Below, piece after piece: positions 1-64,000 of a stretch of 64,000 nucleotides of DNA. A model generated the notes under the pieces. The model ran no database searches, had not been told where the DNA came from, and worked only from the letters and a program-made list of their open reading frames with translations. The stretch covers positions 186,001 to 250,000 of the forward strand of contig JAJTEH010000006.1 in NCBI GenBank assembly GCA_021298355.1, in the 5' to 3' direction. The position numbers were made by a program, and so were the translations under genes. The stretch comes from Flammeovirgaceae bacterium (lineage in GTDB: Bacteria; Bacteroidota; Bacteroidia; Cytophagales; Cyclobacteriaceae). Each line of letters opens with the position of its first letter. Within the stretch, counting starts at the first letter, position 1.

Positions 1-2
1 AA

Positions 3-1433
3 AATGTAAAACTTAGTTTATCCAACGATTCCAAACAAGCTATTGAGACTTGCCGAAACTATTTAAATGAAAAAGTAAAAACTACGTCCGAACCCATCTA
101 TGGTATCAACACAGGTTTTGGTTCATTATACAATAGAAATATTTCAGCTAACCAATTAGAGCAATTACAAGAAAACCTGGTAAAATCACATGCTTGTGGC
201 ACAGGCGAAGAAGTGCCACATGAAATAGTTAGGTTGATGCTTTTCCTTAAAATTCAATCTTTATCGTATGGTAACTCTGGTGTGCAAAGCGATACTGTAG
301 AAAGATTAATTGCATTCTTCAATCAACAAGTTTACCCGGTTGTTTATCAGCAAGGCTCGTTAGGAGCATCAGGAGATTTAGCTCCTTTAGCACATTTATC
401 GCTACCGTTAATTAACGAAGGATTAGTTTATCATCAGCATAAAATAAAAACAGCTAAAGAAGTTAACACCCAATTTAACTGGCAACCCTTGCACTTACAA
501 TCTAAAGAAGGGTTGGCACTTTTAAACGGCACTCAGTTTATGAGTGCCTACGGACTTTACGCTGTTCTACACGCAAAACGTTTACTTTCTTTAGCTAATT
601 TAATTGGCGCACTTTCACTAGATGCCTTCGATGGGCGAATTGAAGCTTTTGATGATAAACTGCAACAAGCACGGCCACATAACGGCCAGATACATGTTGC
701 CAAAACTATTCGCGAAATTTTACAAGGGAGCGAATTGATTAAGCAGAAGAAAAAGCATGTGCAAGACCCTTACTCTTTCCGCTGCATACCTCAGGTGCAT
801 GGCGCTAGCATGCAGGCGATAGAACATGTTTGCGATGTAATTTTACAAGAATGCAACGCAGTTACCGACAACCCTATTATTTTTCCGAAAGAAGATGAAA
901 TTATTTCGGGAGGTAATTTTCACGGTCAGCTACTAGCTTTACCGATGGATTACCTTGCTTTGGCGTTATCCGAATTAGGAAATATTTCTGAAAGAAGAAC
1001 CTATCAACTCATATCAGGATCGCGCGATTTGCCACATTATCTCGTTGCAAACCCGGGTATAAACTCAGGCATGATGATTCCGCAATACACAGCCGCATCG
1101 ATTGTAAGCCAAAACAAGCAATTGTGTACGCCTGCCTCTGCCGATTCTATTGTTTCGAGCAATGGGCAAGAAGACCACGTAAGCATGGGCGCTAATGCTG
1201 CTACAAAATTGTTTAGAGTAGTAGAAAATGTTTATACGATTTTGGCTATTGAATTACTAACTTCGGCACAGGCCATGCAATTTAGAAGGCCTCTGAAAAC
1301 TTCTCCACTTTTAGAAGATTGGTTAAGCAATTTCAGAGAAAAGGTTACGTTTCTACAAGATGACAGATTATTACATAACGACATCATAAAAAGCATAGCG
1401 TTTTTAAAAAATTCGAAACTCCCCGAGTTATGA
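3..1433 (+). CDS. hutH: Histidine ammonia-lyase (5'-truncated by window edge)
   Basis: Catalyses non-oxidative deamination of L-histidine to trans-urocanate, the first step of histidine degradation, in the cytoplasm. The frame is open from base 3, so the start codon lies outside the window. The first visible residues include the conserved Y-G-I-N-T-G-F-G segment of the aromatic ammonia-lyase family. The Ala-Ser-Gly triad that cyclises to the MIO electrophile is at 366-374, in the context G-S-L-G-A-S-G-D-L-A-P-L-A-H. Later family motifs (QDPYSFRCIPQVHG, TDNPIIF, SSNGQEDHVSMG) are all present, so this looks like an intact enzyme. The ATG of the next gene overlaps its stop codon. No other hut gene is visible downstream. 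Confidence 0.96.
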   Translation, partial: NVKLSLSNDSKQAIETCRNYLNEKVKTTSEPIYGINTGFGSLYNRNISANQLEQLQENLVKSHACGTGEEVPHEIVRLMLFLKIQSLSYGNSGVQSDTVERLIAFFNQQVYPVVYQQGSLGASGDLAPLAHLSLPLINEGLVYHQHKIKTAKEVNTQFNWQPLHLQSKEGLALLNGTQFMSAYGLYAVLHAKRLLSLANLIGALSLDAFDGRIEAFDDKLQQARPHNGQIHVAKTIREILQGSELIKQKKKHVQDPYSFRCIPQVHGASMQAIEHVCDVILQECNAVTDNPIIFPKEDEIISGGNFHGQLLALPMDYLALALSELGNISERRTYQLISGSRDLPHYLVANPGINSGMMIPQYTAASIVSQNKQLCTPASADSIVSSNGQEDHVSMGANAATKLFRVVENVYTILAIELLTSAQAMQFRRPLKTSPLLEDWLSNFREKVTFLQDDRLLHNDIIKSIAFLKNSKLPEL

Positions 1434-3349
1434 AATGTACTTCCCTTCTATGTATGCTTTGTTTTGCTTTTGGGGCAATGGCTCAATCTAAAATTAGTAA
1501 TCGTGGTTTTTTTAGAGTTGATGAATTAAAAGGTTGTGCTCCCTTAACAATTATTTTTACAGGTATTGCTCCCGGTTATTGTCAGGATGGAGTTGCACCA
1601 TGCGTAATCGATAAAGATGGCGACAAAATTAATGATTTTACATCGAGTAATATTCCGGATCCGCTCAACTTCCCGATAACCTATACCACACCCGGCACTT
1701 TTAAACTAATTGTTGGCGTACAATCGGGTGTAGGTAACGATACCCTAACTATTACTGTTTTCCCAAATAACCAACCTGCTTTTGATTTATATAGTTGCAA
1801 CAACAACGGAGTGCAGGTTAGAGTAACCGATACACAGTACGACCGGTATCAAATTCAATATAGCGATGGCACCATTACCACAGTTCCTAAAGGTTCTCTG
1901 GGCCGGCACACACATTCATTCGGATCTTCCGGTAATTTCACTGTGGCCGTTCGTGGCTTAGTGTTAAACAACAACGGTACAATAGCAAAAAACAATTGTA
2001 CCGATGCCGTTAGGAATTTTAATGCAATACCTGCACTTGTTGCTCCTTTTATTACTCAAGTTGAAGCGATTAACGAAACAGATATTTCTATAGACTACAC
2101 ATTGGCCACGAATACACTAGCCAGATTAGAAATTGCAACGAATAACAACACAGGATTTCAACCTTTACGCAACATCTATAACGATGCACAAGTAACTGCC
2201 ACTGGTCTTACAAACGAAACTAATTTCTATTGCTTCCGCACTACCTTGATAGATGCCTGCACCAATACACTTGCCAATTCTCAGTCGGTTTGTTCTATTG
2301 TACATAGGGCACAAGCCAACGATGGGGCAAATGTATTAAACTGGGTTACTAATGCAGCGGGGGTAGCCTCCTACTCCCTTAACAAAGAAAACTCAGTTGC
2401 CATAAATGGTCTTTCTTCATCTCTTACCACATACTCAGACGTTGATATTATTTGTAAAGAAACCTATACATATTCCGTTATTGCTAATTATTCGCAAGCC
2501 GTTTCCGTTTCTTTACCAAAAACAGTAACAAGTTTTAATACGCAACCACCTCCGGCTATCAATAATATTACGGCTTCTTTTGAAGGTTCAGTTTTTCCAA
2601 CGCTTACGTGGCCATCTTCCAGCGCACCGGTTTACACACTTTTTAAATCGGTTAATAATAATCCTTCATCGTTTCTTTTAGAAACCAACGGAACTTCAAT
2701 AGCAGACAATTCATTCGATTTATCGAATCCGGCTTGTTATTTTGTCCGGTATCAAAACGATTGTGATGTACTCTCACCCCTTACAACAAAAGCTTGTCCT
2801 ATTGTGTTAAGCGGAAATCAAAACAATGAAAATGTTGTAACCTTAACATGGACAGCCTACAGCGGTTATAACAACGGACTTACCGGGTATAGAATTGAAA
2901 AGTACGATAACAACGGTGGGCTATTGGATCAGTTTAATGTTGGCATAGCTCAAACATTTACCGATCCGGACGACAATATTTCGCAAGTCAACGTTTATCG
3001 TGTTTTTGGTATACCGGCCGATGCAGGCTTAACAAACGTTACATCTAATGATTTTCGGGTGGTTAAATCTCCAAACATTTACTATCCGCGAGCTTTCACT
3101 CCAAACAACGACAACCTAAACGATACTTTTCGTGTGTACGGAAAATACATTCGAGAATTCCGTATGAAGATTTTTAATCGATGGGGAGAACTCTTGTTTA
3201 CGGCCTCTAACATCGATGATGAGTGGGATGGGACATTCAAAGGAAAAACCCAACCGGAAGGAACATATGTTTTTTCTGCTGAAATTGTAGATGAAGCCGG
3301 GAGAACTTCTACCCGATCCGGATCAATTGTGTTACTTTCGCGAGACTAA
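1430..3349 (+). CDS. Secreted T9SS type B (gliding-motility C-terminal domain) protein
   Basis: 639-residue exported protein. It begins with a short signal peptide ending in Ala-Met-Ala-Gln. A PKD-like beta-sandwich follows (about residues 25-110), then fibronectin/Ig-like beta segments. The last ~90 residues match the gliding-motility-associated C-terminal domain: YYPRAFTPNNDNLNDTF, then KIFNRWGELLF, then WDGTFKGKTQPEGTYVF. That domain sends cargo through the type IX secretion system to the cell surface in Bacteroidota. No catalytic motif was seen, so an adhesin or surface-structural role is inferred only. It overlaps the hutH stop by four bases and is followed six bases later by ybaB. Co-transcription looks likely although the functions appear unrelated. 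Confidence 0.85.
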   Translation: MKCTSLLCMLCFAFGAMAQSKISNRGFFRVDELKGCAPLTIIFTGIAPGYCQDGVAPCVIDKDGDKINDFTSSNIPDPLNFPITYTTPGTFKLIVGVQSGVGNDTLTITVFPNNQPAFDLYSCNNNGVQVRVTDTQYDRYQIQYSDGTITTVPKGSLGRHTHSFGSSGNFTVAVRGLVLNNNGTIAKNNCTDAVRNFNAIPALVAPFITQVEAINETDISIDYTLATNTLARLEIATNNNTGFQPLRNIYNDAQVTATGLTNETNFYCFRTTLIDACTNTLANSQSVCSIVHRAQANDGANVLNWVTNAAGVASYSLNKENSVAINGLSSSLTTYSDVDIICKETYTYSVIANYSQAVSVSLPKTVTSFNTQPPPAINNITASFEGSVFPTLTWPSSSAPVYTLFKSVNNNPSSFLLETNGTSIADNSFDLSNPACYFVRYQNDCDVLSPLTTKACPIVLSGNQNNENVVTLTWTAYSGYNNGLTGYRIEKYDNNGGLLDQFNVGIAQTFTDPDDNISQVNVYRVFGIPADAGLTNVTSNDFRVVKSPNIYYPRAFTPNNDNLNDTFRVYGKYIREFRMKIFNRWGELLFTASNIDDEWDGTFKGKTQPEGTYVFSAEIVDEAGRTSTRSGSIVLLSRD

Positions 3350-3354
3350 AAACG

Positions 3355-3696
3355 ATGAGTATGTTTGATATGATGAACATGTTGGGTAAGATGAAAGACA
3401 TTCAGGCCCGGCTTAAACAAGCGCAAGACAATTTAGTACATCTAAAGATTTCTGCTGAATCTGGTGCAGGAATGGTAAAGGCAACAGTAAATGGAAAAAA
3501 ACACCTTGTATCCATCGAAATTGATCCATCTTTATTAAAAGAAACAGATAAACAAATTCTTCAAGATTTAATTGTGGCCGCTATTAACAAAGCGAATGAA
3601 GAGGCTGAAGTTCAAGCGAAAGAACAACTCAAGAAAAGCACAGAAGGACTATTGCCGAATATTCCGGGTATGGATTTATCCAATTTATTTGGTTAA
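3355..3696 (+). CDS. ybaB: YbaB/EbfC family nucleoid-associated protein
   Basis: 113-residue protein of the YbaB/EbfC family, small dimeric proteins that bind DNA and cover the nucleoid. The family core is visible: a helical N-terminus (MLGKMKDIQARLKQAQDNL), then a strand region with GMVKATVNGKKHLVSIEID and the helix ending AINKANEEAEVQAKE. Length fits the family. In many bacteria ybaB sits beside dnaX and recR; here it lies between a T9SS cargo gene and a glycosyltransferase, with its stop codon overlapping the next start. The family assignment is firm; its cellular role here is inferred. Confidence 0.93.
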   Translation: MSMFDMMNMLGKMKDIQARLKQAQDNLVHLKISAESGAGMVKATVNGKKHLVSIEIDPSLLKETDKQILQDLIVAAINKANEEAEVQAKEQLKKSTEGLLPNIPGMDLSNLFG

Positions 3697-4721
3697 TGAA
3701 TCAAAACATAACGACAAAGAATATTGCAATTGCCATATTAAATTATAATGGTGCGCATTTCCTTCGGCAGTTTCTTCCTTCCGTTATTCACCATTCCGAT
3801 CATGCTGAAATCATCGTTATCGATAATGCTTCTACAGATGATTCGGTTCAATGTTTAGAACGAGAGTTTCCTTCTGTTAAGTTAATTAAACTAGAAGAGA
3901 ATTTTGGATTTTGTGGTGGTTATAACAGAGGATTAAAACACATTGATAAACCATGGGTTGTTTTACTCAACTCGGATGTGGAGGTTACAAAAGATTGGTT
4001 ACTGCCACTGGTTAATCAGATAAACTTAGACACTAAGTTAGCTGCACTACAACCGAAAATTCTATCTCATCAGCATAAAAATAAATTTGATTACGCAGGA
4101 GCAGCCGGAGGATTTATAGATGTGTTGGGTTATCCTTTTTGTAGAGGGCGTGTATTTGAAACAATTGAAGAAGATAATAGCCAATATAATTTTGCCATCA
4201 ATTGCTTTTGGGCAAGTGGTGCTTGTTTATTGATCAGAAAGGATTTGTATGAGAGCACAGGTGGATTAGACGAAGATTTTTTCGCTCACATGGAAGAAAT
4301 CGATTTATGCTGGCGATTGCAAAGAATGGGCTATACCATTGCCATACAACCACAAAGTGTAGTATATCATGTTGGAGGCGGAACACTCTCTAAAATAAAT
4401 CCACGTAAAACCTATCTCAACTTTAGAAATGGTTTAGAGTTACTGGTTAAAAATCTAAGTCGATGGGAACTTTTGATGATATTACCCATTAGGATCGTGC
4501 TTGATTGGGTAGCCGCTGTAAAATTTTTGGGTAGTAATCAGGCTAACCATGCAAAAGCAATTATTCTATCTCATTTAGATTTTATAAAAAGATTAGATAA
4601 AACAATCGAAAAAAGAAAAAGCAATTTATCAAACTACCTTCCCTTCTTCTCGAGAAAACCATTCTCTATTGTTTTCTCCTACTACTTGTTAGGCAAAAAG
4701 AAATTCAATTCAGTTTTTTAG
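3696..4721 (+). CDS. Family 2 glycosyltransferase
   Basis: 341-residue GT-A fold glycosyltransferase that would move a sugar from a nucleotide-sugar donor to an envelope glycan acceptor at the inner face of the membrane. The N-terminal Rossmann-like part has IAILNYNG and VIDNASTDDS, and the metal-binding D-x-D-type motif is in VVLLNSDVEV near residue 95. A rhamnosyltransferase-like C-terminal block (GGLDEDFFAHMEEIDLCWRL) carries the usual acidic residues, and a hydrophobic segment near residues 255-280 may contact the membrane. Donor and acceptor cannot be read from the sequence. Its ATG overlaps the ybaB stop. It ends tail-to-tail with the PspC-like gene, overlapping it by four bases. Confidence 0.9.
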   Translation: MNQNITTKNIAIAILNYNGAHFLRQFLPSVIHHSDHAEIIVIDNASTDDSVQCLEREFPSVKLIKLEENFGFCGGYNRGLKHIDKPWVVLLNSDVEVTKDWLLPLVNQINLDTKLAALQPKILSHQHKNKFDYAGAAGGFIDVLGYPFCRGRVFETIEEDNSQYNFAINCFWASGACLLIRKDLYESTGGLDEDFFAHMEEIDLCWRLQRMGYTIAIQPQSVVYHVGGGTLSKINPRKTYLNFRNGLELLVKNLSRWELLMILPIRIVLDWVAAVKFLGSNQANHAKAIILSHLDFIKRLDKTIEKRKSNLSNYLPFFSRKPFSIVFSYYLLGKKKFNSVF

Positions 4722-4981
4722 AAATCCCAAATCGGTCCACGCTTACGCTGGTACTTTCTAAAGTTCATGATCGAGGCCAAAATCAGGTAAACAATGATTG
4801 GCGAGCCATAGGCTACGAAAGAAGCATAGATAAAAAACAATCGGATACTCCATGTAGCCACACCTAATTTTTCTCCCAATCTATGGCAAACTCCAAAAAA
4901 ATTAGCTTCCCATAAAAATTGCATCCTTTCTATTAGGCGATTCATAAGCGTATTGGTTGGTTTTGTCTTATATAAATGCAT
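4718..4981 (-). CDS. PspC domain small membrane protein
   Basis: 87-residue protein dominated by a PspC domain: FGVCHRLGEKLGVATWSIRLFF followed by a hydrophobic stretch (YASFVAYGSPIIVYLILASIM) and a basic tail. PspC proteins are inner-membrane partners in phage-shock-type envelope stress responses. No pspA or pspB is nearby, so a stress role is only a family inference. The first in-frame ATG is used here, but the second Met (ATG at 4945-4943) gives an N-terminus closer to the family, about 17 residues before FGVC, and may be the true start. Confidence 0.75.
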   Translation of the reverse strand: MHLYKTKPTNTLMNRLIERMQFLWEANFFGVCHRLGEKLGVATWSIRLFFIYASFVAYGSPIIVYLILASIMNFRKYQRKRGPIWDF

Positions 4982-5128
4982 TTTAACGGTAAAATGTTAT
5001 CAACCCATTAAACTTAATCGTATTAGGCGGTAAAAAACCGCAAAATCACATTTTTTTAACTAATATTGCACCAAAATTACATCAAACAAGTATTTGATAC
5101 CTGAAAAAACAAACCAAAAACAAAACAA

Positions 5129-6904
5129 ATGAGAAAACTAGTTTACTCACTATTGATTTTGGCTTCCTTGAGCATTGCAGGCTGTACCCTGCCACAAATG
5201 ATAAAGAAGGCTAAAGAACAGCAATTAACAGTAACTCCAAATCCGTTGGAAGTACACAAAGACACTGTAGCTTTCGATATGGCTGCAAACTTACCTGTTA
5301 AAATGCTTAAGAAAGGAACCACCTATACTGTAAATCCTTTCTACAAATACAACGAACAAGAATTAGCTTTAACGCCAGTTGTTTTAAAGGCAGAAGATTA
5401 TCCTAATGCTAAAACAGAACAACCAAAAGTTTCAAAATCTTTCTCTTTCCCTTACCAGCCTGCTATGAAGTCTGGTTTAGTTGAAATTGAAGGTGTTGCT
5501 GCTAAAGGCACTAAGTCTAAAACTACTCCGCGCATGCAAGTTGCAACGGGTATTATCACTACTTCAAAATTAGTGAAACCTGTTTACCACGCTGCTTACG
5601 CTGCACACGGCTACAACAATCAGGAAGAAATCATCCCAGTTGTTATCCCTGATTTCAATTTCGAGCAAGGTCGCTCTGAATTGCGTAAGTCAGAATTGAA
5701 AGCCGAAAAAGGAAAACAGTTAGATGCATTCATCGCTTCTAAAAATGTTACTAAAACAGTAACCATTACCGGTACTCACTCACCTGAAGGTGCTGAAAGA
5801 ATCAATAAGAAATTATCGGAAGAGCGCGCTCAGGCAATAGAAAAATTCTATCGCGCTCAAATGAAAAAATACGACTACAAAGGCAAAGCTGATTCTATTC
5901 AGTTTATCTTAAAGCCGGTTGTTGAAGATTGGTCAGAATTTAAAAACGCGTTAGCTTCGTATGAAGGTATTTCTTCCGAAGAGAAATCTGCATACTTGAA
6001 CATCCTTAACAATGGTGGTTCTTTCGAAGACCAAGAAAAACAATTGAAGAAGTTAGCTTCTTACAAAAAAGTATTTAAAGATGTTTACCCTGGTTTACGT
6101 GCAGCTAAAACTGAAATCTTAACCATTAAGGATAAGAAAACAGATGCAGAGATTTCTGTACTTGCTAAGCAAATTACACAAGGTACTATGAAAGCTGATA
6201 CACTTTCTTTCGAAGAAATGATGTATGCTGCAACCTTAACACCTTCTTTAGATGAAAAAGCAGCAATCTACGAGGCTGCTACCAAGAAAGGTACCAATTG
6301 GAATGCCCACAACAACTTAGCTGCTGTATACATTGCACAAGCTATTGAAAACCCAAGCCGCGCAAGCGAACTTGGTAATAAAGCCAAAGCACAATTAGAC
6401 ATTGCCGCTAAAATTAACGATGCCGGTGAAGTACATGCTAACTTAGCTTCTACGCATATGCTGTTAGGAAATGCGTACGCTGCTTACAACCACGCTGTAA
6501 AAGCTTTAGGCAAGCGTTTAGCAACAGACGATAGCCGTGGTGTAAATGGTGTTAAAGGTGCTGCCGAGATCGTTAAAGCACAGTATGCACAAGCTGTAAG
6601 CTCAACTTCTTCTGCTACTGCATCTGCCGATAACTTGTTTAACAAAGGCTTAGCTCAGATCTTAAACAAAGATTACCAAAACGCTGTAACGTCATTAAAC
6701 GAAGCAACAGCGAAGAATGGTAACCTGGCAATTGCCTACTACGCAGCAGCTGTTGCTCATGCTCGTTTAGGAAATGCCGACAACGTAGTTAGCAGCCTTG
6801 CTAGCGCTGTAAAAGTTGACCCTGCTTTGAAAGCCGCAGCTCTTAGCGATTTAGAATTCTCTAAGTATTTTGCAAATGAAGCTTTCCGCAACGCATTGAA
6901 ATAA
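5129..6904 (+). CDS. OmpA-like lipoprotein with TPR repeats
   Basis: 591-residue outer-membrane lipoprotein. The signal peptide ends in Leu-Ser-Ile-Ala-Gly-Cys, a clear lipobox. After ~170 residues of beta-rich sequence comes an OmpA-like peptidoglycan-binding region (PDFNFEQGRSELRKSELKAEKGKQ, then ITGTHSPEGAERINKKLSEERA, about residues 170-260). The C-terminal ~230 residues contain tetratricopeptide-like helices (WNAHNNLAAVYIAQA, VHANLASTHMLLGNAYAAYNHA, IAYYAAAVAHARLGNADNV). The combination suggests an anchor between outer membrane and peptidoglycan that also binds protein partners. A strong terminator follows at once, so it is probably transcribed alone. Its specific role is unknown. Confidence 0.82.
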   Translation: MRKLVYSLLILASLSIAGCTLPQMIKKAKEQQLTVTPNPLEVHKDTVAFDMAANLPVKMLKKGTTYTVNPFYKYNEQELALTPVVLKAEDYPNAKTEQPKVSKSFSFPYQPAMKSGLVEIEGVAAKGTKSKTTPRMQVATGIITTSKLVKPVYHAAYAAHGYNNQEEIIPVVIPDFNFEQGRSELRKSELKAEKGKQLDAFIASKNVTKTVTITGTHSPEGAERINKKLSEERAQAIEKFYRAQMKKYDYKGKADSIQFILKPVVEDWSEFKNALASYEGISSEEKSAYLNILNNGGSFEDQEKQLKKLASYKKVFKDVYPGLRAAKTEILTIKDKKTDAEISVLAKQITQGTMKADTLSFEEMMYAATLTPSLDEKAAIYEAATKKGTNWNAHNNLAAVYIAQAIENPSRASELGNKAKAQLDIAAKINDAGEVHANLASTHMLLGNAYAAYNHAVKALGKRLATDDSRGVNGVKGAAEIVKAQYAQAVSSTSSATASADNLFNKGLAQILNKDYQNAVTSLNEATAKNGNLAIAYYAAAVAHARLGNADNVVSSLASAVKVDPALKAAALSDLEFSKYFANEAFRNALK

Positions 6905-6924
6905 TTTTCAATCAATCTTAACAG

Positions 6925-6957
6925 AAAAACCCACTTCAACGAGTGGGTTTTTTGTTT
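6925..6957 (+). terminator. Intrinsic terminator after the OmpA/TPR gene
   Basis: Arms AAACCCACT (6927-6935) and AGTGGGTTT (6942-6950) around a six-base loop, followed by a T-run. It lies 20 bases after the stop codon. Confidence 0.88.
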
Positions 6958-7025
6958 GTATAATTTTAAAACATGCTTTTTTACTCCGCTAACGAATACT
7001 ATTTTTACACCTTTCAGAATACAAA

Positions 7026-8006
7026 ATGAGAGAAATACAATTTCGTGAAGCACTTCGGGAAGCCATGAGCGAAGAAATGCGCAGAGACCCTAGCGTGTTT
7101 TTAATGGGTGAAGAAGTAGCCGAATACAATGGCGCCTATAAAGTGAGCCAGGGAATGTTAGATGAATTTGGACCAAAGCGAATTATCGATACACCAATAG
7201 CAGAATTAGGCTTTGCAGGAATAGGCGTAGGCGCAGCCATGAACGGTTTAAGACCTATAATCGAGTTTATGACCTTCAACTTCTCTTTAGTTGCCATAGA
7301 CCCGGTAATAAGCTCTGCTGCTAAGATGCTTTCAATGTCTGGCGGACAAATTAACGTTCCCATTGTGTTTCGAGGACCAACCGGAAACGCAGGCCAGTTA
7401 GGAGCACAACACTCACAGAATTTCGAAAACTGGTATGCCAACACGCCTGGTTTAAAGGTAGTTGTTCCTTCTAACCCTTATGATGCCAAAGGACTTTTAA
7501 AAAGTTCGATACGCGATAACGATCCCGTCATCTTCATGGAATCGGAATTGATGTATGGCGATAAAATGGATGTACCTGCTGAAGAATATTTAATTCCACT
7601 AGGAAAAGCAGATGTTAAAAAACCAGGTTCTGACGTTACTATTGTTTCTTTTGGTAAAATCATGAAAGTAGCTCTAGCTGCTGCCGCTGAATTAGAAAAA
7701 GACAACATCTCCTGTGAAGTAATTGACTTGCGCACAGTACGTCCTATTGATTATGCCTCAGTAGTAGAATCTGTTAAGAAAACAAATAGACTAGTTATTG
7801 TAGAGGAAGCCTGGCCATTATCTTCTATTGCAACTGAAATAACCTACCACGTACAAAAGCATGCATTCGATTATTTGGATGCGCCTATTCAACGTGTAAA
7901 TAGTTATGATGTACCTCTGCCCTACGCACCTACTTTGATTCAAGCTATTTTACCCAATGTAGAAAAAACAATCAAAGCGGTTAAAGCAGTTATGTACCGA
8001 GATTAA
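7026..8006 (+). CDS. pdhB: Pyruvate dehydrogenase E1 component, beta subunit
   Basis: 326-residue E1-beta subunit of a 2-oxoacid dehydrogenase complex; with E1-alpha it decarboxylates pyruvate on thiamine diphosphate in the cytoplasm. The N-terminal half (MREIQFREALREAMSEEM, FLMGEEVAEYNGAYKVSQG, IIDTPIAELGFAGIGVGAA) contains the TPP-contacting Glu region. The C-terminal transketolase-like part has VTIVSFGKIMKVALAAA and EVIDLRTVRPID. Full length for the family, with the start at the family's usual N-terminus. E1-alpha, E2 and E3 are not in the window. The gene has its own terminator, so the complex is encoded at separate sites. Branched-chain dehydrogenase beta subunits are related, but the overall match favours PdhB. 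Confidence 0.93.
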   Translation: MREIQFREALREAMSEEMRRDPSVFLMGEEVAEYNGAYKVSQGMLDEFGPKRIIDTPIAELGFAGIGVGAAMNGLRPIIEFMTFNFSLVAIDPVISSAAKMLSMSGGQINVPIVFRGPTGNAGQLGAQHSQNFENWYANTPGLKVVVPSNPYDAKGLLKSSIRDNDPVIFMESELMYGDKMDVPAEEYLIPLGKADVKKPGSDVTIVSFGKIMKVALAAAAELEKDNISCEVIDLRTVRPIDYASVVESVKKTNRLVIVEEAWPLSSIATEITYHVQKHAFDYLDAPIQRVNSYDVPLPYAPTLIQAILPNVEKTIKAVKAVMYRD

Positions 8007-8008
8007 CG

Positions 8009-8031
8009 AAAGCCCCACAAGGGGCTTTTTC
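8009..8031 (+). terminator. Intrinsic terminator after pdhB
   Basis: AAGCCCC (8010-8016), a four-base ACAA loop and GGGGCTT (8021-8027), followed by a T-run. The hairpin starts just after the stop codon. Confidence 0.9.
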
Positions 8032-8090
8032 ATTAAAGGCTGATGTTTCTCATTAAAATATTCTTGTCAAATCTTTAGGTTTGTTATTGT

Positions 8091-9128
8091 ATGTCACAAT
8101 CTCTGATTTTAAAAAACTTATGGTATTTCGTCATGCATAGTTCTTTTCTTAAAAAAGGAAAATTACAAGGCAAAGAAATAGCGGGCGAAAAAATTGTATT
8201 TGGCAGAAATGAAAAAGGAGAAGTCTTTGCCTTAAAAGATAATTGCCCGCATAGAGGTGTTCCGCTATCTGAAGGTTGGTTTGATGGAAAAGAATTGCAA
8301 TGTTGTTACCACGGTTGGCAATTCGATTGCACAGGAAAGTGCACCAACATTCCGGCAATGGCTGATAAAACATTTGATACAAGTAAAATCAAAGTATTTC
8401 AATACCCGGTTAAAGAAGTTAACGATACCATCTGGATTTACATTCCACAAAACAAATTGCAAATTCAAGGTGCCGAAGAAAGCTTTCCTGATTTATTGAT
8501 TCCGAAAGAAGAAAAATTTCTGTTTGTTGAAAAGGTAACGATGCCAACAGATATCGACCATGCTGTGATTGGTTTGATTGATCCGGCACATGTTACGTTC
8601 GTCCATCAATCCTGGTATTGGCGATCAGCAAAAAAATTAAAATTGAAAGAGAAAAACTTCGCTCCATTCGAGAAAGGGTTTAAAATGGTGCGGCACAAAC
8701 CTTCTTCTAACTCGAAAGGATACAGTGTGCTGGGCGAAAGTTCTACAGAAATCAACTTTCAATTACCCGGCAATCGTTTTGAACATATACAGGTAGGTAA
8801 GCATGTCATTGTCTCTATTACTTGCCTCACTCCTATTAACGAAAACGAAACAGAACTCAATCATATTTTTTATTCTACTATTGGACTGGTGCATTATTTA
8901 TGGTGGCCTTTGCGCTACTTAGGCAAACAATTTATCCATCAAGATTTAGGCGTTTTCCGAAAATTAAAACGTGGCCTCGCTTCCAAACCGACATTAATGT
9001 TAATTGGCGAACCCGATATGCAAGCGCGTTGGTATCACGAACTCAAGCGCCAATGGGATTTATCGCAACAAAATAAAACACCCTTCGAAAATCCTGTGAA
9101 GCCACAAACTTTACATTGGGTAACGTAA
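8091..9128 (+). CDS. Rieske non-heme iron oxygenase
   Basis: 345-residue oxygenase alpha subunit of the Rieske/mononuclear iron type, with cytoplasmic features (no signal peptide). The [2Fe-2S] ligands are visible as Cys52-x-His54 (CPHRG) and Cys71-x-x-His74 (CCYHGW). The C-terminal catalytic domain has the facial-triad region DIDHAVIGLIDPAHVTFVH. The layout resembles pheophorbide a oxygenase or vanillate demethylase-like enzymes, which hydroxylate or demethylate aromatic or ring compounds with help from a reductase. No reductase or pathway gene is adjacent, so the substrate is unknown. It ends three bases before the convergent DUF1573 gene, with no terminator between. Confidence 0.87.
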   Translation: MSQSLILKNLWYFVMHSSFLKKGKLQGKEIAGEKIVFGRNEKGEVFALKDNCPHRGVPLSEGWFDGKELQCCYHGWQFDCTGKCTNIPAMADKTFDTSKIKVFQYPVKEVNDTIWIYIPQNKLQIQGAEESFPDLLIPKEEKFLFVEKVTMPTDIDHAVIGLIDPAHVTFVHQSWYWRSAKKLKLKEKNFAPFEKGFKMVRHKPSSNSKGYSVLGESSTEINFQLPGNRFEHIQVGKHVIVSITCLTPINENETELNHIFYSTIGLVHYLWWPLRYLGKQFIHQDLGVFRKLKRGLASKPTLMLIGEPDMQARWYHELKRQWDLSQQNKTPFENPVKPQTLHWVT

Positions 9129-9131
9129 ACA

Positions 9132-10196
9132 TTATTCTGAAAAAATCGTGACCATCACGCGCTCCACAGGTTTGTTTGGATCATTCGTGTATAACGTTAT
9201 AAACTTTTGTAACGTGCCTTTTCTATGTTCTCCGGAAAAAGTGAAATTTATTTGAACAGATTTTCCCGCTTCTATCTTTTCTGGTAGGGAATCGAATTGA
9301 ATGCAAGTACAATTCGGCTGCACGGCCAATAATTTCAAAGGACTTTTACCTGCATTGGTTATTGTAAATCGTGATTTTATATTTTGTCCGTTGTAATTTC
9401 CTAAATCAATTTTGTTATCTGCGTAAATTCTTGGTGCTTTTACTTTATCATCAGGCGTTAAGCCTTCAAAGTTTTCTTCTACAGTTGCAAAAAAAGTTAA
9501 TGCTTTAACCGCTTCTTCTTTTTCACTTGTTTCTATTGAAATACTCTCCTGTAAAAATCCATACTGATTTTTTTTCTTCGGATTAAAACCTACACGCAAC
9601 ACCGCTTGTGTTTGCGCGGGTATCTGCTTGGGGAAGAAATCAATCGTAATGTAGTGTGGCAGGCTGGAATACTTTAGCATCAACACTTCTTTACTTGCAT
9701 TTCTTATTTCAAAATCTTTGTACAACCAATCGTTGCTCATCTTTACTCTACCCATGTTTATAGCTGTTGAAATAAACTGTAACGATCCTATCGATTCCTT
9801 AAATCTTTCAGCATCAGCGTTAGTTGAAACTGTACCTTTAATTGTTAAAACATACACATTGGCATCGGCATCCGTTTTCACCTCTATAGTTTTACTGAAA
9901 TAACCAGGGCGACCGCGCGGATCGAAACTAGCCGTAATGCTTCCTGTTTTACCGGGTTCTATTATCTCTTTAGTCCAATCTGGCGATGTGCAACCACAGC
10001 TAGCTGTAACGGTTAAAATCTTAACCGGAAACAAAGAAAAATTAGTAAACTCGAAACGATGAACAGCCAACCCACCTGTTTCTTTTATAATACCAAAATC
10101 GTGTTCTTTACTATCGAATTGAATGGTTTCTTTTCTTTGTGCTACAACGCTAACAGAAATCATCCAACCTAAAAAAATCAATGCTTGCCATTTCAT
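9132..10196 (-). CDS. Secreted DUF1573 repeat protein
   Basis: 354-residue exported protein with an N-terminal signal peptide (ISVSVVAQ cleavage region). It carries DUF1573-type Ig-like (ASH/MSP-related) modules. The first has HDFGIIKETGGLAVHRFEFTN and ASCGCTSPDWTKEIIEPGKTG; a second, similar one near the C-terminus has IDLGNYNGQNIKSRFTITNAG and QPNCTCIQFDSLPEKIEAGKS. The middle region (about residues 140-240) looks like a degenerate third copy. These modules are common in Bacteroidota envelope proteins and are thought to bind proteins or glycans; no enzymatic residues are evident. The function is unknown. It converges on the Rieske gene and is divergent from trpS. Confidence 0.85.
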   Translation of the reverse strand: MKWQALIFLGWMISVSVVAQRKETIQFDSKEHDFGIIKETGGLAVHRFEFTNFSLFPVKILTVTASCGCTSPDWTKEIIEPGKTGSITASFDPRGRPGYFSKTIEVKTDADANVYVLTIKGTVSTNADAERFKESIGSLQFISTAINMGRVKMSNDWLYKDFEIRNASKEVLMLKYSSLPHYITIDFFPKQIPAQTQAVLRVGFNPKKKNQYGFLQESISIETSEKEEAVKALTFFATVEENFEGLTPDDKVKAPRIYADNKIDLGNYNGQNIKSRFTITNAGKSPLKLLAVQPNCTCIQFDSLPEKIEAGKSVQINFTFSGEHRKGTLQKFITLYTNDPNKPVERVMVTIFSE

Positions 10197-10304
10197 AGTG
10201 CGCTAATTAGCATGAATTACGATAAAAGCCAAACGATACACATCAACACAAATTATAAATTCACTGGCGGTGGTTAAAAAGAATTTTCATTTCTTTGCGT
10301 TCTT

Positions 10305-11273
10305 ATGGCGAGAATTCTTACAGGTATACAAAGCAGTGGCCGTCCACATTTAGGCAATTTATTAGGTGCCATCATTCCTGCAATTAGGTTATCCGAACAA
10401 TCGGGCAATGAATCTCTTTTCTTTATTGCTGATTTACATTCGTTAACTACTATAAAAGATGCCGAAACACGCATCAACAATGTAAATGCAGTTGCTGCTG
10501 CGTGGTTGGCCTTCGGTTTTGATGTGAAAAAAAATTTATTGTACAGACAATCGCGTATTCCTGAAGTATGTGAATTAACATGGTACTTAAATTGTTTTAC
10601 GCCATTTCCTATGTTGGCCAATGCACATTCTTTTAAAGATAAATCCGAAAAACTTTCTGATGTAAATGCCGGTTTGTTTACTTATCCTGTTTTAATGACA
10701 GCCGACATTATTCTATACGATGCTCATCTTGTACCTGTTGGTAAAGACCAAAAACAACACTTAGAAATGGCACGCGACATTGCCACATCTTTTAACAATC
10801 TATATGGTGAAACATTTGTTGTGCCAGAAGCAAAAATTGAAGAACAAGTGATGACCATACCCGGAACTGACGGGCAGAAAATGAGCAAGTCGTATGGCAA
10901 CATCATCGACATATTTTTACCTGAAAAAGAATTGAAGAAACAAATCATGTCGATTGTTACTGATAGTAAAGCTTTGGAAGAACCAAAAGATCCGGATACC
11001 GATAATGTGTTTGCCATTTATAACTTGTTAGCTGATGACAATCAGAGAAAAGAAATGCGCAACCATTATCTCGCAGGTAACTATGGATATGGCCACGCGA
11101 AGCAAGCTTTATTAGGTTTGATCTTGGATAACTTTAAAAATGAGAGAGAACGCTTTAATCTGTACATGAACGATCTTACAACTCTAAATAAAGAATTAGA
11201 AACAGGAGAAGAAAAAGCCCGCGTTATTGCTCATCAAACTTTGAAAAAGGTAAGAAGTAAATTGGGTTTCTAG
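10305..11273 (+). CDS. trpS: Tryptophanyl-tRNA synthetase
   Basis: 322-residue class I aminoacyl-tRNA synthetase that charges tRNA-Trp using ATP. The HIGH-type signature is in RPHLGNLLGA near residue 12, and the KMSKS loop is in TDGQKMSKSYGN near residue 195. Length and motif spacing are standard for bacterial TrpRS. The start is the first Met of the family N-terminus (MARILTGIQSSGRPH). It is transcribed alone, divergently from the DUF1573 gene, and ends before a long bidirectional terminator. Confidence 0.97.
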   Translation: MARILTGIQSSGRPHLGNLLGAIIPAIRLSEQSGNESLFFIADLHSLTTIKDAETRINNVNAVAAAWLAFGFDVKKNLLYRQSRIPEVCELTWYLNCFTPFPMLANAHSFKDKSEKLSDVNAGLFTYPVLMTADIILYDAHLVPVGKDQKQHLEMARDIATSFNNLYGETFVVPEAKIEEQVMTIPGTDGQKMSKSYGNIIDIFLPEKELKKQIMSIVTDSKALEEPKDPDTDNVFAIYNLLADDNQRKEMRNHYLAGNYGYGHAKQALLGLILDNFKNERERFNLYMNDLTTLNKELETGEEKARVIAHQTLKKVRSKLGF

Positions 11274-11369
11274 TATACCCGTAAACATCTCTTCGTTTCC
11301 ATTCTCCAAATTTGATTAAAGGAAATAGAACTAGATAAAAGAAAGTGATATAAGAAAGAGTATACACGA

Positions 11370-11400
11370 AAAAGCCCACGAACTAATTCGTGGGCTTTTC
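11370..11400. terminator. Bidirectional terminator between trpS and maltose phosphorylase
   Basis: A 13-bp perfect stem, AAAAGCCCACGAA (11370-11382) and TTCGTGGGCTTTT (11387-11399), with a CTAA loop. T-rich tracts on both strands serve the convergent trpS and GH65 genes. Confidence 0.93.
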
Positions 11401-11428
11401 ATTTTATTTAAAAATTTCTGTTGAGTGA

Positions 11429-13708
11429 TTAAGCTAATTCTTTTTCCTGACCAATAATAATTTCAAGTGGTTCGCCTGCAATTACCTTAATATCAGTTTG
11501 CTCACGACTTACATTTACACCAATTACTCTACCTCTGAATTCAACTCGGAATGAATAGGCATTCCATTGGTCAGGCAAAAATGGATTGAAATATAACTTA
11601 CCATCTTTTACACGCATACCACCAAATCCTTTGATTACACTCATCCACGTGCCAGCCATTGATGTAATATGACAACCATCTTCTGTATCGTTGTTGTAAT
11701 CATCTAAATCGAGGCGAGACGTACGCAAATACATTTCGTAAGCTTTTTCTTTATACCCTAACACAGAGGCTAATATAACGTGCACGCAAGGAGAAAGAGA
11801 TGATTCGTGTACTGTCATGGGTTCATAGAAATCAAAATTGCGTTTGATTTCATCGAAACTAAACCGATCTTCTAAGAAGTAGATGCCTTGTAAAACATCT
11901 GCTTGTTTAATAAAACAAGAACGAAGAATTCTATCCCACGACCATTTCTGGTTGATAGGTCTGTCTTCTTTTTTTAATTGATTAACTGTTAACAATTCTT
12001 TGTCGAGGAAACCATCTTGTTGTAAGAAAACTTCTTTGGTTTCATCAAAAGGAAAATACATTTTCTCTCTAATGTCTGCCCAACGTTTAGTTTCTTCTGT
12101 TTCATTAAATTTTATTTTACTTGATAAGGCTTCGTATTTCGCTTTATCCTGTTGCTTTACATACGCAATGGCGTATTGTGTGTATTCGAGTGTCCACGTA
12201 GCCATTAAATTGGTGTACCAATTATTGTTTACGTTGTTTTCGTATTCGTTCGGCCCTGTTACACCCAACATCACATACTTTTGTTTGTCAGCAGACCAAT
12301 TCACACGCTGCGACCAGAATCTTGAAATAGCGATTAATACTTCGAGGCCGTATTCAGTCAGATAATTTTCTTCACCTGTATAGCGGATGTAATCAAAAAT
12401 AGCATAAGCGATTGCACCGTTGCGATGTATTTCTTCGAACGTAATTTCCCATTCGTTGTGGCATTCTTCGCCATTCATAGTAACCATGGGGTATAAGGCA
12501 GCGCCATTGGTAAAACCCAGTTTTGCTGCATTCTCAATTGCTTTTTGCAATTGCTTATACCGGTACACTAAAAGATTACGTGCTACTTTTTGATCGGCCG
12601 TTCCTAAGTAAAATGGCAAGCAGTAAGCCTCTGTATCCCAATAGGTACTTCCACCGTATTTTTCTCCGGTAAAACCTTTCGGACCGATGTTTAATCTTTC
12701 ATCTTCACCGGTATACGTTTGCATCAATTGAAAAATATTGAAGCGAATGCCTTGCTGTGCGGCTACATCGCCATCAATGGTAATATCGGCACCTTCCCAA
12801 CGTTGTTTCCAATTAGAACGATGAGCATTCTCTAACTTATCATACCCGGCTTCGCGAACGAACGCTAATTTATCCTCACAAATTCTTGCAATGCTTTCTT
12901 TCTTATGATTTTCGCTTGACAAAACAACAGCAAACTTTTCTATGCTTAATGTTTCACCTTGTTTTGCATTTACCTGAACCGGAATGGCTGCATACTTCTC
13001 TTTTAAAATGGGCGAAGAAGCTTTACCAACTTCTAGTCCACCAACGTTTACTTTATACGTAATGCCAGTAGCAACATGGAAAAATGTTTTTCTGGTTTCG
13101 GCTACAACTATTGCTTTCTTTTCGTCTGCATATTTTGAAACCTCCGTCCAGAATTTCTCATCGTAGTTAGAATCTTTATTAACTACATCAGCATCAACTG
13201 GTAAAAGTATATCGAACGATGCATCAAAATTAAGTGGTTTAATTTGATACCGTATTGCTCCTACTTCGCCATCGGCCATACTGCAAAAACGAGTAGATAC
13301 AACACTTACTTTTTTTCCGTCTGCTACCGTGGCTTCGAAGCTACGCGTTAAAATACCATGTTGCATATCTAACACCCGCTTGAAATTTGCAACACTTGCT
13401 TTAGCTAAATCCAGCGTTGTGCCATTGATTTTTATTTTGATATCAATCCACGCTGGTGCATTTAACACTTTAGCAAAATATTCCGGATATCCGTTCTTCC
13501 ACCATCCTACTCTTGTTTTATCCGGATAATAAACACCGGCCACGTAAGAACCTTGGTGTGTATCACCTGAGTAATCTTCTTCGAAGGTGGCACGCTGTCC
13601 CATCCGGCCGTTTCCTAAACTGAAAATACTTTCGGAAATTCTATTGTACTCCGGCTTAAAACCTTCTTCGATGATGAGCCAAGGATCGTGTTTGATATAA
13701 TTCTTCAT
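11429..13708 (-). CDS. Maltose phosphorylase (GH65)
   Basis: 759-residue cytoplasmic GH65 phosphorylase, expected to convert maltose and phosphate into glucose and beta-glucose 1-phosphate. The N-terminal beta-sandwich begins MKNYIKHDPWLIIEEGFKPE. The (alpha/alpha)6 catalytic domain has GEECHNEWEITFEEIHRNG and VTGPNEYENNVNNNWYTN; the Glu in GPNEY is residue 488, matching the catalytic acid of characterised maltose phosphorylases (Glu487 in Lactobacillus brevis). A KWSWDRILRSCFIKQADVLQ segment and a C-terminal beta domain complete it. It lies 14 bases after pgmB, whose product uses its beta-glucose 1-phosphate. Other GH65 disaccharide specificities (kojibiose, trehalose) are less likely given the motif wording and the starch locus. 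Confidence 0.92.
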   Translation of the reverse strand: MKNYIKHDPWLIIEEGFKPEYNRISESIFSLGNGRMGQRATFEEDYSGDTHQGSYVAGVYYPDKTRVGWWKNGYPEYFAKVLNAPAWIDIKIKINGTTLDLAKASVANFKRVLDMQHGILTRSFEATVADGKKVSVVSTRFCSMADGEVGAIRYQIKPLNFDASFDILLPVDADVVNKDSNYDEKFWTEVSKYADEKKAIVVAETRKTFFHVATGITYKVNVGGLEVGKASSPILKEKYAAIPVQVNAKQGETLSIEKFAVVLSSENHKKESIARICEDKLAFVREAGYDKLENAHRSNWKQRWEGADITIDGDVAAQQGIRFNIFQLMQTYTGEDERLNIGPKGFTGEKYGGSTYWDTEAYCLPFYLGTADQKVARNLLVYRYKQLQKAIENAAKLGFTNGAALYPMVTMNGEECHNEWEITFEEIHRNGAIAYAIFDYIRYTGEENYLTEYGLEVLIAISRFWSQRVNWSADKQKYVMLGVTGPNEYENNVNNNWYTNLMATWTLEYTQYAIAYVKQQDKAKYEALSSKIKFNETEETKRWADIREKMYFPFDETKEVFLQQDGFLDKELLTVNQLKKEDRPINQKWSWDRILRSCFIKQADVLQGIYFLEDRFSFDEIKRNFDFYEPMTVHESSLSPCVHVILASVLGYKEKAYEMYLRTSRLDLDDYNNDTEDGCHITSMAGTWMSVIKGFGGMRVKDGKLYFNPFLPDQWNAYSFRVEFRGRVIGVNVSREQTDIKVIAGEPLEIIIGQEKELA

Positions 13709-13722
13709 ACTATAATCGAGCG

Positions 13723-14394
13723 TTATGCAGGCTGAATTGCATTTAATTTGAATTCAAAATTTTCGAGCGTAGGTACAACCTGATGGGCTTTATGTAAACT
13801 TGTATACGAACCAATGCCAACGCAAAACATGCCGGCTGCAAGGGCAGCTTCAACACCAGCCTCTGCATCTTCAAACACTACGCAATGCTCCGGTTTGGTT
13901 TGAAGTAAGTTTGCTGCTATAAAAAATATTTCAGGATCAGGTTTGCTTTTCGTGATCATGGTTCCATCGGCAATGGCATCGAATAAATGTTCGATGTTTA
14001 GCAAGCGCAAAACTGTTTTTGCATTTTTGCTGCTTGATCCTAAAGAAATCTTAATGCCTTGGTCTCTTAAGGCCATCAACAATTCTTTTGCGCCAGGTAA
14101 AATTTCTGATGGAGAAATTTGGTTTACATAGTCCATAAACCAAGTGTTTTTCTTATCGGCTAATTTTTCTTTTTCTTGTTGGGAAAGAGAAACATTACCC
14201 ATGGCTAAAATTATGTCAAGAGAATCCATCCGGCTTACACCTTTTAGTTTCTCGTTGTCTTCGTGGGTAAGGTTTATAGAAAATTCCTGAGCCAGTCTTT
14301 TCCATGCGAGATAATGGTACTTAGCAGTATCTACAATTACTCCGTCCAGATCAAATATTGCTGCCTTAACCAATGAATGCGATAGTAAAGTCAT
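13723..14394 (-). CDS. pgmB: Beta-phosphoglucomutase
   Basis: 223-residue HAD-superfamily mutase that converts beta-glucose 1-phosphate to glucose 6-phosphate, feeding maltose phosphorylase product into glycolysis. Motif I (AIFDLDGVIVDT) holds the nucleophile Asp and the second Asp; motif II (LGSSSKNA), motif III Lys (KSKPDPEIF) and motif IV (VVFEDAEAGVEAA) are all present. The cap domain has KLKGVSRMDSL, typical of beta-PGM. It is directly upstream of the GH65 gene in the same operon and 87 bases downstream of the secreted amylase. The pairing with GH65 supports the assignment over a generic phosphatase. Confidence 0.94.
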   Translation of the reverse strand: MTLLSHSLVKAAIFDLDGVIVDTAKYHYLAWKRLAQEFSINLTHEDNEKLKGVSRMDSLDIILAMGNVSLSQQEKEKLADKKNTWFMDYVNQISPSEILPGAKELLMALRDQGIKISLGSSSKNAKTVLRLLNIEHLFDAIADGTMITKSKPDPEIFFIAANLLQTKPEHCVVFEDAEAGVEAALAAGMFCVGIGSYTSLHKAHQVVPTLENFEFKLNAIQPA

Positions 14395-14481
14395 AGAAAA
14401 AACAAATGTAAATATTGAGGCAATGCCTTAAACAAAATATAAGTTGAAAAATCCCGCAAACGTTCGTTCATACGATAGCAA

Positions 14482-17328
14482 TTATTTAATCATGATTTTC
14501 ATCATAACTTTCTTACCATCTTTTACTCCTTTAATCAAATACAAACCTGGAACAGCTTCAAGATTTACTCTATTATTTTCTGTAAAGGTGAAGTTTATCT
14601 TTTGGCCTGCCATGTTTAGAATTTCAATTTGCTGTGTGTTCTGTAATCCTTCAACAGTAAACTCGCCTTGTGATGGATTAGGATAAATTGTAATTGTTTT
14701 TTCGTTGGCTAATTCCTCATCGATACTTGTGATAATAGAGCTTGATGGAAGCTTAAAGTCAGTATACATTTTATACTCTCCACGCGCTAATGAGATACTG
14801 AAACTAGAACCTAAAACAGCAATCTCATTTTCAGTATTATATTCATACCAAGTTCCGGTATGAGGAAATTCTGCTAACACACTTTTAGTTGAAAGATCAA
14901 AGTTCGCTACAATTACAACATTTGTTTGCTCTGCATTTACAGGACTTGCTGTATATGGGTTATTCCTGATACTTATTGATTTTATTAAAGCCGTAGATTC
15001 ATTTATTGTAGCAGTTCCAGTTTGAAAAACAGGATATGTCTTTTTCAAATTTATTAAGTCGCTAACAGTTAAGCTTAACACTTTTCTATCAAAATCATCA
15101 AGATACTCCCAACGAACAGGTTTAGGATCTAGTCTGCAATTTCCCACAGTACCATTTACACAAAGATTTATAGATTCATCATATCCTAACTCTCCAAACT
15201 GCCAAATCATTTTAGGTCCCGGTAGCGGAATTAGTGTAGCAAAAGCAGCTGCAGTTCTCTTTAAAGCAATATCAGTATCCTTAGTTGAATAACTACCTAA
15301 AGAATTTCCAAAAGTTTTATTCTTATACATTATTCTTTCTTCATCGTGACTTTCCATATAAGCTACTAAACCGTTAGTGTTCATTCCACGTGCTGAAGAA
15401 AGTGCTCTTGAAATATTTGAATTAGACGCAAAGCCCATGGTGTTTTGATTATACTCGTCTGTCATTTTACCCCAAAGTAACATCCCTTTGCCTTCATTGG
15501 CCCTGTATTCAGCTAATACCTTTTCTTCAGACTCAGAGCCTAAATGTTCGAGCATAACGATTGCATTTGGGAAACGTTCCCAAATTTTATCTGCCATTCG
15601 CCTTAAGATATTTACACGTGACTGATCATATGCCGACCATGCCCCCACATCGCTAGGATTATTTGTTTGGGTAAAACCTTTCGATAAATCGAAACGATAA
15701 CCATCAACTTTAAACTCGTTTAACCAATAATAATTTATTGTATCCAGATAATTTTTTGTGTACGAACTTTCGTGATTCATATCATAAAAAACGTTAAACG
15801 GGTGTTTCGCATCAGTATTAAACCATGGATTTTGTTCTGTAGGTTTACCTTGAGTATGGTTGAAATACATTAAAGCGTACGGATTGGGTAAATCTTGATG
15901 ATTTAACGCAATATCGAGTATAACTGCAATCCCATTTTGGTGACAAATATCTACAAATTCTTTTAACTTATTTTTTGTGCCATAATACTTATCTGGTGCA
16001 AACATAAAAGTGGGATTATAACCCCAACCTTCATTACCATTAAATTCCATTACAGGCATTAATTCTATTGCATTAATTCCCAGCTTTTTAAAATAACCAA
16101 GAGTGTCAATAAGGTTTTGGTAATTTCTATTATCGCTATCAAATAGATCTCTAATTAATGCTTCATAGATTACTAGTTTGTTTTTGTCTGGAGGAATAAA
16201 ATTTGTCGTTTGCCAATTATAATGAGTTTGGTTTGTTTGAAGCACAGAAACACGATTAAAATACCATTCCTCTTTTAAAGCTAATTCTGGAAAATCCTTT
16301 AGATTCGGATAAGTACTTTCCGGTAAAAATCTATCCTCTGGGTCCAAAATTTTATCGGAATAAGGATCAGCAACCCAAATTGTTTCATCAACTAAGTATT
16401 GAAAACCATACTCTTGCTGAGGTGTAAGGTTGGATAATTCAATCCAAAAATATTCGCCAGATTTTTTCATTTGGAAGTTAGACTGGATCTTCCAATTTGT
16501 GAAATCACCTACTACATAAACTGATGATTTTAATGGTGCCCATAAACACAGTGTTGCTTTAGTGTGGTCTGCATTATAATTTATGCCTGGAATTATACCT
16601 TGAGGTTTAGTTTGATTTATTGTTACTGATCTTATGGTGAAAGAAAATTCTTTTTCTTTTACCAGTGTTCCATTATTTGCACTGCATGTTACAATACTCG
16701 TACCTGAAGCCTGATTTATTATGTAGTTGAATGAAAATGAATTGATTCCAGAGGAAGAAGTTGTGACTGTAACATTATTCACTTTAATTGTAAAAGTAGA
16801 AGCCTGATTCGAATTAAGAACAATCGGAATCGTCTCACCATTATTCACAAAAAATGAGTTTGAATTTGGTGAGGAAATAGACAACGAAAAATCTAATGAT
16901 AAATCAAAATATCTATCGTTATCAGTTTGCTTGTTATCATTCCAATTTCTTGTTTTTAGCTTTAGTCCAATTCGTGATATCTCAGATGCTGGACGGTTAA
17001 AAAAAGTTGTTGGTGTAAATGTAATTTGATAAATATCTGGATTAGTACCAATTCTAGTGCATTTTGCAGCATCTTGTGAAGGAGTAGCAGGATTAACATT
17101 TGTTGGTGCATCAATATCAACTGCTCCTTTTTCTAGCCAGGCCCAAATCCATACAGGTGCTGTATCATTATTCCAGGGGTGCCCAGCTAGAGAAGTTCCT
17201 GCTACATTTATGGTTATGGTTACAGGTTGATTAGGGCTTGGAATTGCTGGATTTGTTGTAACTATTTGACCTTTTGCATCGAGAATTTTTAACAATATAA
17301 TGCAGAACAATATTATATACCTTTTCAT
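14482..17328 (-). CDS. T9SS-exported multidomain GH13 alpha-amylase
   Basis: 948-residue secreted amylase. After the signal peptide come an N-terminal beta domain (about 20-150), an Ig-like segment (150-235) and a CBM48-like module (about 240-340; VYVVGDFTNWK). The GH13 barrel (about 375-760) has DIALNH, GYRFDLSKG (Asp547), IVMLEHLG (Glu594) and ESHDEER (His661, Asp662), so the catalytic triad is complete. The last ~75 residues are a T9SS type A sorting domain (TIYPNPSQGEFTVEGL, then a basic end). It should be displayed on or released from the cell surface to cut starch or glycogen, a role played by the lipoprotein SusG in Bacteroides. It lies just after the SusE terminator and upstream of pgmB. 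Confidence 0.93.
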   Translation of the reverse strand: MKRYIILFCIILLKILDAKGQIVTTNPAIPSPNQPVTITINVAGTSLAGHPWNNDTAPVWIWAWLEKGAVDIDAPTNVNPATPSQDAAKCTRIGTNPDIYQITFTPTTFFNRPASEISRIGLKLKTRNWNDNKQTDNDRYFDLSLDFSLSISSPNSNSFFVNNGETIPIVLNSNQASTFTIKVNNVTVTTSSSGINSFSFNYIINQASGTSIVTCSANNGTLVKEKEFSFTIRSVTINQTKPQGIIPGINYNADHTKATLCLWAPLKSSVYVVGDFTNWKIQSNFQMKKSGEYFWIELSNLTPQQEYGFQYLVDETIWVADPYSDKILDPEDRFLPESTYPNLKDFPELALKEEWYFNRVSVLQTNQTHYNWQTTNFIPPDKNKLVIYEALIRDLFDSDNRNYQNLIDTLGYFKKLGINAIELMPVMEFNGNEGWGYNPTFMFAPDKYYGTKNKLKEFVDICHQNGIAVILDIALNHQDLPNPYALMYFNHTQGKPTEQNPWFNTDAKHPFNVFYDMNHESSYTKNYLDTINYYWLNEFKVDGYRFDLSKGFTQTNNPSDVGAWSAYDQSRVNILRRMADKIWERFPNAIVMLEHLGSESEEKVLAEYRANEGKGMLLWGKMTDEYNQNTMGFASNSNISRALSSARGMNTNGLVAYMESHDEERIMYKNKTFGNSLGSYSTKDTDIALKRTAAAFATLIPLPGPKMIWQFGELGYDESINLCVNGTVGNCRLDPKPVRWEYLDDFDRKVLSLTVSDLINLKKTYPVFQTGTATINESTALIKSISIRNNPYTASPVNAEQTNVVIVANFDLSTKSVLAEFPHTGTWYEYNTENEIAVLGSSFSISLARGEYKMYTDFKLPSSSIITSIDEELANEKTITIYPNPSQGEFTVEGLQNTQQIEILNMAGQKINFTFTENNRVNLEAVPGLYLIKGVKDGKKVMMKIMIK

Positions 17329-17369
17329 TTTTTATGTTTTCAACTTCATTAATCACACAACTACAAAAA

Positions 17370-17400
17370 AAAAGAAGCTGATCGTTTTGATCAGCTTCTT
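17370..17400 (-). terminator. Terminator/attenuator between SusE-like gene and amylase
   Basis: A perfect 12-bp stem, AAGAAGCTGATC (17372-17383) and GATCAGCTTCTT (17389-17400), five-base loop, with a run of T on the minus strand immediately after. It is 16 bases past the SusE stop and 43 bases before the amylase ATG, so it should limit read-through from susCDE into the enzyme genes. Confidence 0.88.
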
Positions 17401-17415
17401 CAATCAAATCAAAAA

Positions 17416-18525
17416 TCAAATTGGTGCCGCTACAACTGTTACAACTTTCGTTTTAAGATTTACAGTAATTTTATAAGCCCCATTAGTTCCATTTAACTGG
17501 AAGTTTTTGTCTCCATCGTTAGCATTTTTAAGAAGGCTGCCTACTGTGGTGAAATAAAGATAGTTATATGAAGTAGGACCCCAATCTGCTTGTGCAAAAA
17601 ATCTAAAGGATCCACCATCATTTAGGTTGGTAGTTGCCTCAAAAACTCCATCTTTAACAAAAGTCATTTTAACTTCTTTGTCGTTCCATGGACCCCAGCC
17701 ATTTACACCTGCACCCATCATAAATAAAGTAGGCTCTGGCACACCAACAGCAGTTACAGTTTTTAATTTTAAATTAACTGTTACTTTAACAAAACCTGTT
17801 GGCCCGATATATCTTAAATTTTTATCTCCATCATTTCCGTTTTCAAACAAATTACTTACCGATGAGAAGAAGAGATAATTGTAAGAATCTGGTCCCCAGT
17901 CAGCTTGCTTAAACCACCTGAAAGTTTCACCATTTGTAAATCGGGCTGTTGTCTCGTAAACATTTGGAGCTACACTAGGAAATTCTACCTCCTTAGAATT
18001 CCAAGGGCCCCAACCATTAAGAGCTGCTCCCATTCCAAAAATAGGTGGGAATGTTGTTGCAAATGGAGTAGCTTGAATAACTACACTTTGAGAAAAGGCT
18101 GGCGCAATTGAACTGTTATTGACTTTGGCCTGAATTCTCGCCTCAACTTGATATTCTTCATCTGGTTCTAGTTCTAGTTCTAAAAGTTTGGCATTAAATT
18201 GACCTTTGGTAAGCAAAACTGTAGTTGCATTTGACACCGATATTATATTAACTGCGTCAGCAAAGTCGTTTCCTTCTACGTCAATTTGTAACGTGTAAGT
18301 AACCGCTGCCTGAAAGCCAAAATCAACTGCAGACCACTCAAAAGTTTGAAATGTTTCAGACTGTGTTTCAAAAGTACCACTAAAAGTAGTAGTACTTAGT
18401 TCAGCTAACTCCGGACTTTCCGGGTTGGCCATTAGCGTAGCTTTATCACCAGTTTCATCGCAAGACATTATAAATAATGCACCTACAAGAAAAGCGACAG
18501 CCGTTTTTAATGTTGACTTTATCAT
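17416..18525 (-). CDS. SusE/SusF-like glucan-binding outer-membrane lipoprotein
   Basis: 369-residue surface lipoprotein with a lipobox (Phe-Ile-Met-Ser-Cys). Residues ~25-155 form a SusE-type Ig domain (TYTLQIDVEGNDFADAVNI). Two tandem, clearly homologous ~100-residue modules follow. Each has N-G-W-G-P-W, QADWGP, SYNYL and NDGDKN at matching positions; the repeated Trp residues suit binding of glucan helices. Other Bacteroidota carry separate SusE and SusF proteins with two and three such modules; only one gene is present here. It lies 19 bases after SusD and is followed by a strong terminator. It should hold starch at the cell surface for SusD/SusC and has no catalytic role. Confidence 0.9.
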   Translation of the reverse strand: MIKSTLKTAVAFLVGALFIMSCDETGDKATLMANPESPELAELSTTTFSGTFETQSETFQTFEWSAVDFGFQAAVTYTLQIDVEGNDFADAVNIISVSNATTVLLTKGQFNAKLLELELEPDEEYQVEARIQAKVNNSSIAPAFSQSVVIQATPFATTFPPIFGMGAALNGWGPWNSKEVEFPSVAPNVYETTARFTNGETFRWFKQADWGPDSYNYLFFSSVSNLFENGNDGDKNLRYIGPTGFVKVTVNLKLKTVTAVGVPEPTLFMMGAGVNGWGPWNDKEVKMTFVKDGVFEATTNLNDGGSFRFFAQADWGPTSYNYLYFTTVGSLLKNANDGDKNFQLNGTNGAYKITVNLKTKVVTVVAAPI

Positions 18526-18544
18526 ATTTAGTTTGTTAATGAAA

Positions 18545-20110
18545 TTAGTATCCTTCGTTTTGTTCTAAAGTAGGATTCGCTCCCAGATCTGCTGAAGGGA
18601 TTGGAAATAAGTTTCTGAACTCAGGAGTTGCTGCACCCGCTGCTACATTTCCTTTCCAAGGCCATAAATATGTCCCACCTGTAAATTGACCAAAACGAAT
18701 AAGATCAGTTCTTCTGTGACCTTCCCAGAACAATTCCCTTGCTCTTTCATCTAGGATGAAACTTAGAGTTAACTGGCCAGAAGTAATGTTACCAGTTGTA
18801 TTTCCATAAGCTCTCTCTCTGATTTGATTTACGTATGTTAGAGCTTGAGTAGCATTTCCATTGCTTGCTCCTCTTAGGGTAGCTTCAGCATACATTAATA
18901 AAGCATCGGCATAACGGAACATCGGGTAATCTATATCTACAAAGTCAGGGTGTGGGTTAGCTGGAGGATCGTTGTTCAACTTTCTATTTCTGAATTTCGT
19001 AATTGCATAACCCTCTGTAAATCTACCAACATCAACTATATCTAAGCTTTGTCCATCTGTCCAGAAAAGTGCTCTTTCGTCAGTGGCACCTGATACATCA
19101 GTAAATTTATTTACGAATGCAGAAGTTGTTCTAATACCTCCCCATCCTGAACCTGTTCCGAACATTCCTGAAGCATCCATACTACCACCAATAGGTGCAT
19201 GAATTAGATATACCATTCCACCAAAAGATTGTGTAAACCTCGCATCATAGTTAATAGAGAAAATCATTTCAGAGCTAAGGTGATTATCAGCTACAAAGCT
19301 TGCACGATACTGGGCAGGTAATGTATATCCTGCGCCTATAATCTTATTAACCGCAGTAATAACGTCATCATAACGTTCTTCTTGAACATATACTTCAGCG
19401 TTTAAATACAATTTTGCTTGTAGCATCCAAAGAGCAGCTTTATCAGCTCGGCCATATTCAAAGCGAGGGTTGCCAAGTTGGTCTTCAATAGCGATTAACT
19501 CGTTTTCAATATATTCAAATAAATCCGCACGATTAGTTTGACGTGGGAAAAACGAACCTGGCTTGTCTGCCTCAGTCACAAATGGAGGATTCCCGAATAA
19601 ATCTAGTGCATGATAATAAGCTAATGCTCTGATAAATCTGGCTTCAGCGTTGTAACGAGATATTTCTGCATCTGCATTTCCTGCCGTTGCTCTAATATAT
19701 TCGTTAGTTAGGGTAACTGTGTACATTATTCTAGAATAAATTGCCCCTATGAATACATCAGTGGCTGTCCATGTATGCCAATGAAAATCTTTAATGGTTG
19801 CATCATTCCATGCTATAATTGCTTCATCTGTTGTAAGTTCTTGGCAATTCCAGTATTGCCTTAGATAGTTACCAAAGCCTTCATCCATACCTGCTATATC
19901 AGGTTGACCTGATGGACCTTGTTGGCCACTCAATGCAAAAGTTGCATATAATTTAGCTAAGCCTTGCTTGTAAGCTTCAGGGCTATCGTAAACTGTTGCA
20001 GAGTTCTTTACCTGATCACCGAGCGACTGTGGGTCTAGTTCACTGAAACATGAGGTTAGCATTAAGCTTACCATCACCCCACACACAATTTGTTTAATTC
20101 TCATTTTCAT
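18545..20110 (-). CDS. susD: SusD/RagB-family nutrient-binding lipoprotein
   Basis: 521-residue surface lipoprotein that caps the SusC barrel and binds the oligosaccharide. The signal peptide ends in Leu-Met-Leu-Thr-Ser-Cys. The N-terminal SusD-like helical domain includes YNAEARFIRALAYYHALDLFGNPPFV, a hallmark of the family. The C-terminal RagB/SusD domain includes VDIDYPMFRYADALLMYAEA and LDERARELFWEGHRRTDLIRFG. It starts five bases after the SusC stop. The substrate is inferred as alpha-glucan from the neighbouring SusE, GH13, GH31 and GH65 genes, not from SusD itself. Confidence 0.94.
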   Translation of the reverse strand: MKMRIKQIVCGVMVSLMLTSCFSELDPQSLGDQVKNSATVYDSPEAYKQGLAKLYATFALSGQQGPSGQPDIAGMDEGFGNYLRQYWNCQELTTDEAIIAWNDATIKDFHWHTWTATDVFIGAIYSRIMYTVTLTNEYIRATAGNADAEISRYNAEARFIRALAYYHALDLFGNPPFVTEADKPGSFFPRQTNRADLFEYIENELIAIEDQLGNPRFEYGRADKAALWMLQAKLYLNAEVYVQEERYDDVITAVNKIIGAGYTLPAQYRASFVADNHLSSEMIFSINYDARFTQSFGGMVYLIHAPIGGSMDASGMFGTGSGWGGIRTTSAFVNKFTDVSGATDERALFWTDGQSLDIVDVGRFTEGYAITKFRNRKLNNDPPANPHPDFVDIDYPMFRYADALLMYAEATLRGASNGNATQALTYVNQIRERAYGNTTGNITSGQLTLSFILDERARELFWEGHRRTDLIRFGQFTGGTYLWPWKGNVAAGAATPEFRNLFPIPSADLGANPTLEQNEGY

Positions 20111-20115
20111 ACATC

Positions 20116-23100
20116 TTAGTAAGTTAAGTTAACACCTATTAAAAAGTTTGTTGGTCTTGGGTAAATGTTATTATCTATACCACCAGCAACCTCTGGATCA
20201 ATTCCGCTGTAATCAGTAATAATTAAAGCGTTCTGCACAGTTAAACTAAATCTAGCTTTCAATTTACCATTAACCAAGGAATTTAATGTATAACCTAATG
20301 CAACGTTGTCAAGCTTGAAGAACGAAGCATTTTCTACATAGTAATCTGAAAACAATTGTTGGTTAAAAAAGTTAGTATTTCTCACTGCAGTTGGAACATT
20401 GCTAAAATATCCTGATTGGTTGTAAAGCTGGCTTGTTACTGCGTTCGATGAAAATACGTTGTTGTATACATAGTTACCCAAGCTTAGACGACTAGAAAAT
20501 GAAAAATCGAAATTTCCGTAATTCACTCTAGAGTTAATACCTATTAGATAGTCAGGTGCCGGGTTTCGGTAGCGATATTTGTTATTTTCATTGCTAGATA
20601 CTTGGCCTCCATTTCCTGTTCTGTCAACATAAACACCTTCAAGAGGTAAGCCATTTGCTCCATACACCTGTTGATAAACAAAAAATGAATTGGCTGGGTA
20701 ACCAACCTGATGGTTTTGAATATTATTACCAACTCCACCAGCAATTCCACCTGTTGCAATACCTTGATAATTTGGGTCATCGGTTGCCAATAACTTCGTA
20801 ATTTCATTTCTATTTCGTGTGAAATTCATTCCAAAGTTCCACTCTAATTTATCAGTTTTTACAGCCAAAGCATTTAGGGTTAACTCAATACCTTTGTTGG
20901 TAAGGTTACCTACGTTTGTTGTAAGGAAATTAGAAAAATTACTTCCAGCGGGAATTGGAATTGTGCTGATCAAATCTCGAGTTTCGCGATTATAAATCTC
21001 AAGTGAACCGTTTACTCTTCCTTCAAAAAATCCGAAATCTAAACCAAGGTTAAGAGTACTAGTTTCTTCCCATTTAATTCCAGCATCATAGGCTCCTGGT
21101 CTAAGAGTAGGGTACCATACCCCTCCAAATTCGTATTGAGCAGTAGGAGTACTTTGTAAATAGGTTGGTAAATATGGGTAAGCATTTCCAACTATATCTT
21201 GTTGGCCAGTAACACCATAACCGGCTCTTAATTTCAGATCTGAAATAAAGCTTTGATTATCCATAAAATTTTCAGCATCAATTCTCCAGCCTAATGAAAC
21301 AGCTGGGAAAATACCAGATCTATTTTCTTCTGCGAAGCGTGAAGAATAGTCATTCCTAACAGTAACGGTTGCTAAATACTTTTCTTTAAAAGAATAATTT
21401 ACGCGCCCAAAGAAAGAAAGTAAGTTGTTTGGATCAGGTATAAGTTGTCTTGGTGCATCGTTTAAACCGTCATCATCGGTATCTATTCCATCGATTACAT
21501 TTCCATTACCGATTCTTGTGATAGTTTGACCTTCACGGGTAAATTCTTGATATGAATAACCACCTGTTAAGTCTATTTTATTTTCACCAATTCTTTTAAC
21601 ATAATTTAGGTAGAAATCTAAAATAGAGGATCTGTTTTCATTACTGTAATTTTGAAATCTACCTGGTCCTTCTCTAAACGTAAAAGCTGCATTGGCAGGA
21701 GAATTATTAAAACCATCTGCTTTTTGAATGTCGAAGCCTAAATTGAGGTTTGCACGTAAGTCAGGTAAGAAATGAAATTTATAGTCTAATTGTAAATTAC
21801 CTATATAGCGAGAAACATCAGATTTATTATTTGTTTGGTTTATTAAAGCTACTGGGTTTGCGCTTGCAATCAAAATAGGGTCACCATTAGGATTCATAAC
21901 ACCACCAGGTAAATTATCAGAAAGTTCTGTCCATGTATAATAGCCTCCAAATATGTCGTTACCATTTCTTATCGGTTGAGTAGGGTCGAATACAACGGCA
22001 GCCCCAACTGCTCCTTGATTACCAAAGTTATTTTTTGTCCATGCTGATTTCAAACTTGCATTAACTTTTAAATGATCGTTGAAAAAAGATGGATTCAAGT
22101 TAATGTTCAAAGAGTTTCTTTGAAGGTCAGTGTTTTTCAAAATACCTTGTTGATCAGTAAAACCATAGGAAATTCTATATGGCAAATTCTTATACGTTCC
22201 TCCTACGCTAATATTTTGATCTATTGATACTGCATTTCTATAAATTTCATTTTGCCAATCTGTATTTGCACTTCCCAATCTTACTAATGAAGCCGGGTTT
22301 AAACCACTTACGGTGCCCGCATTGGCTAGACCTGTTACAAAATCACGATATTCATCACCCGACATTACATCGACTTGATTAGCAATTCTACTGATAGAAA
22401 ATGTTGAGTTAAACTGCACCTGAGGTTTTCCTGCAGAACCTTTTTTTGTTGTAATTATGATTACACCATTTGATGCACGTAATCCGTATATAGCAGTTGC
22501 GGAAGCATCTTTTAGTACAGTAAAAGATTCAATATCATTTGGATTAATACTAGCAAGAATATTAGCAGAGCCACCTATTTGCCTGCTATCTACCGGAAAA
22601 CCGTCAATAATTATAAGTGGGTCATTGCTGGCTGTTAAAGAAGATCCACCCCTAATTCTGATTTCAGCACCCGCACCCGGAGCACCACCAGAACTGATTA
22701 CAGATACACCAGCTACACGTCCCACCAATAAATCTTGTGGTGAAGTTAACACTCCTTTATTGAAATCTTTCGTGCTGATTGCGGCAACCGCCCCAGTTAC
22801 ATCTTTCTTTTCTTGTTGACCGTAACCAACAACAACGATTTCTTCTAAGGCTAAAACATCAACTTCTAATTGAATGTCGAGATTTGTTCTAGATCCAACT
22901 TGAACTTCTTGTGTTTTGTAACCAATGAATGAGAAAATTAGTGTTGCTTCATCAGATGTTTTTATTGAAAAATTTCCATCAGAATCCGTAACTGTTCCAT
23001 TTAGGGTGCCTTTTTCTGAGATATTTACACCAGGCAATGGTGAATTATCATCCTTTGAAACGACTCTACCGGTTACTGTTTTGGATTGTGCCCATGATGA

Positions 23101-23169
23101 TAATGGGAGTACAATCAAAATAAACAGAAGCAGGTGAAGTTTTCTTAACGCTTCGTATTTGTTTGACAT
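20116..23169 (-). CDS. susC: SusC/RagA TonB-dependent oligosaccharide transporter
   Basis: 1017-residue outer-membrane beta-barrel. A signal peptide is followed by a carboxypeptidase-regulatory-like domain (KTVTGRVVSKDDNSPLPGVN, about 30-110). A TonB-box-like segment (LEEIVVVGYG) and the plug domain (QDLLVGRVAGVSVISSGG, GAEIRIRGGSS) come next. A ~750-residue barrel ends in a terminal Tyr, as expected for BamA-dependent insertion. It imports maltooligosaccharides with SusD using proton-motive force relayed by TonB. It is first in the minus-strand operon and divergent from the LacI-type regulator; the long shared upstream region holds a candidate operator (23284-23299). It has no sign of an N-terminal anti-sigma-interacting extension. 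Confidence 0.96.
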   Translation of the reverse strand: MSNKYEALRKLHLLLFILIVLPLSSWAQSKTVTGRVVSKDDNSPLPGVNISEKGTLNGTVTDSDGNFSIKTSDEATLIFSFIGYKTQEVQVGSRTNLDIQLEVDVLALEEIVVVGYGQQEKKDVTGAVAAISTKDFNKGVLTSPQDLLVGRVAGVSVISSGGAPGAGAEIRIRGGSSLTASNDPLIIIDGFPVDSRQIGGSANILASINPNDIESFTVLKDASATAIYGLRASNGVIIITTKKGSAGKPQVQFNSTFSISRIANQVDVMSGDEYRDFVTGLANAGTVSGLNPASLVRLGSANTDWQNEIYRNAVSIDQNISVGGTYKNLPYRISYGFTDQQGILKNTDLQRNSLNINLNPSFFNDHLKVNASLKSAWTKNNFGNQGAVGAAVVFDPTQPIRNGNDIFGGYYTWTELSDNLPGGVMNPNGDPILIASANPVALINQTNNKSDVSRYIGNLQLDYKFHFLPDLRANLNLGFDIQKADGFNNSPANAAFTFREGPGRFQNYSNENRSSILDFYLNYVKRIGENKIDLTGGYSYQEFTREGQTITRIGNGNVIDGIDTDDDGLNDAPRQLIPDPNNLLSFFGRVNYSFKEKYLATVTVRNDYSSRFAEENRSGIFPAVSLGWRIDAENFMDNQSFISDLKLRAGYGVTGQQDIVGNAYPYLPTYLQSTPTAQYEFGGVWYPTLRPGAYDAGIKWEETSTLNLGLDFGFFEGRVNGSLEIYNRETRDLISTIPIPAGSNFSNFLTTNVGNLTNKGIELTLNALAVKTDKLEWNFGMNFTRNRNEITKLLATDDPNYQGIATGGIAGGVGNNIQNHQVGYPANSFFVYQQVYGANGLPLEGVYVDRTGNGGQVSSNENNKYRYRNPAPDYLIGINSRVNYGNFDFSFSSRLSLGNYVYNNVFSSNAVTSQLYNQSGYFSNVPTAVRNTNFFNQQLFSDYYVENASFFKLDNVALGYTLNSLVNGKLKARFSLTVQNALIITDYSGIDPEVAGGIDNNIYPRPTNFLIGVNLTY

Positions 23170-23283
23170 AGATTGTAGGTTTAGAATTTAGTTTTGGTTT
23201 AAACTTACTTCAATGTAAAGACTTAAAAACCTTATTTGCAACGATATCTTACTAAATTATCAGTCAAAAAAAACGGAATCGGA

Positions 23284-23299
23284 ATCGCAATCGTTTTCT
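23284..23299. promoter_or_regulatory. Candidate LacI-type operator, susC side
   Basis: ATCGCAATCGTTTTCT is a CG-centred pseudo-palindrome (8 of 12 core positions symmetrical), as expected for LacI-family operators. The identical 16-mer occurs upstream of the GH31 gene at 25539. It lies 115 bases upstream of the susC ATG and ~280 bases upstream of the regulator start. Binding by the adjacent regulator is inferred. Confidence 0.65.
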
Positions 23300-23324
23300 A
23301 TTAAAATGATTTTTTTACATGTAG

Positions 23325-23339
23325 ATAAAACGTTTTTAT
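23325..23339. promoter_or_regulatory. Second CG-centred palindrome
   Basis: ATAAAACGTTTTTAT contains the perfect 10-bp palindrome AAAACGTTTT centred on CG, the geometry LacI-family proteins use. It lies 40 bases from the first candidate operator and could be an auxiliary site. In such AT-rich DNA chance cannot be excluded. Confidence 0.35.
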
Positions 23340-23576
23340 ACTAATCAAAACTTTTGGGCTTTAACTAATACATATTAACTATTTTCAAATACTTATATCC
23401 CTTTACTTTTTTTATTGATTCTGTAACATAATTGTTTAATAAGGATATTGATAGATTCTAAAAAGAAAACATTCTATTAAACAAACTCAATTTTTAACTT
23501 TTTGGATAATGATACATTTTCGAGCAATTTCAATCGGTTGTGCAACTTATTGCATAAAATTTGTTTAATTAAGGGC

Positions 23577-24617
23577 ATGAATTACAATCAGGTAACCATT
23601 AAAGACATCGCCCGCGAGTTAGGTATCTCCCCTTCTACTGTTTCGCGCGCGCTTAAAGACCATCCGGATATTAGCCCCGAAACCAAAAAAGCAGTAAACG
23701 AATTGGCCGAAAAACTTAATTATCAGCCAAATGTTGTAGCGCTTAGTTTACGCTCCAGTAAAACCAATACAATTGGCGTTATCATACCAGAAATTGTACA
23801 CTTTTTCTTTAGTACCGTCATTTCCGGTATCGAAGATGTAGCCTACAGTGCCGGTTACAACATCATTATTACTCAATCGAACGAATCGCTATCGCGCGAG
23901 AAAAGCGATTTAAAAGCTCTTTTTAATAGCCGGGTAGATGGCATGCTCATGTCTATCAGCAGAGAAACTACCGACTTCGATCATATTGAAAATATACTTT
24001 CGAAAGGAATGCCCATCGTTTTTTTCGATCGCATTTATGATACACCCAACAGCAGCAAAGTAATTGTAGACGATTTAACAGGAGCCAAAGAAGCCACCCT
24101 CCATTTAATAGAACAAGGTTGCAAGCGTATAGCCCATTTGGTTGGGCCACCTAATCTGGCTATCAGCCAGCAACGTTTAGAAGGATACCGACAAGCTTTA
24201 CGCGAAAAAGGACTACCACAAGACGATGCCCTGCTGATACAATGCCCACAAGGTACAACCGAAGAAGGCCGTGCCGCAGGCGAACTACTGATGAGTTTAA
24301 AAGAAAGACCTGATGGCATTTTTGCCACTAACGATCAATCCGCCATGGGAGCCATGCAGGCCATCAAACAAAAAGGCTATAAAATTCCGCAAGATGTGGC
24401 CATTGTTGGATTTAGCAATTGGGCCTTAAGTGCCTTAATGGAACCACCGCTATCATCCGTTGATCAGCCCGGCTTTGAAATGGGCCAGGAAGCTGCTCGA
24501 ATTTTAATTCGCCACATCGAGATGAAAGTAAAGAAGAAAGAAGAGCCACAACCAGAAGTTAAAGTATTTAAAACAAGACTTGTTGTACGCGATTCTTCTT
24601 TGAAAAAAGGAAAATAG
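23577..24617 (+). CDS. LacI-family transcriptional regulator of the glucan locus
   Basis: 346-residue DNA-binding regulator. The N-terminal LacI helix-turn-helix and hinge are clear: VTIKDIARELGISPSTVSRALKDHPDIS, then LNYQPNVVALSLRSSKTNTIGVIIP. The rest is a periplasmic-binding-protein-like effector domain (FFDRIYDTP, GCKRIAHLVGPP, GIFATNDQSAMGAMQAIKQKG). The ATG at 23577 is preferred over one 75 bases upstream because the family protein begins close to the HTH and a -7-like element lies between the two starts. It faces away from susC and presumably senses maltose, a maltodextrin or a derivative and controls both arms through the 16-bp sites. No SusR-type regulator is present. Confidence 0.93.
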   Translation: MNYNQVTIKDIARELGISPSTVSRALKDHPDISPETKKAVNELAEKLNYQPNVVALSLRSSKTNTIGVIIPEIVHFFFSTVISGIEDVAYSAGYNIIITQSNESLSREKSDLKALFNSRVDGMLMSISRETTDFDHIENILSKGMPIVFFDRIYDTPNSSKVIVDDLTGAKEATLHLIEQGCKRIAHLVGPPNLAISQQRLEGYRQALREKGLPQDDALLIQCPQGTTEEGRAAGELLMSLKERPDGIFATNDQSAMGAMQAIKQKGYKIPQDVAIVGFSNWALSALMEPPLSSVDQPGFEMGQEAARILIRHIEMKVKKKEEPQPEVKVFKTRLVVRDSSLKKGK

Positions 24618-24618
24618 A

Positions 24619-24657
24619 AAAAGCCGCAGGTTAACTTCCCGCGGCCTTATTTTTTTA
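24619..24657. terminator. Bidirectional terminator, regulator / PEGA lipoprotein
   Basis: GCCGC (24623-24627) pairs with GCGGC (24641-24645), extended inward by GG/CC with one mismatch. A T-run follows on the plus strand, and a TTTTT run follows the stem on the minus strand. The two convergent genes share it. Confidence 0.75.
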
Positions 24658-25167
24658 CTCATTTATTTTTTTCAAGGTTCCGATTTTTTCCCAAGTGGGA
24701 TCTGCCTGTAATACAACACCAATTTGAAGTCGATCATCTTGGTTTCTATGAATGGAAGCAGTGGTACGGTTTAATTGTACATTAATTTGATTTGGAGTAA
24801 GACGATACATAGAACCATTCGAAGCATCTATTATAATACCGATTATCCCTCCGAAAATAATATTTCCAAATAACCATCCATCTAAATCTCTTTTAATCTT
24901 TACATCATACGGATAATAACCCTCCATCTGGATACTCACGTTATATTCCCTTTTATTCGTTGGTTCCCCCACTTCTCTACCTTTTCTGCGCAAAGAAATT
25001 GAATTTGGTGTTGTACCATAATCTTTGCCATCGATTAAAATTCTTGCACCCGTTGGCTGGCTGTTAAAATCAACCTTTTGCCTTGACCCATGTATGATGG
25101 AAGCACAATTAGTTAACCCGGATAGCAACATGAGAAGGAGAATAGATGATGTAATTTTTTTGATCAT
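24655..25167 (-). CDS. PEGA-domain lipoprotein
   Basis: 170-residue lipoprotein (lipobox Gly-Leu-Thr-Asn-Cys). A PEGA domain follows at once: VDFNSQPTGARILIDGKDYGTTPNSI, then VSIQMEGYYPYDVKI, a beta-sandwich common in surface proteins. A Gly/Ile-rich segment (GNIIFGGIIGIIIDASNG, about 97-115) may be a membrane-associated helix or hairpin and is typical of related small Bacteroidota lipoproteins. Nothing links it to glucan metabolism beyond position: it sits between the regulator and the GH31 operon and points the opposite way. Role unknown. Confidence 0.8.
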   Translation of the reverse strand: MIKKITSSILLLMLLSGLTNCASIIHGSRQKVDFNSQPTGARILIDGKDYGTTPNSISLRRKGREVGEPTNKREYNVSIQMEGYYPYDVKIKRDLDGWLFGNIIFGGIIGIIIDASNGSMYRLTPNQINVQLNRTTASIHRNQDDRLQIGVVLQADPTWEKIGTLKKINE

Positions 25168-25623
25168 AGATTTTTACTATTTGTTTGTTAATTTTTTACT
25201 ATTGAACACATGTATTTCAATTGATATATGCACAACAGATTTTTTCTAAAAGTAAAAAAAAGAATAATCTGAAACGATAAAATATACATCAGTATTCGTT
25301 CAATTAATATAGCTATTTCTAAGAAATACACCTGTTCATACTTTTTCCTAACGTACTCAGCTATTACATATCATTGGTATCATTTACCATATGATTGAAT
25401 CCTTCATTCCGATTATTAAATCTGTTTTCATTAACGAATTTAGGAACGTAATAATCAGTTCGAGAACCTATCGGTTTTTTATGCCTGCCCTTCAAAAGTT
25501 AATCTGCTTTTATGTGTAAGGAATATCGTAAATCATTTATCGCAATCGTTTTCTGTTTTTTTTTAGTGTAAATTCATCATTACACAGAATTATCGCCCTA
25601 TCTTAAAACTTTTATCGTTACAC
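25168..25623. other. Intergenic control region upstream of the GH31 operon
   Basis: 456 bases without a credible gene, very AT-rich. It contains the second copy of the 16-bp operator candidate (25539-25554) and, 12 bases beyond, an inverted repeat GTGTAA-N8-TTACAC (25566-25585). The segment between the operator and the ATG is only ~70 bases, so the GH31 promoter probably overlaps these sites. I saw no exact TAnnTTTG element there. Confidence 0.55.
25539..25554. promoter_or_regulatory. Candidate LacI-type operator, GH31 side
   Basis: Identical over 16 bases (ATCGCAATCGTTTTCT) to the site upstream of susC. It lies 70 bases before the GH31 ATG and in the same plus-strand orientation. Two exact copies only at the heads of the two arms of one catabolic locus argue against chance. 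Confidence 0.65.
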
Positions 25624-28035
25624 ATGGGGCATATTAACCAAACAACAATCCATAAACTGCAGAACATTCTGCAAACAGAACCTCTTCCACAGGGCATTCT
25701 TGCTACCGATACCGAGCACAAAAAAATTCGTATTCAGTTTATTTCTGATACAGCAGTACGCATAACAGCAACACACAAGCAAACCTTCGAAGAGTTTTCT
25801 TATACGGTAATTCAAACTCCTAAAACTGTTTCGTCTTTTAACGTGGTTAGTGATGCCGATTTAATAACCGTATCATCGAATTCATTATCTATCACGCTTC
25901 AAAAAAAAACAGGAGCGTTGCAATTCCATAATCAACATAAACAAGAATTAGCCTCAACCGATCCACTCGGTATTTGTTGGAACGAAAACCAAATTACAGC
26001 TTACCATCGTTTACAAGAGGGAGAACGCTTTATCGGGCTGGGCGAAAAAACCGGACCGCTAGATCGTAAAGGGCAGGGGTACGTAAACTGGAACACCGAT
26101 AATTTTGCCTACCACAGTGGGGCCGATCCGCTGTATTGCTCTACACCGTTTTATATCGGGGTACATAACGGTTTGGTATATGGCGTTTTCTTAGATAATA
26201 CCTTCAAATCATATTTTAATTTTGGCGCCTCTAACAACCGCTTCTCCAGCATGATGGTAGAAGGAGGAGATTTAAACTATTATTTCTTTAGTGGAAATTC
26301 TGTAGCCGATATCATTGAACAATATACAGCGTTAACCGGCCGCATGCCTTTGCCTCCACTATGGAGTATAGGCTACCAACAATGCCGATATAGTTATTTC
26401 CCCGATAAAGAAGTAATTAGCATTGCTGATACCTTTCGCGAAAAAGATATACCTGCCGATGTAATTGTGCTCGACATCCATTATATGGATGCGTACAAAA
26501 TTTTTACTTGGCACAAACAACATTTTACCAACCCTGCCCACCTGATACAAGAATTACAAGCACGTGGTTTTGAGGTTGTAGTAATGTGCGACCCCGGTAT
26601 TAAAACCGAAGCCGGTTACGAACCTTACGAAGATGGACTAAAACAAAACATCTTTATAAAATATCCGGATAACGAACCCTATACGGCACAAGTGTGGCCG
26701 GGGTGGTGCCATTTCCCCGACTTTACCAAACCCGAAGCCCGCAAATGGTGGGGAAGTAAATTTGTAGACTACATTTCGCTAGGCATAAAAGGATTTTGGA
26801 ATGATATGAACGAAATTGCCACGTGGGGAAATCAGCTGCCTGAAAATTTAATTATGGATTTTGAAGGCCAGCCTGATACCATGCGAAGAGGTAGAAATTT
26901 ATATGGTTTTCAGATGGCACGCGCCACCTACGAAGGCACCAAAGCACTCTTACAAAATAAACGACCTTTTAATTTAACACGCGCAGGTTTTAGCGGCATA
27001 CAACGCTACTCTGCCGTATGGACGGGCGATAACGTAGCCAGCGATGAACACATGATACTGGGCGCACGCATGTTAAATTCTATGGGCCTTGCCGGCATTG
27101 CTTACTGCGGATACGATGTAGGCGGTTTCGTTGGCGATGCCAATCCGAAACTATTCGCTCGCTGGATTGCTCTCGGAGCCTTCTCTCCTTTTTTCAGAGG
27201 CCACAGCATGGTAAACAGCCGCGATTCTGAACCCTGGAGTTTTGGCGAAGAGGTAGAAGAAATTTCGCGTAATTATATAAAACTGCGGTATCGCCTACTA
27301 CCTTACTTATACAGCGCGTTTTATCAGGCGCATAAAACAGGATTACCGGTAAACAGAAGTTTAGCTATCGCCTATACATTCGATAACCAAGTATATACTG
27401 GTTTATACCAAAATCAATATATGTTTGGCGATGCACTGCTCGTTGCCCCCGTTGAAAGTTATAAAGACTTGGTAAAAGTATACTTGCCCGTTAGTACGTG
27501 GTATTCATTATATACCGATACACGCTACCAACCAGGCGAAAATATAGTTGAATGCCCTTCGGATAAACTTCCGGTGTTTGTTAAAGCTTCTTCTATTCTT
27601 TGCATGACGGAAGGTTCACCTTCCAACACAAAAGAGTTTGGCAATGTTTTAGAAATACACGTGTATAAAGGAGAAGAAAATACAACCTTTATTCGTTACG
27701 AAGATGATGGCGTAAGTTTCGATTACGAACAAGGTAAATTTGCAACGCAAAAAATAGAATATCTTCCAAGTCAAAATAAAATAGTGATACACACTCCAAC
27801 AGGAGATTACAAAAGTGTATTTACAAGCTATAAAGTTTTTCTTCATGGTTTTGGAGATAAAAAAGAAGTACGTAGCAATCAACAACCACATACACTTCAA
27901 ACCATGAACTATCGTTTTCTCGAACCACTCCGCAGTTTCGATCCGGTTGGCCATGTAAACGAAGGTTATAAAATTGATTCTCTCCCATACCTAACTATAC
28001 CTGCAAGTCATGAAGAAATTACAATTACCTTATAA
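25624..28035 (+). CDS. Alpha-glucosidase, GH31
   Basis: 803-residue GH31 enzyme hydrolysing terminal alpha-glucosidic bonds of maltooligosaccharides. No signal peptide is visible, so a cytoplasmic site is inferred. The N-terminal beta-sandwich precedes a barrel with DVIVLDIHYMDAYKIFTW and the nucleophile motif GIKGFWNDMNE (Asp394). The acid/base Asp469 is in VWTGDN, followed by RGHSMVNSRDSEPWSFG. Proximal and distal C-terminal beta domains follow (YEDDGVSFDYEQGKF). It heads an operon with the GH13 lipoprotein, whose ATG starts 26 bases before this stop. It complements the phosphorolytic GH65/pgmB route. Within GH31 the closest role is broad alpha-glucosidase. Confidence 0.93.
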   Translation: MGHINQTTIHKLQNILQTEPLPQGILATDTEHKKIRIQFISDTAVRITATHKQTFEEFSYTVIQTPKTVSSFNVVSDADLITVSSNSLSITLQKKTGALQFHNQHKQELASTDPLGICWNENQITAYHRLQEGERFIGLGEKTGPLDRKGQGYVNWNTDNFAYHSGADPLYCSTPFYIGVHNGLVYGVFLDNTFKSYFNFGASNNRFSSMMVEGGDLNYYFFSGNSVADIIEQYTALTGRMPLPPLWSIGYQQCRYSYFPDKEVISIADTFREKDIPADVIVLDIHYMDAYKIFTWHKQHFTNPAHLIQELQARGFEVVVMCDPGIKTEAGYEPYEDGLKQNIFIKYPDNEPYTAQVWPGWCHFPDFTKPEARKWWGSKFVDYISLGIKGFWNDMNEIATWGNQLPENLIMDFEGQPDTMRRGRNLYGFQMARATYEGTKALLQNKRPFNLTRAGFSGIQRYSAVWTGDNVASDEHMILGARMLNSMGLAGIAYCGYDVGGFVGDANPKLFARWIALGAFSPFFRGHSMVNSRDSEPWSFGEEVEEISRNYIKLRYRLLPYLYSAFYQAHKTGLPVNRSLAIAYTFDNQVYTGLYQNQYMFGDALLVAPVESYKDLVKVYLPVSTWYSLYTDTRYQPGENIVECPSDKLPVFVKASSILCMTEGSPSNTKEFGNVLEIHVYKGEENTTFIRYEDDGVSFDYEQGKFATQKIEYLPSQNKIVIHTPTGDYKSVFTSYKVFLHGFGDKKEVRSNQQPHTLQTMNYRFLEPLRSFDPVGHVNEGYKIDSLPYLTIPASHEEITITL

Positions 28036-30346
28036 TTGGCTTTTACCACTTTCGTTAATCTTGATTGTTGCCTGTTCTCCTGAAAAAAAATTTACCGATA
28101 ATGGGCTTATTGATGGATTAGCCAGTGTAATAACATTACAACCTGATACAACAGTTGTTTATTTAGATGATTTTGTAAACGACATTACTAAGGTAGATAC
28201 CATCTACCCCCCTGCGGGAATGGTAGCAACGCGGAAAGAAAATAAGGTATACTTAACCGGTATAGCCGAAAATAAAATCGATCATCTGCAAATCGTAAGC
28301 GAACAAAGTACTTTTGCTATTCCTGTAAAAAAAGCAGATAAAAAGAAAGTTGTATTTACGTACAATAAACCAGCAAATAAAGTACACGTTAAAGGAGAGT
28401 TTAACGCCTGGAATGTAGAAGCCGGAAGATTTAATAAAAATGAAAATGGTTTTGAAATAAGTTTTGCAGTTCAACCCGGAAACTACCAATATGTATATGT
28501 TGTAGATGGTAAAGAAATCCGCGACCCGCTTAACCCCGATTCTGTAGAAAATGGTTTAGGCGGATTTAATTCCTTACTGCGCATTACCAAGCCAAACCCA
28601 GATTCGCTACCAAAACTATCTACAAAATCTTTTACTGATTTTAATGTAGTATTAGCAGTAAGTTTGCCCATTAATAACGTTCGGGTATATTGGCAAAACT
28701 TTTTAGTAGATGTAAACAATACTGTAAAGAGCGAAATCAGATTTACTATTCCTAAAGAGGCTTTAACTCTTCAACGTTCTTATATACGCGCGTGGGTAAG
28801 TAACAAACAGGGTATTTCAAACGAAATTCTGATACCCCTTGCCAACGGCAAAGTTGTTTCTACGGCAAGCCAACTAACCCGCCAGGATAAACACGCACAG
28901 ATTTTATATTTTATGATGATCGATCGTTTTAAAAACGGCAATCCATCAAACGATAAACCTGTTGCCGACAAAAGCATTCATCCTAAAGCCAATTATTTTG
29001 GTGGCGATATTGCCGGTGTTACTCAAAAAGTTAAAGATGGTTATTTCGAACAATTAGGAATTAATACACTTTGGCTTTCGCCTATTACGCAAAATCCTGA
29101 GGGTGCCTATGGAAAATATACCAACCCGAATACAACGTTCTCTGGCTATCATGGGTATTGGCCTGTATCGCTACGCAAAATTGATTATCGCTTTGGTAAC
29201 GAAAACGAATTAAAAGAATTATTAATTGAAGCACACAGCCGCAACATGAATGTTATTTTGGATTATGTTGCACACCATGTACATAACGAACACCCTTTAG
29301 TTAAACAAAAACCAGAATGGTTTACTCCTCTGTATTTACCCGATGGCACCATAAACACAGAACGCTGGGACGACCAACGCTTAACTACATGGTTCGATGT
29401 CTTTTTACCTACACTAGATTTACGTAAGCCTGAAGTTGTAAACCCTATGACAGACACCGCCATGTATTGGGTACAACAATACGAGCTGGATGGTTTCAGA
29501 CACGATGCATCTAAACACATCGATTTACTTTTTTGGCGAACTTTAACTAAAAAAGTAAAAGACCAGTTAAGAAAACAAACCGATCGTAGCCTCTACCAAA
29601 TTGGCGAAACGTATGGAAGCCGAGAGTTAGTTGCTTCGTATGTTAACAGTGGCATGTTAGATGGGCAATTCGATTTTAATTTATACGATGATGCCGTTGC
29701 TACATTTGCCCGAAACGATGTTTCGTTTAGTCGACTGCTTACTTCAATGGATGAAAGCCTTTCTTATTTTGGCGACCATCACCTGATGGGCAATGTAACC
29801 GGTAATCAGGACAGAGCCCGATTTATTTCGTATGCCGATGGCTCGGTGCGTTTCGATGAAGATGCCAAACGAGCCGGCTGGACCAGAACCATTAGCGTTA
29901 CTGATACAATCGCTTACAAAAAACTACAATTGCTTACCGCATTTATGCTTGTAAGCCCCGGAGTACCGGTTATCTATTATGGCGATGAAATTGGCGATGC
30001 CGGAGGTAACGACCCCGATAACCGAAGGCAAATGCGTTTCGATAATTTAAACACACACGAAAATGCAACGCGGCAATCTGCCTCTTACTTTATCAACTTA
30101 CGTAAAAAACACCTTGCCCTTATCTATGGCGATTGGCAAGTGCTTTACCAAACCAACAACCAGGTTGTTATCAGCAGAAAGTATTTCGATGATCAGGTAA
30201 TCATCGCTTTTAACAAAGCTGCTGATCCGGCAACAATAAACATTGAAAAAAATCCGGTGCTGAACAAAGAAATATCCGGTTTTGTATCAGGTAATTCTCT
30301 TTCTTTATCACCTTATTCAGTTCAGGTATTCACATCAGATAAATAA
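28010..30346 (+). CDS. GH13 alpha-amylase-family lipoprotein
   Basis: 778-residue lipoprotein (lipobox Leu-Ile-Val-Ala-Cys). A CBM48-like Ig module lies at about 105-195 (VHVKGEFNAWN, YQYVYVVDGKEI). The GH13 barrel has GINTLWLSPI, VILDYVAHHVHNEHP, LDGFRHDASKH (Asp499), YQIGETYGS (Glu533) and VTGNQDRARF (Asp601). The triad is present, but the His normally preceding the last Asp is Gln600. A small C-terminal beta domain ends it. Anchored to the outer membrane, it could act on imported or surface maltodextrins as SusG or SusA do; which side it faces cannot be read. It overlaps the GH31 stop by 26 bases, implying translational coupling. Confidence 0.9.
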   Translation: MKKLQLPYNWLLPLSLILIVACSPEKKFTDNGLIDGLASVITLQPDTTVVYLDDFVNDITKVDTIYPPAGMVATRKENKVYLTGIAENKIDHLQIVSEQSTFAIPVKKADKKKVVFTYNKPANKVHVKGEFNAWNVEAGRFNKNENGFEISFAVQPGNYQYVYVVDGKEIRDPLNPDSVENGLGGFNSLLRITKPNPDSLPKLSTKSFTDFNVVLAVSLPINNVRVYWQNFLVDVNNTVKSEIRFTIPKEALTLQRSYIRAWVSNKQGISNEILIPLANGKVVSTASQLTRQDKHAQILYFMMIDRFKNGNPSNDKPVADKSIHPKANYFGGDIAGVTQKVKDGYFEQLGINTLWLSPITQNPEGAYGKYTNPNTTFSGYHGYWPVSLRKIDYRFGNENELKELLIEAHSRNMNVILDYVAHHVHNEHPLVKQKPEWFTPLYLPDGTINTERWDDQRLTTWFDVFLPTLDLRKPEVVNPMTDTAMYWVQQYELDGFRHDASKHIDLLFWRTLTKKVKDQLRKQTDRSLYQIGETYGSRELVASYVNSGMLDGQFDFNLYDDAVATFARNDVSFSRLLTSMDESLSYFGDHHLMGNVTGNQDRARFISYADGSVRFDEDAKRAGWTRTISVTDTIAYKKLQLLTAFMLVSPGVPVIYYGDEIGDAGGNDPDNRRQMRFDNLNTHENATRQSASYFINLRKKHLALIYGDWQVLYQTNNQVVISRKYFDDQVIIAFNKAADPATINIEKNPVLNKEISGFVSGNSLSLSPYSVQVFTSDK

Positions 30347-30349
30347 CCT

Positions 30350-31726
30350 ATGCCCACACCAACCTTACCTTCAGAAAATAAAACTGGTACTACAGGCAGA
30401 TCGAAACTAAACTTCTGGCAAATCTGGAACATGAGTTTCGGATTCTTCGGTATTCAGTTTGGTTTTGCTTTACAAAACGGAAATGCATCGAGAATTTTAC
30501 AAACGTTTGGTGCCGATGTAGAACATCTTTCATGGTTTTGGTTAGCCGCACCGCTTACCGGCATGATCGTTCAACCTATTATCGGATATTATAGTGATAG
30601 AACCTGGACATCGTTAGGAAGGAGGCGCCCTTACTTTTTAGCAGGAGCTATCATTGCATCGACAGCCTTAATGCTTATGCCTAATGCGCAATTTTTAGCA
30701 ACTGTTTTACCTCCTCTTTACATAGGTGCCGGTATTTTAATGGTAATGGACGCATCGTTTAATATTGCTATGGAGCCCTTCCGCGCATTAGTTGCCGATT
30801 TACTTCCATCTGACCAACGTACATTGGGCTTTTCAATTCAAACCTTTTTAATAGGGCTTGGTGCTGTTATTGGAAGTTGGCTTCCATACATTTTTGCAGA
30901 ATGGTGGGGCGTATCCAAGATGAGTGTAAATGGAGAAGTGCCGTATAATGTAACGTTATCTTTTTACATTGGTGCAGTTGTCTTTCTGATATCGATTTTA
31001 GTTACGGTTATCACCACGCGCGAGTTTCCACCGGATGAATACCGCAAAGAAGATTATAAAAAAACACCTTCCGGTAAAAAAGGATTAAGCCAGATTATAA
31101 GCGATTTTGCCGGCATGCCAAAAACGATGAAGCAATTAGGCTTGGTTCAATTTTTTTCCTGGTTCGCGTTATTTTCTATGTGGGTGTTTACTACACCTGC
31201 TGTGGCAACTCACGTATATGGTTTACCGCTTGGCGACACATCATCAGAAACGTATCAGGATGCCGGTAATTGGGTGGGCATTATTTTTGGTGTATATAAT
31301 GGCGTATCGGCCATTTACGCTTTGTTCTTGCCGGCTATCGCTCTTAAAATAGGTCGAAAAATGACGCATGCCATTTCGTTACTGGCAGGAGGCATCGGTT
31401 TGATATCCATCTACTTTATTCACGATCCTACTCTTTTAATTTTTTCGATGATTGGTGTAGGTATGGCATGGGCTAGTATTTTAGCTATGCCTTACGCTAT
31501 GCTGGCAGGTGCTATACCCTCTAACAAAATGGGTATTTACATGGGTGTGTTTAACTTTTTTATCACCCTACCTCAAATTATTAATGGTTTAGTAGGCGGG
31601 CCTATAGTAAAACATGTTTACCAGTCGCAAGCTATTTACAGCATTATTATTGCTGGAGTATTTATGCTTATTGCTGCATTTTGTGTTAAATTCGTAGACG
31701 ACCAGGATGATGTTGTGCAAGCATGA
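30350..31726 (+). CDS. SLC45-like MFS sugar transporter (probable maltose/maltodextrin permease)
   Basis: 458-residue inner-membrane carrier with about 12 transmembrane segments. Features of the SLC45/sucrose-maltose branch are FWQIWNMSFGFFGIQFGFALQN at the start of TM1, then IIGYYSDRTWTSLGRRRPY (the MFS loop 2-3 signature) and MDASFNIAMEPFRALVADLLP. A central hydrophilic loop follows TM6 (REFPPDEYRKEDYKK). Between the GH13 lipoprotein and the esterase (the next ATG overlaps its stop), it most likely imports maltose or short maltodextrins by proton symport for GH31 and GH65. Substrate is inferred from context. Confidence 0.88.
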   Translation: MPTPTLPSENKTGTTGRSKLNFWQIWNMSFGFFGIQFGFALQNGNASRILQTFGADVEHLSWFWLAAPLTGMIVQPIIGYYSDRTWTSLGRRRPYFLAGAIIASTALMLMPNAQFLATVLPPLYIGAGILMVMDASFNIAMEPFRALVADLLPSDQRTLGFSIQTFLIGLGAVIGSWLPYIFAEWWGVSKMSVNGEVPYNVTLSFYIGAVVFLISILVTVITTREFPPDEYRKEDYKKTPSGKKGLSQIISDFAGMPKTMKQLGLVQFFSWFALFSMWVFTTPAVATHVYGLPLGDTSSETYQDAGNWVGIIFGVYNGVSAIYALFLPAIALKIGRKMTHAISLLAGGIGLISIYFIHDPTLLIFSMIGVGMAWASILAMPYAMLAGAIPSNKMGIYMGVFNFFITLPQIINGLVGGPIVKHVYQSQAIYSIIIAGVFMLIAAFCVKFVDDQDDVVQA

Positions 31727-32910
31727 AAAACTTTAGCGCTTTATTGTTTTTTTTCGGCATACTGTCTTCATTAGCGAAGGCGCAAGAAATCAACTTAGCG
31801 TTTATTAATGCATCGTTAACCGATTCGGCAAAAGCAGAGAATGTATATGCCCAATTGGTAAGCCAACACCGTATACCGTTTACTGAAAACGATTCTGTTG
31901 TTTTTTTCTATAAAGGAAATGCCGAACAAGTAAGCTGGATGGGCGACTTTAACGGATGGGGTCGTGATTTCAAATTAAACACAAGCGGAAAAAAGATAAC
32001 CAGAACCAACATTTGGTATTGGAAAGCTCAATTTCCAAAAAATGCAAGACTCGATTACAAAATTGTTATTAATAGCAATAACTGGATTTTAGATCCGGTT
32101 AACAACCAGCAACAATGGTCGGGCGTTGGCGGTGGCTCGCCCAATTCTGAAATTCGGATGCCAGACTATTTACCCGATCCGATTTTTTCTCAATCCGTAA
32201 AACAAAAAGGTTCGATAAAAAAAGATCTATTGTTTAACTCTACTCAATTAGGATATCAAACAACGTATAGTCTATATCTTCCATTTGGTTATCAATCAAC
32301 TGGTGTTTATCCTGTGTTGTATGTAACAGACGGATATGAGTACCTGCACGAAAACATGGGCAACATGCAGGCCACGTTAGATTTTTTGATAGAGACAAAA
32401 AAGATTAAGCCCATTATCGTTGTTTTTGCCGACCACCGCGAACCCGTAAACCGAGGCAACAACCGAAGAATGCAGGAGTTAGCCATGAATGAGAAATACC
32501 TGAATTACTTCGTATCCGAATTAATTCCTGAAATAGAAAAACAATACGCAGTAAGCAAACAAGCCAACCAGCGTGGTATTCTCGGAACCTCTATGGGCGG
32601 ATTAACCGCTGCTTACTTTGCCTTTTCTAAACCAGAGGTATTTGGTTTATGTGCGATACAATCTCCGGCATTCTGGTTTAAACCAGAGATTTATACTTTG
32701 TGCAGCAACCAGGATAATCCACCTGTAAAAATAATGATGACCACCGGAAACATTAACGATACCAAAGAGGGCACCGACAAGATGAAAGCCATTTTAGAAA
32801 AAAACACCTGTACCTATCAATTAAAAGAAGTGCCCGAAGGGCACTCGTGGGGAAATTGGCGTAACCTTTTAGACGATATTCTGGTTTATTTCTTCTCGGT
32901 TAACCCTTAA
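31723..32910 (+). CDS. Secreted esterase with CBM48-like N-terminal domain
   Basis: 395-residue exported alpha/beta-hydrolase of the esterase D/enterochelin-esterase type. After the signal peptide (LAKAQ), residues ~45-150 form a glycogen-binding-like Ig module (VSWMGDFNGWGRDF, FPKNARLDYKIVIN, NWILDPVN). The hydrolase domain has VYPVLYVTDGYEYLHE, the nucleophile elbow GTSMGGLTAAYFA (Ser) and a catalytic His in PEGHSWGNWRN. Its start overlaps the transporter stop (ATGA), so it is the last gene of the GH31 operon. An acyl-ester-cleaving enzyme is not a standard part of starch systems. Removal of acyl groups from modified alpha-glucan is a guess from the CBM48-like module and the location. Confidence 0.85.
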   Translation: MKNFSALLFFFGILSSLAKAQEINLAFINASLTDSAKAENVYAQLVSQHRIPFTENDSVVFFYKGNAEQVSWMGDFNGWGRDFKLNTSGKKITRTNIWYWKAQFPKNARLDYKIVINSNNWILDPVNNQQQWSGVGGGSPNSEIRMPDYLPDPIFSQSVKQKGSIKKDLLFNSTQLGYQTTYSLYLPFGYQSTGVYPVLYVTDGYEYLHENMGNMQATLDFLIETKKIKPIIVVFADHREPVNRGNNRRMQELAMNEKYLNYFVSELIPEIEKQYAVSKQANQRGILGTSMGGLTAAYFAFSKPEVFGLCAIQSPAFWFKPEIYTLCSNQDNPPVKIMMTTGNINDTKEGTDKMKAILEKNTCTYQLKEVPEGHSWGNWRNLLDDILVYFFSVNP

Positions 32911-32954
32911 CTTGGGCATTTATTTTGCAAAGTGTACGGTATTCATTAACGTCT

Positions 32955-34049
32955 ATGAAACGACTTTTATCCTATTCTCTTATTCTGCTTGTAATGGCCT
33001 GCGCATCGGGCAAAAAAGCATTCGAACGTGGCGACTACACCCTGGCGGTAAACCAGGCAATTGAAAGGCTTAGGCAAAAGCCCGATCATACAAAATCGCA
33101 AGAAGCCCTACGCCTAGCCTATCCGCTGGCTGTAGAATACCTGGAAAGTTTAGCCACCAGCACAATTGCTTCGGATGCCCCCTTTAAATGGAAAACAGCC
33201 ATGGGGTATTACAACCAAATAAATGCGTTGCACGACCAGGTAAAAACTTCTCCGGCAGCATTGCGCATTATTAAAACCCCGGTAAGCAAGTTTACCGAAA
33301 TTGCAGAACTTAAAAAGAAAGCAGCAGACGAAAGTTACGAAGCTGGCATACAAGCCATGATGCGCAACACACGCTCAGATGCAATTCGTGCATTTTACCT
33401 CTTTCAGGAAGCAAACTCTTTCGAACCAGGCTATAAAGATGTTGTAGAATTACAATATCAGGCAGAATACAATGCCACTTTGCGCATTCAGTATAAAGAA
33501 ATTTCTTACCGCAACCGCGAAGACTGGGTAGCAGTAGAACCTATTCTGAACAATATGCGCTTACCGTTCACAAAGTTTTATACAGCAGAACAAGCAGAAA
33601 ACGAAAAAGCACCTATCCACCACACCATGCTGATAGAAATATTAGGTTACGCTGAAGGTAATCCAAACATTACCCGAAATGAGAGAAATTTTGTGGATAG
33701 TGTTCAAGTAGATAGAACAGTAGGTGGTAAAAAAGTAAAGGTCTACGAAAAAGTAACAGGCCGCGCTACCATGTTCGAGAAACGTGCTCAATCCAGAGGT
33801 ATGGTTCAAATTACCATTAAAGAACTAAGCACAGAGAAACAACTATTGGTAAATGAATTTGTTGGCAACGGCACATGGACGGGTTCGTGGTCGCGTTGTG
33901 CCGGAGACCAGCGCGCTTTACCCGAAAACGTTCGTAATGCGTGCGGCCGATCTGAACCACAGCCAGATGGCGAGGGCATGCTGCGCATGGCCAGGCAAGA
34001 TGTGCAACGGCAAATTGAGAGATCATTAACACAATTCTATCGCATTTAA
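32955..34049 (+). CDS. Uncharacterised lipoprotein with TPR-like N-terminus
   Basis: 364-residue lipoprotein (LLVMACASGKKAF, lipobox Val-Met-Ala-Cys). The Met at 32955 is chosen because it begins the signal peptide directly; a start 30 bases upstream would add a non-signal-like tail. Helical repeats fill residues ~20-180 (AFERGDYTLAVNQAIERLRQKP, SDAIRAFYLFQEANSFEPGY). The C-terminal half is beta-rich with GKKVKVYEKVTGRATMFEKRAQSRG and WTGSWSRCAGDQRALP, containing two Cys that could pair. I do not recognise a named family. It starts 44 bases after the esterase stop and may be transcribed with the locus or from its own promoter. Confidence 0.78.
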   Translation: MKRLLSYSLILLVMACASGKKAFERGDYTLAVNQAIERLRQKPDHTKSQEALRLAYPLAVEYLESLATSTIASDAPFKWKTAMGYYNQINALHDQVKTSPAALRIIKTPVSKFTEIAELKKKAADESYEAGIQAMMRNTRSDAIRAFYLFQEANSFEPGYKDVVELQYQAEYNATLRIQYKEISYRNREDWVAVEPILNNMRLPFTKFYTAEQAENEKAPIHHTMLIEILGYAEGNPNITRNERNFVDSVQVDRTVGGKKVKVYEKVTGRATMFEKRAQSRGMVQITIKELSTEKQLLVNEFVGNGTWTGSWSRCAGDQRALPENVRNACGRSEPQPDGEGMLRMARQDVQRQIERSLTQFYRI

Positions 34050-34084
34050 CCGAACCTCTGGTAGCATTAATTGGTTTAAGTAAC

Positions 34085-34720
34085 ATGAAAGTAAAAGGGT
34101 TACTAGCGTTATGTTTGGTTGTTACACAAGCAGCATGCGCACAAAACAATAATGCAAATAACAAACCAGACAGAAACATGAATAAAACAATGGAAACAGC
34201 CACTTTTGCAAGTGGATGCTTTTGGTGTACCGAGGCGATATTTTTAAATGTACATGGTGTTTCATCGGTAGTATCGGGCTACATTGGCGGCCAAGTTAAA
34301 AACCCCACCTATCGAGAAGTATGCAGTGGCCTAACCGGGCATGCAGAAGCCATCCAGTTAACGTATGATCCAAGTGTAATTTCTTATAAAGAATTGTTAG
34401 AGATTTTCTGGCAAACTCATGATCCCACTACTTTAAACAGACAAGGTGCCGATGTGGGTACACAATACCGTTCAGCTATTTTTTACCATACTGATGAACA
34501 AAAAAAACAGGCTGAATATTATAAAAAAGAATTAGACGCCTCTGGCGCATTCGATAAACCGATTGTTACTGAAATAACTGCTTCTTCAGTTTTTTATAAG
34601 GCAGAAGATTACCATCAGAATTACTATAACCTGAATGGCTCTGCTCCATATTGCTCTTATGTTATAGCACCTAAATTGGAAAAATTTAAAAAAGCATTTA
34701 AACACAAACTAAAAAAGTAA
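34085..34720 (+). CDS. msrA: Exported peptide-methionine (S)-S-oxide reductase MsrA
   Basis: 211-residue enzyme that reduces methionine-S-sulfoxide in damaged proteins. The catalytic Cys is in the GCFWCTEAIF signature near residue 46, and the family block GHAEAIQLTYDP and the EDYHQNYY segment are present. An N-terminal ~20-residue signal sequence ends Thr-Gln-Ala-Ala-Cys-Ala-Gln. It may be a weak lipobox or a signal peptidase I site; either way the protein works outside the cytoplasm. A low-complexity Asn/Lys linker precedes the domain. MsrB is not adjacent. It lies 35 bases after the previous lipoprotein gene and ends before a strong terminator. Confidence 0.93.
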   Translation: MKVKGLLALCLVVTQAACAQNNNANNKPDRNMNKTMETATFASGCFWCTEAIFLNVHGVSSVVSGYIGGQVKNPTYREVCSGLTGHAEAIQLTYDPSVISYKELLEIFWQTHDPTTLNRQGADVGTQYRSAIFYHTDEQKKQAEYYKKELDASGAFDKPIVTEITASSVFYKAEDYHQNYYNLNGSAPYCSYVIAPKLEKFKKAFKHKLKK

Positions 34721-34851
34721 AGGCTAAAGAGCTTTCATAACCATTCGGCATTTTCTACTACTTTTTAGAAACCTTGTGCAACTAAATATGAACCGAACCG
34801 TTAAACTGTGTGAGTAGAGAAATTCTTCTCATAGGTTTAGGTTTAGGTAAC

Positions 34852-34882
34852 AAAAAAGCTCCGGGACGCGGAGCTTTTTTGC
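34852..34882. terminator. Bidirectional terminator between msrA and HAMP-GAF gene
   Basis: A-run plus GCTCCG (34858-34863), a five-base loop, and CGGAGC (34869-34874) plus T-run: a 12-bp stem if the A and T tracts pair. It is ~130 bases past the msrA stop and 19 bases past the convergent gene's stop. Confidence 0.88.
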
Positions 34883-34900
34883 ATTTAATTAATCAATACT

Positions 34901-36526
34901 CTATCGGTTTGTCTGAGATTTTAATTCGCTTATTTGCTTTAGCATATCTTTTTCTTTTCTGGCCATTTCTTCTTGTGTGGCCTGTAGCTCTTCCATGTTC
35001 TGGCGCATTTCCTCTTCCTGTGCACGCATTTGTTCGGTCATTTCCTGCGACTCTTCTAGCAAACGTTGTGTACGTGCATTTACTTTTACAGAACTTATTG
35101 TTGACGCTATAGATTCGGCAATTTTCTTCACAAATTCAACCTCGAAATCTTTTAATATATTAAAGGATGCGAGTTCTACAACTCCAAAAACCTGATCATT
35201 TACTTTTAATGGAGTTATAAGTACACACGATGGGTTGGCATCTCCTAAACCCGAAGTAATTTTTATATAATTCTGAGGAACATCGGTGAGGTATATGCTG
35301 TCGCCTTCTTGCCAGGCTTGGCCTGCTAAACCTTCTCCTTTAAAAATCTTTTGATTTAAATACTTCTTTTTATCCCAGGCATAGCATGCCTTCATCGAAA
35401 TGGTTTGCTCTCCATCGGCTTCATCATCAATTATATAAATAGCTCCCTGGTTTGCCTTTATATACTTTACAAGATTAAAAATAATTTCTTCCGAAAGTTT
35501 TTGAATATCGGTATTGTTGCTGCGTAGTATTTCGCCAAATTTAGCGAGGCCTTCGGTTGCCCAATTTCGTTTCTTATCGTCTTCTGCAACTTTCTCTAAG
35601 TTGTTGCGCATGTTAATTAGTGCATTACCCAAAACATCATGTTCGGATAATGGCTGAAACTCGGATTGATAATTACCATTTCCGATATTTTCTGCAAATA
35701 ATGTTGTGGCCTTTAACCCGCTAACGAGGTTATCCATAGCAAGCGACATCTCTCCTATTTCATCGTTGCTTACTTTGGTTTGTTTATCTTCTACCAATTC
35801 GCCTCTGCCTAATTTAATTACAATGTTTTTAAGGAAGTTAATAGGAACTGTTATGTTACGCATTAACAAAAACGCACTCACTAATCCTATAACTACGGTT
35901 ATCGCGGCCAGTAATAAAGTTATGTTGGTTAACTTAACAACAGAGTTAATTACTTCTTCATCTGCTTTATTGCTTATTTCTGTTTGTGCTTTGGCTACGT
36001 TGTTTAATAATGAAATAATGTTGTTTGTTCGTGGGTTTACCTGGCTTTCTATGGCATCTTCGGCTAAAAGTTTGGTTAGGCCATCTTCGTAATTTTCGAA
36101 CGACTGTAGATTAGCCATGATCGATTCTTTCTGTATAGCAATGAGCGTATCGAACTCATAAAAAATGGTATCCATGATCATGCGTTGGCTATCGCTCTCC
36201 CAGTTTACCATTAGCTTTTGAATCTTACTTTTCAGTGCAGGGTATTCGAAATCTTGTAATTCGAGCAGCGCTTTTTTATCGTCTTGGTTGGTTTGCAAAT
36301 ACACCCAGTTTGTAACCAACATGCGCGAGCGGGTTACTGTTAAGATAAATTCATTTACTGCATCTTTGGAAGGACGATACGTTTCTGCAGATTGTTTAGC
36401 TAATCGATTAATTATATTGCCTATCGAAAAAATGATAGCAGCATTAATTACAAACAAGGCGATAAGAACGATAAAGCCGCCTAAGATTTTTTGTCCGATA
36501 CCAATTCGAAATCCTTTTTTCTTCAT
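34901..36526 (-). CDS. Membrane sensor: periplasmic helical domain, HAMP, GAF, coiled coil
   Basis: 541-residue inner-membrane protein. TM1 is at about 12-35. A ~150-residue helical periplasmic domain of four-helix-bundle type follows, then TM2 (about 198-220) and a HAMP domain (RNITVPINFLKNIVIKLGRGEL). A second HAMP-like helix precedes a GAF domain (about 330-480; IFKGEGLAGQAWQEGDSIYL, FGVVELASF). The C-terminal ~45 residues are a charged coiled coil (MRAQEEEMRQNMEELQATQ). There is no kinase, GGDEF or methyl-accepting output domain, so it probably signals through a partner. It follows the YfiR gene by 18 bases. By analogy with the Pseudomonas YfiR-YfiN pair, YfiR may control it from the periplasm. 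Confidence 0.85.
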   Translation of the reverse strand: MKKKGFRIGIGQKILGGFIVLIALFVINAAIIFSIGNIINRLAKQSAETYRPSKDAVNEFILTVTRSRMLVTNWVYLQTNQDDKKALLELQDFEYPALKSKIQKLMVNWESDSQRMIMDTIFYEFDTLIAIQKESIMANLQSFENYEDGLTKLLAEDAIESQVNPRTNNIISLLNNVAKAQTEISNKADEEVINSVVKLTNITLLLAAITVVIGLVSAFLLMRNITVPINFLKNIVIKLGRGELVEDKQTKVSNDEIGEMSLAMDNLVSGLKATTLFAENIGNGNYQSEFQPLSEHDVLGNALINMRNNLEKVAEDDKKRNWATEGLAKFGEILRSNNTDIQKLSEEIIFNLVKYIKANQGAIYIIDDEADGEQTISMKACYAWDKKKYLNQKIFKGEGLAGQAWQEGDSIYLTDVPQNYIKITSGLGDANPSCVLITPLKVNDQVFGVVELASFNILKDFEVEFVKKIAESIASTISSVKVNARTQRLLEESQEMTEQMRAQEEEMRQNMEELQATQEEMARKEKDMLKQISELKSQTNR

Positions 36527-36544
36527 GTTACAAGGTAAAAAAAA

Positions 36545-37048
36545 TTATATAATGATTGCCAAACGTGTAAGTTCGTTGGCTGCTTTAAGATTTTGTTTTG
36601 CTAATGTAGCTTGGTTTAGTTCGAAGGCCAATTTTCCATCTTTAACGACAAAGTTTATGTTACTTCCTTTTTGTGCTAAACCTGCTTCTTCAGTAATTAC
36701 TAAAACTGATTGAGAACCTACCTTGCCTAGAATTTCTGCCAGGCTTTTAGATTTTGCTGCTGGTATAAACAATACTTGACTTTTACCTATTTCCGAAACC
36801 GATTCTATCTTCTTTATTTTTATGGTTCGGTTATCGTAGGTTTTCTTTAAGCTGGCCATAGTGTTAAGTTCTTTGATGATGGGCGAATCGCCCAACACAG
36901 CAATTTCGAAATCACCAGTTTTAGATGCATCCGGCCAGATAACATATTTGGTAAATGAATAAATGTAAACCGGATGGAGTTTATAATCCTGCGCATAAGC
37001 AGATAATGCAGCGCAAAACAGGAACAGGATTAAAAGTGGCCTTTTCAT
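36545..37048 (-). CDS. YfiR family periplasmic protein (DUF4154)
   Basis: 167-residue exported protein with a signal peptide ending Ala-Tyr-Ala-Gln. The DUF4154/YfiR core is clear: KLHPVYIYSFTKYVIWPD, FEIAVLGDSPIIKEL, VLVITEEAGLAQKGSNINFVV and the terminal LKAANELTRLAIII. In Pseudomonas, YfiR is a periplasmic repressor of the HAMP-GGDEF cyclase YfiN. Here the partner gene encodes a HAMP-GAF protein with no cyclase. It is first in a two-gene operon. No YfiB-like OmpA lipoprotein adjoins. Confidence 0.9.
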   Translation of the reverse strand: MKRPLLILFLFCAALSAYAQDYKLHPVYIYSFTKYVIWPDASKTGDFEIAVLGDSPIIKELNTMASLKKTYDNRTIKIKKIESVSEIGKSQVLFIPAAKSKSLAEILGKVGSQSVLVITEEAGLAQKGSNINFVVKDGKLAFELNQATLAKQNLKAANELTRLAIII

Positions 37049-37542
37049 ACGTAGAACTTCAAAACTTTATCTAACAAAAGTAAGTGGGTTTGTGTACAAA
37101 TCCCTAACTTTTTTGAGGGGTATCTCATGAAAGTACCAAATTTGTCGGATTTTAAAAAAATGGCTGACGCGAAAGATCAAAGATTTAATTGCTGGCATAT
37201 TACTTAGTTATAAGCTATGAGGTTAATCTATTTGCCAATACAATGCCGTTGAATTTAAAACGAAATAATCTTTGGTGTTTGTGATATACTACCCTATTGA
37301 TCTATTGACTAACTCTTAAAAAATTATGGCCTAACCAGAATACCGACTATCCAGGCATTAGATCATGCCACAAAATCAGGTAGCAAACAGGTATAAAACA
37401 CACAATAAGTTTTTTGGTAAAACATGGTAAAAGCAACTCCGGTAAAACAAAGAAAACCCGCATGCGCAATACCAAAACCAAAACCGATTTCATGAAACTT
37501 TTAAGTAAGTTTGCCAGCAAAACATTTCAAACAAAAGGTTAC
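37049..37542. other. Intergenic region upstream of lhgO
   Basis: About 490 bases with no convincing gene; only short, unrecognisable ORFs. The far end contains an exact TAAGTTTG -7 element (37506-37513) placed to serve the GTG start of lhgO. The region also has to hold the divergent YfiR promoter; I could not fix it. Confidence 0.5.
37506..37513 (+). promoter_or_regulatory. Probable -7 promoter element of lhgO
   Basis: TAAGTTTG fits the Bacteroidota TAnnTTTG consensus and lies 30 bases upstream of the GTG at 37543. It supports that start over the ATGs at 37414 and 37492, which would be upstream of the mRNA start. No good -33 TTG was found. Confidence 0.45.
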
Positions 37543-38742
37543 GTGAAATACGATTGTATTATTGTGGGTGGTGGAATAGTAGGCCTAGCTACAGCCTTAG
37601 AATTGAGCAGTGCTCCTCACCATAAAAAAGTATTGGTTATTGAAAAAGAAAATGAAGTTGCCAAACACCAAACAGGCAATAATAGTGGCGTAATACATTC
37701 TGGCATTTATTACAAGCCCGGCAGCTTAAAGGCGCATAATTGTATAGATGGGTATAAAAGACTCGTTGATTTCTGCAGAACTTACGAAGTGCCATTTGAG
37801 CTTTGCGGAAAGATTATTGTGGCCACTGAAGAGAAAGAATTGCAAGCCTTACAAAATATAGCAGATAGAGGCGTGGCCAATGGTTTGGGCGGATTAAAAC
37901 ATTTGCGCAAGGAAGAGCTAAAAGAATATGAACCACATGTGGCAGGCATTGCCGGTATATTTGTTCCACAAACAGGAATTGTTGATTATAAAGTAGTGGC
38001 TGAAAAATATGCGTTTTTGATTCAGGACCAGGGAAGTATTTTACAATTATCAGAGAAAGTAATGGACATTAAAAAAGGAACAAATGGCTATGAAGTAATT
38101 ACCAACAAGCAAACACATGTGGGAGAGTTGGTCATCAATTGTGCCGGTTTATATTCTGATAAAGTTGCCAAACTTACAAGTGATGATGTAGACGTAAAAA
38201 TTATACCGTTCAGAGGAGAATACTATAAACTAAAAAAAGAAAAAGAATATTTAGTAAAGAACCTTATTTACCCTGTGCCCGATCCTAACTTTCCATTTTT
38301 AGGTGTGCATTTTACACGCATGAAAAAAGGTGGCGTGGAAGCCGGACCCAATGCGGTATTAGCATTTAGAAGAGAAGGCTATAAAAAAACCGATATACAT
38401 GTAGGTGAACTTGCCGAGAGTTTAGCCTGGCCGGGGTTTCAGAAAGTGATGGGTAAATATTGGCGCACTGGTTTATCGGAAATGTATCGCTCTTTTTCTA
38501 AGACGGCCTTCACGAAAGCATTACAAAAGTTGATTCCTGAAATTCAGGAAGAAGATTTAGTAGAAGGTGGCGCAGGCGTACGCGCACAAGCCTGCGACCG
38601 CACCGGAGGTTTGGTTGATGATTTCTTGATTCTTGAAAAAGAAAAAGCGATTAACGTTTGCAACGCACCCTCTCCTGCTGCTACCTCATCTCTTTCTATC
38701 GGACATACTGTAGCGCATAAAGCATTGCAACAATTAAGCTGA
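37543..38742 (+). CDS. lhgO: L-2-hydroxyglutarate oxidase
   Basis: 399-residue FAD-dependent oxidase/dehydrogenase of the LhgO (YgaF) family, converting L-2-hydroxyglutarate to 2-oxoglutarate at the membrane. The Rossmann FAD motif is at the extreme N-terminus (YDCIIVGGGIVGLATALELS). It is followed by EKENEVAKHQTGNNSGVIHSGIYY, GIVDYKVVAEKYA, VINCAGLYSD and FPFLGVHFTR. The end (VEGGAGVRAQA to PSPAATSSLSIG) is family-typical. The GTG start is chosen because it gives the usual ~400-residue length and follows a -7 element; ATG starts at 37492 or 37414 would add 17 or 43 lysine-rich residues. It converges on the RidA gene without any gap. Confidence 0.93.
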   Translation: MKYDCIIVGGGIVGLATALELSSAPHHKKVLVIEKENEVAKHQTGNNSGVIHSGIYYKPGSLKAHNCIDGYKRLVDFCRTYEVPFELCGKIIVATEEKELQALQNIADRGVANGLGGLKHLRKEELKEYEPHVAGIAGIFVPQTGIVDYKVVAEKYAFLIQDQGSILQLSEKVMDIKKGTNGYEVITNKQTHVGELVINCAGLYSDKVAKLTSDDVDVKIIPFRGEYYKLKKEKEYLVKNLIYPVPDPNFPFLGVHFTRMKKGGVEAGPNAVLAFRREGYKKTDIHVGELAESLAWPGFQKVMGKYWRTGLSEMYRSFSKTAFTKALQKLIPEIQEEDLVEGGAGVRAQACDRTGGLVDDFLILEKEKAINVCNAPSPAATSSLSIGHTVAHKALQQLS

Positions 38743-39135
38743 TTACTTTTTACTACTTCTTATTGCGCTCGCTTCAATTTCAACCAGGTAATCCGGTTCA
38801 ATCAAAGCTTTTACTTCGAGTAAGGTAGTGCAAGGTTTAATGGTTTTAAAAAATGAACTATGCGCGCGAGCTACATCTTCCCACCGTTTAATATCCGTTA
38901 CGAAAATGCGTGTTCGCACCACATCTTCTAATGAAAAGCCCGCTTCGGAAATTACTTTGGCAATTTTTTCTAAAGCAAAAAATGTTTGCTGGTACATATC
39001 GCCTTTTCCAACAACGCCCTGTTCATTGGCTGCAACTGTTCCAGTTACCTCCAAAAAATCACCTACTTGTACGGCACGGGAATAACCTACTATATCTTCC
39101 CACTTGGCTCCGCTACTATAATTTTTTCTTACCAT
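38743..39135 (-). CDS. RidA family protein (YjgF/L-PSP)
   Basis: 130-residue member of the RidA/YjgF family; RidA itself deaminates reactive enamine/imine intermediates from PLP enzymes. Family marks include SRAVQVGDFLEVTGTVA, MYQQTFFALEKIAKVISEAG, VVRTRIFVTDI and the C-terminal LVEIEASAI. The Arg in VVRTRIFVTD matches the substrate-carboxylate-binding Arg. The conserved Glu near the C-terminus is in VEIEA. Its stop adjoins that of lhgO. Many paralogues exist, so deaminase activity is likely but the substrate is open. Confidence 0.9.
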   Translation of the reverse strand: MVRKNYSSGAKWEDIVGYSRAVQVGDFLEVTGTVAANEQGVVGKGDMYQQTFFALEKIAKVISEAGFSLEDVVRTRIFVTDIKRWEDVARAHSSFFKTIKPCTTLLEVKALIEPDYLVEIEASAIRSSKK

Positions 39136-39160
39136 TATTACTCTTTTTTACGAATGATTA

Positions 39161-39189
39161 TTGTTACGTGTTTAAAATTAATATCTTTC
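39161..39189 (+). promoter_or_regulatory. Putative promoter of the hexose MFS gene
   Basis: TTG (39161-39163) and TATCTTTC (39182-39189) are separated by 18 bases. This matches the Bacteroidota -33/-7 layout with one mismatch to TAnnTTTG. It is 37 bases before the ATG. Confidence 0.4.
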
Positions 39190-39226
39190 AACACTTAACC
39201 TTAATAACCACTCAATAAATAAAATA

Positions 39227-40681
39227 ATGAGCAACACCAGTAAAACAGAAAGCACGAAACTCCTTCCCTTTCTTACCCTCATTTCCGTTTTTTTCTTTTG
39301 GGGATTCGTAGCCGCCAGTAACGATATTTTAATTCCTGTTTTCAAAGAAAACCTGAATTTAGAACAGTGGCAATCACAAATGATTTCTTTTGCCTTTTAT
39401 GTGGCTTACACTGTTGGTTCACTTATTTACTTTTTCTTATCGAAAGCAACCGGTGGCGATATCTTAAATAGAATTGGTTATAAAAATGGAATCGCTATTG
39501 GTTTAGTTATTTCAGCATTAGGCACGCTTCTATTTTATCCGGCTGCTGAGAGTGCTTCTTTCAATTTATTAATTGCCGGTTTGTTTATTGTTGGGCTGGG
39601 TTTTTCGTTGCAACAAACTGCTGCCAATCCGCTTGCCATTGTAATGGGTAATCCGCAGAAAGGCGCGCAACGATTAAGTCTTGCAGGAGGTATTAACAAC
39701 ATGGGAACAACCATTGGACCACTTATAGTAAGCTTCGCGATTTTTGGTAGTGTAGTTGGTGGAACTGAGTCTGTTGCTGATATAGACAGTGTAAAAACTC
39801 CTTACCTTATTTTAGGATTAGCCTTCATTTTATTTGCCGTTATCTTCAAATTTTCTTCTCTCCCAAATCAGGTAGAAACAGTTGCCGATAGTGAACATAA
39901 CGCAACCGGAAAAGATAAACCATCTGTTTTTCAATATCCGCAGTTGTTATTAGGCATGGTTGCTATTTTCTTATATGTTGGTGTTGAAGTGGCCACTGCT
40001 TCGAACTTACCGGAATTTATGAAACAAGACCTTAATACACCTACTGATAAAATTGCGCCTTTTGTTTCTTTATTCTGGGCAAGTATGATGATTGGACGCT
40101 GGACTTCTTCTGTTGGGGCATTTGGAGTAAGTGACGGCACAGCAAAAATTTTACGCTTTGTAATGCCTTATGTTGCTTTCGGTTTCTTTCTTTTGGTAAA
40201 CGTTATTGCGCAACACGATATAACTCCTTTCTACATATATGGCTTCGTTATTTTGGCCATGATAGTAGGCGATTATTTAAGTAAAGGAAATCCTGCACGT
40301 CAGTTGCTGATTTTTTCTTCCATGGGCATCGTAGCCTTATTCTTAGGTATGTTGGCCGATGGTATGGTAAGTGTTTACGCTTTTATCAGTGTTGGTTTAT
40401 TCTGTGCAACCCTCTGGCCTTGTATTTTTACGTTAGCCATTGCAGGCCTTGGTAAACATACCAACGAAGGTGCCAGTTTGTTAATTATGATGATTATGGG
40501 CGGTGGTGTAATTAGTTTAATACAAGGTGTTGTTGCCGATGATAGTTTGTTGGGCATACAATGGAGTTACTTAGTTGGCGTAGCCTGCTTTGCTTATCTC
40601 GCTTTCTACGCCTATAAGGTACAAGGTATTTTAAAAACACAAGGAATTGATTACGACAAACCAGTAAGCGGAGGACATTAA
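39227..40681 (+). CDS. Sugar:H+ MFS transporter, FucP/GlcP family
   Basis: 484-residue, 12-TM inner-membrane permease of the fucose/glucose-galactose symporter family. Recognisable segments are SVFFFWGFVAASNDILIPVFK in TM1, LSKATGGDILNRIGYKNGI, the family block GFSLQQTAANPLAIVMGNP and RLSLAGGINNMGTTIGPLI. The substrate is probably a hexose such as glucose or galactose, which fits a strain degrading alpha-glucan, but the gene is separate from the starch locus. It is followed immediately (one base) by the disrupted exonuclease gene, which probably shares its transcript. Confidence 0.88.
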   Translation: MSNTSKTESTKLLPFLTLISVFFFWGFVAASNDILIPVFKENLNLEQWQSQMISFAFYVAYTVGSLIYFFLSKATGGDILNRIGYKNGIAIGLVISALGTLLFYPAAESASFNLLIAGLFIVGLGFSLQQTAANPLAIVMGNPQKGAQRLSLAGGINNMGTTIGPLIVSFAIFGSVVGGTESVADIDSVKTPYLILGLAFILFAVIFKFSSLPNQVETVADSEHNATGKDKPSVFQYPQLLLGMVAIFLYVGVEVATASNLPEFMKQDLNTPTDKIAPFVSLFWASMMIGRWTSSVGAFGVSDGTAKILRFVMPYVAFGFFLLVNVIAQHDITPFYIYGFVILAMIVGDYLSKGNPARQLLIFSSMGIVALFLGMLADGMVSVYAFISVGLFCATLWPCIFTLAIAGLGKHTNEGASLLIMMIMGGGVISLIQGVVADDSLLGIQWSYLVGVACFAYLAFYAYKVQGILKTQGIDYDKPVSGGH

Positions 40682-40682
40682 C

Positions 40683-41356
40683 ATGAAACTTAATCTTAAA
40701 AATCCCCTGTGCTTTTTCGATTTAGAAACAACAGGCATAAACATTACGCACGACCGCATCATTGAAATTGCAGTAATAAAAGTAATGCCTAACGGAGAAG
40801 TGATTAAAAAATCGAATTTACTCAATCCTACTATTCCCATTCCTGCGGAGTCGTCTGCCATACATGGCATTTTCGATAAAGATGTTGCCGATAAACAAAC
40901 CTTTAAAGATGTAGCCAAAGAGTATGCAAAATTTTTTGAAGGAAGTGATTTAGCAGGCTTCAATATTTTAAAGTTTGATTCAACCAGGAAATGAAAGATT
41001 CGCATTCTGCCGAGGCGGATACTGAAGCAACCTTGCAAGTTTTACTCGCGCAAGTTGCCAGATACGATGGTATGGATGTAACCGATGGCATGGGTAAAAA
41101 AATTGGAGAAATAAGAAACGATATGGATGTGCTGCATCAGTTGTCGGGAGGAGAAATGGTTGACCTTGCAGGGAGAATGGTTTTGAACAACAAAGGCGAA
41201 GAAACATTTAACTTCGGCAAACACAAAGGCAAACCTGTTACTCAGGTTTTACGCGAAGAACCATCTTACTACGATTGGATGATGAACGGAGATTTCGCGC
41301 TTGATACTAAAAGAAAACTCACTGAAATTAAGCTCAGAAATTTTAATAAGAAGTAA
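40683..41356 (+). pseudogene. 3'-5' exonuclease (DnaQ-like) with internal deletion and frameshift
   Basis: Two adjacent frames together make most of a DEDD-type exonuclease. The first (40683-40994) holds Exo I (CFFDLETTG) and the Exo II Asn...Asp (FNILKFD), then runs into a stop. The second frame resumes near 40982 (NQEMKDSHSAEADTEATL) and holds the Exo III His...Asp and the C-terminal half to 41356 (FNFGKHKGKPV). Compared with intact relatives, about 45 residues between Exo II and Exo III are missing, and the join is out of frame. This is a deletion plus frameshift, not a point slip. The product is almost certainly non-functional unless the gap is an assembly error. Confidence 0.82.
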
Positions 41357-41379
41357 GTTCTCTCTGCCTAAACAAATTA

Positions 41380-41410
41380 AAAAGTCCACAATTAAAATTG
41401 TGGACTTTTA
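41380..41410. terminator. Bidirectional terminator, exonuclease remnant / M48 gene
   Basis: AAAAGTCCACAATT (41380-41393) and AATTGTGGACTTTT (41396-41409) form a 14-bp near-perfect stem with a minimal loop and T-rich flanks on both strands. Convergent genes share it. Confidence 0.9.
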
Positions 41411-41441
41411 TTTTGAATGATTTTTAATTTCTAATCACCAA

Positions 41442-42239
41442 CTATTTCTTATAATATTTCAATGCCTCGGGCATGGCTGCTTGTAAATCTTTAATACGCG
41501 TTTCATCCGATGGGTGCGTGCTTAAAAATTCAGGTGGTTTTTGTCCGCCACTTAAAGCCGACATGCGTTGCCAAAACTTTGGCGCCTCTTGCGGATCATA
41601 TCCGGCCATTGCCATAAAGATCAATCCAATTTTATCAGCTTCAGATTCGTGCTTGCGCGAGAAACTTAACATACCCAATTCAGAACCATACCCAACGGCT
41701 TGCGCAAAAATCTGAGTTGTTAAACCTGGGTTTTGCCCCATAGCCACACTTAACGTACTCAATCCAAATTGTTGTATCAAACCATTGCTCATTCTTTCTC
41801 TTCCGTGGTTGGCAATGGCGTGTGCCACTTCGTGGCCCATTACAACAGCAACGCCAACTTCATCTTTACAAATAGGCAGTATAGCTGTATAAAACGCTAC
41901 CTTACCTCCGGGCATACACCAGGCATTTACAGTTTTGTCATCCTCAATTAAATTAAACTCCCAGGCAAAACCATCCAGCTGACTGCTCAGGCCTTGTTGT
42001 GCCATGTATTGCTCTACCGCCTTTTGAATTTTTACTCCAACACGTTTTACCAAATCAGTTTGCTCCTTATTATTGGATAACGGACCTTTCTTTATTACTT
42101 CTCCGTATTGTTGTGCTGCCATTGGAATAATCTCGCTGTTAGAAACTAAACTCAATTGGCTGCGACCTGTAACCGGTACTGTAGCGCAACCATTATACAA
42201 CAACATGGCTGTTGCAAACAATAATATCCTTTTAATCAT
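41442..42239 (-). CDS. M48-family metallopeptidase lipoprotein
   Basis: 265-residue exported protease of the LoiP/YcaL-like M48C type. A lipobox (Leu-Tyr-Asn-Gly-Cys) follows a signal peptide. The segment CATVPVTGRSQLSLVSNSE is characteristic of the family. The zinc motif HEVAH is in VVMGHEVAHAIANHGRERM, and the third ligand Glu is in SRKHESEADKIGLIFMA. FLSTHPSDETRI closes the domain. Such proteases degrade damaged envelope proteins. It is anchored in the outer membrane, probably facing the periplasm, and is divergent from the neopullulanase-like gene. Confidence 0.93.
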   Translation of the reverse strand: MIKRILLFATAMLLYNGCATVPVTGRSQLSLVSNSEIIPMAAQQYGEVIKKGPLSNNKEQTDLVKRVGVKIQKAVEQYMAQQGLSSQLDGFAWEFNLIEDDKTVNAWCMPGGKVAFYTAILPICKDEVGVAVVMGHEVAHAIANHGRERMSNGLIQQFGLSTLSVAMGQNPGLTTQIFAQAVGYGSELGMLSFSRKHESEADKIGLIFMAMAGYDPQEAPKFWQRMSALSGGQKPPEFLSTHPSDETRIKDLQAAMPEALKYYKK

Positions 42240-42269
42240 GATTCATTAATTTCTGTTGAACAAATCTAC

Positions 42270-42277
42270 TAAATTTG
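42270..42277 (+). promoter_or_regulatory. Probable -7 element of the secreted GH13 gene
   Basis: TAAATTTG matches TAnnTTTG exactly and lies 21 bases before the ATG at 42298. An alternative ATG at 42256 would lie upstream of this element, so 42298 is favoured. Confidence 0.5.
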
Positions 42278-42297
42278 AAACTTACCATCATGCACAA

Positions 42298-44154
42298 ATG
42301 AAAATCAATATTCGTTTCTTTAGCTTAATCGTTTGTTTGCTCAGTTTATTGTCGGCCAACGCACAGAAAAAAAAGCAAATCGATATAAAGCGCATCGAAC
42401 CCGCTTTCTGGTGGACAGGCCTGCAACAAAAAGAAATTCAATTGTTGGTATACGGAACCGAAATAAGCGGTGCCAATGTAGAAATCAATTATCCGGGTGT
42501 TGTAATCAGTAAAATTGAACAAGTAGAAAATCCAAACTATCAATTTATCTACTTAAAACTCGATGAAAATGTAAAGCCGGGCGTTGTTACAATTAATTTC
42601 AAAGAAGGAAAATTAAAAAAAACTATTCCATTCGAATTAAAAAGCAGAAGCAAAACTACGTATAAAGGTTTCAATGCCAGCGATGCTATTTATTTAATTA
42701 CACCCGATCGTTTTGCTAATGGAAACACCGCTAACGATTCAATTAAAAGCTTATACCAAGGTGTAAACCGAAATAAACCTTTTAGCAGACATGGTGGCGA
42801 TATACAAGGCATCATCAACCAATTAGATTACATCCAAAATTTAGGTATGACCGCCCTGTGGATTAATCCATTAACAGAAAACAATCAGCCTGAATTTTCT
42901 TATCATGGTTATGCCATCACAGATTTTTATAAAGTAGATGCGCGCTTTGGCAGCAACGAAGATTTTAAAAAACTAACCGACCTTTGCCATCAACGCAACA
43001 TGAAAATGATAATCGATTTAGTTTTCAATCATTGCGGTAACGAACATTGGTTCATCAAAGATCTACCGGAGAAAAACTGGATTCATCAGTTTGATACTTT
43101 CACCCAATCGAATTATCGACTGGCTACAACAGCCGATCCACACGCATCTCAATTCGATAAAGAAAAAATGGAGAAAGGTTGGTTCGACAGGCACATGCCC
43201 GATTTGAACCAGGAAAATCCAAGACTCGCAACTTATCTCATTCAAAATACCATTTGGTGGATTGAATATTTAGGGTTAGATGGCATTCGGGTAGATACAC
43301 ATCCGTATCCTGAGAAAAACTTTATGTCGCGATGGACCAAAACCATCATGGATCAATATCCAGATTTTAATATTGTTGGCGAAGTGTGGGAAGAACATGT
43401 TTTGCTTACCTCCTATTACCAAACCAACGCAACAAACACCGATGGCTATCAAGGATACCTACCATCCATTACTGATTTCCCTTTGTGTTTTGCTATTAAC
43501 ACAGGTTTAATGCAAAACGATGGTTGGGCAGAAGGCATGGCAAAAATTTATTACGCCTTAGCACAAGATTTTGCTTATACACAACCTAACAACAATGTTA
43601 TCTTTTTAGATAACCACGACATCACACGATTTGCCACCAACATGAAAGGCGATATCGCCAAACAAAAAATAGGATTTGCTTTACTCGCTACGTTACGAGG
43701 CATACCACAAGTTTATTATGGAATGGAGATTGGTATGCTCGGCAGTGGCGATAACCATGGAACTTTACGAGCCGATTTTCCGGGAGGTTGGAAAGAAGAT
43801 AAACGCAATGCTTTTGCACAAACAGGAAGAACACAAGAAGAAAATGAATTAGTAAATTACTTAAGCAAAGTTTTTACCTGGAGAAAAAACGCTAACGCTA
43901 TTCACAATGGAAAGTTAATGCATTTCGTGCCCGAAAATGGTACGTATGTTTATTTCAGATATACCGATACAGAAAGTGTAATGGTTGTTACCAATAACAC
44001 AACACAAGAAAAAACACTTGCGCTTGATCGCTTTAAAGAAAGAGTATCAGGTTACCAACTTGGTAAAGAAGTAGTAAGTGAAAAAACATTTAATCTGAAT
44101 CAATCCATCACGATTCCAGCAAACACAACGTATATTATCGAATTAAAAAAATAA
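42298..44154 (+). CDS. Secreted neopullulanase/cyclomaltodextrinase-like GH13 (SusA type)
   Basis: 618-residue exported enzyme (signal peptide ending SLLSANAQ). The N-terminal ~95 residues match the cyclo-maltodextrinase N-domain of SusA-like proteins (IKRIEPAFWWTGLQQKEIQLLVYG). The barrel has YLITPDRFANGN, DIQGIINQLDYIQNLGMTAL, IIDLVFNHCGNEHW, LDGIRVDTHPYP (Asp333), IVGEVWEEH (Glu362) and FLDNHDITRF (His440, Asp441), so all catalytic residues are intact. A C-terminal beta domain follows. It is expected in the periplasm, cleaving maltooligosaccharides brought in by SusC. It lies ~9 kb from the main starch locus, with no copy of the 16-bp operator upstream, so it may be regulated separately. 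Confidence 0.92.
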   Translation: MKINIRFFSLIVCLLSLLSANAQKKKQIDIKRIEPAFWWTGLQQKEIQLLVYGTEISGANVEINYPGVVISKIEQVENPNYQFIYLKLDENVKPGVVTINFKEGKLKKTIPFELKSRSKTTYKGFNASDAIYLITPDRFANGNTANDSIKSLYQGVNRNKPFSRHGGDIQGIINQLDYIQNLGMTALWINPLTENNQPEFSYHGYAITDFYKVDARFGSNEDFKKLTDLCHQRNMKMIIDLVFNHCGNEHWFIKDLPEKNWIHQFDTFTQSNYRLATTADPHASQFDKEKMEKGWFDRHMPDLNQENPRLATYLIQNTIWWIEYLGLDGIRVDTHPYPEKNFMSRWTKTIMDQYPDFNIVGEVWEEHVLLTSYYQTNATNTDGYQGYLPSITDFPLCFAINTGLMQNDGWAEGMAKIYYALAQDFAYTQPNNNVIFLDNHDITRFATNMKGDIAKQKIGFALLATLRGIPQVYYGMEIGMLGSGDNHGTLRADFPGGWKEDKRNAFAQTGRTQEENELVNYLSKVFTWRKNANAIHNGKLMHFVPENGTYVYFRYTDTESVMVVTNNTTQEKTLALDRFKERVSGYQLGKEVVSEKTFNLNQSITIPANTTYIIELKK

Positions 44155-44159
44155 TAGCT

Positions 44160-44774
44160 ATGAGAATTTTTGCCGTTGGCCGTAATTATGCCGAACACAT
44201 TCAAGAATTGAATAACGAACGCCCAACAGAACCTGTTATCTTTACTAAACCCGATACGGCCATCTTGCGCAACAACGCACCCTTCTATCATCCAGAATTT
44301 TCGAAAGACATTCACCACGAAGTAGAATTAGTGTTGCGTGTTTGTAAAGAAGGAAAAAACATTGAAGAAAAATTTGCACACAAATATTACGATGCCATTG
44401 GTTTAGGAGTTGATTTTACCGCCAGAGATTTGCAACAAAAAGCAAAAGAAAAAGGATTGCCTTGGGATATTGCCAAAGGATTTAATGGCTCTGCTCCAAT
44501 TAGTGATGTGTTTAAACCAGTGAGTGAATTTTCAGATTTGAAAAACATTAGTTTTAGCTTACAAGTAAATGGTGTTACCAAACAAGAAGGCAACACCAGT
44601 ATGATGTTGTTCAGCTTCGATTATATCATCGCTTATCTATCCACCTTTTTTACATTGCGTACAGGCGATTTAATTTTTACCGGAACCCCTAAAGGCGTAA
44701 GCGCTGTAAAACCCGGAGATGTTTTAACCGGTTTTCTGGAGAAAGAAAAAATGTTTGAATTCTCGGTTAAATAA
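44160..44774 (+). CDS. Fumarylacetoacetate hydrolase family protein
   Basis: 204-residue cytoplasmic protein of the FAH fold. Metal-binding and family motifs are visible: MRIFAVGRNYAEHIQEL, HHEVELVLRV (acidic ligand), AIGLGVDFTARDLQ, GNTSMMLFSFDYIIAYLS and TGDLIFTGTPKGV. It is short and single-domain, like acylpyruvate hydrolases or oxaloacetate tautomerases/decarboxylases. The exact substrate is unknown. It starts five bases after the GH13 stop and overlaps the longest reading of the next gene, but that gene's better start is 47 bases downstream. Confidence 0.9.
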   Translation: MRIFAVGRNYAEHIQELNNERPTEPVIFTKPDTAILRNNAPFYHPEFSKDIHHEVELVLRVCKEGKNIEEKFAHKYYDAIGLGVDFTARDLQQKAKEKGLPWDIAKGFNGSAPISDVFKPVSEFSDLKNISFSLQVNGVTKQEGNTSMMLFSFDYIIAYLSTFFTLRTGDLIFTGTPKGVSAVKPGDVLTGFLEKEKMFEFSVK

Positions 44775-44820
44775 TTTTAGAATAAAAATTTCGTTATCCT
44801 TTTGTTATAGCTATATCATC

Positions 44821-46710
44821 ATGCGCAGTAGATTTTTGTGGAGTGCTTTTTTCATACTCATTTTTTTTATCTCTTCCTTTTCACAATCAACGGAGAAATA
44901 TCTTTTTCCTATTCAGCCTGGTAAAACTGCATCATTAGCCGGAACCATGGGGGAATTACGAACCAATCATTTTCACAGTGGTATCGACATACGCACCAAC
45001 AACCAAGAAGGTTGGCCTGTGCATGCTACAAGCGATGGATACATCAGCAGAATTGCCATGAGTGGCGGTGGGTATGGCAATGTGTTGTATTTGCACCATA
45101 CAGATGGTAACGTTTCAGTATATGCTCATTTACAAAGATTTCATCCGAAAGTAGCAGCCTACATCAAGAAAGAACAATACACAAAAAAAACATTTGAGAT
45201 TGATCTGGCCATACCTGAAAATCTATTTGTTTTTAAAAAAGGCGATACTATTGCTTATGCCGGCAACACAGGTTCTTCGTCTGGTCCGCATTTACATTTC
45301 GATATACGCAATGCCAACAACGAAGCAACCGATCCTTTTACCTATCACTTTCCTGAAGTAATTGATACCCTACCTCCTTACACAGAAAAAGTAGCCTTGC
45401 TAACGTTAAACCACGAAGCAAGAGTAAACGAACGCTTTGGCAGAACAGAATTTTATGCCATTAGAAAAGGAAATGATTATGAATTGGCTCAACCTGTTTT
45501 AGCTTACGGATGGTTAGGATTAGAACTGGCAGCCAAAGATAAATTAGCTTATAGAAGTCCGTACTTTGGCGGTGTAAACTTTATTGAAGTAACCGTAAAT
45601 GGCAAACCAACTTTTAAACAAGCGATAGATAAAATTAACTTAACAGAAACGCGTGCCATTAACCAACTAATCAGTTTCAGAAGTGTAAGAGCAGGTAACA
45701 ACAAATTTTATAAATTGTATATTGATGATGGAAACGCTTTACCCTTCTATGATAAAAAAGAAAATAACGGTAAGCTATATATCGAAGCGGGTAAATTATA
45801 TGAGGTAGAAGTAAAACTAAGCGATGTTTTCAATAATATCAGTTATTTGCGATTCAAAATAAAAGGAGTTGAACCATCCACCAAACTACCGTTGGATTAC
45901 AGCATGAAAGAAAACTTTCAGGCTGAATACATTCATCATACTTTAAAATTTGTAATAAATAAAAAAAGCACAGGGAAAGATACCTTATCCGTGTATGCAA
46001 AAGGTAAGGAACAAAAGATTGCACCCACTTACAGTGGCACTTTCAATAACACATATTTAATTAATTTAAATAAAGAGTTTCCGGACTCATTGGTATGTGG
46101 TACTGTACGCTATGTTACCCGGCTAGCTGATGCTATTCCTCCAACGCTCGACTATACTTTCTATGGAAAAGAAACAGAAATTCAATTTGAAAAAGCTTCA
46201 CTTTACGATACTTTGTATTTGCAACACAGCATCGAATCTAAAAAAGACAGCTCCCGTATTTTAGAAGTTGGAAATGCCTTTGTACCGTTGCATAAAAACA
46301 TTACCATCTCCTGGAAATACCCCAATCTTACTTGGCAAGCCAATACCCATGTGTACAGAATTTCTGGAAATGCGTTAACCTTTGTTGGTGGCTCTTATAC
46401 GAATGAACACATCCGTTTTTCAACCAGAGAATTTGGTCGATTTTTGGTTTTAAAAGACACTATACCTCCAACCATAAAGCTCATTAGTTTACACACTAAA
46501 AATGCCAGGTTTAAGGTTAAAGATGATTTATCCGGTATTGGAAACATAGAAGCAAACATAAACGGACAATGGTTGTTAATGCATGTTGATGCCAAAAGCG
46601 GAACACTACAATCTGATTTTCCAACGGAAGACTTTACTTTAAAAGGAGAATTTGTTTTGGTGGTAACCGACAGAGCTGGCAATAAACAAACCTTCAAACA
46701 AAAGTTATAA
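44821..46710 (+). CDS. Exported M23 (LytM) family peptidase
   Basis: 629-residue exported protein. The Met at 44821 begins a signal peptide (FLWSAFFILIFFISSFSQ); an upstream ATG at 44755 would bury that peptide. Residues ~25-180 form the LytM domain: HFHSGIDIRT (zinc His and Asp), SGGGYGNVLYLHH, YAHLQRF and GSSSGPHLHFDIRN (His-x-His). The remaining ~440 residues are beta-rich Ig-like segments, including a C-terminal module (KDDLSGIGNIEANINGQW). It should cleave peptidoglycan peptide cross-links or other glycine-rich peptides in the periplasm. All metal ligands are present, so activity is likely. The bcp-like gene begins four bases after its stop. Confidence 0.9.
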   Translation: MRSRFLWSAFFILIFFISSFSQSTEKYLFPIQPGKTASLAGTMGELRTNHFHSGIDIRTNNQEGWPVHATSDGYISRIAMSGGGYGNVLYLHHTDGNVSVYAHLQRFHPKVAAYIKKEQYTKKTFEIDLAIPENLFVFKKGDTIAYAGNTGSSSGPHLHFDIRNANNEATDPFTYHFPEVIDTLPPYTEKVALLTLNHEARVNERFGRTEFYAIRKGNDYELAQPVLAYGWLGLELAAKDKLAYRSPYFGGVNFIEVTVNGKPTFKQAIDKINLTETRAINQLISFRSVRAGNNKFYKLYIDDGNALPFYDKKENNGKLYIEAGKLYEVEVKLSDVFNNISYLRFKIKGVEPSTKLPLDYSMKENFQAEYIHHTLKFVINKKSTGKDTLSVYAKGKEQKIAPTYSGTFNNTYLINLNKEFPDSLVCGTVRYVTRLADAIPPTLDYTFYGKETEIQFEKASLYDTLYLQHSIESKKDSSRILEVGNAFVPLHKNITISWKYPNLTWQANTHVYRISGNALTFVGGSYTNEHIRFSTREFGRFLVLKDTIPPTIKLISLHTKNARFKVKDDLSGIGNIEANINGQWLLMHVDAKSGTLQSDFPTEDFTLKGEFVLVVTDRAGNKQTFKQKL

Positions 46711-46714
46711 CAGT

Positions 46715-47335
46715 ATGAGTCTTCTAACCCCCGGTTCAAAAGCTCCGGATTTTTCAGTTGCCGATCACACAGGCAAAGCCATTAAACTTAGCGATTTCAA
46801 AGGCAAGAAAGTTGTGCTTTACTTCTATCCCAAAGACATGACACCCGGCTGCACAGCCCAGGCTTGCAGTTTACGCGACAATTACAAAGAACTAATCGCC
46901 AAAGGATATGTAGTGTTAGGCATTAGCTCGGATGATGCTAAATCGCACCAAAAATTTATTGCAAAAGAAAAATTGCCTTTTACCCTTTTAGCTGATACAG
47001 AAAGAAAAGTTCACGAAGCCTACGGCACTTGGGTAGAAAAATCTATGTACGGAAGAAAATACATGGGCACAGCTCGCGTAACTTATGTTATCAATGAAAA
47101 TGGGATTATTAAAGAAGTAATAGAAAAAGTAGATACTAAAAACCACGCTGCACAAATTCTGAAAACAGAGCCAAAAGCTGCTCCGGTTAAAAATGAAACT
47201 GCGACCAAAGCTCCAGCCAAAAAAGCAGGTAAAGCAACAGGTAAAAAAGCAGCCAAGAAAAAACCTACAACAAAAAAGTCAGCTGCAAAACCAGCTAAAA
47301 AGAAAGCAGTAAAAACTGTTAAAAAGAAAAAATAA
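46715..47335 (+). CDS. bcp: Peroxiredoxin (BCP/PrxQ type) with lysine/alanine-rich tail
   Basis: 206-residue protein. Residues 1-150 are a complete BCP/PrxQ thiol peroxidase: FYPKDMTPGCTAQACSLRD gives peroxidatic Cys46 and resolving Cys51 in the usual C-x4-C spacing, with LLADTERKVHEAYGTW and RVTYVINENGIIKEV downstream. From about residue 151 a ~55-residue tail is almost only Lys, Ala, Pro and Thr (repeats like KKAAKKK, PAKKKA). It resembles eukaryotic histone H1 tails and the separate H1-like protein at 62331. BCP proteins usually end near residue 155. The tail may bind DNA or other polyanions, which is an inference. A terminator follows. Confidence 0.92.
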   Translation: MSLLTPGSKAPDFSVADHTGKAIKLSDFKGKKVVLYFYPKDMTPGCTAQACSLRDNYKELIAKGYVVLGISSDDAKSHQKFIAKEKLPFTLLADTERKVHEAYGTWVEKSMYGRKYMGTARVTYVINENGIIKEVIEKVDTKNHAAQILKTEPKAAPVKNETATKAPAKKAGKATGKKAAKKKPTTKKSAAKPAKKKAVKTVKKKK

Positions 47336-47357
47336 GATTGATTATTTCAAGATTAAC

Positions 47358-47388
47358 AGTCCATGGTTTTAATCGTGGACTTTTTTTA
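47358..47388 (+). terminator. Intrinsic terminator after the peroxiredoxin gene
   Basis: AGTCCATG (47358-47365) pairs with CGTGGACT (47374-47381), one G-T pair, eight-base loop, then a T-run. It is 22 bases past the stop. Confidence 0.82.
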
Positions 47389-47919
47389 TTCTAAATAGTT
47401 ATCAAAAAATCTAATCTGCTAGTCCGCATGCTTACCACTAAACTTATTCATCACGCTGAAAATAAATCAACAACTTTGTTTAATAATTTTCTTGATAAAA
47501 ACATAAATAGGAAATTAGTTTTCCGAATTGAATAAATCAGCATGCTCGCGAAACGCATTAATTCTATCTTTGGTCTGGCCGGGTATGTGCGGATCGAATT
47601 CAGCGTTGAGCGAGCATGCGGGGCCCAGCGGCCCTGGAGCGACAATCGTAAGAATTTTAATTAATAAATTAATCGAATGAATAAGGAAATTCTAGTTTAG
47701 GTATCTTTCCGAACTAACAGAAAATCTAAAAATGAGAATCAAACCTAAATAAATAACAGGCATTAAAACTTACCCCAAAAAATAGAGACAAAGATTAACC
47801 AATTGAGATTTTGAATGAAAAATTTTCTAATTGCTTGTCAAAAGCATTTTTATTCATCCTTCCTCCTCTATGAAAATTTAGTTTTTTAGGCCATCTTCGC
47901 AGCCATAAAATCACACAGC
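47389..47919. other. Gene-poor region with a GC-rich island
   Basis: Between the peroxiredoxin terminator and the transketolase gene there are ~530 bases without a gene I can defend. Most is very AT-rich, but 47540-47645 is about 60% GC and carries a long inverted repeat. A minus-strand frame (47691-47515) has no stop across the island but no ATG. The last 100 bases should carry the transketolase promoter. Confidence 0.55.
47540..47619. repeat. Long inverted repeat in GC-rich island
   Basis: GCATGCTCGCGAAACGC (47540-47556) and GCGTTGAGCGAGCATGC (47603-47619) are reverse complements except at two positions. The match continues inward at lower identity (AATTC...GAATT). The ends lie ~80 bases apart. 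The next 22 bases are also GC-rich (GGGGCCCAGCGGCCC). It could fold as a single hairpin, be a MITE-like remnant, or be a degenerate mobile-element end. Confidence 0.6.
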
Positions 47920-48768
47920 ATGAGCCAGGCCGACTTACCTCAATTAAAAAAATTATCAACCCAAATCAGAAGAGACATTGTGCGCATGGTACATGCCTGT
48001 CAATCAGGGCATCCGGGCGGTTCATTAGGTTGTGTAGAGTATTTCGTGGCGTTGTATTTTCATTTCATGAAACATAATCCATCTTTTGCTATGGATGCAA
48101 AAGGTGAAGACTTATTCTTCTTATCCAATGGGCATATTTCTCCGGTTTGGTATGCTACCTTATCGCGTGCCGGTTATTTCCCGGTAAAAGAATTATCTAC
48201 TTTTCGTTTTTTAAATACACGCTTGCAAGGGCATCCGGCTACGCACGAACATTTACCTGGTATTCGCGTGGCGTCAGGTTCGTTAGGGCAAGGTTTGAGT
48301 GTTGCCATAGGCGCAGCACAAACAAAAAAATTAAATGCTGATGATCGTTTAGTATATGTGTTGATGGGCGATGGCGAACAACAAGAAGGACAAATATGGG
48401 AAGCAGCTATGTATGCCGCCCACCACAAAGTGGATAATTTGATTGCCACTATCGACTACAACGGACAACAAATTGATGGTTCGGTAAAAGAGGTGATGAA
48501 TCTATTCGATTTAAAAGCCAAGTGGGAAGCTTTCGGTTGGGTTGTAAACGAATTTGATGGCAATAAAATAGAAGCCGTAATAGCTGGAATAGAAAAAGCA
48601 CAAAGCCTGGCCAAGCAAGGCAAACCTGTTTTAAATTTAATGAAAACAGAAATGGGTTTTGGTGTTGATTACATGATGGGTTCACACAAATGGCATGGTG
48701 TTGCCCCTAACGATGAAGAATTGAAAAAAGCATTAGCGCAGTTAGAAGAGACTTTGGGGGATTACTAA
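47920..48768 (+). CDS. Transketolase, N-terminal (TPP pyrophosphate-binding) subunit
   Basis: 282-residue protein equal to the first half of transketolase, a cytoplasmic pentose-phosphate-pathway enzyme. The TPP-binding half is complete: HACQSGHPGGSLG, LSNGHISPVWYA, GHPATHEHLPGIRVASGSLGQGLS and the GDGEQQEGQIWEAAMYAA...N motif (VLMGDGEQQEG, ATIDYNGQQIDG). It ends with HKWHGVAPNDEE. Split transketolases are normal in Bacteroidota and need a ~310-residue C-terminal subunit. That partner is absent from this window and a terminator follows immediately, so it must be encoded elsewhere. It is not a truncation: the length equals the family's N-terminal subunit. Confidence 0.92.
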   Translation: MSQADLPQLKKLSTQIRRDIVRMVHACQSGHPGGSLGCVEYFVALYFHFMKHNPSFAMDAKGEDLFFLSNGHISPVWYATLSRAGYFPVKELSTFRFLNTRLQGHPATHEHLPGIRVASGSLGQGLSVAIGAAQTKKLNADDRLVYVLMGDGEQQEGQIWEAAMYAAHHKVDNLIATIDYNGQQIDGSVKEVMNLFDLKAKWEAFGWVVNEFDGNKIEAVIAGIEKAQSLAKQGKPVLNLMKTEMGFGVDYMMGSHKWHGVAPNDEELKKALAQLEETLGDY

Positions 48769-48788
48769 TGACTTTATTTTTAACAAAC

Positions 48789-48818
48789 AAAAGCCACTCA
48801 ATGAGTGGCTTTCTGTTT
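48789..48818 (+). terminator. Intrinsic terminator after the transketolase subunit
   Basis: AAAGCCACTC (48790-48799), loop AAT, GAGTGGCTTT (48803-48812), then a T-rich stretch. It is 21 bases after the stop and close to the end of the convergent unknown gene. Confidence 0.87.
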
Positions 48819-48855
48819 TAAAATTGATCATTGCCGACTGAATTATGACCCCTCA

Positions 48856-49614
48856 TTAGGTATAAACAAAACACATCACTGCCCTCTTTTTATCCTCACT
48901 TTGGAATAAATACAAATTATCTGCACCATATTTTTGAAATTTATTTCCGGATAAATAACCAATGTATTCAAATTTTTTGCGCTTACTGTCTTTTGGTATT
49001 TCAGGTAAATTAACATCTTCAAATGATTCAACTGATTTCATTCTTATTCCTTCTTCTAATAATTTTTTGATGGATAGCGATTGATGTTTTATATCTTCAA
49101 TAAAACCAAAGTATTCAGGATATTCCTTTTTGCTGTTCGGATATTCAGCATGAGATTTTTCAAGCTTCTCAATTGAGATATTGTCTTTGTTCAAGTTCAA
49201 ATTATAGATTGCGCCATGCTTTTTATAATATTCTTTACCAACATCAAAACTAATTTGATTTTCTTCGTACGCTTCTTCAATTTCTTCTACCCATTCATTA
49301 TAGTTTTCATTATCACTGTTGATGATAAAATAATCCCACGAAGTGTCGAATTTATACTTACCATCAATAATATCGAATCCAATCATATCTTCTTTCGTAT
49401 AGCGTGTGTGCCAATCCGATGTGTTTTCTCCCACACAACCATCGTAAATTTCTTTTACTGAAATAAAATGAATCCATTCATCGCGCTCGGGAAATAGAAA
49501 TTTTAAGTTGACTGAGCAGATTGGAAGGAAATGTTTTTTGTGATTATCAATGTCATCATAAAAAACTTCTTCATAGGCAGGAAAGGGTTTAAAAAAAGCG
49601 GATTGGTTTTTCAT
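48856..49614 (-). CDS. Unknown acidic protein (252 aa)
   Basis: Cytoplasmic-looking, rich in Asp, Glu, Asn, Tyr and Lys, with no signal peptide or membrane segment. Compact motifs such as SWDYFIINSDNENYNEWVEEIEEAYEEN and the C-terminal YIGYLSGNKFQKYGADNLYLFQ look like a globular domain with several aromatic residues. The composition resembles small immunity or cargo-recognition proteins of polymorphic-toxin systems, but I recognise no family and saw no toxin partner. It is the most distal gene of a run of minus-strand genes; the AT content is higher than in flanking housekeeping genes. Confidence 0.7.
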   Translation of the reverse strand: MKNQSAFFKPFPAYEEVFYDDIDNHKKHFLPICSVNLKFLFPERDEWIHFISVKEIYDGCVGENTSDWHTRYTKEDMIGFDIIDGKYKFDTSWDYFIINSDNENYNEWVEEIEEAYEENQISFDVGKEYYKKHGAIYNLNLNKDNISIEKLEKSHAEYPNSKKEYPEYFGFIEDIKHQSLSIKKLLEEGIRMKSVESFEDVNLPEIPKDSKRKKFEYIGYLSGNKFQKYGADNLYLFQSEDKKRAVMCFVYT

Positions 49615-49670
49615 TTAATTTTTTAGTTAATACTTATTAAATACTTGAAGGTTAAAGCTGAGACAAACAA

Positions 49671-49739
49671 ACATTTAATCTGACTATTTTCTCTTTATTT
49701 AATCAACTCTTAATATTGATTTAACATTTTATCTGACTA
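49671..49739. repeat. Short direct repeat upstream of the 252-aa gene
   Basis: ACATTTAATCTGACTA (49671-49686) and ACATTTTATCTGACTA (49724-49739) differ at one position and are 53 bases apart start to start, within an AT-rich intergenic region. They may be regulatory sites or footprints of insertion. Confidence 0.45.
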
Positions 49740-49857
49740 AAAATCTGTTAATCATTTTTCATGTTTAAAATTATGATCAAGAGAACATCTTATCATAACC
49801 ATAAAACACCAACTTATATCAAATTAAAATCAATTAGTTAGAATTACGGTGCAATGA

Positions 49858-50430
49858 TTACTTCCCATCATCTTCACATAGAAATTTATAGAGTTGGATT
49901 TTTTTGCGTCCATCGCTGTCAACCATAAATAATTCATTTATTAGTTTATCGTTAGCGAAATTCCTTTCTATAACCCAGAAGGAAATTCTGTTTGTTGCAT
50001 CGTGAACGATAACCTTAATTTTTATTGAGGTGGATTCATCTGCGTTGTTTATTCCGTAAATCTCATATCCATCACCTGACTTGCCTGTTTTGGTTACTCG
50101 AAATATTTCTGCCGCTTGACCCCAGTTGATAGAAAGTTTAGATTTATTTTCTACCCATTCAATTTCCTCTGTAACAGCATCACAATACACAGGAATTATT
50201 ACCTCACCTGACAATAAATAATCTACTCTGATAAATTTTCCTGATAAATTTATTTCATAATTTTTTATAATGTAGGAAGTTGTATCTTCACTGGAAGTAA
50301 GGATATTCTCCGTACTTGAATCAATTGATTGCCCTTTCTCTTTGCCGGAATGAGTACACTGCTGAAAGAAAAGAAAAGTTAAAAGCGATAGAAGTATATA
50401 AGAAATCAGGAGTAATCTCTTATTAATCAT
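49858..50430 (-). CDS. Unknown lipoprotein (190 aa)
   Basis: Begins with a strong hydrophobic signal ending Leu-Phe-Phe-Gln-Gln-Cys, a non-canonical but plausible lipobox. A Ser/Thr-rich linker follows, then a beta-rich domain (FIRVDYLLSGEVIIPVYCD, KLSINWGQAAEIFRVTKTG, SIKIKVIVHDATNRISFWVIER). Only its context can be described: second in a run of small minus-strand genes and separated on both sides by 230-250 bases. Role unknown. Confidence 0.68.
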   Translation of the reverse strand: MINKRLLLISYILLSLLTFLFFQQCTHSGKEKGQSIDSSTENILTSSEDTTSYIIKNYEINLSGKFIRVDYLLSGEVIIPVYCDAVTEEIEWVENKSKLSINWGQAAEIFRVTKTGKSGDGYEIYGINNADESTSIKIKVIVHDATNRISFWVIERNFANDKLINELFMVDSDGRKKIQLYKFLCEDDGK

Positions 50431-50472
50431 TTTTAAAATTAATAATCTAAAATTGAATTTACTATTGATGAT

Positions 50473-50497
50473 AAAAAACCTAACAAAATTTGTTGGG
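50473..50497 (-). terminator. Weak terminator-like hairpin
   Basis: On the minus strand CCCAACA (50497-50491) pairs with TGTTAGG (50485-50479) around a five-base loop, one mismatch, followed by six T. It lies between the 154-aa and 190-aa genes, just beyond repeat copy A. Confidence 0.45.
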
Positions 50498-50518
50498 CTT
50501 CTACTACCATCTGGTGCG

Positions 50519-50641
50519 GAAGTTACTTCTGTGACTTGAATGTTGAACTCTTTATTTCGATTTTCTCATATAAACACATTCAGTTATTAGAGCGGATGAA
50601 CTGCACATATTCCAACACGCAACATCTGCGCTAGTTTTGAG
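50519..50641. repeat. Dispersed repeat, copy A
   Basis: ~123 bases similar to 51773-51882, with shared blocks GAATGTTGAACTC, CATTCAGT and GCGCTAG/TCGCTAG. The first 87 bases align almost without gaps; a 12-base insertion near 50606 separates the last block. By eye identity is about 75%. Intergenic, between the 154-aa and 190-aa genes. Confidence 0.7.
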
Positions 50642-50660
50642 AAAAAATCAATCATTTACA

Positions 50661-51125
50661 CTATTTAACACTTCGCTTTACAAAAAACAAAATCAAAAAC
50701 AAGATAAATGGTGTAGGTGCTAAGTATAGATAATGTATTGGGAACCGATAGGGTTTGAAATTTTCAACTATTGAACAATCCTTTAAATATTTTATATTCA
50801 CTGAATCACCAATTTCAATTTTTGATAGATCTATCTCTTCAGAAATTATAAAAGCAAAGTTGTTAATAGCTATTTCGTTATTGTTAAAATATTCATAACT
50901 AAAAATTCCTCTTTTCGGATAATCTCTTTCAGAATTAAAAAGTTCAATATCCACTATCTTCCCTTGAGATTTAAAACCAATTTTATTGATTTTTTCATAC
51001 TCACTTGTTGATAGTTGGCCAACTAATGTTTTCTTTGAAGAAATAAAAACTGTTATTTCAAATAGTATAATTATAGATATTATACAAATAGTAAAAAATC
51101 TTAATGGCTTGTTTAAACTATACAT
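50661..51125 (-). CDS. Unknown two-TM membrane protein (154 aa)
   Basis: A hydrophobic helix near the N-terminus (FTICIISIIILFEITVFI), ~90 polar residues and a second helix at the C-terminus (YLYLAPTPFILFLILFFV) followed by KRSVK. The middle holds beta-type sequence (SQGKIVDIELFNSERDYPKRG, DLSKIEIGDSVNIKYLKDC). The layout recalls DUF3592-like small membrane proteins, where a beta domain sits between two helices, but the match is not firm. It follows the RDD gene by 92 bases and the pair lies between the two copies of the dispersed repeat. Confidence 0.7.
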   Translation of the reverse strand: MYSLNKPLRFFTICIISIIILFEITVFISSKKTLVGQLSTSEYEKINKIGFKSQGKIVDIELFNSERDYPKRGIFSYEYFNNNEIAINNFAFIISEEIDLSKIEIGDSVNIKYLKDCSIVENFKPYRFPIHYLYLAPTPFILFLILFFVKRSVK

Positions 51126-51217
51126 TAATCGCTTACAGCATTTTAACTTATTAATACTTTAGAAGTTTAAAGAATATCATCAAGTTGAAAAAATTATAAT
51201 AAAATGTATTTCTTATT

Positions 51218-51724
51218 TTAAAATCCAAGTTGAATCAATAATTTGCAAGATAGATAAGACAACATCAATGCAAATGTAAAGGCAATTAGGACTTTGAAAT
51301 AACCCCAACTTTTTAATTCTATTCCTACAATATCACTATCAACTTTAGTTGCTGTGATATAATCTCCCAATCTCCTTTTTGGCGACCACGATAAAATTAA
51401 AAGTTCAATTGGCCACAAAAAAAAGGAAACATTTCTTAAAACACATTGAAGAGGGTTCGCTACCTTCCCTGTTTTAGTTGAAATAATTCTCAAACCAATA
51501 AAATATTTACCTATACTTTGACCAAAAAGTAGGTCTTTACCAATAAGAGCTAATAACTGAAAGGTAAAGAGTATAGCCTTACTATTTTCTGAATACGTAC
51601 TAATAAAAAATATTTCATCAATTATACTAAGTACTATTGTTACTATAAAAAGAATGATGAAATCAATCAAAATAGATTGAAATCTATTTGGTAATGAATC
51701 AATTGTTTCTTTAATCAAAGACAT
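51218..51724 (-). CDS. RDD family membrane protein
   Basis: 168-residue protein with three hydrophobic segments (about 17-38, 50-68, 143-165). RDD-family marks are the N-terminal NRFQSILIDFIILF (Asp in the first helix), FGQSIGKYFIGLRIIST and the end of the domain RRLGDYITATKV. RDD proteins are small, often accessory, membrane proteins; some act as Na+/H+ antiporters, most are unknown. The first Arg of the classic motif appears as Gln here or is displaced. It is the upstream partner of the 154-aa gene. Confidence 0.82.
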   Translation of the reverse strand: MSLIKETIDSLPNRFQSILIDFIILFIVTIVLSIIDEIFFISTYSENSKAILFTFQLLALIGKDLLFGQSIGKYFIGLRIISTKTGKVANPLQCVLRNVSFFLWPIELLILSWSPKRRLGDYITATKVDSDIVGIELKSWGYFKVLIAFTFALMLSYLSCKLLIQLGF

Positions 51725-52030
51725 ATATCAAAACTAATTTGGAAAGAAAATTAACCTCCCCCATATTGCACTGAAGTTGCCTCCCTGCCTCGAATGTTGA
51801 ACTCCTTGTTTCGCTTTTAATATAAAAACTCATTCAGTAATTAGCACGGATAAACTACACACAACATCATCGCTAGTGGAGATTATTAGAAACGTTTTGT
51901 AAGATGTTGTTTCTTTTTTTAAGTAAATGTTAAATCGGATTTTATTTTCGATACTAAACTATGCGAAAAACCAACAACGAGTATCGAACAACCATTTCTT
52001 TCCCAACAACGAATTTCAAACAACGATTTC
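51725..52030. other. Intergenic region containing repeat copy B
   Basis: 306 bases between the RDD gene and the acidic 202-aa gene. It contains copy B of the dispersed repeat (51773-51882). The rest (51883-52030) is AT-rich with no ORF and includes two near-identical short stretches (ACAACGA...ATTTC, at about 51975 and 52003). Confidence 0.55.
51773..51882. repeat. Dispersed repeat, copy B
   Basis: Partner of 50519-50641 in the same orientation (see copy A). Together the copies bracket the RDD and 154-aa genes, a layout that would fit a gene cassette or a segmental duplication of an intergenic element. Confidence 0.7.
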
Positions 52031-52639
52031 TTACTCCCCAACTGATTCCTTCATCTGAAATGTATATAGAGTTTCATCGAGTTGTAACGTGCCTTTGTTG
52101 TATTCATCAATAAATTTTTCGATTACCGCATCGCTTATTTCTTCTACGTGTAATCCGATATCCAAAGCAATTCCGAAATCTACATGAATGTCTTTATCGC
52201 TGTGTTCTTTTACTTTTACAGCGCCTTCCTCTTCTAACTCCATAATTACTTCGGCCATAAACAAACCTATCTCCTCCTCTAAATCATCGAGTGGTTCTAA
52301 ATTGCCGTTTTCATCTTCTTCGTAATTTATTTTTTTATACTCCGGAAATTGTTTTGCTGCACGGTGTTCTGCTATCTCAAACATTTCGCTTTCGTGTTGC
52401 ATGCGTAACGTGTAAAGCACAGTATCGTAAATCACTTCTTTTCCTTCGTGTTTCCCGATAAAGAAGAAATGTGCATATTCTTCACTTCGCTCATCATCAT
52501 CGTCTAACAAAAATGGTTTACCAATCGCTTCCATCTCTGCGCGATATTGGTTGATTTCTTCTTTTAAATATCCTCTGTTCAAAACGGTTGTGTTTAGGTT
52601 TGAGTAGTTGAATATAAGCAATGCCCATTGGCATACCAA
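52031..52639 (-). CDS. Unknown acidic protein (202 aa)
   Basis: Highly acidic soluble protein (runs such as LLDDDDERSEE and DDLEEEIGLFMAEVIMELEEEG), with helical heptads and no membrane segment. The first ~20 residues of the longest frame (MVCQWALLIFNYSNLNTTV) look unlike the rest, so the true start may be the TTG 57 bases in (LNRGYLKEEINQYRAEMEAIG) or a later Met. It begins 18 bases after the gamma-carbonic-anhydrase stop and may be its operon partner. I do not recognise the family; the compositional quality suggests a real, conserved gene. Confidence 0.75.
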   Translation of the reverse strand: MVCQWALLIFNYSNLNTTVLNRGYLKEEINQYRAEMEAIGKPFLLDDDDERSEEYAHFFFIGKHEGKEVIYDTVLYTLRMQHESEMFEIAEHRAAKQFPEYKKINYEEDENGNLEPLDDLEEEIGLFMAEVIMELEEEGAVKVKEHSDKDIHVDFGIALDIGLHVEEISDAVIEKFIDEYNKGTLQLDETLYTFQMKESVGE

Positions 52640-52657
52640 TGATTTTGGTAATTAAAT

Positions 52658-53179
52658 TTACTGGGCTTCGTCTTTAAACCATTGTGCATACATGGGGTAA
52701 TTGCGCGATGTTCTTTCAATTACTTCGCGCATTTCGGTACCTGTTTCTTTTAATTGTTTAGCCGGAATACCGCCCCAAATGGTGTTGGGCGGAATTTTTG
52801 TGCCTGCCAACACAATAGCACCCGCAGCAATTACCGCCCCATCTCCTACTTCTGCATCATCCATTACAATGGCTCCCATTCCTACTAAAACATAATTTCC
52901 AATCGTGCAACCGTGTACAATGGCTTTGTGCGCAATCGATACGTGATGACCAATAACAGTTTTTGCTTTTTGGTAGGTACAATGGATAACCGCTCCATCT
53001 TGTATGTTGGTATCATCGCCAATTGTTATACTGTGTACATCGCCACGTACCACAGCGTTAAACCAAACTGTACACCTGTCGCCCATCGTTACCTCGCCCA
53101 CCACCACAGCGCCATCGGCTACAAAGCAATCTTTACCGAACTGAGGCTCAAAACCTCTTACCTTCTTGATGATACTCAT
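52658..53179 (-). CDS. Gamma-carbonic-anhydrase-like hexapeptide protein
   Basis: 173-residue left-handed beta-helix protein of the gamma-CA/PaaY group. It has hexapeptide turns throughout (FVADGAVVVGEVTMGDRCTVWFNAVVRGDV). The zinc ligands are the His in VIHCTY and His-x4-His in GHHVSIAHKAIVHGC. A helical C-terminus (MREVIERTSRNYPMYAQWFKDEA) completes the family fold. It is expected to be a trimeric cytoplasmic enzyme. Real carbonic anhydrase activity varies in this subgroup; thioesterase or metal-dependent hydratase activities are possible. Divergent from miaB. Confidence 0.92.
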   Translation of the reverse strand: MSIIKKVRGFEPQFGKDCFVADGAVVVGEVTMGDRCTVWFNAVVRGDVHSITIGDDTNIQDGAVIHCTYQKAKTVIGHHVSIAHKAIVHGCTIGNYVLVGMGAIVMDDAEVGDGAVIAAGAIVLAGTKIPPNTIWGGIPAKQLKETGTEMREVIERTSRNYPMYAQWFKDEAQ

Positions 53180-53240
53180 ATTACCTTAAATTCTATTTTA
53201 AATTTCTGACAATCTGTCATTCGTTATGCAATAAAAGCAC

Positions 53241-53248
53241 TAATTTTG
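53241..53248 (+). promoter_or_regulatory. Probable -7 element of miaB
   Basis: TAATTTTG fits TAnnTTTG and is 18 bases before the ATG at 53267. The alternative start at 53246 lies inside it and is thus unlikely. Confidence 0.5.
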
Positions 53249-53266
53249 CGATTTCAATGTAGAGTT

Positions 53267-54724
53267 ATGGAGAATTTGGTACAAGATCTAACCATTTTAA
53301 ACGAAAATAACGCAGAAAACTGCGAAACAGTAAAAACCACGCCCGACCAAAACACTGGTAAGGGTAGAAAACTATATATAGAAAGCTATGGTTGCCAGAT
53401 GAATTTTGCTGATTCTGAAATTGTAGCTTCCATTTTAAATAAAGAAGGTTTCGACACCACTTCGGATATTGCACAAGCGGATGTTGTGTTTTTAAACACG
53501 TGTTCTATCCGCGAAAAAGCCGAGCAAACAGTTCGCAATCGCTTAACCCACATAAACGGACTTAAAAAGCAGAAGCCTGAGTTGCTTGTGGGCGTGCTCG
53601 GCTGCATGGCCGAACGACTAAAATCCAAGTTTTTAGAAGAAGAAAAAATCGTGGATTTAGTAGCTGGGCCGGACGCTTACAGAGATTTACCGCAGTTAAT
53701 AAATCAGGTTGATGAAGGTGAAAAGGCTATTAATACCTTTTTATCTCGGGAAGAAACGTATGCCGATATCACACCTGTTCGCCTCAATTCAAATGGCGTA
53801 ACTGCTTTTATTTCGATTATGCGCGGGTGCGATAACATGTGTACTTTCTGCGTGGTGCCCTTTACCCGCGGTCGCGAAAGAAGCCGCGACCCGCAATCGA
53901 TAGTAGCCGAAGCGCAGGATTTATTCAATAAAGGATTTAGGGAAGTAACGCTTTTAGGCCAAAATGTGGATTCGTACAAATGGAGCGCTGAAGAAAACAA
54001 CAAAGCCTGGTTAGAGAAAAAAGGCATTACCAACACCGTAACCTTTGCGAATTTGTTAGAAATGGTGGCGCAGGTAAGTCCTGAATTGCGCATTCGTTTT
54101 TCTACCTCCCATCCCAAAGATATTACAGACGATGTATTGCATACAATGGCCAAATACGAAAACATCTGTAAATACATTCATTTACCCGTACAAAGTGGTA
54201 ACAGCCGCATTTTAGACATGATGAACCGCGGTTATACACGCGAGTGGTACCTCGATAAAATAAAATCGATTCGAAACATTTTAGGAGAATCGTGTGGTAT
54301 TTCTTCTGATATGATTACCGGCTTTTGCTCAGAAACAGAAGAAGAACACAAAGAAACGTTAAGTTTGATGGATGCTGTTCAGTATGATTTTGCTTATATG
54401 TTTTTCTATTCGGAAAGACCGGGAACGTTAGCTGAAAAGAAATTTAAAGATGATATCGATGAAGAAACTAAAAAACGCAGACTCAACGAAATCATTCAAA
54501 AACAAACTGCACATTCCTTACAACGAAATAAATTGGATGTAGGAAAAATTCATCAGGTTTTAGTAGAAGGATTTTCGAAACGCTCAGACGAGTATTTGCA
54601 AGGCAGAAACACAGCCAATAAAGTAGTGGTTTTCCCGAAAGAGAATTTTTCGAAAGGCCAATATGTTAATGTATTAGTAACAGATTGTACAGGTGCAACT
54701 TTATTAGGAAAAGCTGTACACTAA
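53267..54724 (+). CDS. miaB: tRNA-i6A37 methylthiotransferase MiaB
   Basis: 485-residue radical-SAM enzyme that adds a methylthio group to N6-isopentenyl-adenosine 37 of tRNAs reading UNN codons. The N-terminal UPF0004 domain has [28 protein letters not shown] and GVLGCMAE, giving three Cys for one cluster. The radical-SAM motif is [21 protein letters not shown]. The C-terminal TRAM domain is present ([12 protein letters not shown]...). The start at 53267 is chosen for the -7 element just upstream. It leads a run of co-directional genes with gaps of 2-40 bases (sigma-54 activator, lptE, unknown, secG). Confidence 0.96.
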
Positions 54725-54736
54725 AACAAAAAACTT

Positions 54737-56002
54737 ATGTCGATTACAGATGCAGATATTGTACAGGTAAAACAACGATTTGGCATTATTGGCAATTCAA
54801 CCTTGCTTAACAATGCCGTTCGTGTTGCCATGCAGGTGGCACCTACCGATATGTCTGTGTTGATAACAGGCGAAAGTGGTAGTGGTAAAGAATCATTTTC
54901 TAAAATCATTCATCATTTAAGCGCACGCAAACACGGACAATTTATCGCGATTAACTGTGGCTCTATTCCTGAAGGGACCATCGATTCAGAATTATTTGGC
55001 CATGAAAAAGGTTCGTTTACAGGAGCGCACGAAGCCCGCAAAGGATATTTTGAAGTAACCAACGGAGGAACTATATTTTTAGATGAAATTGGCGAAATGC
55101 CATTGGGTACGCAGGCGCGCTTGTTGCGTGTATTAGAAAATGGTGAATTTATTAAAGTAGGTTCTTCTAAAGTTTTAAAAACAGATGTGCGTGTGGTAGC
55201 TGCTACCAATGTTAACCTCATGCGCAATGTAGAAGAAGGAAAATTTAGAGAAGATTTATATTACCGATTAAGCACGGTTCCTATATACGTTCCGCCTTTA
55301 CGAGAACGCGGCAAAGATGCAGAATTACTCTTCAGAAAATTTGCAGGAGATTTTGCGGAGAAATACAAGGTAAAACCGATTGTTTTAACAGATCAAGCCA
55401 AAGAAATTTTATTGAAATATCGTTTTCCGGGTAATATTCGTCAGTTAAAAAATTTAGTAGAACAAATTTCTGTGTTATCAACCGATGCAAAAGAAATTGA
55501 TGCTGAACAATTAATGCACTACATACCAAAGGAAAATACGCTTCCTACTTTATATAAAGATTCAATTAATAGTCCGGAAAATATATCTGAGCGTGATATT
55601 TTATATAAAGTATTATTCGACATGAAAAAAGATGTAAACGATCTTAAAAAACTAGTGCTCGAATTATACAACAATAAAGGCAATGCTGGGCAATTAATGA
55701 AGGAGCATGCTCATTTATTTGAAGGCGTTGAAAATAATACGAATGCCAATTTACATGCAAATGAACCTTTCGTTTTAAATCAAGTTGGCAATACTGATAT
55801 TCCTGTAAGTGAAGTTGAAGATGTACAAGACATAGCCCACGAAACAGAAGAAGACACACTTTCGATTGAGAAAAAAGAGAAAGAATTAATTCTTCGTGCA
55901 CTTCGTAAGAATAACAACAAACGCAAGTATGCCGCACGCGATTTGGGTATTTCGGAACGAACTTTGTACAGAAAAATAAAACAATACGAATTAGAAGAAT
56001 AA
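54737..56002 (+). CDS. Sigma-54-dependent activator without receiver domain
   Basis: 421-residue AAA+ activator. Walker A is GESGSGKE, the sigma-54-contacting GAFTGA loop is GSFTGA (Ala to Ser, a tolerated variant), and Walker B is GGTIFLDEIGEM. The sensor II-type region FPGNIRQLKN is present. An ~80-residue acidic linker follows the AAA+ domain, then a Fis-type DNA-binding C-terminus (LRKNNNKRKYAARDLGISERTLYRKIK). No receiver, PAS or GAF domain precedes the AAA+ domain, so control must come through expression or a partner protein. It lies 12 bases after miaB and 15 before lptE. The target promoters are unknown. Confidence 0.92.
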   Translation: MSITDADIVQVKQRFGIIGNSTLLNNAVRVAMQVAPTDMSVLITGESGSGKESFSKIIHHLSARKHGQFIAINCGSIPEGTIDSELFGHEKGSFTGAHEARKGYFEVTNGGTIFLDEIGEMPLGTQARLLRVLENGEFIKVGSSKVLKTDVRVVAATNVNLMRNVEEGKFREDLYYRLSTVPIYVPPLRERGKDAELLFRKFAGDFAEKYKVKPIVLTDQAKEILLKYRFPGNIRQLKNLVEQISVLSTDAKEIDAEQLMHYIPKENTLPTLYKDSINSPENISERDILYKVLFDMKKDVNDLKKLVLELYNNKGNAGQLMKEHAHLFEGVENNTNANLHANEPFVLNQVGNTDIPVSEVEDVQDIAHETEEDTLSIEKKEKELILRALRKNNNKRKYAARDLGISERTLYRKIKQYELEE

Positions 56003-56017
56003 GCAACCCAATCTGGT

Positions 56018-56536
56018 ATGAAAAAAGTATTTGTTTATTTTCTTTTTATCTCTCTACTCGGAAATTTCTCGTCTTGTGGCATTTACTCCTTTACAGGTGT
56101 TACCATCACAGCTAAAAACATTTCTATAGCTGAGTTTTACAACAACACAGATTTAGGGCCGGCCAACTTAGGGCAAACCTTTACCAATAAACTTAAAGAC
56201 TTCATGCTGCAGAACACGAACTTAGCTATTGTGCCTGAAAATGGGGAGTTGCAAATGGAAGGTGTGATTACCAGCTTTCAGTTAAGCCAAGTAGCCCCCA
56301 CTGCCGGATCTACGCCAAATGACATTACAGCCTCTGCCCTCACTAAGCTAACCATAACAGTAAAAGCAACCTATTATAATTCTACAGACGAAAGCATGTC
56401 GTTTACCGACAAAACATTTTCGTTTTTTCAAAACGTAGACAACGATAATCCGGATGCAATTAGCGAAGCCGTTATCAACGTTATTCTCGACCAAATCATT
56501 CTCGACATCTTTAATGCTTCTGTTGCCAATTGGTAA
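56018..56536 (+). CDS. lptE: LPS-assembly lipoprotein LptE
   Basis: 172-residue outer-membrane lipoprotein (lipobox Asn-Phe-Ser-Ser-Cys). It matches the LptE fold common in Bacteroidota: CGIYSFTGVTITAKNISIAEFYN, LGQTFTNKLKDFMLQNTNL, GELQMEGVITSFQLSQVAP and a long C-terminal strand/helix pair. With LptD it inserts lipopolysaccharide in the outer leaflet. The order sigma-54 activator, lptE, unknown, secG is tight and appears co-transcribed. LptD is not in the window. Confidence 0.9.
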   Translation: MKKVFVYFLFISLLGNFSSCGIYSFTGVTITAKNISIAEFYNNTDLGPANLGQTFTNKLKDFMLQNTNLAIVPENGELQMEGVITSFQLSQVAPTAGSTPNDITASALTKLTITVKATYYNSTDESMSFTDKTFSFFQNVDNDNPDAISEAVINVILDQIILDIFNASVANW

Positions 56537-56574
56537 AATATAAACTACCTTAGTCAACCGATTAAAGTTTACCC

Positions 56575-57468
56575 ATGAATAAAACTGAATTTCTTGCGCT
56601 TATTCAACATTACCCGAATGCAACAGCAGAGCAGGCTCAAGCAGTTTTAAACCTGGAAAAACTCTATCCTTACAGCCAGCTTTTACATACTCTTAGTGCG
56701 CGCTTAGCGCAAGAACATCAATTACCTGTTCAGCAAGCCGAGCTGCAATTGGCGGCTGTTTACGCTGCCGACCGAAATGTGTTAAAAGAAAGAATGGTTA
56801 GCATAGGCACATACAAAAGTGTAAATGCCAACAAAGAAACAACTCCCTTACCTGGCAACCCTGACGGAATAGATTATGCAGAACTTGTGCTTAAAGATTT
56901 AAAACTTTTATCAAAATCTAAGCACAACTTCGAAATGCTGTTTGATGAATTTGCCCATCAACAAGACAAGAAAAAAACAGCAAAACCTGCTAAAAGCGAA
57001 TCAACAAAAGGTAAATCTGCTCAGGCAGTAAAGATTCTGAAAACAAAAACGCACGAAGAGAAAAAACAAAAAAAGCATTTAAAACCAAACTCCAAAAAAG
57101 CCGAGATTAAACCTAAACGCAAAGGCTTAAGCGGAGAAGAACTAATTACAGAAATAGAAACCACCCATCGCAAACTCAAACCAAAGTCGAACAGGCAACA
57201 ACAACAGTTAGCGATGATTGAAAAGTTTATCAAAAAACAACCATCCATATCACCTCCAAAACCTAAAGTAAACCCAAGTGGAAACACCGATTTATCTGGT
57301 GTAAAACAAGGAGAATTCGATCAGCATGTTATTTCCGAAACATTGGTGAAAATCTTGATCGGCCAAGGCAAAAAAGAAAAAGCAATTGAACTGTTAAAAA
57401 AGTTGATTTGGAAATTTCCACAAAAAAAGGCTTACTTTGCGGCTCAAATTGAAGATTTAAAGAAATAA
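56575..57468 (+). CDS. Unknown lysine-rich protein between lptE and secG
   Basis: 297 residues. An N-terminal helical region (FLALIQHYPNATAEQAQAVLN, LYPYSQLLHTLSARLAQEH) may form TPR-like repeats. The middle (about 130-200) is basic and probably disordered (QQDKKKTAKPAKSE, KKQKKHLKPNSKKAEIK). The C-terminal ~45 residues again look like TPR helices (ISETLVKILIGQGKKEKAIEL). No signal peptide or enzyme motif is present. Its stop is one base from the secG start, so it should share the secG transcript. No specific function can be given. Confidence 0.78.
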   Translation: MNKTEFLALIQHYPNATAEQAQAVLNLEKLYPYSQLLHTLSARLAQEHQLPVQQAELQLAAVYAADRNVLKERMVSIGTYKSVNANKETTPLPGNPDGIDYAELVLKDLKLLSKSKHNFEMLFDEFAHQQDKKKTAKPAKSESTKGKSAQAVKILKTKTHEEKKQKKHLKPNSKKAEIKPKRKGLSGEELITEIETTHRKLKPKSNRQQQQLAMIEKFIKKQPSISPPKPKVNPSGNTDLSGVKQGEFDQHVISETLVKILIGQGKKEKAIELLKKLIWKFPQKKAYFAAQIEDLKK

Positions 57469-57469
57469 T

Positions 57470-57811
57470 ATGTTAGGCGTTGTTATCGGATTAATCATTT
57501 TTTGCTCAATACTATTAGTTATTGTTGTTTTAGCTCAAAATTCTAAAGGTGGTGGGTTATCCAGCCAATTTGGTGGTTCTGGTACCAGCAACATGTTTGG
57601 TGTTAAAAAAACAGGAGATTTTCTTGAAAAAACCACTTGGGTTTTAGTTGCCTTTATCATGGTTTTATCGTTAAGCACAAATTTCATAGCTCCTGATGTT
57701 AATTCAGGATCCAGCAAAGTTTTGGATGCAGCTAGCGAACAAGCCCCTGCAGCAGGGCCTGCTACAAACTTGCCAACAGAAGAAAAACCTGCGGCTGATT
57801 CAGCCAAATAA
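57470..57811 (+). CDS. secG: Protein translocase subunit SecG
   Basis: 113-residue subunit of the SecYEG translocon. It has two transmembrane helices (about 2-22 and 55-75) joined by the family loop NSKGGGLSSQFGGSGTSNMFG. The tail (about 80-113) is Ala/Pro/Glu-rich and longer than in E. coli, as usual in this phylum. It ends the miaB-lptE-secG run, with a terminator just behind. Confidence 0.95.
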   Translation: MLGVVIGLIIFCSILLVIVVLAQNSKGGGLSSQFGGSGTSNMFGVKKTGDFLEKTTWVLVAFIMVLSLSTNFIAPDVNSGSSKVLDAASEQAPAAGPATNLPTEEKPAADSAK

Positions 57812-57832
57812 TCATCAAAATATTTTAAAATG

Positions 57833-57859
57833 AAAGCCGGTTTTGAGCCGGCTTTTTTT
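57833..57859. terminator. Bidirectional terminator after secG
   Basis: AAAGCCGG (57833-57840) and CCGGCTTT (57848-57855) with a seven-base loop and T-runs on both strands. It serves secG and the convergent unknown gene, overlapping that gene's stop. Confidence 0.9.
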
Positions 57860-58574
57860 ATGCAGCTTGTGTAAGGTGCTTCATAAATAATCGCTTTACA
57901 ACAGGCATTAAAGTTTGCTGGCTGGGGAAATTACTTTTACTCACCACCAAAAAAGTAGCGGGATTTGGCAAATCTTTAAATCGCTTTAGTAAACTCAACT
58001 TCATTTGTTCATACCCCAATGCCAAAGTTCTCTTTTGCGTTTCTATAAACGTGGTTTGCAAACTGCGCATGGGTTCTAATGCATTCTCATATACACTGAT
58101 TTGATAACGATAGATATCAGCTTCTTGTTGAGGCGGTTGGGTAACCATTAAATAGCCTTCATTTTTGTATAAAGATGATAAACCCACTGGCTGGATTTCG
58201 CATTGGGACTCTACGAATTCAAAAATCTCTGTGCCGTCTTGCAAAGCATTCTTAAACCGTGGTAGGGCAAATTCAATAATGGTTTCAATCTCTGCCATCA
58301 CGGCATCGTCTTCCACAATTTTTTTATAATTCAATTCAAGGTTTTTTAAATTCTCAAGCGATAACTCCTTCGGGAAATCCTGTACCAACATCGACTTGTT
58401 TTCTTTAATCTGCATCAGATTTTTATAATGAAAAATCAAATCTGCCAGGTACGGATACAACTCCACACGACCGAAATATTGCTTCACCTGTTTCAGATAC
58501 GCCAATAGCACATACTTTTTATACTCAAAATCTACTAATCCGGCAGTTAACCAATCTTTAGACAATGTTTCCAT
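57858..58574 (-). CDS. Unknown protein between secG and groES (238 aa)
   Basis: Soluble, helical protein starting METLSKDWLTAGLVDFEYKKYVLLAYLKQV. Helices rich in Leu, Lys and Glu dominate (LADLIFHYKNLMQIKENK, LENLKNLELNYKKIVEDDA). The C-terminal half has an SSLYKNEGYLMVTQP segment and ends LMPVVKRLFMKHLTQAA. The Met at 58574 is preferred; the upstream ATG at 58625 would add 17 hydrophobic residues not typical of the rest. It is divergent from groES with a 219-base shared upstream region. The position beside secG and groESL is probably conserved in relatives (recollection, unverified). Function unknown. Confidence 0.8.
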   Translation of the reverse strand: METLSKDWLTAGLVDFEYKKYVLLAYLKQVKQYFGRVELYPYLADLIFHYKNLMQIKENKSMLVQDFPKELSLENLKNLELNYKKIVEDDAVMAEIETIIEFALPRFKNALQDGTEIFEFVESQCEIQPVGLSSLYKNEGYLMVTQPPQQEADIYRYQISVYENALEPMRSLQTTFIETQKRTLALGYEQMKLSLLKRFKDLPNPATFLVVSKSNFPSQQTLMPVVKRLFMKHLTQAA

Positions 58575-58627
58575 AGCATTCAAAAAAATACATTGGAAAA
58601 TAAGCAAAACCGATAAATCTGACAAGT

Positions 58628-58647
58628 TGCCATACCTGTATATGGCA
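58628..58647. promoter_or_regulatory. Palindrome upstream of groESL
   Basis: TGCCATA (58628-58634) and TATGGCA (58641-58647) form a perfect 7-bp inverted repeat with six bases between, in the region shared by groES and the opposite gene. It is not a CIRCE element. Regulatory role is inferred. Confidence 0.4.
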
Positions 58648-58710
58648 TTACAAAAAACAAGAATTGTTTTATCAACCTTATCTGTCAGGCTTTGTTACTA
58701 AACCTGCAAA

Positions 58711-58748
58711 CTTGGCAAGTTCTGTGGCATGGCATGGAATGTGCCAAG
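58711..58748. promoter_or_regulatory. TGGCA-rich inverted repeat upstream of groES
   Basis: CTTGGCA (58711-58717) and TGCCAAG (58742-58748) are perfect inverted repeats; TGGCA occurs twice more between them (58725, 58730). It is 46 bases before the groES ATG and could be a control site or leader hairpin. Confidence 0.4.
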
Positions 58749-58793
58749 GGTGCACTGAAATTAAACGTTCAACCTAAAATTATCAGTACGTAT

Positions 58794-59072
58794 ATGTCAA
58801 AAGTAAATTTCAAACCCAACGAGGACAGAGTGTTGGTAGAGCCTGCTCCTGCGGAAGAAAAAACCTCTTCCGGAATCATCATTCCTGATACGGCAAAAGA
58901 AAAGCCACAAAAAGGAAAAGTAATAGCTGTTGGCGAAGGTTTAAAGGATAAACCCGTAACGGTAAAAGTTGGCGACAACATCCTTTATGGAAAGTATGCC
59001 GGTACTGAAATTTCCATCGATGGAAAAGAGTACCTCATTATGCGCAATTCAGACATTTTCGGAACAATCTAA
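58794..59072 (+). CDS. groES: Co-chaperonin GroES
   Basis: 92-residue co-chaperonin forming the heptameric lid of GroEL. Family blocks are present: [12 protein letters not shown], the mobile loop [21 protein letters not shown], and [15 protein letters not shown] with a terminal [10 protein letters not shown]. The ATG at 58794 gives the standard length; an upstream in-frame ATG at 58692 would add 34 unrelated residues. GroEL follows after 12 bases. Confidence 0.97.
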
Positions 59073-60722
<1,650 letters not shown>

Positions 60723-60753
60723 TCGTTAGGGAAGAATTATATCTTTGCCATAC

Positions 60754-60786
60754 AAAAGCCTCGCACTTGCGGGGCTTTTTCTTTTC
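60754..60786 (+). terminator. Intrinsic terminator after groEL
   Basis: AAAAGCCTCGC (60754-60764) pairs with GCGGGGCTTTT (60769-60779), one G-T pair, then a T-run. It occupies the first part of the longest mnmE frame, arguing for the later mnmE start. Confidence 0.9.
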
Positions 60787-60801
60787 CATCAATTCTCAAT
60801 C

Positions 60802-60809
60802 TATCTTTG
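60802..60809 (+). promoter_or_regulatory. Probable -7 element of mnmE
   Basis: TATCTTTG fits TAnnTTTG exactly and lies 10 bases before the ATG at 60820, so the leader is at most a few bases. No clear -33 TTG was found. Confidence 0.45.
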
Positions 60810-60819
60810 CACACTTAAC

Positions 60820-62184
60820 ATGTTAAACGACAAAGACACCATTGTAGCCCCGGCTACATCACCGGGGGTTGCAGCTTTAGCTGTTATCAGACTATCTGGT
60901 ACAAATGCAATAAACATTGCCTCTACTGTTTTTAAAGGCAAAAATTTAGTGGATGCCGAAAGTCATACCATCCATTTTGGTAGCATAAGAGAAAATGATA
61001 AAGTAATTGATGAAGTACTGGTATCTGTTTTCAAAAACCCTCACTCCTACACAGGAGAAAACAGCGTTGAGATTTCTTGCCACGGCTCGCCCGTGGTGGT
61101 AAAGGAAATCATCAAACTGTTAATTAAACAAGGAGCCAGGCTGGCAGAACCCGGAGAGTTTACACGCAGGGCTTTTTTAAACAATAAGCTAGACTTGGCA
61201 CAGGCCGAGGCGGTGGGCGATTTAATCCATAGCGAAACAGAGCTATCGCGGCAAGTTGCCGTTAACCAAATGCGCGGAGGGTACTCTAAAAATCTTGCGC
61301 ACATGCGCGAAGAGTTAATTCATTTCGCCTCGCTTATTGAACTGGAATTAGACTTTGGCGAAGAAGATGTAGAGTTTGCACACAGAGAAGATTTAATACG
61401 CCTTACTCAAGCCATCTTAGATTTTATTGATCCATTATTGGCTTCTTTCGATCAGGGAAATGTAATTAAAAATGGTGTGCCAACTGTAATTGCAGGAAAG
61501 CCCAATGCAGGAAAATCAACATTGTTAAATGCTTTGTTAAATGAAGAGCGAGCAATCGTTTCGGATATACCGGGCACAACGCGCGACTTTATCGAAGATG
61601 AGATTGTTATCGATGGAATATCTTTTCGCTTTATCGATACGGCCGGCTTACGAGAGACTACCGATAAAGTTGAGCACATAGGCATACAGCGCACCAAAGA
61701 AAGAATGGAAAAAGCATCCTTGATTCTGTACTTGTTTGATCTTTCCAATGAAACACCCGATTCTATAGCAGGCCAGGTAAACGACTTGCAAAACCTTGAT
61801 GCGCGCGTTATCAAAGTGGGTAACAAAGCTGATATTGCGCAGCAAGAGACCTTGCAATACGCCAGAGAAAACAAGTTTGTATTAATAGCTGCATCGGCCA
61901 AACAGAATCTGGAACAACTAAAGAAAGAACTCTTACGCACCGTACTAAACAAAGAAGTAAAAAGCGGAAGTTTAATTGTAACAAACCTTCGCCACTACGA
62001 AGCATTAAGGCAAACCCACGAGGCTTTAGCACGAGTTAAGGAAGGAATTGAAGCAGGAATAACCGGAGATTTAGTAGCACAAGACATCCGCCAGGCTTTG
62101 CATTATTTGGGTGAGTTAACGGGGGCCATCACCACCGATGATTTGTTAGGCAACATCTTTTCGAAGTTTTGTATAGGTAAATAG
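60820..62184 (+). CDS. mnmE: tRNA modification GTPase MnmE (TrmE)
   Basis: 454-residue GTPase that with MnmG modifies the wobble uridine (cmnm5U) of several tRNAs. The N-terminal folate-binding domain has GVAALAVIRLSG, PHSYTGENSVEISCHGSP and GEFTRRAFLNNKLDLAQAEA. The G domain has GKPNAGKSTLLN (G1), DIPGTTRDFIED (G2/G3 region), DTAGLRE and the NKAD specificity loop (GNKADIA). The C-terminal CxGK catalytic Cys is in FSKFCIGK. The start at 60820 follows a terminator and a -7 element; an upstream frame extension overlaps both. Confidence 0.97.
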   Translation: MLNDKDTIVAPATSPGVAALAVIRLSGTNAINIASTVFKGKNLVDAESHTIHFGSIRENDKVIDEVLVSVFKNPHSYTGENSVEISCHGSPVVVKEIIKLLIKQGARLAEPGEFTRRAFLNNKLDLAQAEAVGDLIHSETELSRQVAVNQMRGGYSKNLAHMREELIHFASLIELELDFGEEDVEFAHREDLIRLTQAILDFIDPLLASFDQGNVIKNGVPTVIAGKPNAGKSTLLNALLNEERAIVSDIPGTTRDFIEDEIVIDGISFRFIDTAGLRETTDKVEHIGIQRTKERMEKASLILYLFDLSNETPDSIAGQVNDLQNLDARVIKVGNKADIAQQETLQYARENKFVLIAASAKQNLEQLKKELLRTVLNKEVKSGSLIVTNLRHYEALRQTHEALARVKEGIEAGITGDLVAQDIRQALHYLGELTGAITTDDLLGNIFSKFCIGK

Positions 62185-62330
62185 GTACAAAAAGAGTTGA
62201 GTTTTTATTCACTTATACAACAACGTGAAGCATCAAGAAAAAAAATCTTATCAAGAATATTTACAAATCGAAAATTATTTAGCTAAATTTTCGGAGTAAA
62301 TGCGAACCCTAACAATTTACAACAAACGCT

Positions 62331-62654
62331 ATGGCAAAGAAAGCAAAAAAAGCAGCGAAGAAATCGGCTAAAAAAGTAGCCAAAAAAGCTGCGAAAAAAT
62401 CACCTAAAAAGGCTGCGAAAAAAGTCGCGAAGAAAGCCGCGAAAAAGTCAGCAAAGAAAGCAGTAAAAAAAGTAGTGAAGAAAGCCGCTCCTAAGAAAGC
62501 AAGCAAACCTGCTACTAAAAAGAAATCTGCTCCTAAGAAAAAAGCAGCTGCTAAACCAGCAGCGCCTGCTGCACCAGCACCAACACCTGCTGCACCGGCA
62601 CCACAAGCATCTCTTTTTGGTGGTGGCGAAACGCAAGATTCAAGCAACGGATAA
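62331..62654 (+). CDS. Histone H1-like lysine/alanine-rich protein
   Basis: 107-residue protein. The first ~75 residues are Lys-Ala repeats of roughly seven to eight residues (KKAAKKSAKK, KKVAKKA), followed by an Ala/Pro segment and a short end (SLFGGGETQDSSNG). Similar proteins in Bacteroidota and other phyla are called histone H1-like or AlgP-like and bind DNA through charge. It has no hydrophobic core and is presumably unstructured. It lies between mnmE and the GH1 gene with its own terminator, so it is monocistronic. The peroxiredoxin tail at ~47.2 kb has the same composition. Confidence 0.85.
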   Translation: MAKKAKKAAKKSAKKVAKKAAKKSPKKAAKKVAKKAAKKSAKKAVKKVVKKAAPKKASKPATKKKSAPKKKAAAKPAAPAAPAPTPAAPAPQASLFGGGETQDSSNG

Positions 62655-62681
62655 TTTGTTAACTCCGTATACGCTTACAAG

Positions 62682-62712
62682 GCGACAGGTCGCATAACCT
62701 GTCGCTTTTGTT
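62682..62712 (+). terminator. Intrinsic terminator after the H1-like gene
   Basis: GCGACAGGT (62682-62690) and ACCTGTCGC (62697-62705) form a perfect 9-bp stem with a six-base loop and T-rich tail, 27 bases past the stop. Confidence 0.93.
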
Positions 62713-62730
62713 TTTGTTAATCAAATCATA

Positions 62731-63927
62731 ATGAAAAAATTCCCTGACACTTTTCAGTTCGGCACCAGCACATCAGCCTACCAGATTGAAACACCTTTCG
62801 AACACGATTGGGTAGATGTAAATAGTTTGGATGGACACATCTTTAACCGAACCACAGATCATGAAAAGTTATGGGAGAGTGATGTAGAACTTATTGCTAC
62901 ACTTGCCCCACACTACCGCATGAGCTTAATGTGGAGCAAACTGCAACGAACGCCCTACGCACCGTTAGACGCCCAGGCAGTGGCACATTACCATCAGGTA
63001 CTACAAGCACTAAAAGCAACAAATGTAAGCATAATGATGGTGCTTCACCACTTTACCAACCCAATATGGTTTAGCAAAGTAGGTGGCTGGGAGAAAGCCG
63101 AAAATATTTTTCTTTGGCTGGACTTTGTAACTAAGCTCGTAAACGAATTTGGAGGCTATGTAAGCAGTTGGAATACATTTAATGAACCGAATGTATACGC
63201 CTGCTTCGGATGGATTGTAGGCAAATTTCCACCCTTTAAAAACAATATTCTTTTAGCCGGAAAAGTAGTAAAGCATATGGGGCTTGCGCATGATAAAGCT
63301 TACGACATTATTAAATCTAAATTCCCAGAACACCCTGTTGGTATATCGCATAATACAGCAGTATTTACAGCCGACTCTTTTTTAGGTAAGTTACCTGCGC
63401 GGTTGTCTGACTTATGGTTTATGGAGTTTGTGCCAGGCCATTTCGAAAAAGCAGATTTCTTTGGCATGAGTTACTATGCACGCATTAACCACGACCCTTT
63501 GCCTGTAACCATGATTACAACACCCGAGAAGTTAAAAGCGAGCGGAAAAGACCATGACGATATGTGGGAATATTACCCTGAAGGACTTCGGGAAAATGTG
63601 CTTCGTTACTGGAAAAAATACCAGAAACCCATCATCATTACAGAAAATGGTATTTGCACGAAAGACGATACCAAGCGCATAAAAGCCATTACCGACTATC
63701 TAAGCATTCTGCATCAACTTATTGCCGATGGAATTCCTATAAAAGGATATTACTACTGGAGCACGTGGGATAACTTCGAGTGGGCACTTGGCCCAACGTA
63801 TCAGTTTGGTTTGGCCACGTGCGATCCCGAAAGTAAAGAACGCAACATAAAACCTAGTGGCTCTTTATATGCCAGAATAGCACATAGCTGCGAATTGCAT
63901 GTACCCAACGCCCATCAACCCCGATAA
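62731..63927 (+). CDS. GH1 beta-glucosidase-type glycosidase
   Basis: 398-residue GH1 enzyme, cytoplasmic (no signal). The N-terminal signature is FQFGTSTSAYQIE. Acid/base Glu152 is in TFNEPNVYA and nucleophile Glu305 in IIITENGI. KGYYYWSTWDNFEWALG and QFGLATCDPESKERNIKPS follow near the end, as in family members. It is ~50 residues shorter than typical GH1 enzymes, and the segment around residues 170-240 looks reduced. Substrate may be a cellobiose-type or other beta-linked sugar; unrelated to the alpha-glucan locus as far as sequence shows. It lies 18 bases after the H1-like terminator. The last 73 bases of the window hold nothing I can support. Confidence 0.9.
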   Translation: MKKFPDTFQFGTSTSAYQIETPFEHDWVDVNSLDGHIFNRTTDHEKLWESDVELIATLAPHYRMSLMWSKLQRTPYAPLDAQAVAHYHQVLQALKATNVSIMMVLHHFTNPIWFSKVGGWEKAENIFLWLDFVTKLVNEFGGYVSSWNTFNEPNVYACFGWIVGKFPPFKNNILLAGKVVKHMGLAHDKAYDIIKSKFPEHPVGISHNTAVFTADSFLGKLPARLSDLWFMEFVPGHFEKADFFGMSYYARINHDPLPVTMITTPEKLKASGKDHDDMWEYYPEGLRENVLRYWKKYQKPIIITENGICTKDDTKRIKAITDYLSILHQLIADGIPIKGYYYWSTWDNFEWALGPTYQFGLATCDPESKERNIKPSGSLYARIAHSCELHVPNAHQPR

Positions 63928-64000
63928 AAATCAGGATTGAATCTAACAGCAATCATACCCGATAAATAAAGATGGCTGTAGTTTGGTTGTATGAAACCAA

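Follow-up and report, generated by a model that had tools for sequence, protein, structure and literature searches.

Introduction

RAYT/TnpA-REP transposases of subclass 2.6 (RAYT group 5) occur mostly in Bacteroidetes and, in the part of Quentin et al. (2018, PMC6006769) that treats them, are flanked by atypical secondary structures of which copies lie elsewhere in the genome. The role of these atypical repeats of Bacteroidota RAYTs is little described in the portion of the literature covered here. Y1 transposases are common in the order studied, PF01797 being present in 46 of 59 genomes (source genome included, Y1 classes pooled).

Integron gene cassettes offer another point of comparison: a gene is followed by a repeat, mostly in one orientation, and the contents vary between conserved borders. 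Among the HUH enzymes other than RAYTs, those of IS91/ISCR and the Helitrons carry out one-ended transposition.

We analysed a window of 64,000 nucleotides (C66:186001-250000) from a 3.6-Mb genome, G000, and compared it with the congeners G001 to G004. Two copies of a repeat, A and B, flank two genes in this window. Our explanation as a whole, to which we give a probability of roughly 0.6, is that the repeat is derived from a RAYT and that the block originated by insertion of a unit made of the repeat and adjoining genes.

Results and Discussion

Repeat Copies and Genes at the Window Locus

The initial annotation had described two repeats in the same orientation on either side of exactly two genes, and this was confirmed. 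Copies A and B are direct repeats, 76% identical over 101 nt without a gap (50507-50607 and 51761-51861, spacing 1254), and copy B as a BLASTN query recovers copy A at E = 6.5e-15 in the 3.6-Mb genome, so their likeness is not due to chance. Their true limits are slightly wider than first annotated. Copy A, whose ends match those of the RAYT units described below and which is almost certainly a RAYT-derived non-autonomous element of ~135 nt, occupies about 50505-50641 of the plus strand (135 bits with model R1, copy A being among its source copies), with a left hairpin at about 50511-50536, a linker, and a right hairpin at about 50588-50634. Copy B, the same element, lies at about 51760-51882 on the same strand (108 bits, copy B likewise being among the source copies of R1); 12 nt are missing from its right-hand loop and its palindromes have decayed.

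The genes between the copies, both on the minus strand, encode a 154-aa protein (50661-51125) and a 168-aa RDD-family membrane protein (51218-51724; PF06271, 25.7 bits, cut-off 24.1). The 3' end of the former faces the right end of copy A, and its product, with hydrophobic ends as judged by eye, has no Pfam or NCBIfam match at E <= 0.01. The RDD protein is matched at E <= 1e-5 in 1 of the 58 relatives outside G000, at 34% identity. To the left of copy A are two further minus-strand genes without a Pfam match, one of 190 aa (49858-50430) and one of 252 aa (48856-49614) that adjoins a plus-strand gene at 47920-48768. The product of the latter, recognised from its sequence, we take to be the N-terminal part of transketolase; this gene is the conserved left border of the region, and a minus-strand gene of 202 aa (52031-52639) is the conserved right border.

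Immediately right of copy B, 18 nt of the plus strand (51878-51895, GGAGATTATTAGAAACGT) are identical to the 3' end of the G002 transketolase gene and the bases that follow it, and are a duplicated slice of the border gene, with the transketolase end as in G002. Just outside copy A, a palindrome read from the sequence (CCTAACAAAATTTGTTGGG, 50479-50497, minus strand) is terminator-like, with a T run on the minus strand; the terminator scan did not list it. The two words first likened to integron attC boxes find their place here: GTTGAAC belongs to the linker of the element, and ACCTAAC is outside copy A, in the palindrome just mentioned, so neither reads as an attC box. Between copy B and the 202-aa gene, at 51971-52034, there is a tandem pair of a 32-nt unit, 84% identical.

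Two further repeats were seen near the locus. One is intergenic, ~110 nt long (47537-47646), with a 17-nt inverted pair and BLASTN matches in all four congeners, most of them in G001; it is perhaps a second REP-like family. The other is a sequence of ~35 nt with GCTAGTCCGC, found beside the locus (47405-47442) and again close to where contigs of G002 end (C22:112-146 and the end of C18); it is likely the end of an insertion sequence.

A Variable Site among Congeners

In G001, G003, and G004 the transketolase and 202-aa genes stand side by side, their aligned parts being separated by 37, 60, and about 222 bp, respectively; all three intervals were read, and a profile scan found no element at the G004 locus. 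Four genes and two copies of the element lie between the same borders in G000. The accessory character first attributed to this part of the window was checked for 48769-52030, a segment that is absent from that site in three congeners and includes the 190-aa and 252-aa genes. At the same site in G002, three copies, the first of them partial, alternate with a 147-aa gene and then a different 154-aa gene, and the contig ends after the last copy; the right flank of this last copy is common to copy B, and the contents to its left differ. It had been asked whether relatives lack the two genes and carry one repeat. The genes are indeed absent from G001, G003, and G004, the G004 locus being without the element, and G002 has other genes. 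For this comparison, and for that of the C40 locus below, at most the best 40 candidates were scored per genome.

Anatomy of the Element and Extent of the Family

The ~135-nt element is built of two hairpins, inverted with respect to each other, and a linker. Its best-preserved copies run CCCCATCTGGCGCGGAAGTTACTTCCGTGCCA, then a linker of ~50 nt, and then TTGGCACGGATGAACTG..CATCCGCGCCAGTGGGG. Complementarity in the consensus is complete between arm 1 and arm 4 and between arm 2 and arm 3, and nearly complete for arms 1/2 and 3/4. The motifs GTAG and GTGG are absent from the 5' foot of the hairpin; by eye, the consensus has CCCATC, GGTAAT, CCCAC, and CATTCG before its four feet, of which each strand has two. 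When copies were folded as DNA, two of the well-preserved ones scored far better than their shuffles (z of -4.49 and -3.33), and copies A and B of the window scored no better than theirs (z of -0.96 and +0.95). The two inverted palindromes are present as such, 74-76% of cells being able to pair as compared with 30-48% when slid. The pairing of arms 1/4 and 2/3 in 26 copies (76.0% of cells, 76.3% in column shuffles) and that of arms 1/2 and 3/4 (74.4% and 74.3%) are both free of covariation, so the two rival folds are not separable by pairing counts. The palindromes decay after insertion, with no sign of selection for pairing, and the copies in the window are, to judge from their sequences, old and decayed.

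The initial annotation had named as a refuting outcome that only these two copies would exist, with no variation in position. Instead the element is found at no fewer than 34 places in G000 at E <= 1, on many contigs (best 150 of 1615 candidates scored; the 15 copies from which the model was built are among the 34 places), and its surroundings vary between congeners. At E <= 0.001 the family occurs in 3 of the 59 genomes, with 33 copies in G000, 9 in G002, and 2 in G004 (56 candidates per genome, stricter filters). It was not found among the best 56 candidates of G001, of G003, or of each of the 54 genomes outside the genus, which is absence at that depth because of the number of candidates scored and the stricter filters. 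One copy used as a BLASTN query had no match in plasmids, and one exact pattern of the element had none in viral contigs. Many copies are only about 75-80% identical to one another by BLASTN. They cluster, with 9 gaps of less than 2 kb among the 34 places where about 0.6 would be expected at random; contigs C16, C47, C61, and C34 end inside or at copies, so the arrays may be incomplete or misjoined. Most copies in G000 (24 of 34) overlap no called ORF of at least 60 aa, and the other 10 overlap simple ORF calls that are possibly spurious. The family is mobile and is dispersed beside fast-changing accessory genes.

One orientation relative to the neighbouring genes prevails among the copies. 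A right-hand gene was called for 41 of the 44 copies in three genomes, ending at the element in 34 cases and starting there in 7, and where both neighbours are on one strand they follow the prevailing direction 27 times and the other 5 times; these counts, made with simple ORF calls of at least 75 aa, the element masked, and related copies kept in, are not of independent events because the copies share ancestry within and between genomes.

A RAYT Origin of the Element

PF01797 matches above its cut-off at two places in G000, on contigs C70 and C2. Both matches are interrupted by an in-frame stop, and a partial repeat lies next to each. The two places are RAYT units of ~700 bp that share 90% identity across 695 bp. 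The C2 unit is bounded by ...GCGGAAGTTACTTCCGTGCCAC and GGCACGGATGAACTACACACATGCCTACACACAACATCCGCGCCAGT, that is, it starts with the left end of the repeat and finishes with its right end; the C70 unit aligns with it along its whole length and has a degraded left arm. These matches show the repeat to be the RAYT unit minus the transposase gene. Because its ends are those of ~700-bp broken-RAYT units in the same genome, the element is almost certainly, as far as its sequence can tell, a miniature, REPIN-like, non-autonomous derivative of a Bacteroidota RAYT in which a linker of ~50 nt has replaced the transposase gene.

Intact RAYTs of relatives agree with this reading. With NF047646 (cut-off 80) they score 90.8, 107.1, and 96.6, the last being that of G002, and the unbroken pieces of the C2 and C70 copies, both of which are broken, reach 38.5 and 27.2 bits, below that cut-off. 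The intact RAYT of G002 is flanked on the same four-arm plan, by CTGGCGC..GTGCC and GGCAC..GCGCCAG, with different inner letters. RAYT proteins of 182 and 183 aa were seen, as were the words WQ and Y(I/M)H(N/Q)NP; by these motif words, the length, and the phylum the RAYTs would fall in subclass 2.6. The kind is already known in outline as a RAYT-associated palindromic repeat (PMC6006769), since Quentin et al., in the part concerned, describe flanking structures of subclass 2.6 with genomic copies. No intact RAYT with the present ends was found in the G000 assembly, which is gapped, or among the fetched RAYT loci of congeners, and an nhmmer scan of 26 RAYT loci of relatives gave one weak partial match (E 0.0023), near one G004 RAYT covered by three overlapping loci. 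A RAYT fragment at C33:2-172 had been considered as the cognate and was dropped, since the palindrome in its flank is a different one, which a G004 RAYT also has.

That palindrome, GGTCGTAGCGTCTCGCTACGACC, is found at C33:181-213 and C33:1009-1041 of G000 and in the flanks of a RAYT on C7 of G004, and so flanks another RAYT; in one copy of the present element it replaces the left arm, giving a mosaic of two RAYT repeat families. Elsewhere in the order, RAYT units of ~700 bp with 90-97% identity, whose homology stops at inverted ends of ~80 nt, were seen in G055 at 4 of the 7 places fetched (L124, L128, L129, and L130). These seem to transpose whole, whereas REPtrons, according to the background given in the part of PMC6006769 at hand, do not appear to. 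In G017, contigs C1 and C2 hold full-length PF01797 matches, over 20 in number, whose scores are identical or almost so, as for a multicopy insertion sequence.

Units of Element and Neighbouring DNA

A few copies seem to have moved together with adjoining genes. At the C40 locus, 1667 bp comprising a 301-aa ORF, a 99-aa ORF, and the element are present in G000 and absent in G002, whose site is uninterrupted. The junction coincides with the left end of the element, and ATCC, in the orientation of the element, is common to the target and the far end of the unit; there is no element at that other end and none in the empty site. To the right of the junction only 63 bp are homologous before G000 and G002 part again. 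As this unit has a single copy, composite transposition from two full copies was set aside as the only route.

On C2, about 416 bp consisting of the element and about 281 bp of a core gene are present in G000 and absent in G002, which has one copy there. The captured slice (C2:91344-91625; L012:3345-3626) is from the interior of the core gene, presumably PD40/TolB-like, and lies between two nearly identical copies; its source gene is present in all five congeners, and the slice is 93% identical to the genome's own full copy. The difference could also have arisen in G002, by deletion between two copies that are almost identical. In a third case, the element, together with 1.5 kb or more of DNA on its right, is common to C34 of G000 and C29 of G002 (85.7%), and the match stops at the left end of the element.

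Other breaks in homology are less clear-cut. At C2c the right side changes exactly at the right end of the element and at C60b 64 bp past it; at C60a the left side changes 189 bp past the left end, and at C47 the left flank differs for 748/908 bp. These four breaks run against a one-sided rule and would also fit recombination. CC was found within 8 bases before CTGG in 18 of 22 readable left flanks (26 rows, of which 3 blank and 1 misanchored), a count that is no test of the target because the element itself may include those bases.

Origin of the Two-Gene Block

We propose that copy B would first have entered between the transketolase and 202-aa genes, and that a unit composed of copy A and the two genes at its right end would then have entered immediately to the left of copy B. 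Such units would be fixed at the left end of the element and variable at the opposite end, the accessory genes, which read towards the element, travelling as passengers. This order of events at the block has, in our estimate, somewhat less than an even chance of being correct. The more general step, one-ended carriage of genes by a RAYT, is put forward tentatively and with no more confidence: the part of the transposase is deduced from junction sequences, and the in-frame stops in both of the genome's own RAYT copies with these ends weaken it.

The alternative that survives best accepts the RAYT derivation of the element and ascribes gene turnover to ordinary homologous recombination or transfer with the copies as arms, for instance by exchange of toxin tips and immunity genes between a conserved core and a copy downstream. 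Homology does break at the edge of the element in several pairs of G000 and G002, on either side. Beside the copies at C2, identity is 99.8% over 2624 bp on one side and 92.6% over 3093 bp on the other (95.6% within the first 1500 bp), which looks like the end of an exchange tract, and at C2c the swapped segment of G002 carries an apparent toxin tip that we take to be of the Rhs type. However, copies that are in many cases only 75-80% alike would be poor arms for RecA, and the far end of the C40 unit and its empty site both lack the element. We judge recombination between copies unlikely rather than likely, at about the weight given to one-ended RAYT carriage or slightly below it. Still more improbable is a coincidental layout, in which two elements inserted independently beside genes that arrived by unrelated means. 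The number of dispersed copies and the tolerance of accessory sites to insertions would allow it, but the clustering of the copies, their prevailing orientation to genes, and the recurrence in G002 of this plan, filled with different genes, at the equivalent site all speak against it.

The initial annotation had suggested a cassette-like mobile unit with partial likeness to integrons. The mobile repeat family, the variable site, and some units of element and neighbour bear out the first part of that suggestion; the integron and attC identity is not supported. An array of divergent attC sites moved by an integron-type tyrosine recombinase would agree with the layout of gene then site, mostly in one orientation, with the variable contents, and with four arms able to pair as two stems. 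There is even a 388-aa recombinase that scores 202.1 with TIGR02249 and 217.4 with NF040815, but these values are below the respective cut-offs of 265 and 220, and it is the best TIGR02249 protein of G000, so that no integron integrase exceeds the cut-off in this genome. Followed through 29 genomes, the recombinase is present in all five congeners, two of them without the repeat, and no repeat was found on its own contig, C64 (best 150 of 1615 candidates). Moreover, the ends of the element are those of RAYT units, and at the C40 junction the unit keeps its GATGGGG end entire, which places the cut, at this one junction, outside the attC crossover (R', G/TTRRRY). An integron array is hardly credible on this evidence. 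The recombinase itself (C64:369-1532) has an extra N-terminal part and is just below the cut-off of NF040815 (XerA/integron integrase).

Least credible is a cis-acting RNA (a terminator or regulatory RNA in 3' regions), which the placement after gene ends and the prevailing orientation might have suggested and which is not supported by the pairing, no better than column shuffles and without covariation in 26 copies for either fold, by the folding of the window copies, or by Rfam (0 matches in the window at the gathering score); as far as Rfam tells, the repeat is thus not the known regulatory RNA or promoter family that had been named as a refuting outcome, and is instead of the RAYT-associated palindromic kind.

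Returning to unit insertion by a RAYT-derived element, its broadest form would make this element an integrase-free maker of gene cassettes: the left end would enter sites ending in -CC, the right end would often be read through, and the DNA past that end, be it complete accessory genes or part of a core gene, would be carried along, giving one-orientation arrays of gene and repeat at accessory and toxin-immunity loci of Bacteroidota. We regard this generalisation as doubtful. The recoverable empty sites make gene carriage by RAYT elements testable in this family. If it is true, modular accessory arrays would have a further route of origin in addition to integrons, and the captured core-gene slice on C2 would record how a passenger is acquired; if it is not, the copies remain markers of sites of accessory-gene exchange. 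In either case, arrays of gene and repeat in one orientation need not be integrons.

Comparison with Known Systems

The present element agrees with subclass 2.6, in the relevant part of PMC6006769, in phylum, in an HUH transposase of ~180 aa with the words WQ and Y(I/M)H(N/Q)NP, and in atypical flanking structures copied elsewhere. That part makes no mention of a common two-ended derivative of ~135 nt, mostly 3' of genes, in one orientation, and in some cases accompanied by genes, as seen here. No description of gene carriage by RAYT elements was found in the literature searched, which was available in part. With REPINs and BIMEs, as far as these are covered by the parts of PMC3116915 and PMC6006769 considered, the element has in common two inverted palindromes with a linker, dispersal, non-autonomy, and the link to a RAYT. 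In contrast to those REP doublets, it is about 135 nt long, has a long loop in one hairpin, lacks the GTAG/GTGG foot, is present in tens of copies, and has broken RAYTs of its own. TIRtrons and TIRYTs, in the sections of PMC3733652 consulted, similarly combine a RAYT-like gene, terminal inverted repeats, and family copies elsewhere, whereas here miniature derivatives lie beside accessory genes in Bacteroidota.

Among the other systems, integron cassettes are alike in layout and differ in that here no integrase passes the cut-off, the junction is outside the attC crossover, and the ends are those of RAYTs. IS91/ISCR elements share the HUH class, one fixed and one variable end, and the capture of neighbouring DNA, although here these ends would be those of a Y1-type element, as suggested by the sequences of a few junctions. 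The repeat is therefore ordinary in identity, being of the RAYT-repeat kind, and unusual in that several of its copies look like the fixed end of gene-carrying units.
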